Assembly: GCA_037951105.1 (NCBI GenBank)
Contig: JBAMJV010003276.1
Location: 1-64,000, forward strand
DNA from: Echinarachnius parma
Lineage: Eukaryota > Echinodermata > Echinoidea > Clypeasteroida > Echinarachniidae
Reading direction: 5' to 3'
DNA: 64,000 nucleotides
Shown: positions 1-64,000 of the stretch, one piece after another
Numbering within the stretch: the stretch's first letter is position 1
Layout: every line of letters starts with the position of its first letter
Program-made: the position numbers and the translations under genes
The notes under the pieces: generated by a model
What the model was told of the DNA's origin: nothing
Seen by the model: only the letters and a program-made list of their open reading frames with translations
Database searches by the model: none

Positions 1-149
1 CTTGCGACACACATTTTGCCAGTCGAAAGACAGTCGGATGCTAGTTGGGGCCAAATCAACACGATGAAACGGACCAGACCGACCGGGCCCACCTCTAGCC
101 TGATTGAAACCAGTCGGATCGGGTCAAGTCGGCTCTGTCTGCGCCGGGC
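1..149. mobile_element. Right end of a second THAP-element-like transposon (partial)
   Basis: Bases about 95-149 match the right terminus of the 39870-45809 element almost base for base: a CAGTCGGATCGGGTC stretch followed by GTCGGCTCTGTCTGCGCCGGGC. The element runs off the left edge of the window, so only its last part is visible and no coding sequence can be read. The remaining bases 1-95 are GC-rich and do not obviously match the right TIR of the other copy, so the two copies may differ internally. Confidence 0.7.
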
Positions 150-1265
150 TTAAGTTAGAATTACTCGTAAGTCAGATCACGTGTTCTAGATGCGCGAATC
201 TGATTGGTTGAAACGCGCCAAGTTGCTGACTTGCAATCAAGCGTAACTTACAATCGATTGTATCTCTTTTTGCAACGGGCCTAGGGCTGTTTAATTTTGC
301 TATGTAATCTTCATTAGAGCCCTGCAAAATATTCCCGGGACCAAAATTAGGGGTTAATAAACCGGGATTGGGGGGGGGGGGGGGGGGGGGGTTCACAAAG
401 ATCCAAAGTTTCATGGAAAGCCGTTTAATAAAACATGTAAAGGTTTTTTTTTTAAGGTATACATTGCTGATTTAAATCATTAATATTTACTGTTATCTTG
501 GAGATTATGAAAAGAGTAATATGCTCGCTTAGGTGCTTTAGAATATTGTATTCCAAGGCTAAAAATTACTTTTCATAATAATTAAGTCCAACTAAGAGTG
601 AAGTTCAGCTTAGGATCTTTGTGAAACATCGGTCCTGTTGCAGAAAGAGATACAATCGATTATAAAGTACCAAATGATTGGATTTGTTTGTTTTCGGTTT
701 TTTTTTTCAAATAAAATGTATTCAAAGTTCTCAAAGCAAGTTAACAAGGGGGGGGGGGGGGGGAAACAAAAGTTAACAAAGATATTATAAGTACACAATA
801 CAAAATAATATTATGTGATGTCAACATAGTAATATACATGATACATACCAAGTTTCATAACACGTTTCAAATCAATTGTTCCTCTCTCCATTCATCAAGA
901 AATAAAACAAATTTATCTCTTTTTATTTACCCCAAGAATATTATGTAATATTTCAAACTAAAAGCAACGCAATTTTGTTGATAACGTATATCTAAAAGGA
1001 ACAGCGTACACTTCCTTCCAATCCATCATCGGTTCCAATAAAATTTAGTTCCATTTTGTTAGTGAAATTTTAACTTGAATTATTTTATCAATGCATAGCT
1101 TATGAAAAACTGGGAGCATTTTCAATAATGTGTTTCCCTTGTAAAGGAACGGCGGATATAACAGAATACAACTCCATAAATAACAACGAATGGTGGTATT
1201 TTTGTAGAAATTCATCAGAACTAAAAAATTACCCAACTGTTTTGTAATAAATAAAACATTTTTAA
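150..1265. other. AT-rich noncoding DNA with G-runs
   Basis: No gene is seen. The stretch holds two pure G-runs (about 371-391 and 749-763) and an inverted repeat: TACAATCGATTGTATCTCTTTTTGC around 250-277 recurs reversed around 634-661 (GCAGAAAGAGATACAATCGAT). This suggests a degraded fold-back element of about 0.4-0.6 kb. Short open frames here read through the G-runs and are not convincing. Confidence 0.6.
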
Positions 1266-2350
1266 AGGGGTAGTACAGTTTTGGTCAAAATGAACATTAG
1301 TAACCAAAACCTGCACAGTAAGATTACAAACTAATATTTATATCCCCACCATGCTCGAAAGGTATAAAAAAATACAAACGACTAAGTAACAAGCCTGTTA
1401 TCATTCAAAAAGTGCCATTAAAATACAAGAGGGCGCTCTCTTATAAGGCAGTGGTTTCAACCATTTTTCATACAAAATAATGCATGTAATGTTTTGTTGA
1501 AATAATTATTAAAGGTATGGTGAAATCCCGGCTTTGATTCAGGTTTATAGCTTTAAATATGTGCCTATATTGATATACCACACTCTTTTTTTCAAAGAAA
1601 ACCTTAAGTTGGGCAAGAAAGGTAAATTGCATGCAACTTTTTTGTTTGTTTTCCCATCGGCGTTCCATACTGATAAAAAAGTAATTTATAGCGGAGCGGG
1701 AATGTGCGCACGTGCAACCCGGATCATGACATCTCAAGCAGACCGCAACACGGAGGAATGTGCATGGTTTACATGCAGAGCCTATGATTTGCTTGTAAAA
1801 CAAACTCGTTTTTGCTTGTAAATTGAGGCTCAACTGAAAATTCCTAAGAAATGAATTATAGCAGCTTGCAGCAACACATCTGAGTGTAGATCGTCCATAA
1901 ATATAAACTTTAACAAATGTTTGCAAATATTGAAAAAAAAAAATCGAAATAATATCTCTCTGTCAACGTGAGTATTGCACTCAGCATGTACGTCTATGAC
2001 AGAGCTATACTGCGATTGCCTGCATGTGACGTCACAAAGATGACGTCATTTTTCTTCGCCCGGACTCAATTTTTTTACGGGGATTACTAAAGTGAATTTA
2101 AAAGTTGATTTTTTTTTTTATTTTACTGGGTTTTCTGACGCGGAAAATATGTTTGTATTAGTAATCTTCATGACAATCTACCTTAGATACAGTAAAACAC
2201 AATTTTAGGTAGTTTTCTTGTCATCCAACCTTTAAATAGAGAGATCATCAACAACTATTTAAAAACCGCTTTTGAACATTACAAAAAAAGTGTAAGCATT
2301 TTTCACATTTTTTCCAAAAATCGTCGTATTATTTGAGGCGCAAATAAATA
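1266..2350. mobile_element. Family A MITE, interrupted
   Basis: The left half (1266 to about 1514) has the family A terminus AAAGGGGTAGTACAGTTTTGG and the internal landmarks CTGCACAGTAAG and CCACCATGCTCGAAAGGTAT. The middle part resumes at about 2225 with ATAGAGAGATCATCAACAAC. The roughly 700 bp between them are not part of other family A copies and look like an insertion. The far end is missing: the sequence passes into a family B copy near 2365. Complete family A copies elsewhere are about 520-560 bp. Confidence 0.7.
2027..2048. promoter_or_regulatory. Pair of CRE-type palindromes
   Basis: Two perfect TGACGTCA octamers (2027-2034 and 2041-2048) lie 14 bp apart. TGACGTCA is the consensus site for CREB/ATF bZIP factors. 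No adjacent gene is visible, so function is unproven; the pair sits in the insert that splits the family A element. Confidence 0.35.
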
Positions 2351-2364
2351 CGATCGGGTATATT

Positions 2365-3107
2365 TCTAATATTATTTGTTCTATTACTTTTTTCTACCTG
2401 CTCAGCTTCACCCCTAGAAAAAAAAACCCGCCAGAAGCTATTGACTTTTGTGACATCATAATACCATTCAACCATCAGTCAGCTAGATGAACAAAATACA
2501 TTGGTATGTCCATTGACCACCTGGAAACGCCCCACCCCCTAAACATTAAATGTACGCTGTTATTACCAACCGTGTGAAAGAATATAATTTTACTTGGGAT
2601 TAAACAAATTTGGCCAAGAAACCTCCTACTAATTTATATATTTGCAAAATTATAAATTGATCTACTGTACCATTGACTTTTGTGACATCATAATACCATT
2701 CAACCATCAGTCAGCTAGATGAACAAAAGACATTGGTATGTCCATTGACCACCTGTTTATAATAGCATTGCATGTTTTATACAATGCCCACTCATCCTGA
2801 AAAGAATGGTTTCAATGAAAACATCCAATGCTAATGCAATAAGGCACCCAGTGGGTGAGAACATATCTTTTGTTTATGTTTATCTAGCTGATCGATGGTT
2901 GAATGGTATTGTGACGTCAGAGAAGTCAATGGTGGAGGGTATTTTTAGGGGTGGATCTTAGCAGGTAGAATACAAATAATAGAACAAATAGTATAAGAAA
3001 TATGACAAAAATGTACATCAAATAGTCAACAGATAATTATGTGATGAATTCATTATTATATATCAACCAAAGTCAACATGCGGTTTTTAATTTAGTCACC
3101 CTTTAAA
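2365..3107. mobile_element. Family B MITE, left end truncated, with internal 80-bp duplication
   Basis: It matches the complete family B element at 6000-6592 from the CTACCTGCTCAGCTTCACCC block to the right terminus TTTAGTCACCCTTT. An 80-bp block beginning ATTGACTTTTGTGACATCAT occurs twice (about 2441-2519 and 2671-2755). About 150 bp of unrelated sequence separates the two. Confidence 0.75.
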
Positions 3108-3478
3108 AGGATCTAGTAACTTTGTTGACATGTGCAAAAAGTGATGAATGGTTGATGCAATGCATATTGTTGTTATCTCATATGTCCACAGGGTATTGTG
3201 TGAAAATTTCAAATGGACATTGCATGGCCAAGTAATGAGCGAAAATGCAAAATGATATTGACTTACCTGGTACTCACTGCACTCACTTTGTACACGGTTT
3301 CAAAACTCCACCGGAGTTTTTCTTATCTGAATACTTCGATCGTACATATCTTTGTAACGAAAGGGAAATTTGAAAAACCGAAACCTGTCCCATGATTTTA
3401 TTGTTAATACGAATACAACAAGGTATGAGGGAACCACTAGAATTAGAATTGTATTTTGAGGATTTGGACAATGTATAA
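3108..3478. mobile_element. Family D MITE
   Basis: It starts with AAGGATCTAGTAACTTTGTT and runs to GAGGATTTGGACAATG. Related copies occur at 19645-20010 and, shorter and with both TTAA-flanked ends, at 63264-63480. No coding capacity is evident. Confidence 0.7.
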
Positions 3479-3479
3479 A

Positions 3480-4690
3480 GCATGCGTCGATTTTAAATAG
3501 GCTTGAAATTGCGTCGTAAAAATGGTCACGATTTTCCCAAGACGAGCACGCACCATAAACTGCATGACGTATGCGCATTTGCGACTGGGTATGGATTCCG
3601 CAGGTCACGGATTTCGCACCACACCGGCCGGGACTTACCGATATGTGCAATGTGAATACAATTATGTCCACGCACATGTTAATATGTAGGTGGACGGCCA
3701 AAAAGTATGCTACTAAACGGATTCCAAAGTTTAGACAATACAAACGAATGAATGTGTCAGTGAGTATTGAATTCTTATATACACATAATCATTGGTTAAA
3801 ATTTCGCCCAAAGCGCGCTGGTAGGCCAAGACTAGCGCCTGCTGTATGCGACATGATATGGCTAAACAGTGGTGTATGCGTATGCGATTTCTATGCATCA
3901 AAGTTTGCGACCCTGAGATATCGATCTAGCTAAGACAAGTCCAAGGGCAAGGGTGCCCAATAATTATTGGCTGATGTCGATGCAGCCTACGTAAGAAACT
4001 ATGAATATTCATCTAGGCGTAGATACAATACACTCACAGTCATCATGGTGTGTGAAACTACGATTTTATTGCTAGGCTTTTGATGCATAGAAATGGTATC
4101 GCATACGGCAGGCGCTAGTCGCATACACGGCAGACCCTAGTCGCATACAGCTGCGCGCTAGTCTTGGCTTACCTCCAGCGCGTTTTGGGCACGCTTTAGG
4201 CGAAAATGGCTAAACAGCTACAGTGGTGTAAAAAAAATGTACGCGCCCGGGAGTTGCTTGTATATCTGCAATGCGAATACTTATTGCTGTTATCAATGTG
4301 TCCACGCACATGTTAATATGTAGGTGGCTTGCCAAAAAGTATGTTAATAAAAGACTTGATTTGAATGCGCCCTATTTAAGTGTTAGTGATTATATATTAA
4401 TTGTTATGTACACATAATTATTGGTTTATGAACGTCATATGCCATGACCACTAAAATACTGCTTATGATACCAAACAAAAGATTCTTCAAATGTGGCAAA
4501 AATTATTTTACATTATTGAATAATTCTAATATTAAACAATTTATATTGAATTCACGTAATATAACAGTTATGTTGCATGTTTTGACTTTACGCCAATATG
4601 AATGCAAATCAGGATCGATATAGAAACCATTCCGATCACGATTACAAACTCGGTCTGGAATCGATCCCATTTGCCATTATTTTCATGCGT
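3480..4690. repeat. Composite repeat family C
   Basis: This is a mosaic of blocks that recur at 5110-5230, 5800-5960, 6598-10040, 10585-10790 and 53160-54260. Landmarks are a CGAAATCCGT..GGCCGG block, a GTCCACGCACATGTTAATAT block, a CGCTGGTAAGCCAAGACTAG block, and a block reading ATGCAAATCAGGATCGATAT followed by GATTACAAACTCGGTCTGG (here 4598-4676). The blocks appear in both orientations. Open frames through it are not conserved between copies. Confidence 0.65.
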
Positions 4691-5040
4691 ATACTGTATT
4701 AATAAATAATAATAATAATATTGAATATTTGTATTGCGCAATATCCACCTAATAAGGTGCTCAAAGCGCATTAGGAAATATAGTTTAAAATAATGAAACA
4801 AACAAGAATAAAAGGAAGAAAGAAGGTCTACATAAATGTTGTTTAAAACAAATGGTACTTCAACCTGTCCTTAAATGTGTCCACGGTGCCACTTTTCCGA
4901 ATATGTAAGGGTACTTGATTCCAAAGGAATGGTCCAGCGTGTTCAAATGACCTGCCCCCAGTTTGTGCGCGTTTTAGGGACAACAAGTAAGCCAGAATCC
5001 AAAGAGCGAAGTCGCCTGGAAGGAACATAATATTTAATCA
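4690..5040 (-). pseudogene. LINE 3' fragment, ORF2 C-terminus
   Basis: The minus-strand frame 5028-4843 encodes the typical C-terminal end of a non-LTR retrotransposon polyprotein: an RSFEHAGPFLWNQVPLHIR segment followed by FKDRLKYHLF, the 'WN.LP..IR...FK..LK..L' signature. Downstream on the minus strand comes a short 3' UTR with GCGC-containing stems, ending in an (ATT)n tail at about 4700-4716. Everything upstream in the element, including the reverse transcriptase core and endonuclease, is missing, as expected for a 5'-truncated insertion. The clade is not assigned. Confidence 0.75.
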
Positions 5041-5995
5041 AACTAATATTATATTCAGGGGCGGAACCATAGACACAATGAAAGACTAGAAGCAATATTT
5101 TAAATATAATACGAAATTAATGGTAACGATTTTCGCAAGACACGCACCATAATCTGTCTAAGTGCATGCGCATTTGCAACTGGGTACGAATTTCGCACCA
5201 CACCGGCCGGGACGCGTAGATATATCTACATTGAAAAGTTACGTAGCTATTTAGGAATCCACATTTTACGACAAATTACTCACACAAAATCAAAATATAT
5301 AAAGTTCAATTTTTATATTTGGGAATTTGAAAAACCGACACCTGCATCCCGTGCTTATAATACGAATATGATGAGGTATGAGAGATTCACTATAATTCCA
5401 AACAAGTTGTGAGGATTTGGACAATGTTGCTAGGCCCCTTTAAAGGGATCTAGTAACTTTGTTGACATGTGCAAAAAGTGATGAATGGTTGATGCAGTGT
5501 AAATTGTTGTTATCTGATATGCATATGGGAAAATGACAATTGAACTTTCTATATTTTCATTTGGAGTGAGTGATTTGTCGTAAAATCTGGATTCCTAGAA
5601 AGCTACGCAGCTTATAAATTTAGATATATATAGTTAACTCAATTGTTATGGAAAGTGTATTTAGCGCCTTTTGAGAGTGAGCTCTTCATATTGAAATGTG
5701 GGTGGCTTCGTAAAAGTGGCTATCAAAATTAGCGCAAATTCATGGGTGATCGATGTGTCAGTAATATAGACAATATCTACATTGTTACATACGTACCGGG
5801 ACCGGTGTCACGCTAAATCGGTACGCACTGCGAAATCCGTACGCAGTCGCAAATGCGCATGCGCACCTGTGGGGAAATTGCCGGCCTGCGAAAATCATTC
5901 CCATTTGTAATAAGGCATGCACAATGCCTCCTTGAGGCTCCTTGTGGCACAAAGTGTTGTCAAAACCCGACGGCGGATTAGGAAACTCAATTCTC
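5041..5995. repeat. Fragments of repeat families C and D
   Basis: Family C blocks lie at about 5110-5230 and 5800-5960, and a family D fragment (GGATCTAGTAACTTTGTTGA) at about 5448-5530. The rest is AT-rich and without a recognisable gene. Confidence 0.55.
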
Positions 5996-5999
5996 TTAA

Positions 6000-6592
6000 A
6001 GGGTGACTAAATTAAAAACGCATGTTGACTTTGGTTGATCTATAATAATGAATACATCACATATCTGTTGACTATTTGATGTACATTTTTGTCATATTTT
6101 TTATATTATTTGTTCTATTACTTTTTTCTACCTGCTCAGCTTCACCCCTAAAAAAACCCCGCCAGAAGCTATTGACTTTTGTGACATCATAATACCATTC
6201 AACCATCAGTCAGCTAGATGAACAAAAGACATTGGTATGTCCACTGACCACCTGTTTATAATAGCATTGCATGTTTTATACAATGCCCACTCACCATGAA
6301 AAGAAGGGTTTCAATGAAAACATCCAATGCTAATGCAATAAGGTACTCAGTGGATGAGAACATATCATTTGTTTATGTTTATCTAGCTGATCGATGGTTG
6401 AAAGGTATTGTGATATCAGAAAAGTCAATGGTGGGGTTTTTTTTAGGGGTGGATCTTACAGGTAGAATACAAATAATAGAAAAAATAGTATTACAAATAT
6501 GACAAAAATGTACATCAAATAGTCAACAGATATGTGATGTATTCATTATTATAGATCAACCAGTTAACATACGTTTTTAATTTAGTCACCCT
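6000..6592. mobile_element. Complete family B MITE
   Basis: TIRs are AGGGTGACTAAATTAAAAAC on the left and GTTTTTAATTTAGTCACCCT on the right, with TTAA directly outside both ends (5996-5999 and 6593-6596). The inverted similarity extends about 100 bp inward (TTGACTATTTGATGTACATT on the left, its complement on the right), and the two halves are roughly palindromic. No transposase is encoded. TTAA duplication is known for piggyBac and Kolobok elements; the superfamily is not decided here. Confidence 0.85.
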
Positions 6593-6597
6593 TTAAT

Positions 6598-9500
6598 AAA
6601 GCATACGTCGATTTTAAATAGGCATGAAATTGCGGCGTAAAAAATGGTCACGATTTTCGCAAAACACGCACGCACCTGAGCGCATGCGCATTTGCGACTG
6701 GGTACTGGATTTCGCAAGGCACGGATTTCGCACCACACGTACCGGCCGGGACATACCGATATGAGCAATGCAAATACAATTATGTCCACGTACATGTTAG
6801 TATGTAGGTGGACGGCCAAAAAGTAGACTTCGAAAAGGAATCGAAAGGACAATTAGTCAAAGTAACGTGTCAGTGACTATATAAAATTGTTATCTACACA
6901 TAGTTATTGGTTTATATACACCTATGACATGTCCACTAAAATACTGCTTATGATACCGAAGGAAGGATTCTTAAAATGTGTCAACATTTATTTTATATGA
7001 TTAAATAATTCTAATATCAGACAACTTATATTAAATTCATGTAACATAACAGTTATATTGTATGTTTTGACTTTATTTTACGCCAATATGAATGCAAATC
7101 AGGATCGATATAGAAAGCATTCCGATCACAATTACAAACTCGGTCTGGAATCGATCCCATTTGCCATCATTTTCATGCGTATACTGTACTGTATAATGGT
7201 AACGATTTTCGCAAGACACGCACCATAATCTGTCTATGTGCATGCGCATTTGCGACTAGGTACGGATTTCACATCACACCAGCCGGGACACGTATATTTT
7301 TTTTAACCCACTGTTTAGCCATTTTCGCCCAAAGCTCGCTGGTAAGCCAAGACTAGCGCCTGCTGTATGCGATATGATATGGCTAAACAGTAGTGTACGC
7401 GTATGCGATTTCTACGCATCAAACTCTGCGACTCTGTGATATCGATCTAGCTATGACAAGTCCAAGGGCATGGGTGCCCATTAATTAGTGGCTGATGTCG
7501 ATGCGGACTACGACCACGACGATGAAACGTCATCTAGGCGCAGATACAATACACTCACAGTCATCATGGTGTGTGAAACTACGATTTTATTGAGAAAATG
7601 GCTAGGCTTTTGATGCATAGAAATGGTATCGCATACACTGCAGGCGCTAGTCGCATACTCGGCAGGCCCTAGTCGCATACAGCAGGCGCTAGTATTGGCT
7701 TACCACCAGAGCGTTTTGGGCACGCTTTAGGCGAAAATGGCTAAACAGCTACAGTGGTGTAAAAAAAATATACGCGGCCGGTGTGGTGCTAAATCTGTGA
7801 CCTGCGAAATCCATATCCAGTAGCAAATGCGCTTAGACATTTGGAGGTGTGTCTTGCGAAAATCGTGACCACTATTACGCCGCAATTTCATGCTAATAAC
7901 AAATTTGACACATGTTTTATCAAAATTTTAAATGGCGTGAATGGATTTTCTTAATCCACCGTCGGGTTTTGACAACACTTTGTGCTGCAAGGAGCTTTAA
8001 GGAGGCATTTTGCATGCTTTATTACAAATGGCATGAATGGGAACGAATTTCGCAGGCAATTTTCCCACAGGTGCGCATGCGCATTTGTAACTGCGTACGG
8101 ATTTCGCAGTGCGTATGGATTTAGCGTGACACCGGGATGCGTATATTTTTTTTACACCACTGTTGAGCCATTTTCGCCAAAAACGGCCCCAAAACGCGCT
8201 GGTAAGCCAAGACTAGAGCCTGCTGTATGCCATATAATTTATATGCATCATACTCTGCGACTCTGCGCTATCGATGTAGCGAAGACAAGTTCAAGGGCGA
8301 GGGTGACCATTAATTAGTGGCCGATCTCGATGCGGACTACGACCACGACGACGAGACTAGGAATATTCATCTAGGTAGATACAATGCACGCACAGTCACC
8401 ATGGTGTGTGAAACTACGATTTTATTGAGAAAATGGCTAGGCTTTTGATGCATAAAAATTGTATCGCATACAGCAGGCGTTAGTCTTGGCTTACCAGCTA
8501 TAGCGCGCGCGCTTTGAGCGAAAATAGAGGTTTTTCGCTGTGCTACGCGGCGGCTCTCACCGACGCAGGAACGATCTATTGGTGCGTCGGCCGCGCTAAA
8601 ACAACTCTGTTTTACAAGCCGTTTCGCTTATTTGATCAACGCGGCCGTAGACTCGGATGGTTGAACAGCTGGGCAGCACACTACCTACACTCCACACACG
8701 TTGCGAGCGACGTTTGACCTCGCTACGAGCAGCGAGCGCTGCTGCAGCAGCTGCTGATTGGCTGTTTGCCGGATCGAGCGGTCTCTCAGCGCGGACGCAC
8801 AATTGACCAAAGACGGTCGGTGATAACAGTTCAACAACGGAGGGACCGCTGTTACTACAGGAAATTGGTGATTTTTGCACACGACACGTAGTTTGTACGG
8901 CCGCGTTGCGCTTGCGAAAAGCCCATAATGGCTCAACAGTCACTGTGGTATAAAAAAAATATACCAGGCCGGCGATTGCCGGTATTTCTGCAATGCGAAT
9001 ATTTATTATTCAATATGTCCACGCACATGTTAATATGTAGGTGGCTGGCCAAAAAGTATAAATATACAAATCGATTAGAAATCGAAGAATATAAGTGTCA
9101 GTGATTATATATTAATTGTTATATACACATAATTATTGGTTTATTAACATCATATGCCCTGACCACTAAACTACTGCTTAGGATACGAAAGGAACGATAC
9201 TTCAAATGTGTCAAAAATTAATTTACATTATTGAATAATTCTAATATTAGATAATTTATATTGAATTCACGTAATATAACAGTTATGTTGCATGTTTTGA
9301 CTTTATTTTACGCCGATATGAATGCAAATCACGATCGATATAGAAACCATTCCGATCACGATTACAAACTTGGTCTGGAATCGATCCCAATTGCCATCAT
9401 GCGTATCTAGAGTCTTATTTACGCATCGAATCAGAATCGGCTTACATCAGATGAAAGGAAGTAAATAGTGGATGCACTTTGTTATTCCAAAGGTTCGTTA

Positions 9501-10040
9501 AAAGGGATAAAGTATGTGCTTCCTTTTAATCTGCCGTAAGCCGATTCTGTATATCGATTTCTGAGTCGATTCACTCATAATACAGTTAACGCATGGAAAA
9601 ATTGGCAAATTGGATCGATTCCAGACCGAGTTTGTAATCGTGATCGGAATTGTTTCTATATCGATCTTGCTTCGTATTCATATCGGCGTAAAATAAAGTT
9701 AAAACATGCAACATAACTTTGAATGACCAGAATTCAGTATAATTTGTGTAAAATTATAATTATTTAGTGATTTTGAACAACTATTGACACAGTGTAAGAA
9801 TCGTTTGTTTGGTATCATTAGCAATATTTCCGTGTTATGGGGCATTGTTTTTCATAAACCAATAATTATGCGTTGATAAGAATGTATAAATCATCACTGA
9901 CTTTAATCTTGTATTTGCGTTACGTTTGATAACATCATTTTTGTGAAGCCACCCACATACTAACCCGTGTGTGGTCAGATTTATGACAGTACAAATTTAT
10001 CGCATGTACATTACATAGGGCGAGAATGGCTAAACAGTGT
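6598..10040. repeat. Large block of composite repeat family C
   Basis: Successive copies and partial copies of the family C blocks are present. The CAGGATCGATATAGAAAC block lies at about 7087-7166 and 9319-9400 on plus and 9605-9685 on minus. A hairpin lies at about 9438-9555, where ATCAGAATCGGCTTAC pairs with GTAAGCCGATTCTG. A GC-rich patch (8490-8960) gives overlapping open frames on both strands without recognisable domains. No gene is supported. Confidence 0.6.
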
Positions 10041-10043
10041 AAT

Positions 10044-10582
10044 AAACTGGGTTCCAAAAGAAACTTATCACTTTTTCAGAGCGACGCTCACTAAAATCCA
10101 TAGCATCAAATTGAATCATATTTAGACACAGATAAGCTATCATTCTCCTTATGAAGCATATCCTAAACAAATAAAAGTTTGCCTTTACAAAAAATGAAAC
10201 AAATGCGATGGAATCACTACAGGTCAATTTCAAAAAATCACAGAAACTTCTCACTGCGAACCTCCACGAAAGGCGGTCTATTCAGAACCTTCAATAGCTA
10301 TTCATTCAACTTCAAAGTGGGTTATGTAACCACTAGACTGGCTATTGTCCGTACCGAGCTCTGTGCCTGGAAGGCGAGCAGTTTCTGTGATTTTTGAAAA
10401 ATTACCTCTTGCGAAGTCACCTTATTTTATTCTTTGTAGACTAAAGCAAACATCATTTTTTTAGATGAGCTTGCTAAGGGGTATTATAGCTAATCTATGC
10501 CCAAATATGATTAATTGTTATGATTTGGATTTTTATGTGCGTCGCTCTGAAGAAGTGATAAGTTTCTTTTGGAACCCAGTTT
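10044..10582. mobile_element. TIR element inserted in family C
   Basis: AAACTGGGTTCCAAAAGAAA at the left pairs with TTTCTTTTGGAACCCAGTTT at the right, with further pairing of about 20 bp (TTATCACTTTTTCAGAGCGA). A second, inner inverted pair is TTTCAAAAAATCACAGAAAC (about 10228) with GTTTCTGTGATTTTTGAAAA (about 10380). Flanking sequence matches family C (CTAAACAG..GTGGTGTAAAAA), so the element is younger than its host repeat. Confidence 0.75.
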
Positions 10583-10792
10583 AGATAGTGGTGTAAAAAA
10601 CAAATACGCGTCCCGGTGTGGTGCGAAATCCGTGACCAGTAGCAAATGCACTTAGACAGAATGGTGCGTGTCTTGCGAAAATCGTGACCATTTTTACGCC
10701 GCAATTACGTTCTAATATGAAATCGACGCATAGATTACTTCAATTGAGTTTCTTTATGTCTACCGTCGGGTTTTGACAACACTTTGTGCCGT

Positions 10793-11160
10793 AAAGGCCT
10801 GGTCACACAGGACACGACTAGAACCACGAATGCAGTACGCATTGGTTCGAATATATGGCAAGCCGTTTTAACATTTTTTCTCATTTCTTAATATCAAGAA
10901 TTGAATTACTGATATCAAGAATGCATTTCTTGATATCAAGAATAACCAATTCTTAACAACTGAAAAGTATTTCTTGATATATCAAGAATGCATTTCTTGA
11001 TATCAAGAAATCAATTCTTAATATCAAGAATTCGATTTCTTGATATCAAGAATTGAATTATTGATACATGTATCAAGAAATAGGAATAAATGTTTAAAAC
11101 GGATTGCCATAGATTCGTACCAATGCGTACTGCATTCGTGGGTCTAGTCGTGTCCGGTCT
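10793..11160. mobile_element. Fold-back element with palindromic core
   Basis: Long TIRs of about 80 bp share GGACACGACTAG, CCACGAATGCAGTACGCATT and the GCCGTTTTAA region with the complementary right arm. The roughly 200-bp core consists of repeats of the 16-bp palindrome TTCTTGATATCAAGAA, both intact and as half-sites (ATTCTTAATATCAAGAAT). No coding capacity is seen. Confidence 0.8.
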
Positions 11161-11194
11161 ATTAAGTCATGAAGATAATGAAAATGCTAAAATG

Positions 11195-11535
11195 TTGTTG
11201 TTGTTGTTGTTTAGAGTTTATTGGCGGTTCATTCAATTTGAATATTTTCGCCAATAACTAAATGTTATTTTAATTCTTCTCATTAATTTTCTTTATTTTA
11301 ATATTTTCATTATTTTTGTTTTCTTCTTTTCTTTCTTTTGGGGGTGCATAAACGTTTTCAAACCATCGATAAACAAAACCAAAATTAAAGGCATCATCGG
11401 GCCAACCCGGCTCGGTACGTTGAGCAGGCTTCTCAACTGACGAATCAGTCTAGGCCCCCCGATGCATGGAGATGCGGTCTGGTCGCCTTCGTTCTATTTT
11501 GCACCTGCATCCGATTCCAAAAAAAAAAAAAAAAT
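11195..11535 (-). mobile_element. Retroelement 3' end with (CAA)n tail
   Basis: Read on the minus strand, the segment ends with GCCAATAAACTCTAAACAAC followed by (CAA)n, the kind of 3' terminus seen in non-LTR retroelements. The upstream end abuts an A-run at 11519-11534 on plus. No reverse transcriptase frame is preserved. Confidence 0.45.
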
Positions 11536-12835
11536 TATATATCAAATCAAATCAACTCAAAAAAGAGATTTTCAATTATTCAAGAACATACAAGGTAGCA
11601 AACATTTTGGGGCTTTGAAAGTGAAAGTGCAAAGTGCAGGATGTAATTTACTAATTATTTACATAAACAAGTACAAAAGAAAGTTACACATTACTTTTTC
11701 AGCAAAATGTATATGCTGATCAAACCAGCTTCAGAGGCCTGCACAGATGTCCTGTAAACAGTCTCTGTTCCGGCTTGAGCATGCATATAATTTTACGAGA
11801 GCCAAACATAATTATTATACAAAAACAATAACAATAACTATAGACCTCTTATAACTAGCACCAGGCGGGAGTATTGAAGCACGAACTCACATCCCAGCAT
11901 GGCTGGGGGTTTTTTTCTCGCAAATAATGACGCGTACCGTAATCGCTATCATAGGATTGCATTAGACAACATGGATTCATATCATATTATTGAAGAGTCT
12001 ATTAATCCATATATATACACGTTTCCGCATTATATAGTAACACTTTGTAATAGATCATCACTACTTTTTACAAGCATAATGATGGTATATCATGGTATAA
12101 CATCATCTTCTTTCCTTTAAAATGCATCAGTATGTATGCCTCTACTGTATTGCATAATAGTTTTTATTACATTTGCTTCACATTATTCAACAATTTATGG
12201 ACATTATACTTGATGATTATGTAAAATATTTGGTTAATTAGTTTTATGAATTGTTTTTGAGGAACTAATTACAGCAATAATAATGATATAAGTAGTTTAT
12301 TTTATAATAGAAGGAAAACGCTTTTTAAAACAATGATAATCATTAAAGGGAAAATTCATCCATTCATCCATTAGATATAATTTGAATTCATGCGTACAAT
12401 AAGACAAATAATGTATGCATGTAAATGATACAAATATCACTACTGACTAACAATGTTGACTTGTTTACGTCCACTATTCATATTAAGTTTGTCCTTTATA
12501 AAACAACATAAAGTTAGAATCTGATAGTTTCATCATGCACCCTATAGGGTCCATGGTTTCATAAACTGAATTTATGACCAACATATTCTGGATAAACAGT
12601 CTGTTGTTGACAGAGGTATCGTATCCAATTGATTAATGAAATCAAATTAATTTCAATGACAGGAAAATGCAAATGTTCATCATTCTATTTTCCTATAGCA
12701 TGCCGATAAGTCAATTGAATTCATATAGCTAAATTGAATTTGATCATTACATTTTCCTATAGCTGCCGATATGTCGATTGATTTCATATTGCTAAATTGA
12801 AATAAAATTTGAAACTAAATTAAATTTGAAATTAA
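11536..12835. other. AT-rich noncoding DNA
   Basis: No gene or clear mobile element is seen. An imperfect tandem duplication of about 75 bp, containing ATTTTCCTATAGC..GCCGATA, spans about 12685-12800. The open frame at 11899-12120 has no recognisable domain. Confidence 0.5.
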
Positions 12836-13003
12836 AGGGATAGTTGAGTGTTGGTCAAACTTTACTTAATAACCTAAACCTGCACCATTACGGTACAAAC
12901 TAATAGTTATAACTCCACCATGCTCGAAAAGTATACACAATTACAAACGACAAAGTAAAACCCCTGTTATCATTCAAAAAGAGCCGTTACAACTCAAGAG
13001 TCA
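12836..13003. mobile_element. Family A MITE, left half
   Basis: It begins TTAAAGGGATAGTTGAGTGT and keeps the CTGCACCATTACGG and CCACCATGCTCGAAAAGTAT landmarks. It is cut at AACTCAAGAG, where the palindromic element at 13004-13612 begins. Confidence 0.75.
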
Positions 13004-13612
13004 AATTAACTCTAGAGAACGCTAGCGCGAAGCGCTAGCGTTTCTATAGGTCCTCCTAATACGGGACTGAAAATGAATACTGTTTGTGCACGCTATTGTG
13101 CTTAAAATTATACATATGATACGGTACTTATCACCAATTCATTCTCCAATATGTGATCCAACCATCGCGTGGATTACAATTATGATTTAGTTCCCCCATT
13201 CCGCTAAAAATCAGTGATGTATGCGCCTCCTCGACTTCTCTCCGTGTGTTAGCGCGACTCCGAACAGATTTTGATGATCGCGATGGCCGCCGATGCGAAC
13301 GAGGAATTACGGCGCTTGCGTGCGCGGTAATAGTTACTGTGCATATCTGTTCGGAGTCGCGCTAACACACGGAGAGAAGTCGAGGAGGCGCATAAATCAC
13401 TGATTTTTAGCGGAATGGAGGGAAAAAATCATAATTTTAATCCACCCGATAGTTGGATCACATATTGGAGAGTGAATCAGTGGTAAGTACCGTATCATAT
13501 GTATAGTTTTAAGCACAATTAGCGTGCACAAACAATATTAATTTTCAGTCCCGTACTAGGAGGACCTAGAACGCTAGCGCTTCGCGCTAGCGTTCTCTTG
13601 AGTTAGTGTCAA
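13004..13612. mobile_element. 0.6-kb near-perfect palindrome (fold-back element)
   Basis: Arms of about 268 bp (13004-13271 and 13343-13612) are near-perfect reverse complements around a loop of about 70 bp. Each arm also carries its own subterminal palindrome, GCTAGCGCGAAGCGCTAGC, so each end can form a small hairpin in addition to the large one. The inner arm ends share GTGTTAGCGCGACTCCGAAC. The loop is GC-rich and has no recognisable gene. Confidence 0.85.
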
Positions 13613-13825
13613 ATCTGATTGCCGGTGACAATCACTTTTATATAATATTTTGAAAGCAAATTTCACAACAACGAGATCATTTGAATGGGAAATATTATTA
13701 TTTCCCATGTATGATCTTTCACATGGAATTGAAATCAACCAAATCAGTTACAATTAATTTTTTTTGGGGGGGGGGGGGGTGGGCACTTCGGAAAATTGCA
13801 ATACTCAAGCCTCCCTTTAGATTTA

Positions 13826-14225
13826 AAATGAAATGAAATTTGAAATGAAATTAAATTAAAATGAAATTGAAATAAAAGTGAAATTACTTTTATTAATATC
13901 TTTTCATCCTAGACAAGGGTATTGAAGATTACATGAAATGTTTCGTTAATAATTGAAATAACATAGCTCTAAAAGTATACAATATTTACAAAGTATAACA
14001 TGACATTGTTATAAACAATATTTTACAAACTTACAATTAGAGAACATTACTTTGTTAATATTAGATGTTTTCATTATACTTTGTAAATATTATATGATTA
14101 TACTTTGTACATATTGTATATAACCATGTGACATTATTCAATGAGACATTTCTTATATTGTTATCCTCAATACCCTTGTTAAGGGTGAAAGGATATTAAT
14201 AAATTTCATTTCATTTCATTTCATT
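13826..14225. mobile_element. Two retroelement tails in inverted orientation
   Basis: The left edge carries (GAAAT)n-like sequence and the right edge (CATTT)n, as inverted partners. Just inside, TATTAATATCTTTTCATCCT and ACAAGGGTATTGAAGAT pair with ATCCTCAATACCCTTGTT and AAGGATATTAATAAATTTCA near 14163-14212. The arrangement resembles two LINE-type tails facing outward from a core of about 230 bp. Confidence 0.55.
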
Positions 14226-14460
14226 TCATTTGATTGGATGGAATATTAATGAGGGGGGAGGAGCTTAAGATAGTCGCGCAGAAGTTAATTGAGCGCTGAT
14301 TGAGCTTTCATAATACCGATTTCCCACTCAATCAGCGTGCAATTAAATCATGGACTTAAGTGCATATTTAAATGAGAAGTTAAATGAGCTTCAGAATACC
14401 CCCACAGCTCTATGCAGAATGTCCACGTGCGTGCGTGAATTCTCCTTGCGTTTCGTTACA

Positions 14461-14921
14461 TTTGAAAGACCTGACAAAAAAAGTCACCTGATAAAATATA
14501 ACCATTCACTTTAATTTTCAAACTTAAAGCAGGCTAAATAAACATTTTTAGAATAAAAATCATATCTTTGCCCATTTTTTCCACACTTAAAAGAAAACAG
14601 GACACAACAATCTACAAATGGGGCCGTTTCGGTTTCAATAACAACCCGGATACGAACGTTGGTTTTTTTTTATTAAAATCCGAAAATAAATAGAACAAAT
14701 AAAAAATATAAAAAATCAGTCTTATCCATATGAGATCTCCATAATGATAAATTCTGAAAAAAACATTACTGACTTCGAGCCAAATTTCCCGTGAAAACAC
14801 GTTTCAAATGTGACAATAATTGCAACGGGCAATATCGATGTTTTTAGTAACAATGAATTTTCGTCTCAGTAATTTGCGCATGCGCAATTTGTAAGTACGA
14901 ACTCCCTTGTTAGCCATCTGT
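14461..14921 (-). repeat. MT repeat copy 3, T part
   Basis: This is an inverted copy of about 46000-46570. Both contain CACGGGAAATTTGGCTCGAA, ATTGCCCGTTGCAATTATTG and a TTAAGT/GGAAAAAATGGGCAAAG block. It contains no convincing gene. Confidence 0.7.
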
Positions 14922-16402
14922 GGCCATATTCATAAAACCCCGATAAGCTAGTTGGTTGATCAAATTACAATTTCGATGTCCGCTAGGCTTAGCTGGTATT
15001 CACAAAAGGCTAAATTCGCTATCGTAGTCAAGGCCCGACCTAGCATAAATTCTAAATTCCACAATCATTTGGTATTCCACGACATTGTTAGTCGAAATGC
15101 GAACAATAACAACAATAGATCTGCAGTGCGGACTTATTGCATTGAAATCTATTTATGTGGGACCTTCTGTTGGACTTACAACAAAGGTGTACCTCTAAAT
15201 CGCTAGCAAGTAACAATCTGCCTGGTCGTTGTGTGTATGCGTGTGGCGCGATCGTGAACATGGCAAGGAGAATATTCGAATAAGGGATATTAGAGATTTT
15301 TTTATGATAGCGTGATGTTAGTTCAAAATAGTTCCCCAAGTAACATACTTTTCCGTGTTTGTCCTAGCATCCTTGTACTTCAGCAATAACATCTTTTATC
15401 AGCTTAAATTACAAGTTTTTATCTAGAGAGTAATTTGCCTTTTTTTGTCCTTTTTGTGACATATTACCTTACTTTTGCAGTTCGGATTGATTTTATGTGA
15501 TTTCAATTCTGTTTTGATGAATCTATCTATATAATACTATGTAATGCAATTTCGTTTCTGTTTTCACTGCAATTGAATAGTTTCCCTTGTCATGCTATCA
15601 TATTATAAGCGTGGCGGAGCTTGATCGTAATGAGGAGGGAGATGTATTTGGTTTTGCTTCATTGGGGTGGCTATGAAAACACGTGCTTACGCGTGATCCC
15701 CCCCCCCCCCCCCCCCCCCAACCCCGCCCCGAAAAAAAAACATCATTCCTACTCACGCTCATATCTACAATAACACCCTTACATTTAGGAATAATAGCAA
15801 GCTTTTTGTTTTGGACACAATTTACTGCCCTCCCCCCCCCCCCCCCGTTTACCCCAGATAAGACAATTATGTTCTACTACCCCCCCCCCCCCCCTTATTG
15901 TATCACGTTGTAGAACACATAACAAACTCAATAAGACGCTTTTATGATTGGAACAATACGGAAAAATTCGTTAATTCACACGTTCGAGTAAACTGCGCTT
16001 TAATGCGATGTCAAACAAACTTGCAACAGATGGAATGTTACCATGACAGCCACGATGAATAAATTAGATCATCCGAGTTGTTAGCTTGTTATTGGTATGG
16101 TTAGCAGTGCTTCTTGAATTACGATTTAGCAACCCGCTACGAAGATTTGAAATGGCTATTGTATTACAGGGCTTAGACGCTCGTTGATTGGTCGATATGG
16201 TAGGGGCATAGACAGCGTGCAAAATCTACACACATTACTAAAGACATACCCATGCACGTGTGTGTTGTGCACTGGTTTGTGAAAACAAAGGTGATCACCC
16301 AAGCGAGTTTTGTGAGTTCCCCGCTAGTTATCGTCCAAACTGGCATTTTGGCAATAAGGCCTAGCTGACAGATAGGCTATCTGGCTTTTATGAATATGGC
16401 CA
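14922..16402. mobile_element. 1.48-kb TIR element inside MT copy 3
   Basis: GTGGCCATATTCATAAAA at 14921-14938 is repeated inverted as TTTTATGAATATGGCCAC at 16385-16402. Just inside, GATAAGCTAG and CTAGCTGACAGATAGGCTAT are partly complementary. A possible 6-bp direct repeat (AACAAG on the host strand) lies near both ends. The element contains three C-runs (about 15700-15719, 15832-15846 and 15881-15894) and no clear transposase. The host repeat is continuous at this position in the copy at 47830-48590. Confidence 0.6.
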
Positions 16403-16870
16403 CTGACTTGTTGGTATGTAAACCTTCACTCGACTAGTGAAAGGTTCGTCAAAAAATCATGACCAAATGGTCATGAAATAATAATGAAGATGAGTGACAT
16501 TAAATGAGTGACTTTATTTATATCTTTTCTTTGTGATAACAAACAGTATGTTATTGACACAAAATTACATTTTACACCCATTTTCTTTAGACGCACCACC
16601 CATAATATGTTATATGTTACATTAAGTATGTATTTGTAAAGTTCTTTTAACAAGATATTAATTAAATTTTGTTTTTTATAGCAATATGTTAACAAAATGA
16701 AGAAAAGTGTGAGATTTGTTCGCAGTCATACGTTTAAAGCGCATAATCGATTCAAACACTACACGATTTATAAACGCGGTACTGAATCGATTATAAAAGC
16801 TCTCCACCCCAACCTCCGTGAGATTTTTTATATATTAAAAAAAAAGAGTTCATTTTTTGGCAATTAGTTT
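16403..16870 (-). repeat. MT repeat copy 3, M part
   Basis: This is an inverted copy of about 39440-39860 and 48080-48510. Shared blocks are GTGAAGGTTTACATACCAAC, ACTTTTCTTCATTTTGTTAA and CGATTCAGTACCGCGTTTAT. It is noncoding. Confidence 0.7.
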
Positions 16871-17222
16871 GCACGAAACTCTGATTGATCGACAGCGCTG
16901 TAGCAACGCGAGCTATTTAATGCAGATTGGAGCTTCATTAATATCTATATCAATTCTATTCACATAATTATTCGTTATAAACCAATAAATGCTCCTAAAA
17001 ATTAAGAATCAAATAAATAAAAAAGTAAGTTATTTTTGTTAATGTTGATATTATTTAGTTTGTATGCATACTTTTATTTATGTTAAGTTTGAACGATAGG
17101 TATTGCGTATGTCAATTGTTCTGTTTGTTTTCCATTATTATTTCACGATTATTACTTGATAAAAGCATAATCGATTCAGTAAACAGCACGATCCAATATG
17201 GAATCGATTATGATAAATATCA
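16871..17222. other. AT-rich noncoding DNA
   Basis: Nothing recognisable apart from short AT-rich direct repeats and isolated ATCGATTC motifs. Confidence 0.5.
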
Positions 17223-17225
17223 TTA

Positions 17226-17430
17226 GGCCCAACAAAAAAATTGTTGGATTGGAGTAACGGGCAACCAACAATTAGGGTAGGTAGGTATAATATATAGGGA
17301 TTTTCCTTTTATTTTCTTTTTGTTTGCAGGATTCGCACAAATACACGAAAACACACATACAACACACAAATAACACATATCGCAATTGAAAAAGAAAAAA
17401 AGAAGAACAAAAAAAGATTTTTTCTTTCTT
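17226..17430 (-). mobile_element. Truncated Harbinger-like MITE
   Basis: It begins GGCCCAACAAAAAAATTGTT directly after TTA and parallels the complement of the complete element at 47578-47829 (ATTGTTGGATTGGAGTAACG, GGATTCGCACAAATACACG, ACACATAT.GCAATT). The distal end is missing. Confidence 0.6.
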
Positions 17431-17541
17431 CAGTTTATTCAGTTTTCACTTATTCAGTTGTACGGGGACAAAATTATCGTAAATTATTGACTTAAAGGGT
17501 GACTAAATTAAAAATTCATGTTGACTTTGGTTGATCTATAT

Positions 17542-17924
17542 TATATGACACCTTGGAATGTTCTCACAATGTGATTGGTTGAAATCAGGTCACGTGACAT
17601 TCGTGGAAACGTACCATCCAACGATTTTTAGTTCTATTGCACGATTACTACGTGCAATAGAACTTTTTTATGTTGTTGTTGTGCAAAGGCCAGCGCGCGT
17701 TAAAATTAACTGCGCGCATTGCGCAGATATTCCATTCATGAACGAGCGCATTAACAAACATTACGCACTCATGGCATGCAATGCATGCAGCGCGCTGACG
17801 TGCATTGCGCTTGGAAGTTACCACAGTACTATTTACACAAGTAGATTTGTTTCACTAACGGATGCTGCTTTGGACGATTTAATCGACAGGATCTATCTAA
17901 GTTTTTACACTTAGGTGTCATATA
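17542..17924. mobile_element. Nested 383-bp TIR segment
   Basis: TATATGACACCT on the left pairs with AGGTGTCATATA on the right. It includes the hairpin TTCTATTGCACG..CGTGCAATAGAA (about 17633-17662). A 118-codon open frame (17558-17914) fills it but shows no known domain, and compositional bias may explain it. Confidence 0.55.
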
Positions 17925-18055
17925 AAACAAATAATCAATGTTTGTCTATTCGTACAATGGTATGAATATTTTCATTCAGTGAAAGGTGGAATGTTCCATT
18001 CAACTCGGCTTCGCCTCGTTGAATGTTGCACTCATAAACATTGATTATTTGTATA
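17922..18055. mobile_element. Fold-back element of the ACAAATAAT family
   Basis: TATAAAACAAATAATCAATG pairs with CATTGATTATTTGTATAAT. The core contains a hairpin around CAACTCGGCTTCGCCTCGTTG. Relatives with the same end structure are at 27798-27977 and 52951-53132. Confidence 0.6.
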
Positions 18056-18297
18056 ATAGTGAATACATCACGTCTGTTGACTATTTGATGTACATTTTTT
18101 GTCATATTTGTTATAGTATTTTTTTTCTATTATTTTTTTATTCTAACTGCTAAGATCCACCCGTAAAAAAAACCTTCTACCATGGACTTTTCTGACATAA
18201 CAATACCATTCAACTATCGATCAGCTAGATAAACATAAACAAAAGATATGTTCTCAACCACTGAGTACCTTATTGCACTAGCATTGTATGTTTTCAT

Positions 18298-18437
18298 AAT
18301 AATAATAATAATAATAATAATATTTTCGATTTATATAGCGCCTAATATGATTGATAATCATCTCTAAGCGCTTTACAATTATATTATTACCCCGGTTATT
18401 GGATTCATACTTCAATCAATCCAGCACACAAAGTGCT
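18298..18437 (-). mobile_element. SINE/LINE tail insertion
   Basis: Read on minus, it ends with GGCGCTATATAAATCGAAAA and (TTA)n. An uninterrupted family B copy shows the empty site (GTTTTCATTGAAACCC). A second copy lies at 36300-36440. The roughly 140-bp length and tail-only content suggest a SINE or a very short LINE fragment. Confidence 0.65.
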
Positions 18438-18589
18438 GAAACCCTTCTATTCATGGTGAGAGGGCATTGTAACAAACATGCAATGGTGGTCAGTGGACAT
18501 ATCAATGTTTTTTGTTCATCTAGCTGACTGATGGTTGAATGGTATTTTGATGTCACAAAAGTCAATAGCTTATGGTGGGGTTTGTTTTA

Positions 18590-18877
18590 CCCAGGTCGAA
18601 ATTCCCATAGAACCAAGACCCATAGGATTCCCATAGAGACCCATAGGCCTAATGGTTTCTATGGGATCCTATGGGTTTCAATAGGGAAAGTGAAACATGG
18701 GTTTCTATGGGTTTCTATGGGTGTGGGTTTCTATGGGTCCTATGGGTTTCTATGGGTCCTATGAGTTTCTATGGGTTTTTATTTTATGGATTTCTGTTGG
18801 TCCCATAGAAACCCATAGAAACCCATAGGATATTCCTATGGGTTTTCTATGGGTTTCTATGGGAAATTCGACTTGGG
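18590..18877. mobile_element. TA-flanked element made of TATGGGTTTC repeats
   Basis: The TIRs are CCCAGGTCGAAATTCCCATAG and the complementary CTATGGGAAATTCGACTTGGG. TA lies directly outside both ends (18588-18589, 18878-18879), and the empty site TTTTAGGGGTGG is visible in the family B copy near 6433-6449. The interior consists almost wholly of short repeats of TATGGGTTTC, mostly one way in the left part and the other way further right. Confidence 0.8.
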
Positions 18878-19540
18878 TAGGGGTGAAGCCAGGCAGGTAG
18901 AACAAAGCAATAGAACAAAATAATATAACAAAAGTAGAAAAAATATGACAAAAATGTACATCAAATAACCAAAAGATATGTGATGTATTCACTATTATAG
19001 ATCAACCAAAGTCAACATGCATGTTTAATTTAGTCACCCTTTTGATATCATTTCATTTCATTTTCTACCACACACACCTATCAAATGAGTGCGTGGGTCC
19101 AAAATGTATTCTTTATTAACTGAAGTTATTTTAAATAAAGCCTTCGATTGCAACACATGTATATATTATATAAGCATGATTTTATATGATGGTTAAAAGA
19201 ATGTTTAATGACATGTTTCGTTTGTTTTATAAATGTTCAAGAAAAACAAAATCATCTTACTATTCCGCATTTTAATGGTAATGTTAAAAACAAATTAGAA
19301 GAGAAAATGCTCATTTTGTGTCTCGTGTAAAAAAACAAAACACGAACTATATGTTGAATAATGACGCTCAGTTCTACAAGACAGGTAACAATATGTTATG
19401 ATCGATTTAATAAATACAGGTTGCGATCGATTTAAAGCAGATTTGTTTGTAAATGGGAACGTTTATTACAAATTTAGTTTTTCTCAAATGGTGATCCAGT
19501 CGACTACAGTCTAGTTCCGAAAACCCCGGGTCAATATACC

Positions 19541-19645
19541 GCTTCTGTAACGTATGCAAATAATAATTATGCGTATTACGTAAGAATAGTAAGTAGGTCC
19601 GGCAAGCTAAGTTTGCCGGAGCTTGCCGGACCTAGATACTATTGT
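19541..19645. repeat. Copy of R-type hairpin element
   Basis: ACCGCTTCTGTAACGTATGC leads to a hairpin in which GGTCCGGCAAGCT pairs with AGCTTGCCGGACC. The same arrangement occurs at about 45842-46007. Confidence 0.6.
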
Positions 19646-19648
19646 TAA

Positions 19649-20010
19649 AGGGATCTAGTAACTTTGTTACTAATCACTAAAAGTGATGAAGGGTTGATGC
19701 AATGTATATGGTTGTTATCTCATACGTCCACAGGGTATTGTGTGAAAATTTCAAGTCAAATGGACATTGCATGGCCAAGTTATGAGTGAAAATACAAAGT
19801 GATATTCACTAACTCACTGCACTCACTTTGTACACAGATGAAAAACTCGCCCGGATTTTTTCTTATCTGAATACTTCGATTGTACATATCTTTGTAAGGA
19901 AAGGAAAATTTGAAAAACAGAAACCGGTCCCATGATTTAATTGTTAATACGAATACAACAAGGTATGAGAGAACCGCTAGAATTAAAATTGTATTTTGAG
20001 GATAGCTAAA
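19649..20010. mobile_element. Family D MITE
   Basis: It starts after TTAA (19645-19648) with AGGGATCTAGTAACTTTGTT and follows the copy at 3108-3478 closely to TTGTATTTTGAGGAT. The distal terminus is lost. Confidence 0.7.
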
Positions 20011-21084
20011 AAACAAACATAATTTTTGAAAAGCGCTTTGTTTAACTCGTGTAAAAGAAAAGAAGAAGCATTGAACCTCATTAGGTCTAAACAAAACATG
20101 TTAAACACCATTTTGACACAATGACAAAAGTCACAATATCAACATATTTCTTTGGGAAGCACCCCCAGAACACCAGTTTATTCACCTTTCCGTTCATGGA
20201 AAAGAAAAAAAACACCATTTGCAGCGAAAAATAATATATATTTTTTAATCGATCACAATCTGTCTACTTTGAATCGATCACAACTCATTTTTCCTCCACC
20301 TCGGCTTGATAAAGCAAGTGTTGTTTTGTTTGTCGTTAACACGGAAACAAACAGACAGTTTTTCCCCAATTAAGAATATTTAAAAATAATGCATTTGCAA
20401 CACGAGAGAGTAAGATATCATATTTTATATTCAAACATACATGAGCACGTGGATATCTATCCTGAAACTTCTTTCTAACCACTAATAATATGTCTTTTTT
20501 CATATATATATTATAATAGGCCCCTCACCTGTACCATAAAGGTGATGCCACTCGCTCACTTCTTTGATTGAATGACAACACAGCTAAGTTGACATTTTCG
20601 TGGACTGAATTATGCAATAATCGAACCCCCCAATACTTGTTTACATAATATTTTGAAGACACTGGTCATTGGGATGAAATTATACGATTTTAAGCGCCAC
20701 GAAAATTGACCTTTTCTATGCCTGTGTCCGCTCGGTTAGGCTCGCCATTGACTTTGTACATGTGTGACCTCTCTCGCGTTTTCTGTCGGTTACGTGCAAA
20801 GTCAATTACTGAGCGGATACCAGGATACATAGGAACTACGCAAGCCTCCCTTAAGTTTATTCATTATCCCGTTTCCAGGATTATTTGTTATAAACGATAC
20901 TTACTAGTGTCGTGCTAAGATCCTGAGCTACCACGCCGTGATTCCATTCCGCCTCTAAAATCAATAGGTGATATTTCCGACACAAATCAGGAGATGGTCT
21001 AAAAAAAGTGACGCAAATTTCTAGAAACAAGATATATCCGCGAGCTACATTCATCTTGGTGCAAAGAACTGTCTTTTTTCCCCT
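20011..21084. other. Noncoding DNA without recognised features
   Basis: No gene, simple repeat array or TIR pair was recognised. Short open frames (20152-20373, 20706-20918) have no domain signature. Confidence 0.4.
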
Positions 21085-21920
21085 TTAAATTTAACGCAAC
21101 GAACGTTGAGGGCGTATAACACTTGCGTGTTGCCTCGAGGAAGGTCAACTCGAATTATTTTTTGTGACCACTTGAAGGGCGCCCCAGTTGGCAGTACACA
21201 TTTTCGGTAGATTGTAGATTTGATACACAAACCAAAAGTCCGATTTTGTACAGATTGACACTAAATATAAGAACAAAAATTGACATTTCATCAATATGTG
21301 AAATGTAACCAAAATCGGTCATTCCAATTATTTTTTTAATAAATGAAGTTACACCGGCATTCCAAAGTTATTACACATATTTGGCATTCCAACTTTGTGT
21401 ACAAATAACATTAGTGACCGAGCCTTGCGATAGCAGACGACAACATTACAGAACGGCGGAATCCAACTTTCACAAATAGTAAGTCGATTTTATTTTAAAA
21501 TTCTATAATACATTGTACCATATTTTGTAGATTGTGTCTAAAAGATAATAAACGTTACTGCCGTTAGTGTAATTTGTATCTTGTCATCATGTCGACCGTT
21601 TGATTGAAATAATATCATATGTAAGCTTGTGAGTTCATTATTAATTTGAAAGAAATTAAAATCAATGACAATGTCAATGCAAATGCCAATGGCATGCTAA
21701 TGGAAGTGGAACTGGGGCGCGGCTGAAATAGATCGACAAATATTTTGTTTGAGTGGCATCTTTTTACATTTAATTTCAGTCTCTTACTGCCGGTCATTCT
21801 AACTGAAATAACCAGTAAAATAGGCCATGAAAACGATTCGTTTTGTCGATCTAAGACTTGGTACGAATAATGGATAGCAACCAAGTACTCAACTTCTTAA
21901 GACTAAGACAGGTAACGTAA
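21085..21920. repeat. Left arm of a 12-kb inverted repeat pair
   Basis: This arm, beginning near AACGAACGTTGAGGGCG, is a diverged reverse complement of 32590-33062. Shared blocks include GTTGGCAGTACACATTTTC, GTAGATTGTAGATTTGATA, AGTCCGATTTTGTA, GATTGACACTAAA, GACATTTCATCAAT and GCAGACGACAAC. The arms lie about 12 kb apart (outer ends). Confidence 0.65.
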
Positions 21921-22844
21921 CTTCAGCTTTACCGGCTTTGCCTTTGTCGGTGGGATAGAACTAGAAGTGAGCCACGCCGGTCATGACGGCAGGCGAAGCT
22001 GTTGGGCGTCCCTCTCTCATCCTCGGCTTCTCTGGCCGGCTCGACTCGGCCTTAAAACGATTGTTTGCTATCTACCTTAGATAAGCCAAGAACCGGAATT
22101 ATGTTTAATCACAATAGAGAGATCAGAGATCAGATGTCCTATTTCAATGATTCATTACATAGACAAATTGATTTTTTATTGTGGTCCTGAGACCTGACTC
22201 CTGGCGTCCTGCCTAATTAATTTAATTACATTTTAATTTTACTTTTTTTTAGTTAAATTTTTTTTTTAAGATTCCAAGAGTGAGACTAAGCCTGGTCCTG
22301 GCTAATTTTTTTCTTCCAACCACTGCATTGGCATTCAAATTGTGCTACAGTACAAGCTATGCCAGCTCTTATTACTGGCTTACTGCCTTACTTAGTTTAC
22401 TTAACTCTGATCATCTTATGTGTCTTGAGTCACCAAACCAGGACCAGGTCCAGGGCCAGCAAGCGCCCTGCGAAACACATGCCAGCCCCAGACTGGAAAG
22501 CATTAATTCACATTTTTATCTGGTGCTCTTTTTCAACCCCTGACACTGTTTGCACGTTTATGATGTATCGTTTGTAGCCCATTCTAAATCATTGATTGAT
22601 GACAATACAAAATGATGGACCAAGAAATGTCTAATTACTTTGGTATTGGATTCAATCTTTTCTCACAGGTAGACAACAACGTGTTTTGTATAAAGGTACT
22701 ACATCGTCATGGTTTCGTGTACTTTCAGGAATATCACAGGGTAGTGTTTTAGGGCCATGTTTATTTCATTTATTTATTGATGATCTTTTGTATCAAACTC
22801 AGTCGCCTTCTGTTTTGTTTGCTGACGATACATTGTTATATACA

Positions 22845-23805
22845 CTGTGAAAAAAGTAGTAAATTTACGTTGGGTATTTTTTTGTTGGGTAATAAATACG
22901 TTGGTTACTGTTTTGTTGGGCAATATTTGACCAATACTTAGGCAAAGTTGTACTCTGCCGCTGCCTATATACAGATGTCCAATTATTAGGCAATTAATTG
23001 CTCTGCTGAGTGGTAAATTACATACGATCGTGCCATTGTGAAAAAAGGAGTAAATTTACCTTGGTAATTTTTTGGTTGGGTAATATATACGTTGGTTACT
23101 GTTTTGTTGGGCATTATTTGACCGATACTTAAGCACAATTTTACTCTGCCGCTGCCCAAATACAGATGTCCAATTGTTGGGCAAGTTATTGCCCTGCTGA
23201 GTGGTAAACTGTATACGTGCGTGCCACTGTGAAAAAAGAGTAAATTTACGTTGGTAATTTTTTTGTTGGGTAATATATACATTGGTATTTGTTTTGTTGG
23301 GCATTATTTGACCAATACTTGAGCAAATTTTTACTCTGCCGTTGCCCAAATACAGATGTCCAATTGTTGGGCAAGTAATTGCCCTGCTGAGTGGTAAACT
23401 GTATATGTGCGTGCCACTGTGGAAAAAAAGAGTAAATTTACGTTGGTAATTTTTTTGTTGGGTAATATATACGTTGGTATTTGTTTTGTTGGGCTTACTT
23501 GACCAATACTTGAGCAAATTTTTACTCTGCCGTTGCCCAAATACTGATGTCTAATTGTTGGGCAAGTAATTGCCCTGCTGAGTGGTAAACTGTATATGTG
23601 CGTGCCACTGTGGAAAAAAGAGTAAATTTACGTTGGTAATTTTTTTGTTGGGTAATATATACGTTGGTATTTGTTTTGTTGGGCATTATTTGACCAATAC
23701 TTGAGCAAATTTTTACTCTGCCGTTGCCCAAATACCGATGTCCAATTGTTGGGCAAGTAATTGCCCTACTGAATGGTAATCTGTATACGTGCGTGCCACT
23801 GTGAT
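22845..23805. repeat. Tandem array, about 190-bp unit, five copies
   Basis: Units start near 22845, 23035, 23227, 23418 and 23609. Each opens with a copy of the element's own terminus (CACTGTGGAAAAAAGAGTAA) and contains TTTTTTGTTGGGTAATATAT, TTACTCTGCCG.TGCCCAAAT and TTGCCCTGCTGAGTGGTAA. Similar open frames on the minus strand simply follow the repeat period. Confidence 0.85.
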
Positions 23806-24399
23806 TTCAACAAAAAATCACAAAATATGAACAAATATTAATTTTGAAGTAAAATTCTTTCGTTATTCATGTGTCAATCGTTTGTGTTTTATGTAAAAAA
23901 TATTATGACAAACTTTGCATCACATGTTTACCTTGTTATACCATTGGTTTTCTGTTGAATTTAACTTCATTTGTTTTCATAACCACTTTTTATGTATGCT
24001 ACACATGTGATATATATACGCGACATGCTACGTGTGTATTATACATTCATTCCTAAGCTGGCACAGCCAGATTGCACTTAGAAAGTCTAAATAGACCAGT
24101 TGTGTGTGATTATACATTGACCCCAATGTATCCCACATGATTTGGAAATTTCAATTGGTAATTTTTGATTGGTAATTTCAATTGGTTTTTCGTCCTGGGC
24201 AGTCAGATGACCATTTGTTGTTTAAAGCAACTGAACAATGCCCAACAAATAGTTTTATTGATTTTATTGATATCATAATAACTCAACAACTTAGTTAAAT
24301 TATGTCATTTTCTGGGTAATTATTATAGGTCTTGCCCAAATACTGGGTAAATTACTTTGTTAAAAGGTTGGGCACATTAATGTCCCCAAAACTTAGTTC

Positions 24400-25105
24400 A
24401 AAATATAACCCAACAGTTGGGCACAGTAATGTCCCAACAACGTTGGTTAAAATGTTGCCCAGTAGTTGTTGAGGTTGACTATGCTTCCAACGTCGGGTAA
24501 AATATTGGGTAAATATACGTAATTACCCAACAGTTGTGCACATTAATGTCCCAACAACGTTGGTTTAAATATTGCCCAGTAGTTGTTGAGGTTGACTATG
24601 CTTCCAACGTTGGGTAAAATGTTGGGTAAATATACGTAATTACCCAACAGTTTGGCACATTAATGTCCCAACAACGTTGGTTAAAATATTGCCCAGTAGT
24701 TGTTGAGGTTGACTATGCTTCCAACGTTGGGTAAAATATTGGGTAAATATACGTAATTACCCAACAGTTGGGCACATTAATGTCCCAACAACGTTGGTTA
24801 AAATATTGCCCAGTAGTTGTTGAGGTTGACTATGCTTCCAACGTTGGGTAAAATATTGGGTAAATATACGTACTTACCCAACAGTTTGGCACATTAATGT
24901 GCCCAACAACGTTGGTTTAAATATTGCCCAGTAGTTGTTGAGGTTGACTATGCTTCCAACGTTGGGTAAAATATTGAGTAAATATACGTACTTACCCAAC
25001 AGTTGGGCACATTAATGTGCCCAACAACGTTGGTTAAAATATTGCCCAGTAGTTGTTGAGGTTGACTATACTTCCAACGTTGGGTAAAATATTGGGTAAA
25101 TATTT
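24400..25105. repeat. Tandem array, about 117-bp unit, six copies
   Basis: Repeated landmarks are CCCAACAACGTTGGTTAAAA, TTGCCCAGTAGTTGTTGAGG and ACTATGCTTCCAACGTTGGG. Copies occur near 24435, 24553, 24669, 24786, 24905 and 25022. The palindrome CCAACGTTGG occurs in each unit. A diverged partial unit precedes the array (24330-24430). Confidence 0.85.
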
Positions 25106-26558
25106 ACCCTTTTTTTTCACAGTGTAGGCCAATATGTACTCCCCAAGATCAAGAAATTATCTAAGCTGATTTGGATAGTATACACAATTGGTGTTTAATA
25201 AATAAAATGCGTATAAATATAAGTAAGTCTAAAGTAATGAGAATTACATGGTCAAAGAATCGAGGCATTCCAAATTATAGTCTTGATTCTAAGCAGCTTG
25301 ATGTTGTTAGTGAGTATAAGTATCTTGGGGTGATGTTGAATAATAGATTAACTTGGCACACACACGTTGATTATATTCTGAAGAAGGCAAACCGTATGTT
25401 AGGTTTCATAATGTCAGTGTGTAAATCACTTTCCCCAGTTTCCTTTTTTTTGGTTTATAAATCTCTTGTTATTCCAATATTGGAATATGGTCAGCCTGTG
25501 TGGTATTTGCATACAATATTTCTCTCCGATAAAATTGAAGAGATTCAACGCCGTGCCTCTCGTACTGCACTTCGGCAACGTAGACAAGAAATGTCATACG
25601 AGGATAGAATGAATATTCTTAAATGGTATCCATTATAAATGAGAAGAAGATGTTGTTTATATACTTATGTTGTTAAAGCATTGTTCGGGTTGATTAATTG
25701 TGATGTGGTTCACGATGCTGTTAAGGTAAATGGTAGATACGTGGACATGGGCAAGTGTATTCACCTCCGGGCACGAACCCAGCGGTTGCATTGCTCAGCC
25801 ATTCATACTTTCCCGCGCCTATGGGATGAGCTTCCGTTGGATTTGCGATCGGGGGTGGCCATGGACCCCTTGTACACGTGGCTTGCTAGTTTGCGACACC
25901 ACCTCCAAGATGGTTGATAATTGTGTTTATGCATACATTTTATCATTGTAATTAGTGTTAGAAGTTCTTGATTTTTTAGTGTTTATTACGATGTTAAAAC
26001 GTTTGTATACAATGTTTATCCTGTTGGTTTGTTACCATTTTCACTTTGTAAGTAGCCACTGGAATTGGGACGGAAGGCTTTTGGCCACAGTTATTTAGTT
26101 AACTTTTTCCAAGCCCTGGCATTCCAATGGTTACAATGTTTTATTTTGTACACTTTTCATGTGTATTTGATTGCCGAATAAAATAATAATAATAATAATA
26201 ATAATTATAAATTACTTTTCAAGGATTTTTACTCAATAACTGGATCTTGACTGAAAAGTAAATGTAGTTGAGTAGTTGACCTAAACATCAGTTTAAACCC
26301 TAACACTACAGTCAATAAATTAATTTTGCATTTTCCGCCCATGATTTTGTAACTGAGACTTTACAGGAGCTCATTTGTCATTTCACTGTTTTCATGGGCT
26401 AATTACTAATTTGCACTCTCTGAACAGATGTATTTTTTACTATTTTGGTCCAGAATTTTCACTACACATCAAGCTGGTGTTCTCAACAATATATTTGAAC
26501 ATGTTAGTGAAATTAAGTGAATATTTTTTCTTATGAATGTTATATTTTCTTTCATTAG

Positions 26559-26669
26559 TTTGAGGATGTGGTTCAACAAGGTCTGGCGACTGATGATAGT
26601 CTGGTGTTACCAGGTGGTACTTCAGGATTACTTATCTGCCGGTTCTCTACACGCTATATGCACAGCTAG
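26559..26669 (+). CDS. Candidate coding exon (unidentified)
   Basis: After a pyrimidine-rich acceptor (TTTTCTTTCATTAG) an open frame encodes FEDVVQQGLATDDSLVLPGG and then TSGLLICRFSTRYMHS before TAG. Composition is more protein-like than the surroundings and the stretch does not belong to a repeat family seen here. A possible donor GTGGTAC follows CCAG at about 26615. I do not recognise a family, and no partner exon was found. It may be chance. Confidence 0.25.
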   Translation, partial: FEDVVQQGLATDDSLVLPGGTSGLLICRFSTRYMHS

Positions 26670-26781
26670 TCAGTCAGCTATCCACAGGTATTCTTTGTAC
26701 TATAATTTAATCATCCCACTCATTTATGTGCAGGAATTTTTTTTTTTAGAGGTTAGCTTTTTTCCTGTGATTTATAATTAA

Positions 26782-27314
26782 AGGGGTAGTTTAGTTTTGG
26801 TAGAGAGGGCGCTGCACATCACAATTTTTTTGTGAGGTAATGAAAAACTGAGTGTCGATTTGAGAGAACATGCAATTTTAATGGCAGAATAAACTTTATT
26901 TGGTCAAAATCGACCCAGAAACGGCTGAAATATCAATAAATATATCTGATCTTATAATTATTTGGGGCCCAAATAATTAGACGATTTTTCAAAAAATTAA
27001 AAAAATGCTTGCACTTTTTCAAAAGTTTTCAAAAAACTTTTTAAAATAGTTGTTGATGATCTCTCTATTTAATCATTATTTCAATAAAACATCACAAGCA
27101 TAATTTGGTAAGAAAAATGGTTGAAACCAATGCCTTTTTAGAAAGCGCCCTCTTGTGTTTTAATGGCTCTTTTTGAACGATAACTGGCTTTTTACTTAGT
27201 CGTTTGTAATTTTGTATACCTTTCGAGCATGGTGGAGTTATAACTATTAGTTTATAATGTTACTGTCCAGGTTTGGTTACTAAAGTTCAGCCTTACCAAA
27301 ACTGTACTACCCCT
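26782..27314. mobile_element. Complete family A MITE
   Basis: TTAA (26778-26781 and 27315-27318) flanks TIRs AGGGGTAGTTTAGTTTTGGT and its complement. Inside are GAGAGGGCGCTGCACATCAC at the left and CCACCATGCTCGAAAGG (complement) towards the right. It is noncoding. Confidence 0.85.
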
Positions 27315-27797
27315 TTAAGTATTAATTTGGACAAGAGGAATAATGAAAAGGCCATTCAAGTTTTTCTTCTTATACTTGATGAATTCATTATTGGTATTAT
27401 ACAACTTAAATATCTCAGAGATCAACTTCTCAATGAATGTATTTGTTGGTTTGTGTCAATGACTGATTAAAGTTATCAAAATAAATCAAACACATTTCTT
27501 CATTTTGTTCAAAATCATTTGTCGCATTTCTATTCAATTTATTTGCATGTTTTGGTAATTTTTGTTGATAACTTTTATTACTCTACATGCTTTTTGAGGA
27601 CAAGACAATTTATTTGAAAGTTTATAGTAGTATTAACTCATTCAGGACTGTTCCCGAAAATACTCCAGCTGTTGTTTATGGAGAATATGTTTTATCAAAA
27701 TCAACTGTCTTTAAATGGGCTGAAAGTGCAATAGCTATATAGTCTAACATTCTTTCTCTGTTTGTGTTTGCATTATTTAATTACAGATCTTCGGACT

Positions 27798-27977
27798 ATT
27801 ATACAAATGATGCACATGCATGAGTGGATCGGTACGAATTGGATGCACGAGTTTAACGTTGGTATGGTTTAAACCCACGAGCGCAGCGAGTGGGTTTTAG
27901 ACCATTTCCAAAGTTAAAAGAGTGCATACAATTCTTACCGATCCACGAAATATGCCTGTGCAGCATTTGTTTTATAA
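27798..27977. mobile_element. Fold-back element of the ACAAATAAT family
   Basis: TTATACAAATGATGCACATG pairs with GTGCAGCATTTGTTTTATAA. Inside, GGATCGGTACGAATTGGATG pairs with CATACAATTCTTACCGATCC, and the core is a CCCACGAGCGCAGCGAGTGGG hairpin. A further copy of the right end lies at about 28370-28395. Confidence 0.6.
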
Positions 27978-28040
27978 AATGGGCGCGAAAAAATGTGAAA
28001 ATCAGACTTCTTCCCAGTAATGGCTAAATTGGCTAAATTT

Positions 28041-28125
28041 ACCGACCCATGGCTTCAAAAGTACCGACCCATGGCTTCAAAAGTACCGACCCATGGCTGC
28101 AAAAGTACCGACCCATGCCCATGGC
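28041..28125. repeat. 22-bp minisatellite, about four copies
   Basis: The unit is TACCGACCCATGGCTTCAAAAG with minor changes. It is followed by a T-rich tract at about 28141-28347 with one uninterrupted T-run of about 38. Confidence 0.8.
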
Positions 28126-28302
28126 TGGGAAAAAATTTGATTTCACATTTTAATTTTTTTTTTTTTTTTTTATTATAAAATTTTGTTTATATTAATTTAA
28201 AAATTAAAAATGAAAAAATAAATCAGATAAAAAAAAAATTTTTTTTTTTTTTAGATGAAATAAAACAAATTATATCAATTTTAACAAATATTTTTTTTAA
28301 TG

Positions 28303-28352
<50 letters not shown>

Positions 28353-28816
28353 CACAACATACCCCTGTGCAGCATTAGTTTTTATAAAATAAGCGGAAAA
28401 AAAAATCAAAATCAAACTAAAGTGAGCCATGTATCAGTAAAAAACTTTTACATGCTAATTGACCAATCAGAATGCAGGGATTCTTCTACCCATTTTATAA
28501 AGGAGCATGACATATCACCATGGATGTTACGTGGTAGTGTTCACAAGCAATGGACAAGCCATAGACTTTAAAGACTACCTTAACATTTGAAGATGTGAAT
28601 ATGATGAAAGTATGCAATATACGTCTATGGCCTGGAGCAAAACAGATTCATTAATTCAATGAAGTAAGTAACAGAATCAGAGTTATGTTAGTTTTGTTGG
28701 TTTACAGAATAATACATAATCATTTGCTGTTAGAGCTGTTCATATTTCATCAAGAAGAGGGGATGATCCATGAATGATGTGTTTAAATAGTTGCCAGCTT
28801 CTGGAATTTGGTATTA

Positions 28817-28995
28817 CAGTGAAATATCTTTATAACGAGAACCTCAGACCCACTGAATTTACTGTGTTATTTTACATATCTCATTGTATCAGGGCTTTAC
28901 AAAAAAGAAAAATACAAACCACCTGGACCTGTCAAATAACCGTGCTATATCAGGTACCTCGTTATAATGGAGTTTGCTATAAAGAGGTTCCACTG
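28817..28995. mobile_element. Family Q MITE (TA-flanked)
   Basis: CAGTGAAATATCTTTATAAC at the left pairs with the complement of ATAAAGAGGTTCCACTG at the right, with TA at both edges (28815-28816, 28996-28997). A second complete copy is 43676-43850 and a partial one starts at 30283. The TA target and CAGTG end fit the Tc1/mariner superfamily broadly. Confidence 0.75.
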
Positions 28996-29042
28996 TAACA
29001 AAATTAGGCATTCCTAATTCCTTTAAATCCAAACATATGGGA

Positions 29043-29790
29043 ACTGAGTTTGACTTTGAGTTGAGTTGAGTTTGATGTTTTATTATCCAAATAAAAAGTA
29101 CATCAATATAACAATCAAATGTCGATGTGTAACATCAATATTAAAAGGATAATTGGGACCAGAAAATAGCATTAAATGCTAATCGTGTCTGGTACCATTA
29201 ACACACATAAGTAGCGTAGCAATGAGAATATCATAAATAATGAATAACTGTTGAATACATACTTAAACTACAAGCTATTCTACATCTAAGCTAATATAAG
29301 TTATGTGATTAAATACAAATCTTTGGTATTTAACACTAAATAAAAAGATAAAGGATTATATAACGTAATATTTACAAAAAGGCAAGAACCTCGGTTAAAA
29401 GTTCAAAACAATTATTCTATTAACATTTGTGATATTAGAGTTCTACGAAAGCAAGACACTGATGCTTTCTCCCGTACAGATAGTGGTAAATCATTCCAAA
29501 AGCATGTGCCTCTGAATGACACTGAAAATTTACCCTGCGTAGTCCTTACTTTAGGCACACTCAACTTCTTACTTTCCCTTTGTCTTGTCTCATATTGGTG
29601 CTCTATAAAACAGCAATACTGAATTAGAGACTGAGGCAATTTATCATTTAATAATTGATACATAAAAACACAAATAGATAGTTTATGGAGTTGATACACA
29701 TTCAATAATTTTAACTCCTGAAATATCGGTTTTGAATGAGTCCTAATTGGACTAAATGTTATGACTCTTAGTGAACTGATCAGAATGAAT
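29043..29790 (-). pseudogene. 5'-truncated LINE, ORF2 C-terminus and 3' UTR
   Basis: The minus-strand frame from about 29790 to 29412 encodes a LINE C-terminal region: LRVITFSPIRTHSKPIF, then LLNVYQLHKL, KKLSVPKVRTTQGKFSVSFR and CFWNDLPLSVREKASVSCFR. The 3' UTR runs left and ends with AATAAAACATCAAACTC and a (CTCAA)n tail at about 29049-29076. The preserved frame suggests a fairly young insertion. The reverse transcriptase core is absent. It is distinct in sequence from the LINEs at 4690 and 22638. Confidence 0.8.
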
Positions 29791-32589
29791 TAATTTAATG
29801 AAAGTGAGCAAAGAAAATAGGCTTATGATTCTGCCTGAGACCTCTCAATTGCTTTTAATGTGTTCTAACCCGCACTGAGCTAGAATGCATTTCATAGTGA
29901 TACTTTCCTGAACCCTTCTAGCATGTGTATTGAGGAATTTTAAAAGGAGTGCTATGTAGCTCAGGGGTTATAAGACTTGATTAGAGCATGACATCGCACT
30001 AATTGATGTCATTTTAGTTGGTGAAATTTTAACATTTGCAGGGATTAAAGAATTAAAATAATGCAAGAAAAATTATCTTTCCATAATCTAATTGTCAAAC
30101 CCTCAGGCTCATTTCTTTTATAATTTTGAATCTATATTATAGATTTTTATTTTCCTCATGGTCAAGTTGAAAGAAAAATGATAAAATTGCCCTATAACTC
30201 CACAAAATTGATTGAATCACTTTCATTGTATGCAAAACCTAAATAGATGTAATATTTTGTTTGTGAACATTGATCATTACTACAGTGGAACCTATTTATA
30301 ACTAGACATGTTATCACATAAGTTACCTGATATAGTGAGGTAATTGCTTTAAGCCCAAGGCTATCTGATATAAAGAGCTAAAGTCAGTGGACCCATCATG
30401 CTCGTTTCACTTTACAGAATGTTTCACCTTTGCAAGGTCTCACTTTACTAGAATGGTAAAAGAACTTAGTACACACAGACTGATGAAATGGCTGTTACAA
30501 CCTTTTGTTATTTCAAGATCTGAATTTTAAAAATGTTCCCCAAACAGGTATTTTCTGTAGTATTATTAGGGTCTGTAGTCCAGACTAGTTGCAGTCTAGA
30601 CAATTCTAGATTATTTTGCCTAACAATGACCTGTTGTTGTACTTGTATAAAACAACATAAATTATGTAGACTGCATTGTACATGTGATGTGCATGGGGTG
30701 CATGCATAGCTATAATAGGCATGCACTTTCTGTATACAACCAGAGTGTATAACCAGTGTTTACATAACATGCTGATATTCATGCCATCATGTGTGAGCTG
30801 CTGAGTTAACATTTATATACTCTCCCAATGAATTCAATAAACGATGCATGAAAGAATGCCTCCTAAACAGAACCTAATGGTGCGATGTGTCATTATTGGT
30901 GGTTTAGACAACCTGCCTTCAATTTACCACAACATGCAAACATTACATTTTCAAGCCCTAACCTTCTCAGGCTAGCTTAAAAAAAACATTTCTTTCATAT
31001 TATCTCTCAACAATTTGCTCCGGCAAAGTTTCAAAAAGAGGACAGCATCTTTAAATCTATTCAACTCTCACTCATTCATTTTTTTTTAAGTCAAATTATA
31101 ATCATATTACAAACTTGGTCTTGGTGTGCAGATAAATAGATTCATGTAAATGCCACATGTTTCTCAATGAACTGTTTACTTTCATTTGTTTACTTGCATC
31201 CATCTACAATTTTCAATATTGTAAACAAAATAATCTATGAAATATTATAATTCAAGAAAAAATCTTATTACTTTGGTATCTAATTTTTATTTCTTATTTT
31301 TAGAATGAAGCTAAATGAGAGACATTTGTTATTTTGTTGGCACACTGATTGTGGTGATAATGGTTAGTGGATGATGTTGAGTGTCCCTGACTGGAGAGCT
31401 ATATAGCTGCTTCTTAACTAACAGGGTGTATGAAGTGTGGCATATTTTCCCCTTTAGGTCAGGATACTTTTGTCAAGTCATTGAAGGACTTATGATCCCC
31501 TCCCTTTAAATGATTAGTTGAAAGATGGCTATGAGTGATGGTGATTGAAGAAATTTATTACGGTAAATTATTTTGTTTTGATAAATATGGTTCATAATCT
31601 TGAAGCCTGATGCTGCTTTGTATTAGAAGAGGAATAAGAAATGTACATCTACATCACTAGAATATAAAGGCTTGATTCTGGACCACCCCCTTCCTTTCCC
31701 CAAATGATGAGAAAAAATGGTAGTACTATGCCAGTTTCCTTTTACGCTGCCTTCTTTTTTTTTTTTTTTTTGAGTCCCTGGATTAAATATTTACAAAATA
31801 ATTAGTAGGCCTATAGGCATTAAACCCTCTTACACCTACAATGTTGATGCAGGCATGGCTGGCTAGCTGTATGTCCATACATGTATGCATTTGGATTTTA
31901 GTCTTTCATAACCCCCCCCCCCCCCCCCCTAAACAAAAATGCAATTTGCACATGATCTGAGTTGACTTTTTTATTTTTGCAAACCAGATCCCATTTCAAT
32001 GTATTTAACCATGGTCAATCTAGTTACTACCCAAAAAAGGGCTTAGACCTATCTATAGGGCCTACCCTAGCCTGCCTAGGCTATGTCTAAGCTAGACATT
32101 TCTTTTTTTAACTTGACCAACAAAAACAGGTATCAAATTCAAGCGAGAAAAAGGGTCCAATACAAAACTCGAAGATTGAGGTGAAATCTCCAAGAACAAG
32201 ACCAAGTGACATGATTTGGGTTGAAATTTACAAACTTAATCTCCTTCAATAATGATACAAAGTAGGCCATACAATATAAGGTAGAAATAAAACCACCGCT
32301 TTCAAACCAAGACCGAGACGGGACCGAGACCGACTGCACGAAGATGAGCTAGCGTCGAGTCAGAGCCGGAGCAGAAGCCGTGAATGAGCGGGGGACTCCT
32401 AGCCTCGCATGCCGCCGACTCGACTGGCGTAGCTCACTCTCAGACACCGTAGTCACTTGCCGGTCACTATGGAACGGTAGGCCGTTTACAATGGGCAAGA
32501 GGAAGTCGCAAATTTGTTTTAAATAAAGTCCATTAATGTGCTTAATCGACAGAGTCTAGTTCAAATGACGTTCTACGCTAACGTTAGTT
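29791..32589. other. Mostly unique AT-rich DNA
   Basis: A partial family Q element (30283 to about 30375; CAGTGGAACCTATTTATAAC) and homopolymers (T-run about 31748-31771, C-run about 31912-31930) are the only features recognised. The open frames at 30508-30812 and 32139-32339 carry no domain signature. The stretch is relatively poor in the repeats that fill the rest of the window. Confidence 0.5.
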
Positions 32590-33062
32590 AATTATCCTAA
32601 GTTTAAGACAGGAATAAATAGCATACAAATTAAATCCCGACATTTTGAGAATGCTCGTTGTTGTCGTCTGCTAATCTCGATATGTCAGCCTCACTCACAA
32701 ACGGTTTGTACACACACTGTTTGACTGACAAAAATTGTGATATCATGAAAATGCCGATGCGGTTTCTTTTAATAAGACTGATGATTAGAGGGAGCGATTT
32801 TTTAAAAACTTTCACACATTGATGAAATGTCAAACAAAATTATATGTTTAGTGTCAATCTCTACAAAATCGGACTTCTATTTTATTTATCAAATCTACAA
32901 TCTACTGAAAATGTGTACTGCCAACTGGGGGGCCCTTCAAAAAGGTCACAAAAAGTAATTCGCGATTTCTCATAGACTGCGTGTATAACAAAATACGAGT
33001 TGTCCTTCCTGAAGGCAACACGGTCTCGCGTTTACCGCCCTCAACGTTCGTTGATTTAACGT
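32590..33062. repeat. Right arm of the 12-kb inverted repeat pair
   Basis: This is the diverged inverse of 21085-21920, ending at CGCCCTCAACGTTCGTTGAT. It has about 38 bp near 32970 not present in the left arm. See the left arm for shared blocks. Confidence 0.65.
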
Positions 33063-33607
33063 AATGACTTGAACTTTTGGGGCTGCATTTCTAAAATAGA
33101 AAACATCGCGCATACACTTGCACCGCGCGCGTACTGCGCGCAGTAAGGAAGTAGGTCACTTTTTAGGAGTGAATGTTGTGCATAATCTGCCTTGGGATGG
33201 GAGAAAAGGGCGCGCGGATGCCAACACTTTTATGGTACGTCAATCGATCTCGCGGCGCTCGCACTGCGACCAAATTAAATTAACGAATTGGCAACGCAGT
33301 GGGCAATGGATGGGGAGGTTATCTGACGTGCGTCAATACGCAATAGATATCCTTCTATGAATGCACAGAAAATAGCACGCTGAACAAACGATCAGGACGT
33401 CGGAGTTCAGCGTTTGCTTTCGACGAGGGTGGCTCTTCGGCGACCTGATCTTTTGTTCAGGGGCTATTGTAATCTTCTTATTCATTTCCAAGTTGAACAA
33501 AAGACAATCTTGCAAATCTTTTCCAGCATTTGTGATCTGCTAGTGGGCGCTAGATATAGATTGCGAAGTTTGGCACGTTTCAACTATAGGTAAAATGATG
33601 TCACAAG
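33063..33607. other. GC-richer noncoding DNA
   Basis: A GC-rich patch (33118-33460) with CGCGCGCGTACTGCGCGC-like sequence yields open frames on both strands without recognisable domains. No gene is supported. Confidence 0.4.
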
Positions 33608-33611
33608 TTAA

Positions 33612-34168
33612 AGGGATAGTTGAGTTTTGGTAGAGAGGGCGCTACACATAATTTTTTTTTGTGAGGTAATGAAAACTGAGTGTAAAATTTGAAAGAGCAT
33701 AATATTTTAGTGACAGAAAAAAATTTATTTGATGAAAATCGGTTCAGAAACGACTGGAATATCCATAAACGTAACCATTTGTAATAAATGTGGGGCCCCC
33801 ACAAATATTAGATAATTTTGAACCAACCGTTACAAATTTTTTAAAAATGCTTCCATTTTTCAGAAATTTTCAAAAGAAGTTTTGTAATAGTTGTTGATTA
33901 TCTTATCACTATTTTTAGGAATCTTTACATGCACAATATTTTATTTAAAATGGTTTAAACCAATGAGTTTGTAAAGAGTGCCATCTTGAGTTTGAACGGC
34001 TCTGTTTGAATGATAAAAGGCTTTTTACTAAGGCGTTTGTAATTTTGAATTCCTTTCAAGCATGGTAGAGTTATAACTATAAGTTTGTAATGTAATGATT
34101 CAGGTTTTGGTTACTAAAATTCAGTTTGACCTAAACTGTACTCTCATTACCAGAACTCAACTATCCCT
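33612..34168. mobile_element. Complete family A MITE
   Basis: TTAA lies at 33608-33611 and 34169-34172. Left TIR is AGGGATAGTTGAGTTTTGGT; right TIR is its near complement, ACCAGAACTCAACTATCCCT. It abuts the minisatellite that starts about 75 bp further on. Confidence 0.85.
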
Positions 34169-34243
34169 TTAAAATGGCATGTCCGGGCAAAAATACATTT
34201 GAGGAAAACTCAATTTCTGGATACAACGTGGCATGACAGGTGT

Positions 34244-35270
34244 CATCGCACCGGCATACACGGCAGTCACGTTAGCCCATTCCGCCCCCCCCCCCCCCTC
34301 CATCGCATCGGCATACACGCCAGTCACGTTAGCCCATTCCGCCCCCCCCCCCCCCCCCCCCATCGCACCGGCATACACGGCAGTCACGTTAGCCCATTCC
34401 GCCCCCCCCCCCCTCCATCGCACCGGCATACACGCCAGTCACGTTAGCCCATTCCGCCCCCCCCCCCTCCATCGCGTCCGGCATACACGCCAGTCACGTT
34501 AGCCCATTCCGCCCCCCCCCCCCCTCCATCGCACCGGCATACACGCCAGTCACGTTAGCCCATTCCGCCCCCCCCCCCCCCCCCCCACCCTCCATCGCAC
34601 CGGCATACACGCCAGTCACGTTAGCCCATTCCGCCCCCCCCCCTCCATCGCACCGGCATACACGCCAGTCACGTTAGCCCATTCCGCCCCCCCCCCCTCC
34701 ATCGCACCGGCATACACGGCAGTCACGTTAGCCCATTCCACCCCCCCCTCCCCCCATCGCACCGGCATACACGGCAGTCACGTTAGCCCATTCCACCCCC
34801 CCTCCCCCCATCGCACCGGCATACACGGCAGTCACGTTAGCCCATTCCGCCCCCCCCCCCTCCATCGCACCGGCATACACGCCAGTCACGTTAGCCCATT
34901 CCGCCCCCCTCCCCCCCCCCCCCCCATCGCACCGGCATACACGCCAGTCACGTTAGCCCGTTCCGCCCCCCCCCCCCCCCCATCGCACCGGCATACACGC
35001 CAGTCACGTTAGCCCGTTCCGCCCCCCCCCCCCCCCCATCGCACCGGCATACACGGCAGTCACGTTAGCCCGTTCCGCCCCCCCCCCCCCCTTCACCATC
35101 GCACCGGCATACACGGCAGTCACGTTAGCCCATTCCGCCCCCCCCCCCCCCCCCCCATCGCACCGGCATACACGGCAGTCACGTTAGCCCATTCCGCCCC
35201 CCCCCCCCCCCTCCATCGCACCGGCATACACGGCAGTCACGTTAGCCCATTCCGCCCCCCCCCCCCCCTC
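34244..35270. repeat. C-run minisatellite, about 18 copies
   Basis: Each unit is CATCGCACCGGCATACACG, then [G/C]CAGTCACGTTAGCCC, then [A/G]TTCCGC or ATTCCAC, then a C-run of about 8-20. Unit length varies between about 51 and 64 bp, mainly through the C-run. Some units carry T or A interruptions within the run. Proline-rich and glycine-rich open frames through it depend on C-run length and are not genes. The complementary strand presents a G-run of 8 or more in every unit. Confidence 0.95.
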
Positions 35271-35310
35271 CTCCGCGTTGTCTCACGTCCATCCCGTTTT
35301 TTCCACAGTG

Positions 35311-36275
35311 GCCTGAAACGGGGCTGCCGTGGCCGCTAGGAACATGGTGTAAACGTCACGGATATCGTGGTAGACCGTGATAGACCGTGAGAAAACTTGG
35401 CAATAAGACCTAACAAAACTTTAATATAATACAGAGGACAAATTTGTCAAAATAATTCTCACGGCGCATTATGTTTTGGGCAAACGGGGCTGCCGTGGCC
35501 GCTAGGAACATGGTGTAAACGTCACGGATATAGTGGTAGACCGTGAGAAAACTTGGCAATAAGACCTAACGAAACTTTAATATAATACAGAGGACAAATT
35601 TGTCAAAATAATTCTCACGGCGCATTATGTTTTGGGCAAACGGGGCTGCCGTGGCCGCTAGGAACATGGTGTAAACGTCACGGATATCGTGGTAGACCGT
35701 GAGAAAACTTGGCAATAAGACCTAACGAAACTTTAATATAATACAGAGGACAAATTTGTCAAAATAATTCTCACGGCGCATTATGTTTTGGGCAAACGGG
35801 GCTGCCGTGGCCGCTAGGAACATGGTGTAAACGGATATCGTGGTAGACCGTGATAGACCGTGAGAAAACTTGGCAAGACCTAACAAAACTTGAATACAGA
35901 GGACAAAATAATGTGTCAAATTCTCACGGCGCATTATGTTTTGGCCAAACGGGGCTGCCGTGGCCGCTAGGAACATGGTGTAAACGGATATTGTGGTAGA
36001 CCGTGATAGACCGTGAGAAAACTTGGCAAGACCTAACAAAACTTGAATACAGAGGACAAATGTGTCAAATTCTCACGGCGCATTATGTTTTGGGCAAACG
36101 GGGCTGCCGTGGCCGCTAGGAACATGGTGTAAACGTAACGGATATCGTAGTAGACCGTGAGAAAACATGGCAATTAGACGTAACAAAACTTGAATATAAT
36201 ACAGAGGACAAATTTGTCAAAATAATTCTCACGGCGCATTATGTTTTGGGCAAACGGGGCTGCCGTGGGGCGCCA
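35311..36275. repeat. About 156-bp minisatellite, seven starts
   Basis: AACGGGGCTGCCGTGGCCGC recurs with the GGGG at 35320, 35486, 35642, 35798, 35951, 36100 and 36256 (spacings 166, 156, 156, 153, 149, 156). Units also share GGAACATGGTGTAAACG, GGTAGACCGTGAGAAAACTT and TTCTCACGGCGCATTATG. The fourth and fifth units share small deletions relative to the first three. The last unit diverges after GGGGCTGCCGTGG. Confidence 0.95.
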
Positions 36276-36299
36276 CCGGGGACATAATGCAAACCTAGG

Positions 36300-36440
36300 T
36301 ATACAAAATTAATAATGTTTCGATTTATATAGCGCCTAATATGATTGATAATCATCTCTAACTCTAAGCGCTTTACAATGATAATATTACCCCCGGTCAT
36401 AGGATACAATGCAAACCAGCACACATTTTGTGCACCATCT
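36300..36440 (-). mobile_element. SINE/LINE tail
   Basis: It is a close relative of 18298-18437: TTCGATTTATATAGCGCCTA, ATGATTGATAATCATCTCTA and AAGCGCTTTACAAT are shared. The (ATT)n tail is degraded here. Confidence 0.65.
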
Positions 36441-36960
36441 CCACTCCCTGGGGGGCATTTTTTTCCAAGCGCTCATGGGCTAAAGAAGATCGTTCACATA
36501 AGGCTATACCCTACTTCTGGATTCCTTCATTCAATTGACATTTGTCACACACGCATCATATAAGCGTGTGTGTCCAAAATTACTATAGTGTAAGGTAAAT
36601 GGTTATCTCCATTTACAGTGTAGATGTGATGAAGGTAATCAATCATACTTATATATATAAAAAGCATGATTCTACTTGATGGTTAGCACGCATTCTAGTA
36701 ACGTGTTTTTATAAATGTTAACAGATTCTGACACAATATTACTCGTGTATATTTTAATAGTGTTGCTGACATACAATTCGAGCAAACAAGCTGTTTGTTT
36801 GTTGGTCTCGTGAAAGCAAACAAGAAGCACTTGTCTGATAACGACACTCTTACAAGGTAGCACGTGGGTTATGAGTTGTGATCGATTCAAGACAGACATG
36901 TTGAGATCGATTCAAAGCACACATTATTGTAATGGGATCGTTTAGCATAACATATACAGT
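36441..36960. other. Noncoding DNA
   Basis: No gene is seen. Two ATCGATTCA-type motifs occur at about 36880-36915, resembling motifs at 19400-19440 and 20260-20280, so this may be another dispersed repeat. Confidence 0.4.
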
Positions 36961-37350
36961 AGGTTTTCCCGCTCAATTTGAAACTGTTTTCTAAGGGTCA
37001 TTTAAATTCACAAATTGCCGCGTAATCGTTGGTATCGATCTTTCGAATTCCGAATAAGTGAAAACGAATTCATGCAGTCATGCATACGCATACGGTTTCG
37101 TGAATAGACGCAATAGTTCATTTACGTGCACTCGAATTCGCCAATGTGCAGAAGCGCCAGCGTGAACTACATGCCATTTTGAATGACCATTGATACAAAA
37201 TTATGCTCTTTGTGCACATTCAGACGTGATTTTGAACGACTATTTAGGAATTCGAATGTTGCTTTGACACGGCGATCGCAATTCGCGCGAATTCGTTTGC
37301 TCCTTATATCAATTTGATTGTCACAATAGCGAACTTGAGCGGGAAAACCT
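36961..37350. mobile_element. Family P MITE
   Basis: AGGTTTTCCCGCTCAATTTG pairs with TTGAGCGGGAAAACCT. The interior is crowded with CGAATTCG-type palindromes in both orientations. A second copy is 38714-39114. Confidence 0.8.
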
Positions 37351-37507
37351 GTATGTTAATTTAGTTTGTCTTAAATGGATATCCGGTACAATAGTCAAAG
37401 ATTTGCTCTATAAAGCACATCCGATCCGGGTTTGAAACCGAAACTCGGATGACTGCTGTCTCGTACACGTGCCTATGTATGGACATTGAACTTTCGGGGT
37501 AACCTTG

Positions 37508-37660
37508 CTAGTCATAAGGACCGGTAGTCATAAGGACCACTAGTCATAAGGACCGCTATTCATAACGTGTAACTTCCTATATATACGTGAAGGACCGCTA
37601 TTTATAAAACGAAAAGGGGGTCACTATTCATAATGGCATGAGGTATAGGAAGTTACACGT
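37508..37660. repeat. 15-bp minisatellite beside an inverted repeat
   Basis: TAGTCATAAGGACCG is repeated about three and a half times (37511-37560) with more diverged units after. CGTGTAACTTCCTATA (about 37577) is repeated inverted as TATAGGAAGTTACACG (about 37646). Confidence 0.75.
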
Positions 37661-38645
37661 TAAGATAATGAGGCAGAATTGAAGAATTTATAATTAGTTG
37701 ACCGACCTGTACGTGTCATTGTCCTACGTACTGAGCTAAAACACCAATGTTTTAAATCGAAATAACTAGGATAAATCGAATGATCTATAGAAAGAAAAGT
37801 ATTTATTAAACGACTAACATTCCAAACTTCATATTATTATTTATTTCGTATCAACCTGTCACATATAACAGGGTGAATTTTAAAGCCCAAGACCAGTTTC
37901 GGGAAAGTAGCCGAATACATCTATATTGATCAGTATTGTTGAATATGTATTGAAATAGGGCTTGTGTGGTGAAATCCGACCCTAAGCATCGTTAAATACA
38001 AAAATATCGGAAGAAATCAATATCCGCCTGTGAAATTCATAAATCCACCGCAAATTCAGATCCGTAAGTGCCGATAGCGCAGCGGGAGATATCGACAACG
38101 ACGAGAGAAGCCCGTATAGCGAAGAGCCTCGTGAACTGCACGTGGTACTAATACACGTAGCGTATGGGCGATTCCTCGTTGGCGATATATGTCCCATTGG
38201 GATCAATATATAATTTTGGATAATCCTATATTAGTATAATTATATTCTTTTACATTATTGGTAATAAGAGCTTCCATTTCATTTTTTTTAGAGGGGGGCG
38301 TTTCCAAAACTGGTCTTTACCTTTAAGGTTGAAAAGAAGATACGAAAAGCAAAAATTTTCAACGCAATTATATCGTAAAATAACTTATTATAAATGCTTG
38401 CGTCTCGGTAAATGTTTACATTATTGAAAAGGGTAAAGACTCGTTTTTGATGAGAAATGATTCGCATATTCATTACTATTTTAGAATAGTCAGGAGCTAG
38501 CAAAATATCACACGGGATCAAAAGATAACTGTGATTTCCGAAATTCCAGTTCTGTGATTGGCTCATTCAACTACTGACCACTGTTGCTGAGGTTGCTGAG
38601 GGACCATATCAACAGTCATTCGCACCTGACATTGCCCGCTTTGTC
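37661..38645. other. Noncoding DNA
   Basis: No gene is recognised. TTTTAAAGCCCAAGACCAGTTTCGGGAAAG (37880-37909 region) has a possible inverted partner around 38299-38335 (CCAAAACTGGTCTTTACCTT), hinting at an element of about 0.45 kb. Confidence 0.4.
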
Positions 38646-38713
38646 ACAGACTTGGTTGAATAGCCCACAAGATGCGCCTTATGCTTATACAGTAGTTTAT
38701 GTATCAATATTAT

Positions 38714-39114
38714 AGGTTTTCCCGCTCAATTTCGCGATTGTGTCAATCGAATTGATAATAGGAGCAAACGGATTCGCGCGATTTGCGATCGCCGTACCAA
38801 AGCAGCATTCGAATTCGTAAATAGTCGTTCAAAATCACGCAGGAGCAAGCGAATTTGCACAAAGTGCATACTTTTTCATCAATGGTCATTCGAATTCGCG
38901 AAAGGGCAGTTGATAGTTGGCTGCACATTCGCGAATTCGAATGCCCATAAATGAACTTCAGTGTCTATTCACGAAAGCGTGTGCGTATGCATGAATTCGC
39001 ATGCCCTTATTCGGATTCGGAATACCGATACCAACGATTATGCGACAACGCGCGAATTCGAATGACCATAAATGAATTCGATTGAAAAAAATGCAAAATT
39101 GAGCGGGAAAACCT
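38714..39114. mobile_element. Family P MITE
   Basis: The TIRs AGGTTTTCCCGCTCAATTT and AAAATTGAGCGGGAAAACCT match 36961-37350. The interior contains many TTCGAATTCG and CGCGAATTCG palindromes and repeated CCATAAATGAA. Sequences on both sides of this copy are related (TTGGTTGAATAGCCCACAA at 38652 and 39130). Confidence 0.8.
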
Positions 39115-39118
39115 ATAT

Positions 39119-39869
39119 TTGTCACGGAATTGGTTGAATAGCCCACAATATGCACATGATGCCCCTTATGCTTATACAGTATTTTATGTATCAATACTAT
39201 TTTCTCGTACTTCGATAGTTCCTTTTTCTTGTATATCTGTATACTGTACATGTATTATGTCAATGTTCATTTTTGTTTATACATGTATCAGCTTCTTAGC
39301 TGTTTTAATCAGATTTTGTTCAATACAACTATTTCAAGTCAATTCCATACAACACAGTTTCATTATTGTTGGGTCCCACAATAATTCAATAATTTTGAAC
39401 CAGCCATTACCAAAAAATGTAACACTCTTTTAAAAAACCTCAAGGAGGTGTGGGGTGGAGAGCTTTTATAATCGATTCAGTACCGCGTTTATAAATCGTG
39501 TAGTGTTTGAATCGATTACACGCTTTAAACGTATGACTGCGAACAAATCTCACACTTTTCTTCATTTTGTTAACATATTGCTATAAACAAATATGTTTTA
39601 ATTAATATCTTGTCAAAATAACTTTACAAATACATATTTAAGTAACATATAACATGTTATGGAAGATGCATGTAAATGAAAATCTGTGTAAAATGTCATT
39701 TTGTGTTAATAACTTACTGTATGTTATCACAAAGAAAATATATATTCAACTTCACTCGGTTCGATGTCACTCATCAGTTCATCATTTTCATGACCAATTA
39801 TCAGGTCATGATTTTTTGACAAACCGTTCACTAATCGAGTGAAGGTTTACATACCAACCCCTAACCCTA
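39119..39869 (+). repeat. MT repeat copy 1, M part
   Basis: It matches 47830-48540 along TTATGCTTATACAGTA, ACATGTATTATGTCAATGTT, TATCAGCTTC, GATTCAGTACCGCGTTTATA and GTTTACATACCAACCCCTAA. The copy is interrupted at 39870 by the THAP element and resumes at 45810. Confidence 0.8.
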
Positions 39870-39997
39870 AAGCCCGGCGCAGACAGAGCCGACTCGCCTC
39901 CGATCCGACTGGTTTTCAGTCAGGCTAGAGCATAGAGTTATGTATAGGTACTAGAGTGCGGACTCGGCCGAATCGCTGTGATAACGTGGAGCAGCGG

Positions 39998-40010
39998 CCG
40001 CCATTGTTTT
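39998..40010 (+). promoter_or_regulatory. YY1-type motif upstream of the THAP start
   Basis: CCGCCATTGTTTT lies about 60 bp before the ATG and resembles the YY1 core (CCGCCATNTT) common near starts of TATA-less animal genes. A similar GGCGG/CCGCC-ATTA block occurs inverted in the right TIR (about 45550-45558), so the TIR itself may supply the promoter. This is inferred from motif alone. Confidence 0.3.
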
Positions 40011-40068
40011 GTCGGGCAAAGTCGCATCAACCGTGGACAGCCAGCAAGTACCGTAGCAGACTTTCAAA

Positions 40069-41912
40069 ATGCCGATTTCGTGTATCGGTTGCAAGAACAG
40101 ATACGTGAAGGGAAGTGGCATAATCTTTCACAAGTAAGTTCCTTTACTAAGTAAGTTTATTGAATTTAATATTAACAATAATATAGCTGTCAGTGTCACA
40201 GTGTCAGTAGATATAGATATTTGACTTTGTGGCGCTAGTTCACAAGTGTACCCATACTTCGGCGCCGTCACCCTACGCGGCTAGCTACCCGTGACTCGCG
40301 CTTGATGAGTACCCTAAGGTAAGTAACTCGCGCTTGTGAAAACAGAATACCCTAACTTAACGTACCAAAAATCACCTAAATCGTCAACAATTGTTCAAAT
40401 AATGATCATGAATTTTGCCGACGCGTAATTTGACACAAAACGGCAAGGGTATTTTCAAACCGGCATTTGAAGATGAATTCTAAATATTCTGCGGTGGATT
40501 TTACAAGAATCTAACTTAAAGTACAGAAGTTTCCGCATTATCATTGACATTTGTGATGAGAAAACTTTGTTGTTCCATTGGTTTTGAGTGTAATATTCAT
40601 GAGCTTGAAAAAAAGGTGTCCATTATATTATATTTGTTTTGGTCTTTCTCTTTTTTATTATTTTAGGCTACCCCTTGGGCAATTCAGCATTGCTAAAACA
40701 GTGCTCGTGAAGATCAGCCGGGATGACTTCACACCAGGGAAATACCATTTTCTCTGCAGTGAACATTTCCTGAAAGAGGATTATATGAGAGGTGAGCTTC
40801 TCATTTTTGTTTTTAAGCATTTTATTATTGAACTACATATGATATTACCATATCATCATTCAGTCTAGATGTACATGTAGAAATATAATCTACAGATGTA
40901 GTACTAGTAGTACTTAGTAGCGGCATTATCATGATTTAAAGCTAGCCATGGGGGGGGGGGGGGCAGTAATTTCTGTGACACGGTTGAGCATACTCTCTAA
41001 TTCTTACTGGAGAGAATTATTATGATGCGGTCTGAGTTTGTACCGTGCAATGAACAAAGGACATGAATCCAAAATGACCTTGGCATTGCAGCAAATCTTG
41101 CACAGCTCGGTGAGTTAAGAGTGGTGACTTGAAATGATAGGCTGCAGGTTTAATTCCACATCAGTATCTGTTTTTTTTCTTCCTATAGTGTAAGTGAGGT
41201 AAGGATTGAAGTTGAAATACAAAAAAAAGGGTGTTAAAAAGAGTAGCAGGAAACGTTGGCACTTAGTTCTTGTAGTCCCGGTGACTGGTTTCACAATATG
41301 GTCTATCACTGGCGCCGGAACCATCCGAGCAAATAGTTTTTTTTACCTCATTTGCATATTTCTTTTTAGACCTTTTTGAAATTTATAACTAGGACTAAAT
41401 AATATCCTTTAGTCTCTATAGATGATAACAGGCGCAGGTTTTTTTGTGAGCATTTTTCAACACCCAGAGGACACGCATAATATTTTGTCATTGTTTATAT
41501 TATGCAAATGAGTTAAAATTTGATTATGGTTCCATTTGTAATTTATGTATGACAACTGAACTTTCTATGCTAATGCCTAAGTACATGAGTCTAACATTCA
41601 TTTACCAGGAAGAAAAACTAAATTTCCAAATGGTATGAATTATTCATGTTGTATTTTTGCTTTAATCTCATTGTAGGGATACACCCAAGGGACGAACAGG
41701 ATGTTACCTACCACTATCTTCTTCCACAAGCGGTACCCACCATCTTTCCAGAACACCCATCTCATAAGCAGTCCCACACCAGAAAGCGACCTCCTCCAAA
41801 ACACCGTACATCTGAAAGTAGTCCTCAGCCTCCCCCAAAAAAGCTGTATGATGTCACAAAGGAACACAGCTATTCCTCTCTACTGTTTCACTTGGTGAAA
41901 AGCTTGAGATGA
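40069..41912 (+). CDS. THAP-domain protein, three exons (40069-40133, 40667-40791, 41677-41912)
   Basis: The spliced product is 141 residues, with consensus splice sites (AA|GTAAGT, TTTTAG|G, AGAG|GTGAGC, TTGTAG|G) and consistent phases. Residues 1-87 form a THAP zinc-dependent DNA-binding domain: ligands C5, C8, C52 and H55 in the LCSEHF motif, conserved P24, and the terminal AVPTIF box at 82-87. The conserved Trp before the second ligand pair is not present (AKTVLVKISRDDF). A basic, proline-rich linker (about 94-120) follows. Residues 126-129 read EHSY, matching the [D/E]HxY HCF-1-binding motif that precedes a coiled coil in several THAP proteins. The frame then ends early: a neighbouring frame continues with SLGEKLEMTSQQLQNAKQQL, coiled-coil-like, so a 2-nt slip in the TCCTCTCT run (about 41874-41881) probably broke the gene. 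In P elements the THAP domain begins the transposase; no GTP-binding or RNase H-like part was found. Confidence 0.85.
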
Positions 41913-43675
41913 CAAGTCAGCAGCTACAGAATGCTAAACAGCAACTCAGAGTCAACATCTCGGGTCAAAGTTTTGCATGCTCATTGTTTTATGGCTCTAA
42001 TTCCAAATGTATTAACCAATTGTCCTGAAACCTGTTTCAAATGATCCAGGTAGAATGTCCTCTTTGATTTGAGGCCCTTGCTCTGTGTTTCATTCAGGAA
42101 TTTTGATTTTATAATCTTTTAAACTTGGTTAAAGTTTTGGTTAAAGTTTCAGAAAAGTGGCAATATGTACATGTGTGTACATATATACAGTACATGTATG
42201 CGAGAATGGCATACAGTAGTATATGTGCAGTTATAAATTCAGGCAGGGGTGTCCAATTATGGTCTAGACTGGTAAGAATATTGATAATATACCAAGGTTC
42301 ATGTCTGTAATTTCTGTGTAGATGTAGGTCAAAGGGTCAAGGGTCAATTGTACATTTCTATGTAGATTAGTGTGCAGTTAGTTGGTACCTGCATGTTTGG
42401 ATTTTTGAATTTTTTGTTCTTTTTAATATCAAAGAATTGATTTGTAATTGTTGCTGTCTTTTTTCTTTCTAAAAACTGAAAAGCCAGCTACACTTTGTAT
42501 GTTGCAGGAAAAAGCCTGCTCTGAGATACATGTACATCCAACTAGAGGTTTTCTTTTCCCACTGTATGCATACAACTCTTGTGGAAGTTATCCCAAACCT
42601 GGTGATTTTAGTGTGCCCACAATTTGAGAGATGCACAAAAAGTGAGAGCAACTAGTAATATAAATGGCTCAATATAGTAATAGATTCAATACTTTCTTTT
42701 ATTGGTATACTGATTTTATCTTCTTGCTGTTTCAATCAAACATCACACAAAATTCAATAAATATCTGTTTTCCTTGTCATCATGTCTACTGGAATCAGGG
42801 GCGGCGCCAGGGTGTTTGCTTAAATGCCTTGCAACTTCTGGGGGGGGGGGGGGGGTGTGACCTCCGACACATTTTTATTGACGTCTACACATTTCCCCCC
42901 AACTTTTAATAATGGGGTGGGGGGGCAATTGTTCCAGAATGAAGAGAAAAATAAACTGCCAAAATTAGCCCTCAATTGTCACAGTTAAATGTTGCGACCG
43001 CTCATAGGAGTTATTTTAGCCAAAATAATCTGAGAATCCTAAATTGGCAACATATGAACAGATTGAGGATCACCATTTTAGTGCAAATTGGCAACTTTTT
43101 AGATTGGAAAGAATAGCCAAATGTTCATATTTTATTTTGTCTATACAAAACTTTTTTTAATTTTATAAAAATAACGAAATTTCTGTATCCGATGTGATGA
43201 TACAATAGAGATTTATTCCATCATAAGCAATACATTAAATGTGGTCTTCGTTCTCAATGGGACTGTTCTTGTATCCCAGTAGTTTGTCTATGATAGGGTA
43301 AAATAGAAATTTAACATATTATACATGTATACGAGGTATAAAACATCTGCTCTTTGATTTAAAACCACCATTATGATGGACAAAACTATGAGAATTAACC
43401 AGAACTATTTATTTGAATTTGTTTGAATTGAATTTATCTATGGAACCATTGGGTTATTTCTCTAAGATCAATACATTTACATTTAGATCACATGTTCATT
43501 GATTGACTGTTTATTTAAATGAGTATAAATAATTGTGTATCGTGATTCGTGAATTGGCCTATAGCAATATTGAAATGTGAGAAATGCTGTGTCTGAGAAT
43601 CCTTTAATATTTTATGAGGAGATTAATGTGTGAACATACATGTACAATTATTTATTGAATGTAATGATTGAAGTA
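41913..43675. other. 3' region of the THAP element
   Basis: The out-of-frame coiled-coil continuation runs to a stop near 42028. Beyond it no further exon was recognised. A G-run (about 42840-42855) and ordinary AT-rich DNA fill the rest. Expected transposase domains of P-like elements are not visible. Confidence 0.5.
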
Positions 43676-43850
43676 CAGTGGAACCTTGTTATAACAAGGT
43701 CCTTGGACCAAGAAAATTGACTTGTTATATCAAGTTTCTCATTCAGGCTAAAAAAAAACAAATATAAAGAGTTGAGACCAGCAAATTACCTTGTTATATC
43801 AAGCGGGTTTTGTTGCTTATATCCGCCGTCTTTATAACGAGAGTCCACTG
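43676..43850. mobile_element. Family Q MITE inside the THAP element
   Basis: CAGTGGAACCTTGTTATAAC pairs with the complement of TTTATAACGAGAGTCCACTG. TA lies at both edges (43674-43675, 43851-43852). Confidence 0.8.
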
Positions 43851-43940
43851 TACAGTGTATTTGATTTTGTATATGTTCATTTTTTTTTTACTTTTAGAAA
43901 TGCGTCCATGAACCTGATTTTGTGAAAGGGCAAAAGACTA

Positions 43941-44383
43941 CATTTGTGACCTTACACCACAAAACGACCAATAAGTCGGGAAAACTGATTTTGCTGCTTT
44001 TCATAAAACATTAAAATAGGAGTCATTACCTTTAAAATGGTATATCATTCGTCATATTTGGACTAAGCAAACCCTCTCAAAATGAACACCAAAGATTTGG
44101 AATATGTCTGAAGCAGTTTTAAAATAAGGTAGAAATGGGCCATTTAAAAGATCAGTTTCCATTAAAGCGCTGTAATAAGATTACATTTATTGGATGAAAA
44201 AATAATATTTAAACATGATTTCCAACGCTCAAAATGTTACAGAAGCTAGATTAAGATCTGCTTATTCAGGAAATACCAAAATCCTAAATCTCATATTTTA
44301 AACCAAATTTTATTATTTTAGCTAATAACAGAGAAACTATCTGAGCGACATAACGGTCGTTTTGTGGTGAAAGGTCACATTTG
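43941..44383. mobile_element. 443-bp TIR element inside the THAP element
   Basis: CATTTGTGACCTTACACCAC continues into AAAACGACC; its inverse is GGTCGTTTTGTGGTGAAAGG followed by TCACATTTG. The interior is noncoding. The superfamily is not assigned because target duplication is unclear. Confidence 0.75.
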
Positions 44384-44568
44384 ATTTAGGAAATTTTCTG
44401 CAATGAACAAAAAGTGTGCTGATATGATTTGATAGATTGATGGATGAGTGGCATGCTTGGAGGATGGATACATGAATGGTTGGTTGAATGGATTGTTGAA
44501 TGTGTGGGAAAATACAAAGCTTATTTTGAATTTTAAATTGAAACTTTCTGTCAAGAGAGAATGGTGCC

Positions 44569-44570
<2 letters not shown>

Positions 44571-44600
<30 letters not shown>
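44571..44600. repeat. (CA)n microsatellite
   Basis: About 15 uninterrupted CA units. A C-run follows at about 44719-44736. Confidence 0.95.
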
Positions 44601-44603
<3 letters not shown>

Positions 44604-44770
44604 AATCCATAACAATACAATAGTGAAGGGCATGTTCCATCGCGTAATAAATCCAGGCTTGACACTATGGCTTCAAGTGAACAAAATAAAGAGAATACTT
44701 ATAGTATAGAACAATTACCCCCCCCCCCCCCCCCCAACAACAAAAAAATAAAAAATCTATATATACTATA

Positions 44771-45271
44771 CGCACAAAAAGTTCCGCAATCGAGGTTTGC
44801 GCATTAATAACTTTTCTATTAGGTTATTACCATTGATAAATTTGGTATCATTAAAAAGAGTGAATTCTCCCCTTTACATTGATATAACATTTGCTATGAG
44901 TATTTCATCATGGAGTGTGCATTACATCCGAATGTAGGGCAAAGTAAAAAATGAAATGTTGCAAAATGCACTGATTTTGTCAACAGTGTGCCTTCCTTTT
45001 GTTTGAAGATTAAAACGTGGCTTACCTCACCCCCATTCAAGCCAACGAAGGCACTCTGTTGAGAAAATCAGTGCATTTTGCAACATTTCACTTTTGACTT
45101 TGCCCTACATTTGGATGCAATGCACATTCCATGATAAAATATTCTTAGCAAATGTTATATCACTGTAAAGAGGAGGATTCACGCTTTCCAATGATACCAG
45201 ATTTATGAATGGTAATAGCGTAATAAAAAAGTTATTAATGTGCAAACCTCGATTGCGGAACTTTTTGTGCG
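44771..45271. mobile_element. 0.5-kb fold-back MITE inside the THAP element
   Basis: CGCACAAAAAGTTCCGCAAT continues CGAGGTTTGC; the inverse occurs at the right end. The two halves pair over about 230 bp each, e.g. TTGCAAAATGCACTGATTTT with AAAATCAGTGCATTTTGCAA, around a short centre near 45010-45030. Confidence 0.85.
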
Positions 45272-45302
45272 AGGTATATATGCACATTAAATATGTATAT
45301 AA

Positions 45303-45376
45303 AACAACGAGAATAAATGAAATACTCCGTGGAAAATTTGTTTTTTCCACGGAGTATTTCATTTATTCTTGTTGTT
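45303..45376. repeat. Near-perfect hairpin, about 34-bp arms
   Basis: AACAACGAGAATAAATGAAA followed by TACTCCGTGGAAAA pairs with TTTTTCCACGGAGTA and TTTCATTTATTCTTGTTGTT around a loop of about 5 nt. The stem has one mismatch. Size fits a tiny MITE or a small hairpin RNA; expression is unknown. Confidence 0.8.
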
Positions 45377-45817
45377 TCTATACATTTCGACTCTGAGCAG
45401 TACATGTATATATATATGTTTATAATTTTTCATTGTAATTTTCAGGTTGTGTCTTGCGAAATCAAGGCCAAACACCGACTTGTATCATCAGTCAGTGCGA
45501 AGGGCATGTGCAGCGCGTGCGGAGACTCTCAGCAATTGCCCGACATAATAATGGCGGACTATGCTCCATGCGCTCACAGAGCCTTTGCGCGCGAGCCATT
45601 GCGAGTCCGCACTCTAGTACCTATATATAACTCTATGGGCTAGAGTCAGTTTCGCTCAGTCGGAGCCGATATAACATGTTGAATCGGCCTGGAATGACCT
45701 CCGACTGGAGTTTAACTGAAAAAATCGAAGTCCTGAGGCAGCACATACTGAGTTAATCAGGCTGAAAACCAGTTGGATCGGGTCGAGTCGGCTCTGTCTG
45801 CGCCGGGCATAACCCTA

Positions 45818-46570
45818 CGGGAGTTCGTTCTTACAAATAGACCGCTTATGTAATGTATGCAAATAATATGCGTATGACGTCAGACACCCCGTTGCCAAGC
45901 TTAACAATAGTAACTAGGTCCGGCAAGCTCCGGCAAACTTAGCTTGCCGGACCTAGGAGTCTTACGTCATACGCATATTATGTGCATACATTACACAAGC
46001 GGTCTATTGCGCATGCGCAAATTTCTGAGACGAAAATTCTTTGTACAAAAACATAGATATTGCCCGTTGCAATTATTGTCACATTTGAAACGTGTTTTCA
46101 CGGGAAATTTGGCTCGAAGTCAGTAATGTTTTGTTTTTTTTCAGAATTAATCAAAATGGACATCTCATATGGGTAAGACTGATTTTTTTATAGATTTATT
46201 TGTTCTATTTATTTTCGGATATTAACAAAAAATGCCAACGTTCGTATCGGGGCTGTTATTGAAACCGAAACGTCCCCATACGTAGATTTTTGTGTCCTGT
46301 TTTCTTTTAAGTCTGGAAAAATGGGCAAAGATATGATTTTTATTATAAAAAATGCTTATTTAGCCTGCTTTAAGTTTGAACATTAAAGTGATTATATTAC
46401 TCATTGCGGATATGGTATCGGAAAAGATATCGGAAAAGATATTGGAAAAGTTATTCCTTGTTGACCACATTGCGAGACACGAATATCACTAGCGATATCT
46501 TTTCCGATTTTATGTAAAGTGAATGGTTATATTTATAAGGTAATTTTTCTTGTCAGGTCTTTAAAATGTA
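45818..46570 (+). repeat. MT repeat copy 1, T part, with R hairpin insertion
   Basis: It resumes the host repeat after the THAP element (GGGAGTTCGTTCTTACAAAT). About 45842-46007 is a fold-back: GACCGCTTATGTAATGTATG pairs with CATACATTACACAAGCGGTC around a GGTCCGGCAAGCT hairpin. The fold-back is absent from copy 3 (CTTACAAATTGCGCATGCGC across the site). T-part landmarks are CACGGGAAATTTGGCTCGAA and GGGCAAAGATATGATTTTTA. A short ATCGGAAAAGAT repeat lies at 46408-46450. Confidence 0.7.
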
Positions 46571-46856
46571 ACGACACGCAAGCACATTTCTTGGATAGAG
46601 AGGGACGTACAGAGCAGTAAGTTCGACTAGATTCTTGTCTACATGTGTGCTAAATGCAGCGTTAAAGTTGCGCGGACTAGACATATAGAGGGCCGGGGAA
46701 AAATTACTCAGCCGCCCGCATTGGGCCGCGCCATGACAGTCAACTAGGCTAGAACGGACGTGCAGCTAAAAGGAGATACCATTAGTTTGTACCGACGGCG
46801 CGTCTCGTGCGTAGCGCGCGTAATATGACTAGCGTCCTCTATTTGCCTTGTCCGCG

Positions 46857-47212
46857 GAGGGCGCTCTCTAAAAAGGCATTGTTTTCAACAATTTTCATAC
46901 AAAATAATGCATGTAATGTTCTATTTAAATCATGTTTTAGTAGAGAGATAACCAACATCTATTTAAAACACACTTTCGAAGATTTTTGAAAAAAAGTGTA
47001 CATTTATTTAATTTTTGGAAAAAGTCATCTAATTATTTGGGCCCCAAATAATGATAACATCAGATATATTTATTTTTAGCCTATTTCATCCGTTTCTGGA
47101 CCGATTTTGACCAAATAAAGTTTATTCTGCCATTAAAATTGCATGTTCTCTCAAATTTGACACTCATTTTATCATTACCTCACACAAAAGTTGTGATGTG
47201 CAACTACCCCTT
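46857..47212. mobile_element. Family A MITE, one end missing
   Basis: It runs from GAGGGCGCTCTCTAAAAAGG through the shared ATGCATGTAATGTT, ATTTGGGCCCCAAATAAT and CCAAATAAAGTTTATTCTGC blocks to ACTACCCCTTT. Confidence 0.7.
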
Positions 47213-47577
47213 TGATGCCCACAGATGGCATCCTTTCAACCCAACTGTTTTACGAATCACGCGCTTTTGAGGATTTTTATAAAAAGTGATAAGGGCGCAC
47301 CGGACCGCTACAAACCGATTTCGCATATCGAGCAAACATGCGAACCGCGCCTGCTTTGCGCATGCGCGCAGGGACCGAGCGCGCTTAACGCCCTTCTCAC
47401 TTTCAACGAAATCACAGAGAGCCGTTAACGCCCTTTGATAATATTGGTCTATGTTATTTGAAAAATTGGTACATGTACAAGGTACAGGAAAATATAACTC
47501 AATTTCTGAAATATCACCAACAAAATCCACTTATCGCCCTTATTTTCTGTTTTAGTTGTATGATATGATGCCCCTTA

Positions 47578-47829
47578 GGCCATGAAAAATAAATTGTTGG
47601 ATTGGCGTATCCCGCCCGACCCTAAAAAACCGCCGACCCTAAAGGTATTTAAAGATTTTTAAATATTTGTTTAATAAAAAAAAAAAATCTTCAAAATTGC
47701 TAATATGTGTTATGTGTGTGTTATGTGTTTTCGTGTATTTGTGCGAATCCTGGCCCCAAAAAATCCCTACCTCCCTACCCTAATTTTTAGTTGCCGTTAC
47801 TCTAATCCAGCAATTTTGTTTGTTTGGCC
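47578..47829. mobile_element. PIF/Harbinger-like MITE with empty site
   Basis: TIRs begin GGCC (GGCCATGAAAAATAAATTGTT; inverse GGCCAAACAAACAAAATTGC) and TTA occurs at both edges (47575-47577, 47830-47832). MT copy 1 has the uninterrupted site GCCCCTTATGCTTATAC (39161), giving a 3-bp TTA duplication. TWA duplication with G-rich ends is typical of PIF/Harbinger. No transposase is present. Confidence 0.8.
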
Positions 47830-48590
47830 TTATGCTTATACAGTACTTTATGTATCAATAATATTTTATCGTACTTATAATATTATGTCTGTGCTGTACA
47901 TGTATTATGTCAATGTTAATTTTTGTTTATACGTGTATCAGCTTCAATGGTGTTTTAATCAGATTTTTTTCAATACAACCATTTCAAGTCAATTCCATTC
48001 ACCACATTTTCATTTTGTTGCGTCCCAGAATAATTCAATAATTTTGAACCAGCCATTACCAAAAAATGAACACTTTTTTTAAATCTCACGGAGGTGGGAG
48101 GTGGGGAGCTTTTATAATCGATTCAGTACCGCGTTTATAAATCGTGTAGTGTTTGAATCGATTACACGCTTCAAACGTATGACTGCGAACAAATCTCACA
48201 CTTTTCTTCATTTTGTTATAACATATTGCTATAAAACATATATTTTTAAATTAATTTCTTGTAAAAAGAATTTTACAAATACATATTTAATGTAACATAT
48301 AACATATTATGGGTGATGCGTGTAAAAATAAATGGGTGTAAAATGTAATTTTGTGTTAATAACATACTGTTTGTTATCACAAATAAAATATATGAGCAAC
48401 GTCACACAGTTATCGTCACTCATTCATTATCAAGTCATGACCAACTAATTGGACATGTCCAGATTTTTTAACGAACCGTTCACACTAATCGGGTGAAGGT
48501 TTACATTCCAACCCCTAACCCTAACCCTCCCTAAATCTAAGGGAGTTCGTTCTTACAAATAGACCGCTTCTGTAAGGTATGCAAATAATA
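47830..48590 (+). repeat. MT repeat copy 2
   Basis: This copy is continuous across the place where copies 1 and 3 are interrupted: CCAACCCCTAACCCTAACCC then AAGGGAGTTCGTTCTTACAA. It ends near GTATGCAAATAATATG. Confidence 0.8.
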
Positions 48591-48591
48591 T

Positions 48592-48785
48592 GGTCGTCTT
48601 GCTCATCTTCGCTTGTCTTCGTGGTCGTCTTGCTGGTCGTCTCTGTTACCTTGGCACTTGTCTCGCTGGTCTTTGCGGCTGCTTAGCTCGTCTTTGTTCA
48701 TCTTCGAGGTCGTTTTGCTCGTCTTGATGGTTGTCTCTGTCGTCTTCGCACTTGTATCGCTCGTCTTCGTGCATGTCTAGTTTAT
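48592..48785. repeat. Degenerate GTCGTCTT-type repeat
   Basis: Short variants such as GGTCGTCTTGCT, CTCGTCTTTG and TGTCTTCG recur about every 12-24 bp. The minus strand yields a charged low-complexity frame that is not convincing as a gene. Confidence 0.65.
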
Positions 48786-48989
48786 CTGCGCGATTGCCTT
48801 TCTTCATTCTATTGTAGGCTGGCATAATGCTTACGTTTATGTTGCAGCTTGGTGTGTCATCGGGTATCCCTTTGATCCCAGCTGTCGTTCATCTGGGATG
48901 CAGTGTGTGTCGGTGGGTGATATTTCATCAATCAAATAAAAATATGAGAAAAAAATAATTTGTACAACCATTAAAAATGTATGGTGACT

Positions 48990-49400
48990 GACAGACAGTG
49001 GCGTAGCTACAGGGGGCACGGGGGGGGGGGGGGGGGGCACGTGCCCCCCAAATAATTCTGAACAAACAATAGAAAACATAAGGGGACATATTTGAAAAAC
49101 AAGAAATACATAAGGTGTTCCCCCCCCCCCCCCCCCCCCCCAATCAGTCCGACCACGCTACGACACTGCTGACAGATCAAAACTAATGCAGACCTCCAAA
49201 AGGGACAGTTTACCTAAACATACTATCGTGAATACACACTCATGAATTTACATTCTGTAAATCAGATCAAAGTCGGTCTCGGTCCTGTTCTTGTAATGTT
49301 ACACCCCCCCCCCCCCCCCCCCCCCCCAACAAAAAACAAACAAACCGAAAAAAAAACACACACACACACACACACAAAAACACAGAAACACACCCCAAAA
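48990..49400. repeat. Homopolymer and (CA)n cluster
   Basis: G-run about 49021-49037, C-runs about 49122-49141 and 49304-49327, and (CA)n about 49357-49375. Open frames through these are artefacts of low complexity. Confidence 0.9.
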
Positions 49401-49550
49401 AAAGAGGAAAATCCTGGGTACAGGATTCATTGAGTCATTCCTCATTATTAGGGTAGACTTGTAAGAAGCAAAATTTCATTCCTTGGCCTCCGGAATAGAC
49501 AGAATTAGTTTGATCATAAACACACAAATCTTAATAAGAATAAATTAAAC

Positions 49551-52500
49551 TTACAAGGCCCTGAAATTCCGTGGAGTTTCGTCTTCTGTTCTACATGGAA
49601 TCCGTTTACAATTGCCACTGCCAAAACCTCCAGTCCATTTGTTGGGCTGTTGGATATCTGAAGATGAAAGACACACATAACTTTGCATCAAAACGGTGGA
49701 GTCAAACACTATAACTGTAAGGCCTAAACATATTTGAGAGGAACATTTACCTAGAAATACACATTTAAGAAATGGAATACAGTACCCAAGGTATTATACG
49801 CGCCATTATACGGCGCGTATATTTGATAAGTCTGTAATTAAGACTAGCAACACTTACATTATTACATATTTTGATTGTGAACTTAAATGTAAAACTTTGG
49901 CTCGAAACGGAAGATTAACAAGAATGGATTAATTCACAAACCAGGTAAAGTTATAGATTAGTGTTGACTACTTGACAGTGTTACTGATTCGATATGATTC
50001 ATGTGATGATGAATTGAATTGTTGTTGTTGTTGTGTATGTTGATGCACTGGCGTAAATCTGTTCGGAAAGCACAATGCTTTGGGGGGTCGCAAACAATGC
50101 TCGCCCCTCCAATGCATTGTGTTTTCCGAACAGTTTTACGCCAGAGTTGATGTATTGCATTTAGAACGACAGTGCAGTTGACATAGCGCTGCGTTAATTG
50201 TACGCGTTACGACGCACAACACAGATATTTGCGTAGGCATAGTCAGACATACGGGTATAAACGATTTTTACAAAGCTTTCTGAAATTGTTTCTTAAATTC
50301 CTCTTTATTGTCCAATGATATGACAATGTCACATACCGGATAGTTAAGATCAATATTTGTTACAAAGTATGTGAATAGTTCAGAAGCGATACTTTGCTTT
50401 CAAAGGTTAGAACTTAGCATGTTTATTACCGTAGTTCCACTTTAGCAACTCCAAAACACATGATATGCAAATTACGCATAAAGCTCATTTGAATATGAGA
50501 TATTTCCGGAGCCAGTAATTGATTAGAAATAACCGTTATTTGTAGTTTTCTGTTATTTAAATGCAAAGTATGAGATACATTATAGCTTATATGATAGATA
50601 ATTGAATTGATATATGAATTGATGTATTATGTATAGATGAGCTACAAATAAGGGAATTTGTAAGGAATTTGTGCATGAATTTACTTGAAACTCTGTGACT
50701 GTGAGTGATCGGCGCGCGCGCGCGTTAAGTGGTAATTGTGTTTGCTAGTTGTGGATTTTGATTAAATTATAACTCAAGGAATGGGTTACATGTGCTTGGA
50801 AATGTGGCTGGTATGAAAGCCAAGGAAATATTAAATTATATAGTGAAGTTGATATGTGAATACTGTGATGAAGTCTTTAGAATATGTGGATATATTCAGC
50901 AATAAAACTAGCCGGTTTGGTATTTCCACTACGCGCACTACGCTAGTATCACTGTCTATAATATTGAAAGAAACCACCCTGAACCACCAGTAAGATATTG
51001 AGGATAATTTGCAAGATGAGTCAGTTTTCACCCGATTCTTCTGTTCATCTATAATCTTTAGAACTTAGAGAATATTTCAGTATACTAATTACCTGAATAT
51101 GTTGCAAGGGAAATTATGTTTCAACTATTTAATCGCTTGACCAACCTTTTTGACAAGTCACACCCGTGTACAAACACCCACACACATACACACACACGCA
51201 CTTACAATTGTGCCGTAACGTTTGCGTTGTGATTGCAAATTGGCGTATAAATGAAAGCCGAAAGTGAAAGATTGATTTGTCTATAAACTTAAATCTTGAT
51301 AAAACTCACCTTCAAGTGTTTTTCGGAGTCCTCACTGAGTTTTCCTTTATTATAGAACCGTCTGAATGTGATTTCGATCTCCTAAATCTTCGATCTCCGA
51401 CGTCCGAAATGATGACGAAGAGCAAGCTAGTACAGCGGTGCAAACAATGCCCGCATCGAATTAAATTTCCCTTATCGCGTGACGTGACTCAATGATAATC
51501 ACTGATTGGCTGCCTAGTGGCTGTGTCTCGATTTTTGTTCAACTCGCTCTCGGAGTTGAAACTCGGTAACTCACTATCTCGAACGCGCGCATTCAACACG
51601 CGGCGGCGTCGATTTCAACTCTTTTCAGAGTTGAAACGCATGTCACTCGACAGCTAGAGCGGAGAATCCACTCTTTTGCATTAAGAGAGTACGGTGTTCG
51701 CATGAATAGTGGTAAACCCGATAGAGTTTTCACACATTTCTCCCAAAGCAGAAATCAGGAGTTCAAACAAACATTTACTCTCACCACAGGGTGAGCCAAA
51801 GCATGACTTCACTAGCACAAACATCGAAGTCCCGATCATCCTCCGATACGATCACAAGTCATAATATTCTAAACGATCATTTTTTTTGTTTTGAAATAGT
51901 ATTTTATTTTTCTCTCAAACAAACAAATTTACAACGTAAATCATTTGCAATACAAAACAAATTCTTTCAACAAATTCATATGAATACTCATAAATTATTA
52001 TTTACAATCCACATACAATTAAGTGTTACCTAAACAATAATCATACTCTTACTCTATACAATTCATATTTTCTGTATGTTTTCTTTTAACATTTTCCAAC
52101 CACTTTTCGTTTAATTTTCATGTTAGCAAGATCTTAATGTATGTAATTTGAGAGAATATTATAATTTAAGTACAACACTGTTTTTTTTTTTATTTGAAAG
52201 TGTTTCATTCTCTCTCAAATCATTATTTTCCAGAGAACACTTTTAAAAGTACAAATGTGGATCAACCAAAGCTCTTATCAAAATCATCATATACAATTAA
52301 AAATTAAAATTAAAAATCATGTCAAAAGCCAACAAACTAACAATTGTGTACACCATTACATATAAATTTGAAACCTATCAACATAAATAGAATGATAATC
52401 ATTATAGTGTTTGAGAGAAAACCTATATAAAAAAAAGGAAAACAATGGAGAGATAACAGAAGAAAGAGAGAAGAAAAACAAAAACAAAAAAAGATCGTTT

Positions 52501-55500
52501 TATGATCGTTTATGATCATGAACGATCATAAACGATCATAAACGATCACAAACGATTACAGACAAACCCTTCGAAGACAAAGTTTCACAAATCATCTTGC
52601 GAAAGTGAACAAAAAAGATGGAAAATGCTTGGTTTTGTAAATTCTCTGTTCTGTAGTAAATAAATCTTAGCAGTTTCGTAAATTATATGGATATGTGGTT
52701 TGATCTTGGTAGGTTTTGTAATGGAAATGCATACAATTCTTTGATAGTTCTCAGTTTTACGGGAAATTATCGGCAATTCCTTATCGACTGACAGTGATAT
52801 TGATCTGCTGAGCTAGCTGCAAGCAGAGTCAAATTCAGTGAAGCGCAAGCGAATGCAGTATGATAAAGTGTTGATGATTTTGTAAACTCTGGGTTACCAA
52901 TTGTCTGTTTTCAATAATCCAGCAAAATAAACAATTCCTTGTTTGAGCTCGATTTATAAAACAAATAATACTACTTATTATCGTGCATCATGTAAATTCA
53001 TCACACTCTCGGGCTATGTTAGCTGTGCTTTTCGCACTCGGCTAACGCCTCGTGCGCCGCAAAGCCAACATAGCCCTCGCGTGCAATGCATTTACACAAT
53101 GCACTCTAGACCGTGTATTATTTGTATAATGTTCCATCCACCACCTGGTTAACTATAGATACGGATGAAAATAATCGCAAATGGGATCGATTCCAGACCG
53201 AGTGTGTAACCGTGATCGGAATGGTTTCTATATCGATCCTCATTTGCATTCATATCGGCGTTAAATAGAGTCAAAACATGTAACATAACTGTTATATTAC
53301 GTGAGTTCAATATAAATTATCTAATATTAGAATTATTCAATAATTTAAATTAACTTTTGACACATGCAAAGAATGTTTCGTTTGGTATAATGAGCAGCTG
53401 TATTTGAGTGGTCGGGGCGTATGATGTTCATAAACCAAGCAGGCGCTAGTCTTGGCTTACCAGCGCACTATGGGCGAAACTGGCTAAACAGTGGAGTAAA
53501 CAAAATATACGCGTCCCGGCCGGTGTGGTGTGAAATCCGTATCCAGTCTCAAATGCGCATGCAAGACAGATTATGGTGCGTGTTTTGCGAAAATCTTTAC
53601 CACTACAATATACGCATGTTGATGGCAAATGGGATCGATTCCGAGACCGAGTTGTAATTGTGATCGGATCGGTTTCTATATCGATCCTGATTTGCATTCA
53701 TATTGTCGTAAAATAAAGTCGAAACATGCAAAATAACTGTTATATTACATGAATTCAATATAAGTTGTCTGATATTGGAATTATTTAATAACGTAAAATA
53801 AGTTTTAACACATTTCAAGAATCTTTTATTTGGTGTCATAAGCAGTATGTTAGTGGACATGGCATAGGTGTTCATAAACCAATAATTATGTGTAGTCAAC
53901 AAATTATATATAAACACTGACACACTTATTAGTCCGTATTGTCGAAACTTTGAAATCCGTTTCGTAGCATACTTTTTGGCCTTCCACTTACACACTAATG
54001 TGTGGTGGACATTATTGTAATCGCATTGCACACATCGGTAAGTCCCGGCCGGTATTGTGCTAAATCCATACCCAGTCACAAATGCGTATGCGTCAGGTAG
54101 TTAACCTGTTGCTTACTGGAACCAGGTACCCTATGTACAAAGTCAATGGGTTTTTCAGAATCTCGTAGTGAACGGGTTAATGACAGGTGCGTCCTTGTCT
54201 TGCGAAAATTGTGACCATTTTTACGCCACAATTTCAAGCCTATTTAAAATCGACGCATGCTTCTTTAAAGGGACAGGTCCACTTTTACAACACGTCTGAA
54301 CAGCTTTCAGTTGACGGATGGGGATCAATGTAACACATGTTTTGTTGAAATAGTAATTAGAACTATTTCTTTTCTTTATCTTTTTAAAGGGCTGGTTTTA
54401 AATTATCGAATAATTGGGGGTCCCCATGCACAACCATTACAAATGGTAATGTGTATGGAGAGTTCAGCCATTTCCAAATTGATTTTGATCAAATAAAGTT
54501 TATTCTGTAATTAAGATTGTATGCGCTTTCAAATTTGAGACTCAGTTTTTCATTATCTCTCAAACGAATTATTTTGTGTAGCGACCTCTATACCCAAACT
54601 CAACAATCCCCTTATCTCGATTTTGCCCGAATACAAGACGGTTTTGCTCAAAAATAACATGACACTGCTCGAATGACCATGATTTCCAGAATGTGACATG
54701 ATTTGCTCGAAGTTCAGGTGCATTTTGCACAAATATGGACGTTTTCAAAATTCCAGGGGGTTGCACCCCCTGCCCTAGACAAGATTGTTGTCTAGTTTAT
54801 CGCTTTTTTATCCTGATCTAGCTGCGCGCGAGCGGCCCTGGTGACAACCTGACGTTGGGGCGCCCTTTCGATAATCGCTGGTTAATCGATCAACGTGCCA
54901 AAATCTTATCAACTGTAAAAGAAACACGCGCTTGTAATAATGAGTGCTTGTATTGTGTGCGCGTTCGACGTACGTGCCGCATCGGTGCTTTACGTGTACG
55001 TGTATATAAGTCAGCCAAGGAAGTTAGCATTTTTTTGGCACTCTGTTTTTGAAAACGCATTTTTTGATGATAAAAAAGTAACGCTATGGCAACCATTTAC
55101 CATCCATTACCGTTTGAATGATCAAAATCGGTGAAATACTTTTTGAGATATATGACAGAATTCTAGGGGGGTACTTACTTGTTGTGAGTAGTGTATGCGT
55201 GTGTTTGTATTAATTTATATTTGTGTATTTTTGTTTAAATGCCTGAATAATTAATAACTATTTTGCTGTTACCGCGACGTGTACAGAAGAAATATAATGA
55301 TGTTCACACAACCATTTAGTGGAGTCAGCAATAAAGAGGTTTGACTTCATTAATAATATTATCATCATCATCATCATCATCATCACCACCACCACCATTA
55401 ACACCACCACCATCATTCATCACCATTATCATGATATTCATCATCATCGTCATCATCATCATCATCATCATCATCACCACCATCATTAACACCATCACCA

Positions 55501-58500
55501 CCATTCATCACCATTATCATGATAGTCGTCATCGTCGTCATCATCATCACCACCATCATTAACACTACCACCATCATGCATCATCATTATCATGATAGTC
55601 ATCATCATCGTCATCACCACCACCACCATTCATCACCATTATCATGATAGTCGTCGTCATCATCACCACCATCATTAACACCACCACCATCATCCATCAC
55701 CATTATCATGATAGTCATCATCACCACCATCATTAACACCACCATGCCCATCATTCATCACCATTATCATTATAGTCATCACCATCAACATCGTCATCAT
55801 CATCATCGTCGTCATCATCATCATCATCATCATCATCAACATCGTCATCACTACCACCACCACCATGATCATCAGCACCACCGCTACCACCATCACCATC
55901 ATCATCGAAATGTGACTATATTGATGCTTTTGATTATGATCATCCCACTGTCAACCCTTTCAAGCGCTCACTAAAGCAGTGAGCGTTCGGAAGGTGCGAC
56001 AGTGGAATGATAAAATCGTAAATTATACCAAGTACAAATTCTCTCTCATTATTTATTAAACAGAAACAGCACACACCTATTACACAACAATACTAATATT
56101 AGACAAAGAAAGACAAAAATAAAATAAACAAATAAAAACGACATTCGAATCACTTTTGTTTAATATTCAGAAATCGCCTTTTTAGTAGAAACTTCCATCA
56201 CAATTGAGAAGGTCTTGGATACACAAATTAAACATCACTTGTATTTTCTCATTTACAATAAATTAATGGGTGATTTTTTAGAATCTATTCATGCTAGATG
56301 TTGAATTCGTCACTGAGACGAATTAAGGTTATACGCATCGTTTTTTATGATACAACTAAAAGGATGATTTACAAAATAATAGATTGAAAGAAATATGATT
56401 CAAGTACAAAATTGCAATCTGCATTTGTCGATACAATATATAATGTTGATGCGCGGCAGACTAATATAGAGACACACATAGTTCTTACATTCATATTGTT
56501 GGATAGTTGAGACCTAATTACTTTTAGAACATAACCTCAGGTACAACATATCGAAATATGGGAGATAATCGATGGAGAATAAGCGAGATATGGTCGAAAG
56601 TCCGCTGTAGTTGATTAATCGATTAAAAATTCGCATGTTCAACTTTAACACTCAATATTACGATGTCACAACATTTACTTGGCCTAAATGAGGTATGATT
56701 TCATATCTACAACTCATAATCTTTCTGAATATTGTATACAATTTGGGGTTTTATGGACTTTAAAACACGTTATGGCCAAATAAAAAAAGTAGGTTTTTAC
56801 CATATTTTGCCAATATGCGTGCGCGCGTAATTCTGACTTTGACGAGCGCGTTCCTTGTTATTATGAGTCAACAATGACTCAAATTGATGGAGTTTGTTGA
56901 AGAATGTACCAGAAATGGAAAATCTGTGTAAAAACGATAAGTTTCCTATTCATTTGCGCTCGCAAATCCTCGAGGCAGACTAATCACAATTGTAACGAGA
57001 CACAGTATAGTGCCTTAATTCCTATTGTTGGATAGGAATGACCACACTTCCTTTAGAGCATAACCCCAACTACATCATATCAAAATTTGGGAGAAAATTG
57101 ATGGAGAATAAGCAAGATATGGTCGGAAGTCCGCTGTAATTCACTTCAAAATCAATTAAAATCGGTTAAAATTCTCATTTCAGTTTTAACTCTCAATTAT
57201 GACGTCAAAACATTTATTTGTCATAAATGAGGTATGAATCCGTATCTACAACTCATAATCTTTTCGAATATTGACAACAAATTGGGGGTTTATAGACTAA
57301 CAATAAAGTTATGGCCGAATAGAAAAGGTATGTTTTTACCATATTTTGCCAATTTGCGTGCGCGCGTAATTTTGACTTTGACGGGCGCGTACTCCGTCAT
57401 TAAGAGTCAACATTGACTATAATTTAAAGGGTGGGTTATGGATGTATCAGAATTGCAAAACATGTGAAAAAAACGAAATTGTTCTTGTTTATTTGTGTTA
57501 CGCACGCACAAACGCGCTCGCCGACGCGCACCCGCGGAAATGATTGAAATGCTTAAAATTCTCTGAAATATATAGAAAATTACTCGGGTTAGGGTTTTGA
57601 TCAATTTTTGACATTTGTTGCCATTTGACGGACGCGTACGCGTGCGTCTTGGAGCGTAAGCACATGCACATGAGCTTAAAAGATGACGATTGACCTGATA
57701 AATATTGATGCGAAATTTTAATTGAAATTGATTTTTCAAGACTGAGATATGATGATTATTAAAATTTGACAAAATGGCGTCTTGATGACGTCACATTGAT
57801 GTGACGTCAGTGAAAAAGTTTGCAGATCTAAGTTAAATCATTATTTATCATTTTGTGAATATTCATGAAAATTGATTTATCTGATCTTGATATATGCGAC
57901 GGACAAAATCAGGAAGTAAAATAAATAATACAAATCTTGACAATACGTTATACGTGTGATATACGTATAACCTATAATAATAATAATCATTCCAAGATCA
58001 GAAGAAATGTGATAGGCAGCATGGAGAAAGTTGACCTGTAGGTGGCGCCCTCCTTGTCCAGGCAATTATGTGAACTTGGTGTCGTGAAAGATGGCGATTG
58101 GCTGACTTTGCGATGAGGATCATGGACAGTATGTAAACCTGTACTGTACATTGTCACGTGACCACGAAAGTCTTCTTTACATCCGCATTACACCCCTGAT
58201 TAGCTCTGTAGAGAAGACGAAAAGAAGAAAAAACAACAACAACATTTTAAAAGGGAATAATCGTTTTTAAATGGATAATTGAGTTTTGGTAGAAAGGGCG
58301 CTACACAAAAATAATCCTTTGTGGGATAATGAAAAACTGTCAAAAAACAAACTTTATTTGATCAAAATCGGTTTAGAAACTGCTGAAATATCTTTAAACA
58401 TAACTATTTGTAAAAGATGTGGAGCCCCACAAGTTTTCAATCATTTTGAACCAGCCGCTAAAGTTCATTTTAAAATGCTTCTTCTTTTTAAAAACTTTCA

Positions 58501-61500
58501 AAAGAGGTTTTAGATAGTTGTTGATTATCTTTCAATCTAGTCACTATTTCAACAAAACATCACATGCACGATATTTTATTGAAAATGGTTTGAACAAATG
58601 CGTTTTTTGAAAGCACCCTCTTTAGTTCTTTTTGAATGATAACAGGCTTTTTACTTAGTCTTTTGTAATTCCTCTTGAGCATGGTGGAGTTATAACTATT
58701 ATTTTGTAATGTAATGGTGCAGGTTTTGTTAACTAAAATTCAGTTCGACTAAGACTCTCTACCAAAACTCAACTATCCCTTAAAATATATTTGTCTGCAT
58801 ATTGAACTTTGGGGATAAATTTATTAAATGAAATGTAAGGGTAGACTAATGCAAATAGTTATGTTAAGGTGTACAATAAACTACATGTATTAGCATTAAG
58901 GACAATAATTCAGGAATTTATATTGACGATCAAATCCTTAGTAACTGATCGGACACAAAACCATGGCTTGCCTGAGCACTGGTGCGACGCAGGGGCAAAG
59001 CTACTGGGCATCGGCATCGAACACAGATACATTTTTTGTCCCCCCCCCCCCCTTTACCCTAGAACAAAAATAATGACCTCCAGCTAAAATAATGTTATTT
59101 AATTGTTTATTTTACTAATGGACATATATGCAAAACTATCAAACGGATTTACAGTAAATTGATCGCAAACTCGGTGCCCCCTTATAGAAATGTTAGCCTC
59201 TTCCTTTTACCACACCCCCTTTCCACTGGACAAATCCTACCTACGCCCCTGTTGCATGTTGCGTTATGATTCAGTACTCAATAACGTACCTTCGAAGCTA
59301 ATCTGGTTGTCGCCGTTCGCGTCGCAGAACCGGATGAGGTTAGCGATGTACGTGTCATTGGCGAGATATGGGTTGACAATCATGAATATCTTCTTCAACT
59401 CATCGGCTCTGAACATGTGAAAAATGAAGTTTTGTCATAGTTGTTGATTATCTCTTTGTCTTATCACTATACAAACTAACACATGCACAATATTTGATTT
59501 CAAATGGTTGAAACCAATGACCTCTTGAGGTTGAACAGCGCTTTTGGAATGATAACAGTCTTTTTACTTAGTCATTTGTAATTTGTATTCCTTTCGAGCA
59601 TGGTGGAGTTACAACCATTAGTTTGTATTGTTATGGTGCAGGTTTGGTTACTAAAATTCATTTTTACCCAAACTGTACTCTCTTTACCAGAACTCAACTA
59701 TCCCTTTAAATAAAGTAATACGATGTTGTAATGTAATGGTGCAGGTTTTGGTCACGAAAATTCAGTTTGACCAAAAGATATGCCCATCCAAATTAATTTG
59801 ACTTCAATGGGCAATCAGTGTTATAGTGCATTGGTTCATAAAATTATGGCCTAGTGCACTACAACACTCATTGCCTTTTGGAAAAAAAAACATTCGGATG
59901 GGTATATCTCAGCCAATACATAACATAGTCAATAAATTGTCAGTATTTAGACATTATTTGTTATACTCATTCTTGAAATGAAGTTCAAATTTGAAAATTA
60001 TAATAAAAAAGGTGTTTATGACATCATCGATGACATCACACTTCACCACTATAAACGTTGTGTATTCTAAAATGCCCGATTATCACAATTTACAAAATAA
60101 TAATGAAAAACTGAGTGTCAATTTTGAAAGAGCATAATATTATAATCGCAGAATAAACTTTATTTGATCAAAATCTATAACCATTTGTAATAAATGTCCA
60201 TGAGGCCCCACAATTATTCAATAAATTAGAACCAACCGCTAATTAACACAATTTACAGGGCATATACATCTGTGCGTTTGTGTGGAGGGATTTTTTTTTT
60301 TTGGGAGGGGGGGGGGGTAGAGAACCTGTGCAAATTACTGCACCAGAATTCAGCATTGACAAAGGAAGGTTGATTAAATTTTAACTAATAAAACATATAC
60401 TCACGAAAGGAATCCGTCTCCGCTCGTGTCAGCAATCTTGAATTGTTGCCTGAACACTGCATGGGGATGAACACTATATAGTAATACATAATTACATATT
60501 CATTGAATTCAAAAGCGTGGCGGAACGCTCTTGAATAGTCAAAGTCAATGAGCAGTAGGTGATACAAATTACATAAATATTAGCGTACCATACTTACTAG
60601 GTGGCTTAGACAGTTTAAATGTTCAATGAAACTATTGTACATCATTTCGAAGTATGTGACAGTTACATCGGTATGCCGTCTCAAACGTCACTTTTAAGAA
60701 GAGAAATGTTATGAAGTTAATTGAACATTGATTAAGTGTAAATTATGGACATTCGAAGGTAAATGAACATACTAATGTAACTAGTATACTATAACTATTA
60801 CTTCTACTACTTCTAATTATAATAACAATAATGATAATGATAATAATAATAATGATAATATTAATAGTAATCATTTTCAAGAAATCAAAATGCTTACCCT
60901 CGATTTCGTAGGGGGTAAGCATAGGCTGAAAAAGAACAAGAACATAAACACAAGCAATGAAATTATGATGAATTAAAATAGAGACCTAATTTTGTTTAAA
61001 TCTTAATTTTCAAGTTTACAATTTACTTAAAAACGCCCCTCCCCCTCCCACGTTCTCTGGATATTACCCTACCCCACGGGAGGGGGGGGGGGGGAACTAA
61101 AAAAAATGGGGTCTTAAGCAACACAATATAGGGTCTTTGGAGTTACAAAAACCCTGAAACGGGAGTTAAAGGGGTAGTTTAGTTTTGGTAAGGCTGAACT
61201 TAAGTAGCCAAAACCTGCACAGTAACATGATAAACGAATAGTTATAACTCCACCATGCTCGAAAGGTATACGAAATTACAACGAAAGTACAAAGCCTGTT
61301 ATCATTAAAACACAAGAGGGGGCTTTTTGAAAAGGCATTGGTTTCAACCATTTTCATACAAAATTATGCATGTGATGCTTTATTGATATATTGATTAATA
61401 GCGAGATCATCAACAACTATTTAAAAAACGCTTTTGAACATTTTTGAAAAAGTGCAAGCATTTTTTTTTTTTTTTTTTAAATCATCTAATTATTTGGGCC

Positions 61501-62786
61501 CCAAATAATTTTAAGATCAGATATATTTATTTACATTTCAGCCATTTCTGGGTCGATTTTGACCAAATAAAGTTTATTCTGCCATTAAAATTGTATGTTC
61601 TCTCAGGTTTGACACTCAGTTTTTCATTACCTCACAAAGAATTGTGATGTGCAGCGCCCTCTCTACCAAAACTAAACTACCCCTTTAAAGGGACAGGTCC
61701 ACTTTTACAAAGCGTCTGAACAACTTTCAGTTGACGGATGGGGATCAATTATGTAACACGCACAAAAATCAGAGCGAACATTCCTCTAATTTGGATTCTT
61801 CGAATGTAAAACGAATGCGTCCCTCCATTTAAACTATATATCGTTCAATAAAGGAGTTCAACGGATTTAGCATAATATTACAACAATATAGTACTAATTC
61901 CGGTAATGGTATTGTGAAGCCGACATTTGTTAACGTATGTCACGGAAAAAGATCTCAAAAATAAAGAATATAATTACATGTAGTCAGTTTAAGCGATGTT
62001 TGGGTATTTTGCTTGGTAAACGCTCACACATTAGTACTTATGCGCGGGTCACGTAGCTAGCGCGGGTCACGTAGGGGTCATGCATACCGATCTGGCACTC
62101 CGTGAAATCTGTATACGAACTTACTCACCGGCCGAAATTACGTATGTACCTATTAATCCGACGTCCCTCAGTTTAATAAGTTTTAGGTCTATAACTCCAC
62201 GAAAAAGAGATTTCAAGCCCTAATTTTTTTAGGCATGCTATTAAATGACATTTCCTTTCATATAAGACAATAACCTCGCAACTTTGGATTTTGGCTTGCA
62301 AAGAGGATCTCTCCCTTTAAGAGGCCTAAGGAGCAGACTAAAACTAAAATAATACAGACTTGGAGCTATAAAAGACCTAATGAAACCCTTCAAAAGGCTC
62401 AAATGATTGTCCAAGGAGCTGACTAAAAGAAGAATAATGGACTTGGTGCTACTCAACTACCTCGCCAAGTCATTCCGGTGGTCTATGGAGCGGCAAATTT
62501 TGAAAATCGGGTATCTTGAGAGCGGCAATCGGGCATGAAACGAGGTTCTTTCAAGCGGCACGTACCATTACACAACTAAAGAAGATGTTAGTGTCATAGT
62601 CTGATTAATTGTACAAATCAGTTCTAGCTCTTCTTAGTACTTCCTTATTTCAAACAGTCACGCTTTTGGTACAAATAATCAGGGCAAAATATTCTATATA
62701 ACTAGTTTAATCCATTTTAAACGAATGCACTGTTGAAAATTAATTTTTAATGACTGAAACTTGAAGCAATTTATTAAACTTACCAT
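49551..62786 (-). CDS. Small EF-hand calcium-binding protein, five exons
   Basis: Minus-strand exons: 62786-62784 (ATG as the last codon of exon 1), 60925-60898, 60456-60405, 59408-59290 and 49657-49551. Junction phases agree throughout and all donors and acceptors fit GT..AG. The product is 102 residues. Loop 1 (20-31) is a canonical EF-hand, DTSGDGFLSADE; loop 2 (57-68) is DANGDNQISFED, with Asp rather than the usual Glu at position 12. LTPYEIEVFRQQFKIA forms the incoming helix and ELKKIF the outgoing one. EF-hand pairs bind calcium in sensors or buffers; the partner is unknown. The last exon lies 9.6 kb away and encodes IQQPNKWTGGFGSGNCKR and an acidic-then-basic tail. It is the least certain part: a proline breaks the expected final helix, a GTAAGT overlaps the TAA stop, and no AATAAA follows closely, so it could be internal or unrelated. 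Introns carry several family A elements. Confidence 0.75.
49660..51870. other. Intronic or intergenic DNA
   Basis: It lies within the proposed last intron of the EF-hand gene. A hairpin at about 50051-50146 pairs TGGCGTAAATCTGTTCGGAA with TTCCGAACAGTTTTACGCCA. Low-complexity CGCGCGCGCG (50714) and (CA)n-like sequence (51176-51200) also occur. No exon was recognised. Confidence 0.5.
51872..52560. repeat. AACGATCATA repeats at the ends of an AT-rich segment
   Basis: A palindromic cluster (52493-52556) contains ATGATCGTTTATGATC and ACGATCATAAACGATC units. A single AAACGATCATTTTTTTT at 51873 is inverted relative to AAAAAAAGATCGTTTT at 52487, so the 0.6-kb segment may be a TIR element. Confidence 0.5.
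52951..53132. mobile_element. Fold-back element of the ACAAATAAT family
   Basis: TATAAAACAAATAATAC pairs with GTATTATTTGTATAAT. Inside, GGGCTATGTTAGC and GCCAACATAGCCC pair around GCACTCGGCTAACGCCTCGTGC. The overall plan matches 17922-18055 and 27798-27977. Confidence 0.65.
53160..54260. repeat. Composite repeat family C
   Basis: The GATCGATTCCAGACCGAG / GAATGGTTTCTATATCGATC block occurs twice on minus (53178-53258, 53625-53705). The GGCGCTAGTCTTGGCTTACC and CCGGCCGGTGTGGTG blocks are also present. It closely resembles the copies at 3.5-10.8 kb. Confidence 0.7.
54269..54615. mobile_element. Family E fragment followed by a family A fragment
   Basis: After TTAA (54265-54268) comes AGGGACAGGTCCACTTTTAC with TTTCAGTTGACGGATGGGGA. 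From about 54360 it passes into family A landmarks and ends with a degraded family A terminus near 54612. A second family E start is at 61685. Confidence 0.6.
55345..55910. repeat. (TCA/CCA)n compound microsatellite with higher-order units
   Basis: TCA and CCA triplets dominate. CACCATTATCATGATAGTC marks higher-order units of about 54-90 bp (near 55423, 55513, 55583, 55637, 55703, 55763). Histidine-rich and methionine-rich open frames on the two strands reflect the triplets only. Confidence 0.9.
56466..57530. repeat. Tandem duplication, about 537-bp unit
   Basis: Two copies (about 56466-57002 and 57003-57530) share TATTGTTGGATAG, GATGGAGAATAAGC.AGATAT, GTCCGCTGTA, TACAACTCATAATCTTT, TTTTTACCATATTTTGCCAA and GCGTGCGCGCGTAATT. 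Identity is roughly 75-80% by eye and no gene is apparent. Confidence 0.8.
57531..58263. other. Noncoding DNA with a CRE pair
   Basis: Two TGACGTCA octamers lie at 57786-57793 and 57802-57809, 16 bp apart. No gene is seen; the stretch lies in the proposed last intron of the EF-hand gene. Confidence 0.5.
58264..58779. mobile_element. Family A MITE
   Basis: It starts TGGATAATTGAGTTTTGGTA (degenerate left end) and ends CCAAAACTCAACTATCCC before TTAA at 58780-58783. Internal landmarks agree with 33612-34168. Confidence 0.8.
59425..59709. mobile_element. Family A MITE, right half
   Basis: It contains GTTGTTGATTATCTC, CGAGCATGGTGGAGTTAC and CAGAACTCAACTATCCC before TTTAAA. It begins right beside the acceptor side of EF-hand exon 4. 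A further fragment lies at about 60095-60245. Confidence 0.75.
61170..61684. mobile_element. Complete family A MITE next to a family E end
   Basis: TTAA occurs at 61166-61169 and 61685-61688. TIRs are AGGGGTAGTTTAGTTTTGGT and its complement. The right-hand TTAA is immediately followed by the family E terminus AGGGACAGGTCC, so one family inserted at the TTAA of the other. Confidence 0.85.
61685..62780. other. Family E end and unique intron DNA
   Basis: Family E similarity spans about 61685-61750 (AGGGACAGGTCCACTTTTAC, GACGGATGGGGATCAAT). The rest is part of intron 1 of the EF-hand gene with no recognised feature. Confidence 0.5.
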
Positions 62787-63263
62787 AATGGTCTGAGTTG
62801 TGGTTGCTTGGTTGAGCGAGATAAAAATGTTTGTCGTGCTTTCTGTGTTGACAGTCAGGCGAAAAGTGACTCTATCGCTGTTTTGTATTAGTCACACCCT
62901 TTTCCAGCCAAGGCCCTCAGCACACTTCTACATAAACTAGCTCTTCATAGAAATGGACGTTACTCTGCAGATACTCAATGCTGATTGGTCTAAACGCAAC
63001 TTGTGCTTGGTCCAATCACGATTCACTTTTTGTACATTGTTGTACTACCCACGCTGCTTTATTTTGATGGCATTTTGGATCGCTCTGCGCATCATCCAAA
63101 CCTCAAGGATTTAGAAAACGAAACGGAATTATAAAAAAAAAAATTAATAATAAAATTAATGGACCAGAACAGTTTAGTTCATGCTGTCATGATATGAATC
63201 ACCCTCTGAACTCTACTATCTCTTTATTCTATGAATTGCACTTTCGGATAAAAAATATGCACA
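62787..63263. other. Region upstream of the EF-hand start
   Basis: On the minus strand this should hold the 5' UTR and promoter of the EF-hand gene. No ATG lies in frame between the start codon and an upstream in-frame TGA. No TATA box could be placed with confidence. Confidence 0.4.
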
Positions 63264-63267
63264 TTAA

Positions 63268-63476
63268 AGGGATTTAGTAACATTGTCAAAATCCTCAAAA
63301 TAAAGTTTTAATTCTAGCAGTTCCCTCAGACCTTGTTGTATTCGTATCAACAATAAAATCATGGGACAGGTTTCGGTTTTTCAAATTTACCCTGTAGACA
63401 TATGAGATAGCAACAGTATACATTGCATTAACCATTTATCACTTTTTGTACATGTCAACAAAGTTACCTGATCCTT
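63268..63476. mobile_element. Short family D MITE with both ends
   Basis: TTAA occurs at 63264-63267 and 63477-63480. AGGGATTTAGTAACATTGTC pairs with GACAACAAAGTTACCTGATCC-type sequence at the right. Internal sequence matches 19649-20010 on the opposite strand (AATAAAATCATGGGACAG, TTTCGGTTTTTCAAATTT). Confidence 0.75.
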
Positions 63477-63599
63477 TTAATGTTAACATCAGGATAGATC
63501 GTAATTCTCATTTTTACGCCACCGGAAGTGTTCGAAATGAAACAGCGTGGGTAGGACAAACATCTTTTTTTTTGTGTGTGTGTGTAACTACTTTGAAAT

Positions 63600-63920
63600 C
63601 ATGACCATTATTTGAGCAATTGTCGAAGATTTAGTTGCTTTTGGGTACGTTACATTTGTGTTTCGTATGGTACTCTTCACGAGCGCGTCACGGCCAGCTA
63701 GCGGCGTAGCGTGCCGACACCGGAGTGCGGGTACAATAGTGAACTCGCGCCAAAAATCTACCAAATCCCCGTCATCACTGTCGCTGTCTGATGAATCATT
63801 CCTGTCCTCTTCTTCATCTTCTTCGGAAAAATCCACTGCGAAACTCAGTTCGAGAGTATTTACTCCATTTTCCTCGAAATAAAACTGTCCAGCGCGATCG
63901 TACGTTATCAAAAAGCAATA
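63600..63920 (-). CDS. Possible exon with acidic serine-rich segment (unidentified)
   Basis: A minus-strand open frame lacking an ATG encodes GQFYFEENGVNTLELSFAVD, then SEEDEEEDRNDSSDSDSDDG, then LVDFWREFTIVPALRCRH. The acidic run is the kind seen in nuclear proteins, and the flanks are not low-complexity. No domain is recognised and splice sites are uncertain. An opposite-strand serine-rich frame is the usual shadow of such sequence. Confidence 0.25.
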
Positions 63921-64000
63921 CACAACACATGCAGTACATACTCAATGCACGCGCGTCGCTTTGCTTGATCACCTGATCGGCCGGGCCCGTTCAACCTGTG

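Follow-up and report, generated by a model that had tools for sequence, protein, structure and literature searches.

We analysed a 64,000-nucleotide stretch of Echinarachnius parma DNA (the window) and conclude that it almost certainly holds a P-superfamily transposon that inserted at GGCTAGAG in a MITE-like element of about 222 bp, was internally deleted and then decayed. The THAP-bearing segment is an internal-deletion derivative of the P superfamily, neither a captured host THAP gene nor an intermediate between the two. Its THAP gene is what survives of the 5' part of a P-element transposase gene in a defective copy, which is ordinary in kind. An earlier note had assigned the inverted repeats, the TAACCCTA repeats and the THAP exons to one element at 39870..45809. 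All of these are present, but two transposons, one nested in the other, account for them: the inner arms starting CATAGAG (39931, 45637) delimit a separate transposon with its own 8-bp duplication, GGCTAGAG. The inner transposon comprises the following features.

39931..45637, + strand: P-superfamily transposon copy, internally deleted and decayed (5707 bp; 36-bp ends, abutting 8-bp duplication, 17 other both-ended copies)
39923..39930, + strand: target-site duplication GGCTAGAG, left copy, abutting the P-element end
39931..39966, + strand: left terminal inverted repeat, 1 mismatch to the family end
39976..40019, + strand: left subterminal inverted repeat, 44 nt, ending in GTCGGGCAA
43939..44382, no strand assigned: repeat nested in the P element, with a 94% copy at a different site in family copy L047
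44754..45288, no strand assigned: nested MITE with 245-nt inverted arms, from inverted-repeat detection
45536..45579, - strand: right subterminal inverted repeat, 44-nt arm
45602..45637, - strand: right terminal inverted repeat, 0 mismatches to the family end
45638..45645, + strand: target-site duplication GGCTAGAG, right copy, abutting the P-element end

The 36-bp terminal repeats start CATAGAGTTATATATAGG and match each other at 35 of 36 positions. From its sequence, the subterminal inverted repeat at 39976-40019 is a candidate transposase-binding region, and we take the motif CGGGCAA to resemble the human THAP1 site, a likeness on which a literature search gave no paper. In most family copies, the blocks that match the window copy lie on either side of positions 44766-45276. 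Scanning the window for Rfam families and tRNAs gave no matches.

The outer repeats belong to the MITE-like element, which carries no known gene.

39862..39869, + strand: TAACCCTA left of the outer element, possible duplication, 1 nt out of register
39872..39930, + strand: outer MITE-like element, left part, split by the P element
45638..45808, + strand: outer MITE-like element, right part, whose first 8 nt are the P-element duplication
45810..45817, + strand: TAACCCTA right of the outer element
104..151, - strand: end piece of another copy of the outer element, truncated where the window begins

The long terminal inverted repeats and the flanking TAACCCTA are present as the earlier note described them. 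The outer ends start GCCCGGCGCAGAC (39872/45808), the repeat 39872-39896 / 45784-45808 is identical at 25 of 25 positions, and further inverted arms lie within. The first 15 nt of the tip occur three times in the window, all exactly (up to 3 mismatches were allowed), compared to 0.16 expected. TAACCCTA is an exact 8-mer repeat with a chance of about 7e-4 at offsets 0-3; however, its two copies are not in register with the outer ends, the gap to GCCC on the left being 2 nt and that to GGGC on the right 1 nt. Its reading as the P-element duplication was abandoned because the CATAG ends with GGCTAGAG were found; the boundaries and duplication named at first belong to a different transposon. The second outer tip (104-151) has no CATAG beside it, and no P element is found in the 150 bp that remain there. 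The 4-mers adjoining the outer tips are TAAA, ATAA and TTAA; TTAA and 9-bp readings of these junctions were computed and would concern the outer element only. Searches of viral_contigs and genome_contigs, sets that may omit the window's own or near genomes, gave 0 matches to the outer repeat, and viral_contigs, with the same proviso, gave 0 matches to the 5'-leader string.

The inner ends define a family in the host genome. A search of this 1.2-Gb genome with the left 166 bp gave 1045 first-look candidates, among them 40 scored matches, and the best 30 loci were returned. The outer 50 bp are missing from 27 of these 30 loci, which by eye start at or beside CATAG. When recurrence of the repeats is used as a check, as had been proposed, it is the inner ends that recur. 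Both CATAG ends were found in 17 of 20 fetched regions, and 13 of these 17 copies have a perfect 8-bp target-site duplication; the other four (L031, L039, L040 and L050) lack a perfect one, with L031 and L050 having a left flank in common. In the three copies whose arms were compared, the ends are 36 bp long. The outer 30 bp are identical at both ends in all 17 copies, but this sameness is partly selection because the copies came from the best-scoring matches. None of the 17 matches the window's exon-3 region, and they are thus tied to the window copy by their ends, exons 1-2, the 3' part and the relative in contig C7678, not throughout. This genome contains many copies resembling that of the window, together with one transposase gene whose frame is uninterrupted. 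In the literature searched, including passages of PMC1562414, PMC9587614, PMC13228809 and PMC6402169, we recognised no published description of the CATAG family.

The uninterrupted gene lies in contig C7678, in a relative whose 36-nt left end agrees with the family end with 0 mismatches and is preceded by the 8 nt GTTCGTAA. Its right end reads N, and none of the copies examined combined both ends with an uninterrupted transposase. Spliced at GT-AG sites, its four exons give an uninterrupted frame of 883 aa over a gene of about 8.4 kb, with a second intron of 3.8 kb. THAP is encoded by exons 1-2 and the start of exon 3 (Pfam 2.9e-05 on the exon-2 frame alone); the coiled coil, HTH, RNase H and GTP-binding insertion are in exon 3, and exon 4 is the C-terminal exon. 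The protein carries the P-transposase HTH, RNase H and GTP-binding-insertion domains (PF21788, 4.7e-45; PF21787, 3.6e-43; PF12017, 2.1e-22; PF21789, 7.4e-18). The P-element lead of the earlier note and the check it proposed, a search for these domains in full-length relatives, were thus borne out by a relative with the same left end. The P transposase PDB 6p5a is the only solved structure that matches at E<=0.01 (1.5e-23), and the alignment pairs LMLDAM with LAFDEM, VCDGS with VSDLG and QDHLEMFF with QDIVEHFF. We take these motifs as the putative catalytic sites D230, D303 and E531, placed by eye with the numbering given in PMC7776569. The last exon alone matches no Pfam family and only two unrelated solved structures (E 0.76 and 1.1); it is assigned as the transposase C terminus because of the spliced frame.

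Compared to C7678, the window copy keeps only the front of this gene.

40069..40133, + strand: transposase exon 1, start of the THAP domain, without 6 bp present in L037 and L041
40667..40791, + strand: transposase exon 2, rest of the THAP core; out of frame across the tryptophan stretch owing to small length changes
41677..41951, + strand: 5' part of transposase exon 3 (AVPTIF, coiled-coil start), frame broken near 41880
41952..41954, + strand: internal-deletion junction with TCA microhomology (3 nt); about 4.35 kb of C7678 sequence missing (rest of exon 3, last exon)

The spliced THAP gene was correctly recognised from the start, with exons at 40069-40133, 40667-40791 and from 41677. These encode an N-terminal THAP domain (Pfam 9.9e-09) in which the tryptophan is lost. 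Bases that are adjacent in the window copy sit about 4.35 kb apart in C7678, and the P-transposase HTH, RNase H and GTP-binding-insertion domains are absent here because of this internal deletion. Of the element's 49 stop-to-stop ORFs (at least 45 aa), 30 were run against Pfam, as were three forward frames of 41850-43680, and none matched a P-transposase family; weak matches to MotY_N, Polo_box_4, CBM9_2 and DUF2688, all under the curated cut-offs, were taken as chance. For the THAP piece, NCBIfam gave a single match far under its cut-off, one homologue search gave no candidate, and another gave 53 candidates, none at E<=0.01.

What the window copy retains could also suggest capture of a host THAP-factor gene by a transposon bounded at 39870/45809. 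Only THAP and the coiled-coil start are kept, the ORFs and frames just listed hold no P-transposase family, and the best solved-structure match is human-type THAP1 (4.2e-12). However, judged by sequence, the family's own transposase gene as seen in C7678 begins with the same THAP exons as the window copy, barring misassembly of C7678, and the outer ends are missing from 27 of the 30 returned loci. Neither the capture of a host gene nor the intermediate once suggested agrees with this, and we consider capture very improbable. The AVPTIF motif, formerly cited as a sign of a host factor, does not discriminate, nor does the coiled coil, because the C7678 transposase has both (AVPTFF and the same coiled-coil start).

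A single Galileo-like element that has very long repeats and truly ends at the outer GCCCGG tips would account for the outer and inner arms both being inverted. Galileo, a member of the P superfamily with a THAP transposase and 7-8-bp duplications (PMC4168063, in part), shows that long repeats are possible in this superfamily, with repeats of 0.5-1.2 kb compared to 36 bp here (PMC3688188, in part). Yet the outer tips are missing from the same 27 loci, the CATAG ends are directly flanked by perfect 8-bp duplications in the window copy and in 13 of the 17 others, and the second outer tip has no CATAG beside it in the bases left; we consider such an element very improbable. Kolobok transposases also have THAP and AVPTIF (PMC6004289, in part), and the 4-mers at the outer tips recall the TTAA duplication of that group. 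Kolobok elements have 5'-RR ends, whereas the THAP element has CA ends and 8-bp duplications, its relative C7678 has P-transposase domains, and TTAA is at most relevant to the outer element with no known gene. We regard a Kolobok-type element as extremely improbable.

Starting from the observed ends, duplications, family, domains and deletion relative to C7678, the preferred reading of a nested P element implies the following history. A P-superfamily DNA transposon with 36-bp CA-starting ends and 8-bp duplications inserted at GGCTAGAG within the MITE-like element. An internal deletion with its junction at TCA, probably arising through break repair, then removed the catalytic body from the window copy, which retained exons 1 and 2 and the start of exon 3 and decayed further by small length changes and later insertions. 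The family presumably moves by cut-and-paste, a GTP-dependent process in the P superfamily, and deleted copies would be mobile, if at all, only via transposase from an intact relative that recognises the common ends. It is possible, if rather doubtful, that the C7678 transposase or a sister recently drove, in a burst, the spread of near-identical deleted copies, each about 4.6 kb long and ending in the same 36 bp, and that the genome still holds a working P element. If true, a system of P-element mobilisation would operate beyond insects and fish, in a marine invertebrate.

The analysis corrects a misreading of nested transposons in which conspicuous outer repeats masked the true P-element ends and duplication. 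Furthermore, it documents, in a 1.2-Gb genome, a P-superfamily family with a full domain set, common ends and clear internal-deletion derivatives. On sequence grounds, the CATAG family is a candidate case of recent P-element activity in animals other than flies and fish.

Drosophila P-element ends start with CA; that this start is a feature of the superfamily is drawn from one printed example. The Drosophila P element resembles the family in its domain order of THAP, coiled coil, HTH and an RNase H split by a GTP-binding insertion (PDB 6p5a), and in its 8-bp duplications and internally deleted copies (PMC7776569, in part). It differs in its end sequences and in having 31-bp rather than 36-bp ends, and the C7678 gene of about 8.4 kb with its 3.8-kb second intron is unlike it. 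The zebrafish Pdre2 / THAP9 element likewise has ends starting CATA (CATACCTGTCAAC), subterminal inverted repeats, 8-bp duplications and internally deleted relatives, whereas its ends are 13 bp long and differ in sequence (PMC10983969 and PMC7776569, both in part). The closest named protein to the C7678 frame is the DNA transposase THAP9 of Holothuria leucospilota (P0010; 68% identity over 65%), which, unlike the C7678 frame, is an annotated gene. The unnamed protein P0001 is closer still (79% over 90%).

The earlier note had described a 5.94-kb segment that carries long inverted repeats and TAACCCTA direct repeats, with a THAP gene starting some 200 bp from its left end. All of these are present in the window, but GCCCGG and CATAG are better read as the ends of different elements. 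The left 166 bp of the segment served as query against the genome that the window comes from (1.2 Gb in 14790 contigs); 40 of 1045 first-look candidates were scored as matches, and these gave 30 loci. The outer 50 bp were found in 3 of the 30 loci, namely the window itself (L001) and two loci (L002, L003) that have the left flank in common with the window at 97-98%, whereas the inner CATAG part occurred without the outer 50 bp in the other 27. By eye, these 27 loci start at or beside CATAGAGTTATATATAGG, and their flanks mostly differ (common flanks were seen within the pairs L007/L008 and L004/L010). We thus conclude from the sequence comparison that CATAG marks the end of the THAP transposon, a P element, and GCCCGG that of another, MITE-like element.

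Features of the two elements in the window:
39931-45637: window copy of the P element; 35 of 36 end positions agree between the arms
41952-41954: deletion join, with TCA common to both sides
43939-44382 and ~44754-45288: insertions in the window copy, together ~1 kb
104-151: second copy of the outer-element end

We fetched 20 regions chosen from the best matches. Both CATAG ends lie within 10 kb in 17 regions; L037 and L038 show a single end, and L049 shows none at the threshold used. For L042, which has an additional inner end, the nearer pair was taken. Across the 17 copies of this best-match sample, which are 4558 to 8177 bp long, the outer 30 bp are identical at both ends, and 13 copies are abutted by a perfect 8-bp duplication. 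No perfect 8-bp duplication was found in L031, L039, L040 and L050. L031 and L050 have a common left flank but different right flanks and no duplication; the copies may have been rearranged or have recombined with each other. Comparing the full arms of the window copy, L032 and L041 gave an end length of 36 bp. GGCTAGAG stands on either side of the window copy, and each subterminal arm contains one GTCGGGCAA, the only two in the 64 kb.

A P-type transposase gene was found in the relative L037 (contig C7678), which has an identical 36-nt left end and all four exons; its right end reads N. Spliced at GT-AG sites, the four exons encode 883 aa with no stop, and of 9 offsets tested for the junction, the GT-AG one alone was stop-free. 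Most of exon 3 is held in a 764-aa open frame, in which both domains proposed for checking, the P-element GTPase and RNase H, were matched by models of P transposase (GTP-binding insertion 4.7e-45, RNase H N 3.6e-43, RNase H C 7.4e-18), together with its HTH (2.1e-22). The only solved structure matching at E<=0.01 was P transposase 6p5a (1.5e-23). In a protein search, 178 proteins reached 1e-5; by eye, all 120 of these that were listed bear P-transposase domain numbers. Among the matches listed, the closest was the unnamed protein P0001 (79% over 90%); of those with a name, DNA transposase THAP9 of Holothuria leucospilota came nearest, at 68% identity over 65%. These best matches hint at a sea cucumber or relative as the host.

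The window copy aligns to C7678 along the left end, exons 1 and 2 and exon 3 as far as QQLRV, after which it skips ~4.35 kb to sequence beyond the last exon. Further parts of C7678 are absent, e.g. in intron 2; these other gaps may be either losses in the window copy or insertions in C7678. In exon 1, 6 bp are missing, and exon 2 carries small length changes that put the THAP-tryptophan stretch out of frame. A ~189-bp stretch of intron 1 (40226-40414) is 69% identical to 63596-63756, near the end of the window, in the opposite orientation.

The ends, duplications, gene structure and deletion relative to C7678 can be read directly from the sequences. By analogy with passages on P elements in PMC7776569, the THAP domain would bind near the element ends, the RNase H domain would do the cutting and joining, and deleted copies would rely on the transposase of an intact relative. 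No catalytic protein can be made from the window copy. It could conceivably encode a short THAP repressor, but this is unlikely because the THAP tryptophan has been lost.

The 17 other copies are different deletion derivatives. Exons 1-2 are broken wherever found, the last exon carries a stop, and the exon 3 region of the window has no match in these copies. Compared with L046, the longest copy, they show identities of roughly 91-99% in the main shared blocks, whereas the window copy reaches 75-88% in most blocks and 97% in the last 224 bp. By this measure, the window copy is therefore older or more distant. A stretch covering the left flank, the outer element and the 5' part of the P element (38363-41882) recurs at 97-98% in two further contigs, one holding both L002 and L049 and the other L003. 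L049 diverges from the window in exon 3, past 41882. Judging from these alignments, the loci are either duplicates or alleles that differ in their interiors.

Once the P element and one GGCTAGAG are removed, the outer element is ~222 bp long, with ends of ~48 bp that are 94% alike and arms matching exactly over 25 nt. The 15-nt tip has a third exact copy at 135-149 (minus strand). There are five TCCGACT sites in the window, three of them in the outer element and two within the first 118 bases, where homology to the outer element was shown for 93-154 only. Candidates for its duplication lie beside the element: TAACCCTA is an exact repeat but lies one base out of register with the ends, and TAACCCTAA/TAACCCTAC are in register and agree at 8 of 9 positions; the 4-mers adjoining the three tips are TAAA, ATAA and TTAA. 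At random window positions, and with criteria chosen after the data were seen, the chance is 6.7e-4 for an exact 8-mer at offsets 0-3, 8.1e-4 for an in-register 9-mer with <=1 mismatch and 5.5e-5 for the TTAA pattern at three junctions. To the left lies a dispersed repeat (~39160-39870), noticed via L002 and L003, with ~86% identical stretches at 47828-48524 and 16410-16864. Directly to the right, an inverted repeat whose 53-nt arms are 67 nt apart (45836-46008) is probably another small repeat element.

Elsewhere in the window, a 157-aa open frame (25165-25638) resembles by eye part of a non-LTR reverse transcriptase; Pfam gave no reverse transcriptase match for this frame. There are also three long tandem arrays:
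34244-35268: units of 54-55 bp
22843-23804: units of 191 bp
24408-25103: units of 117 bp
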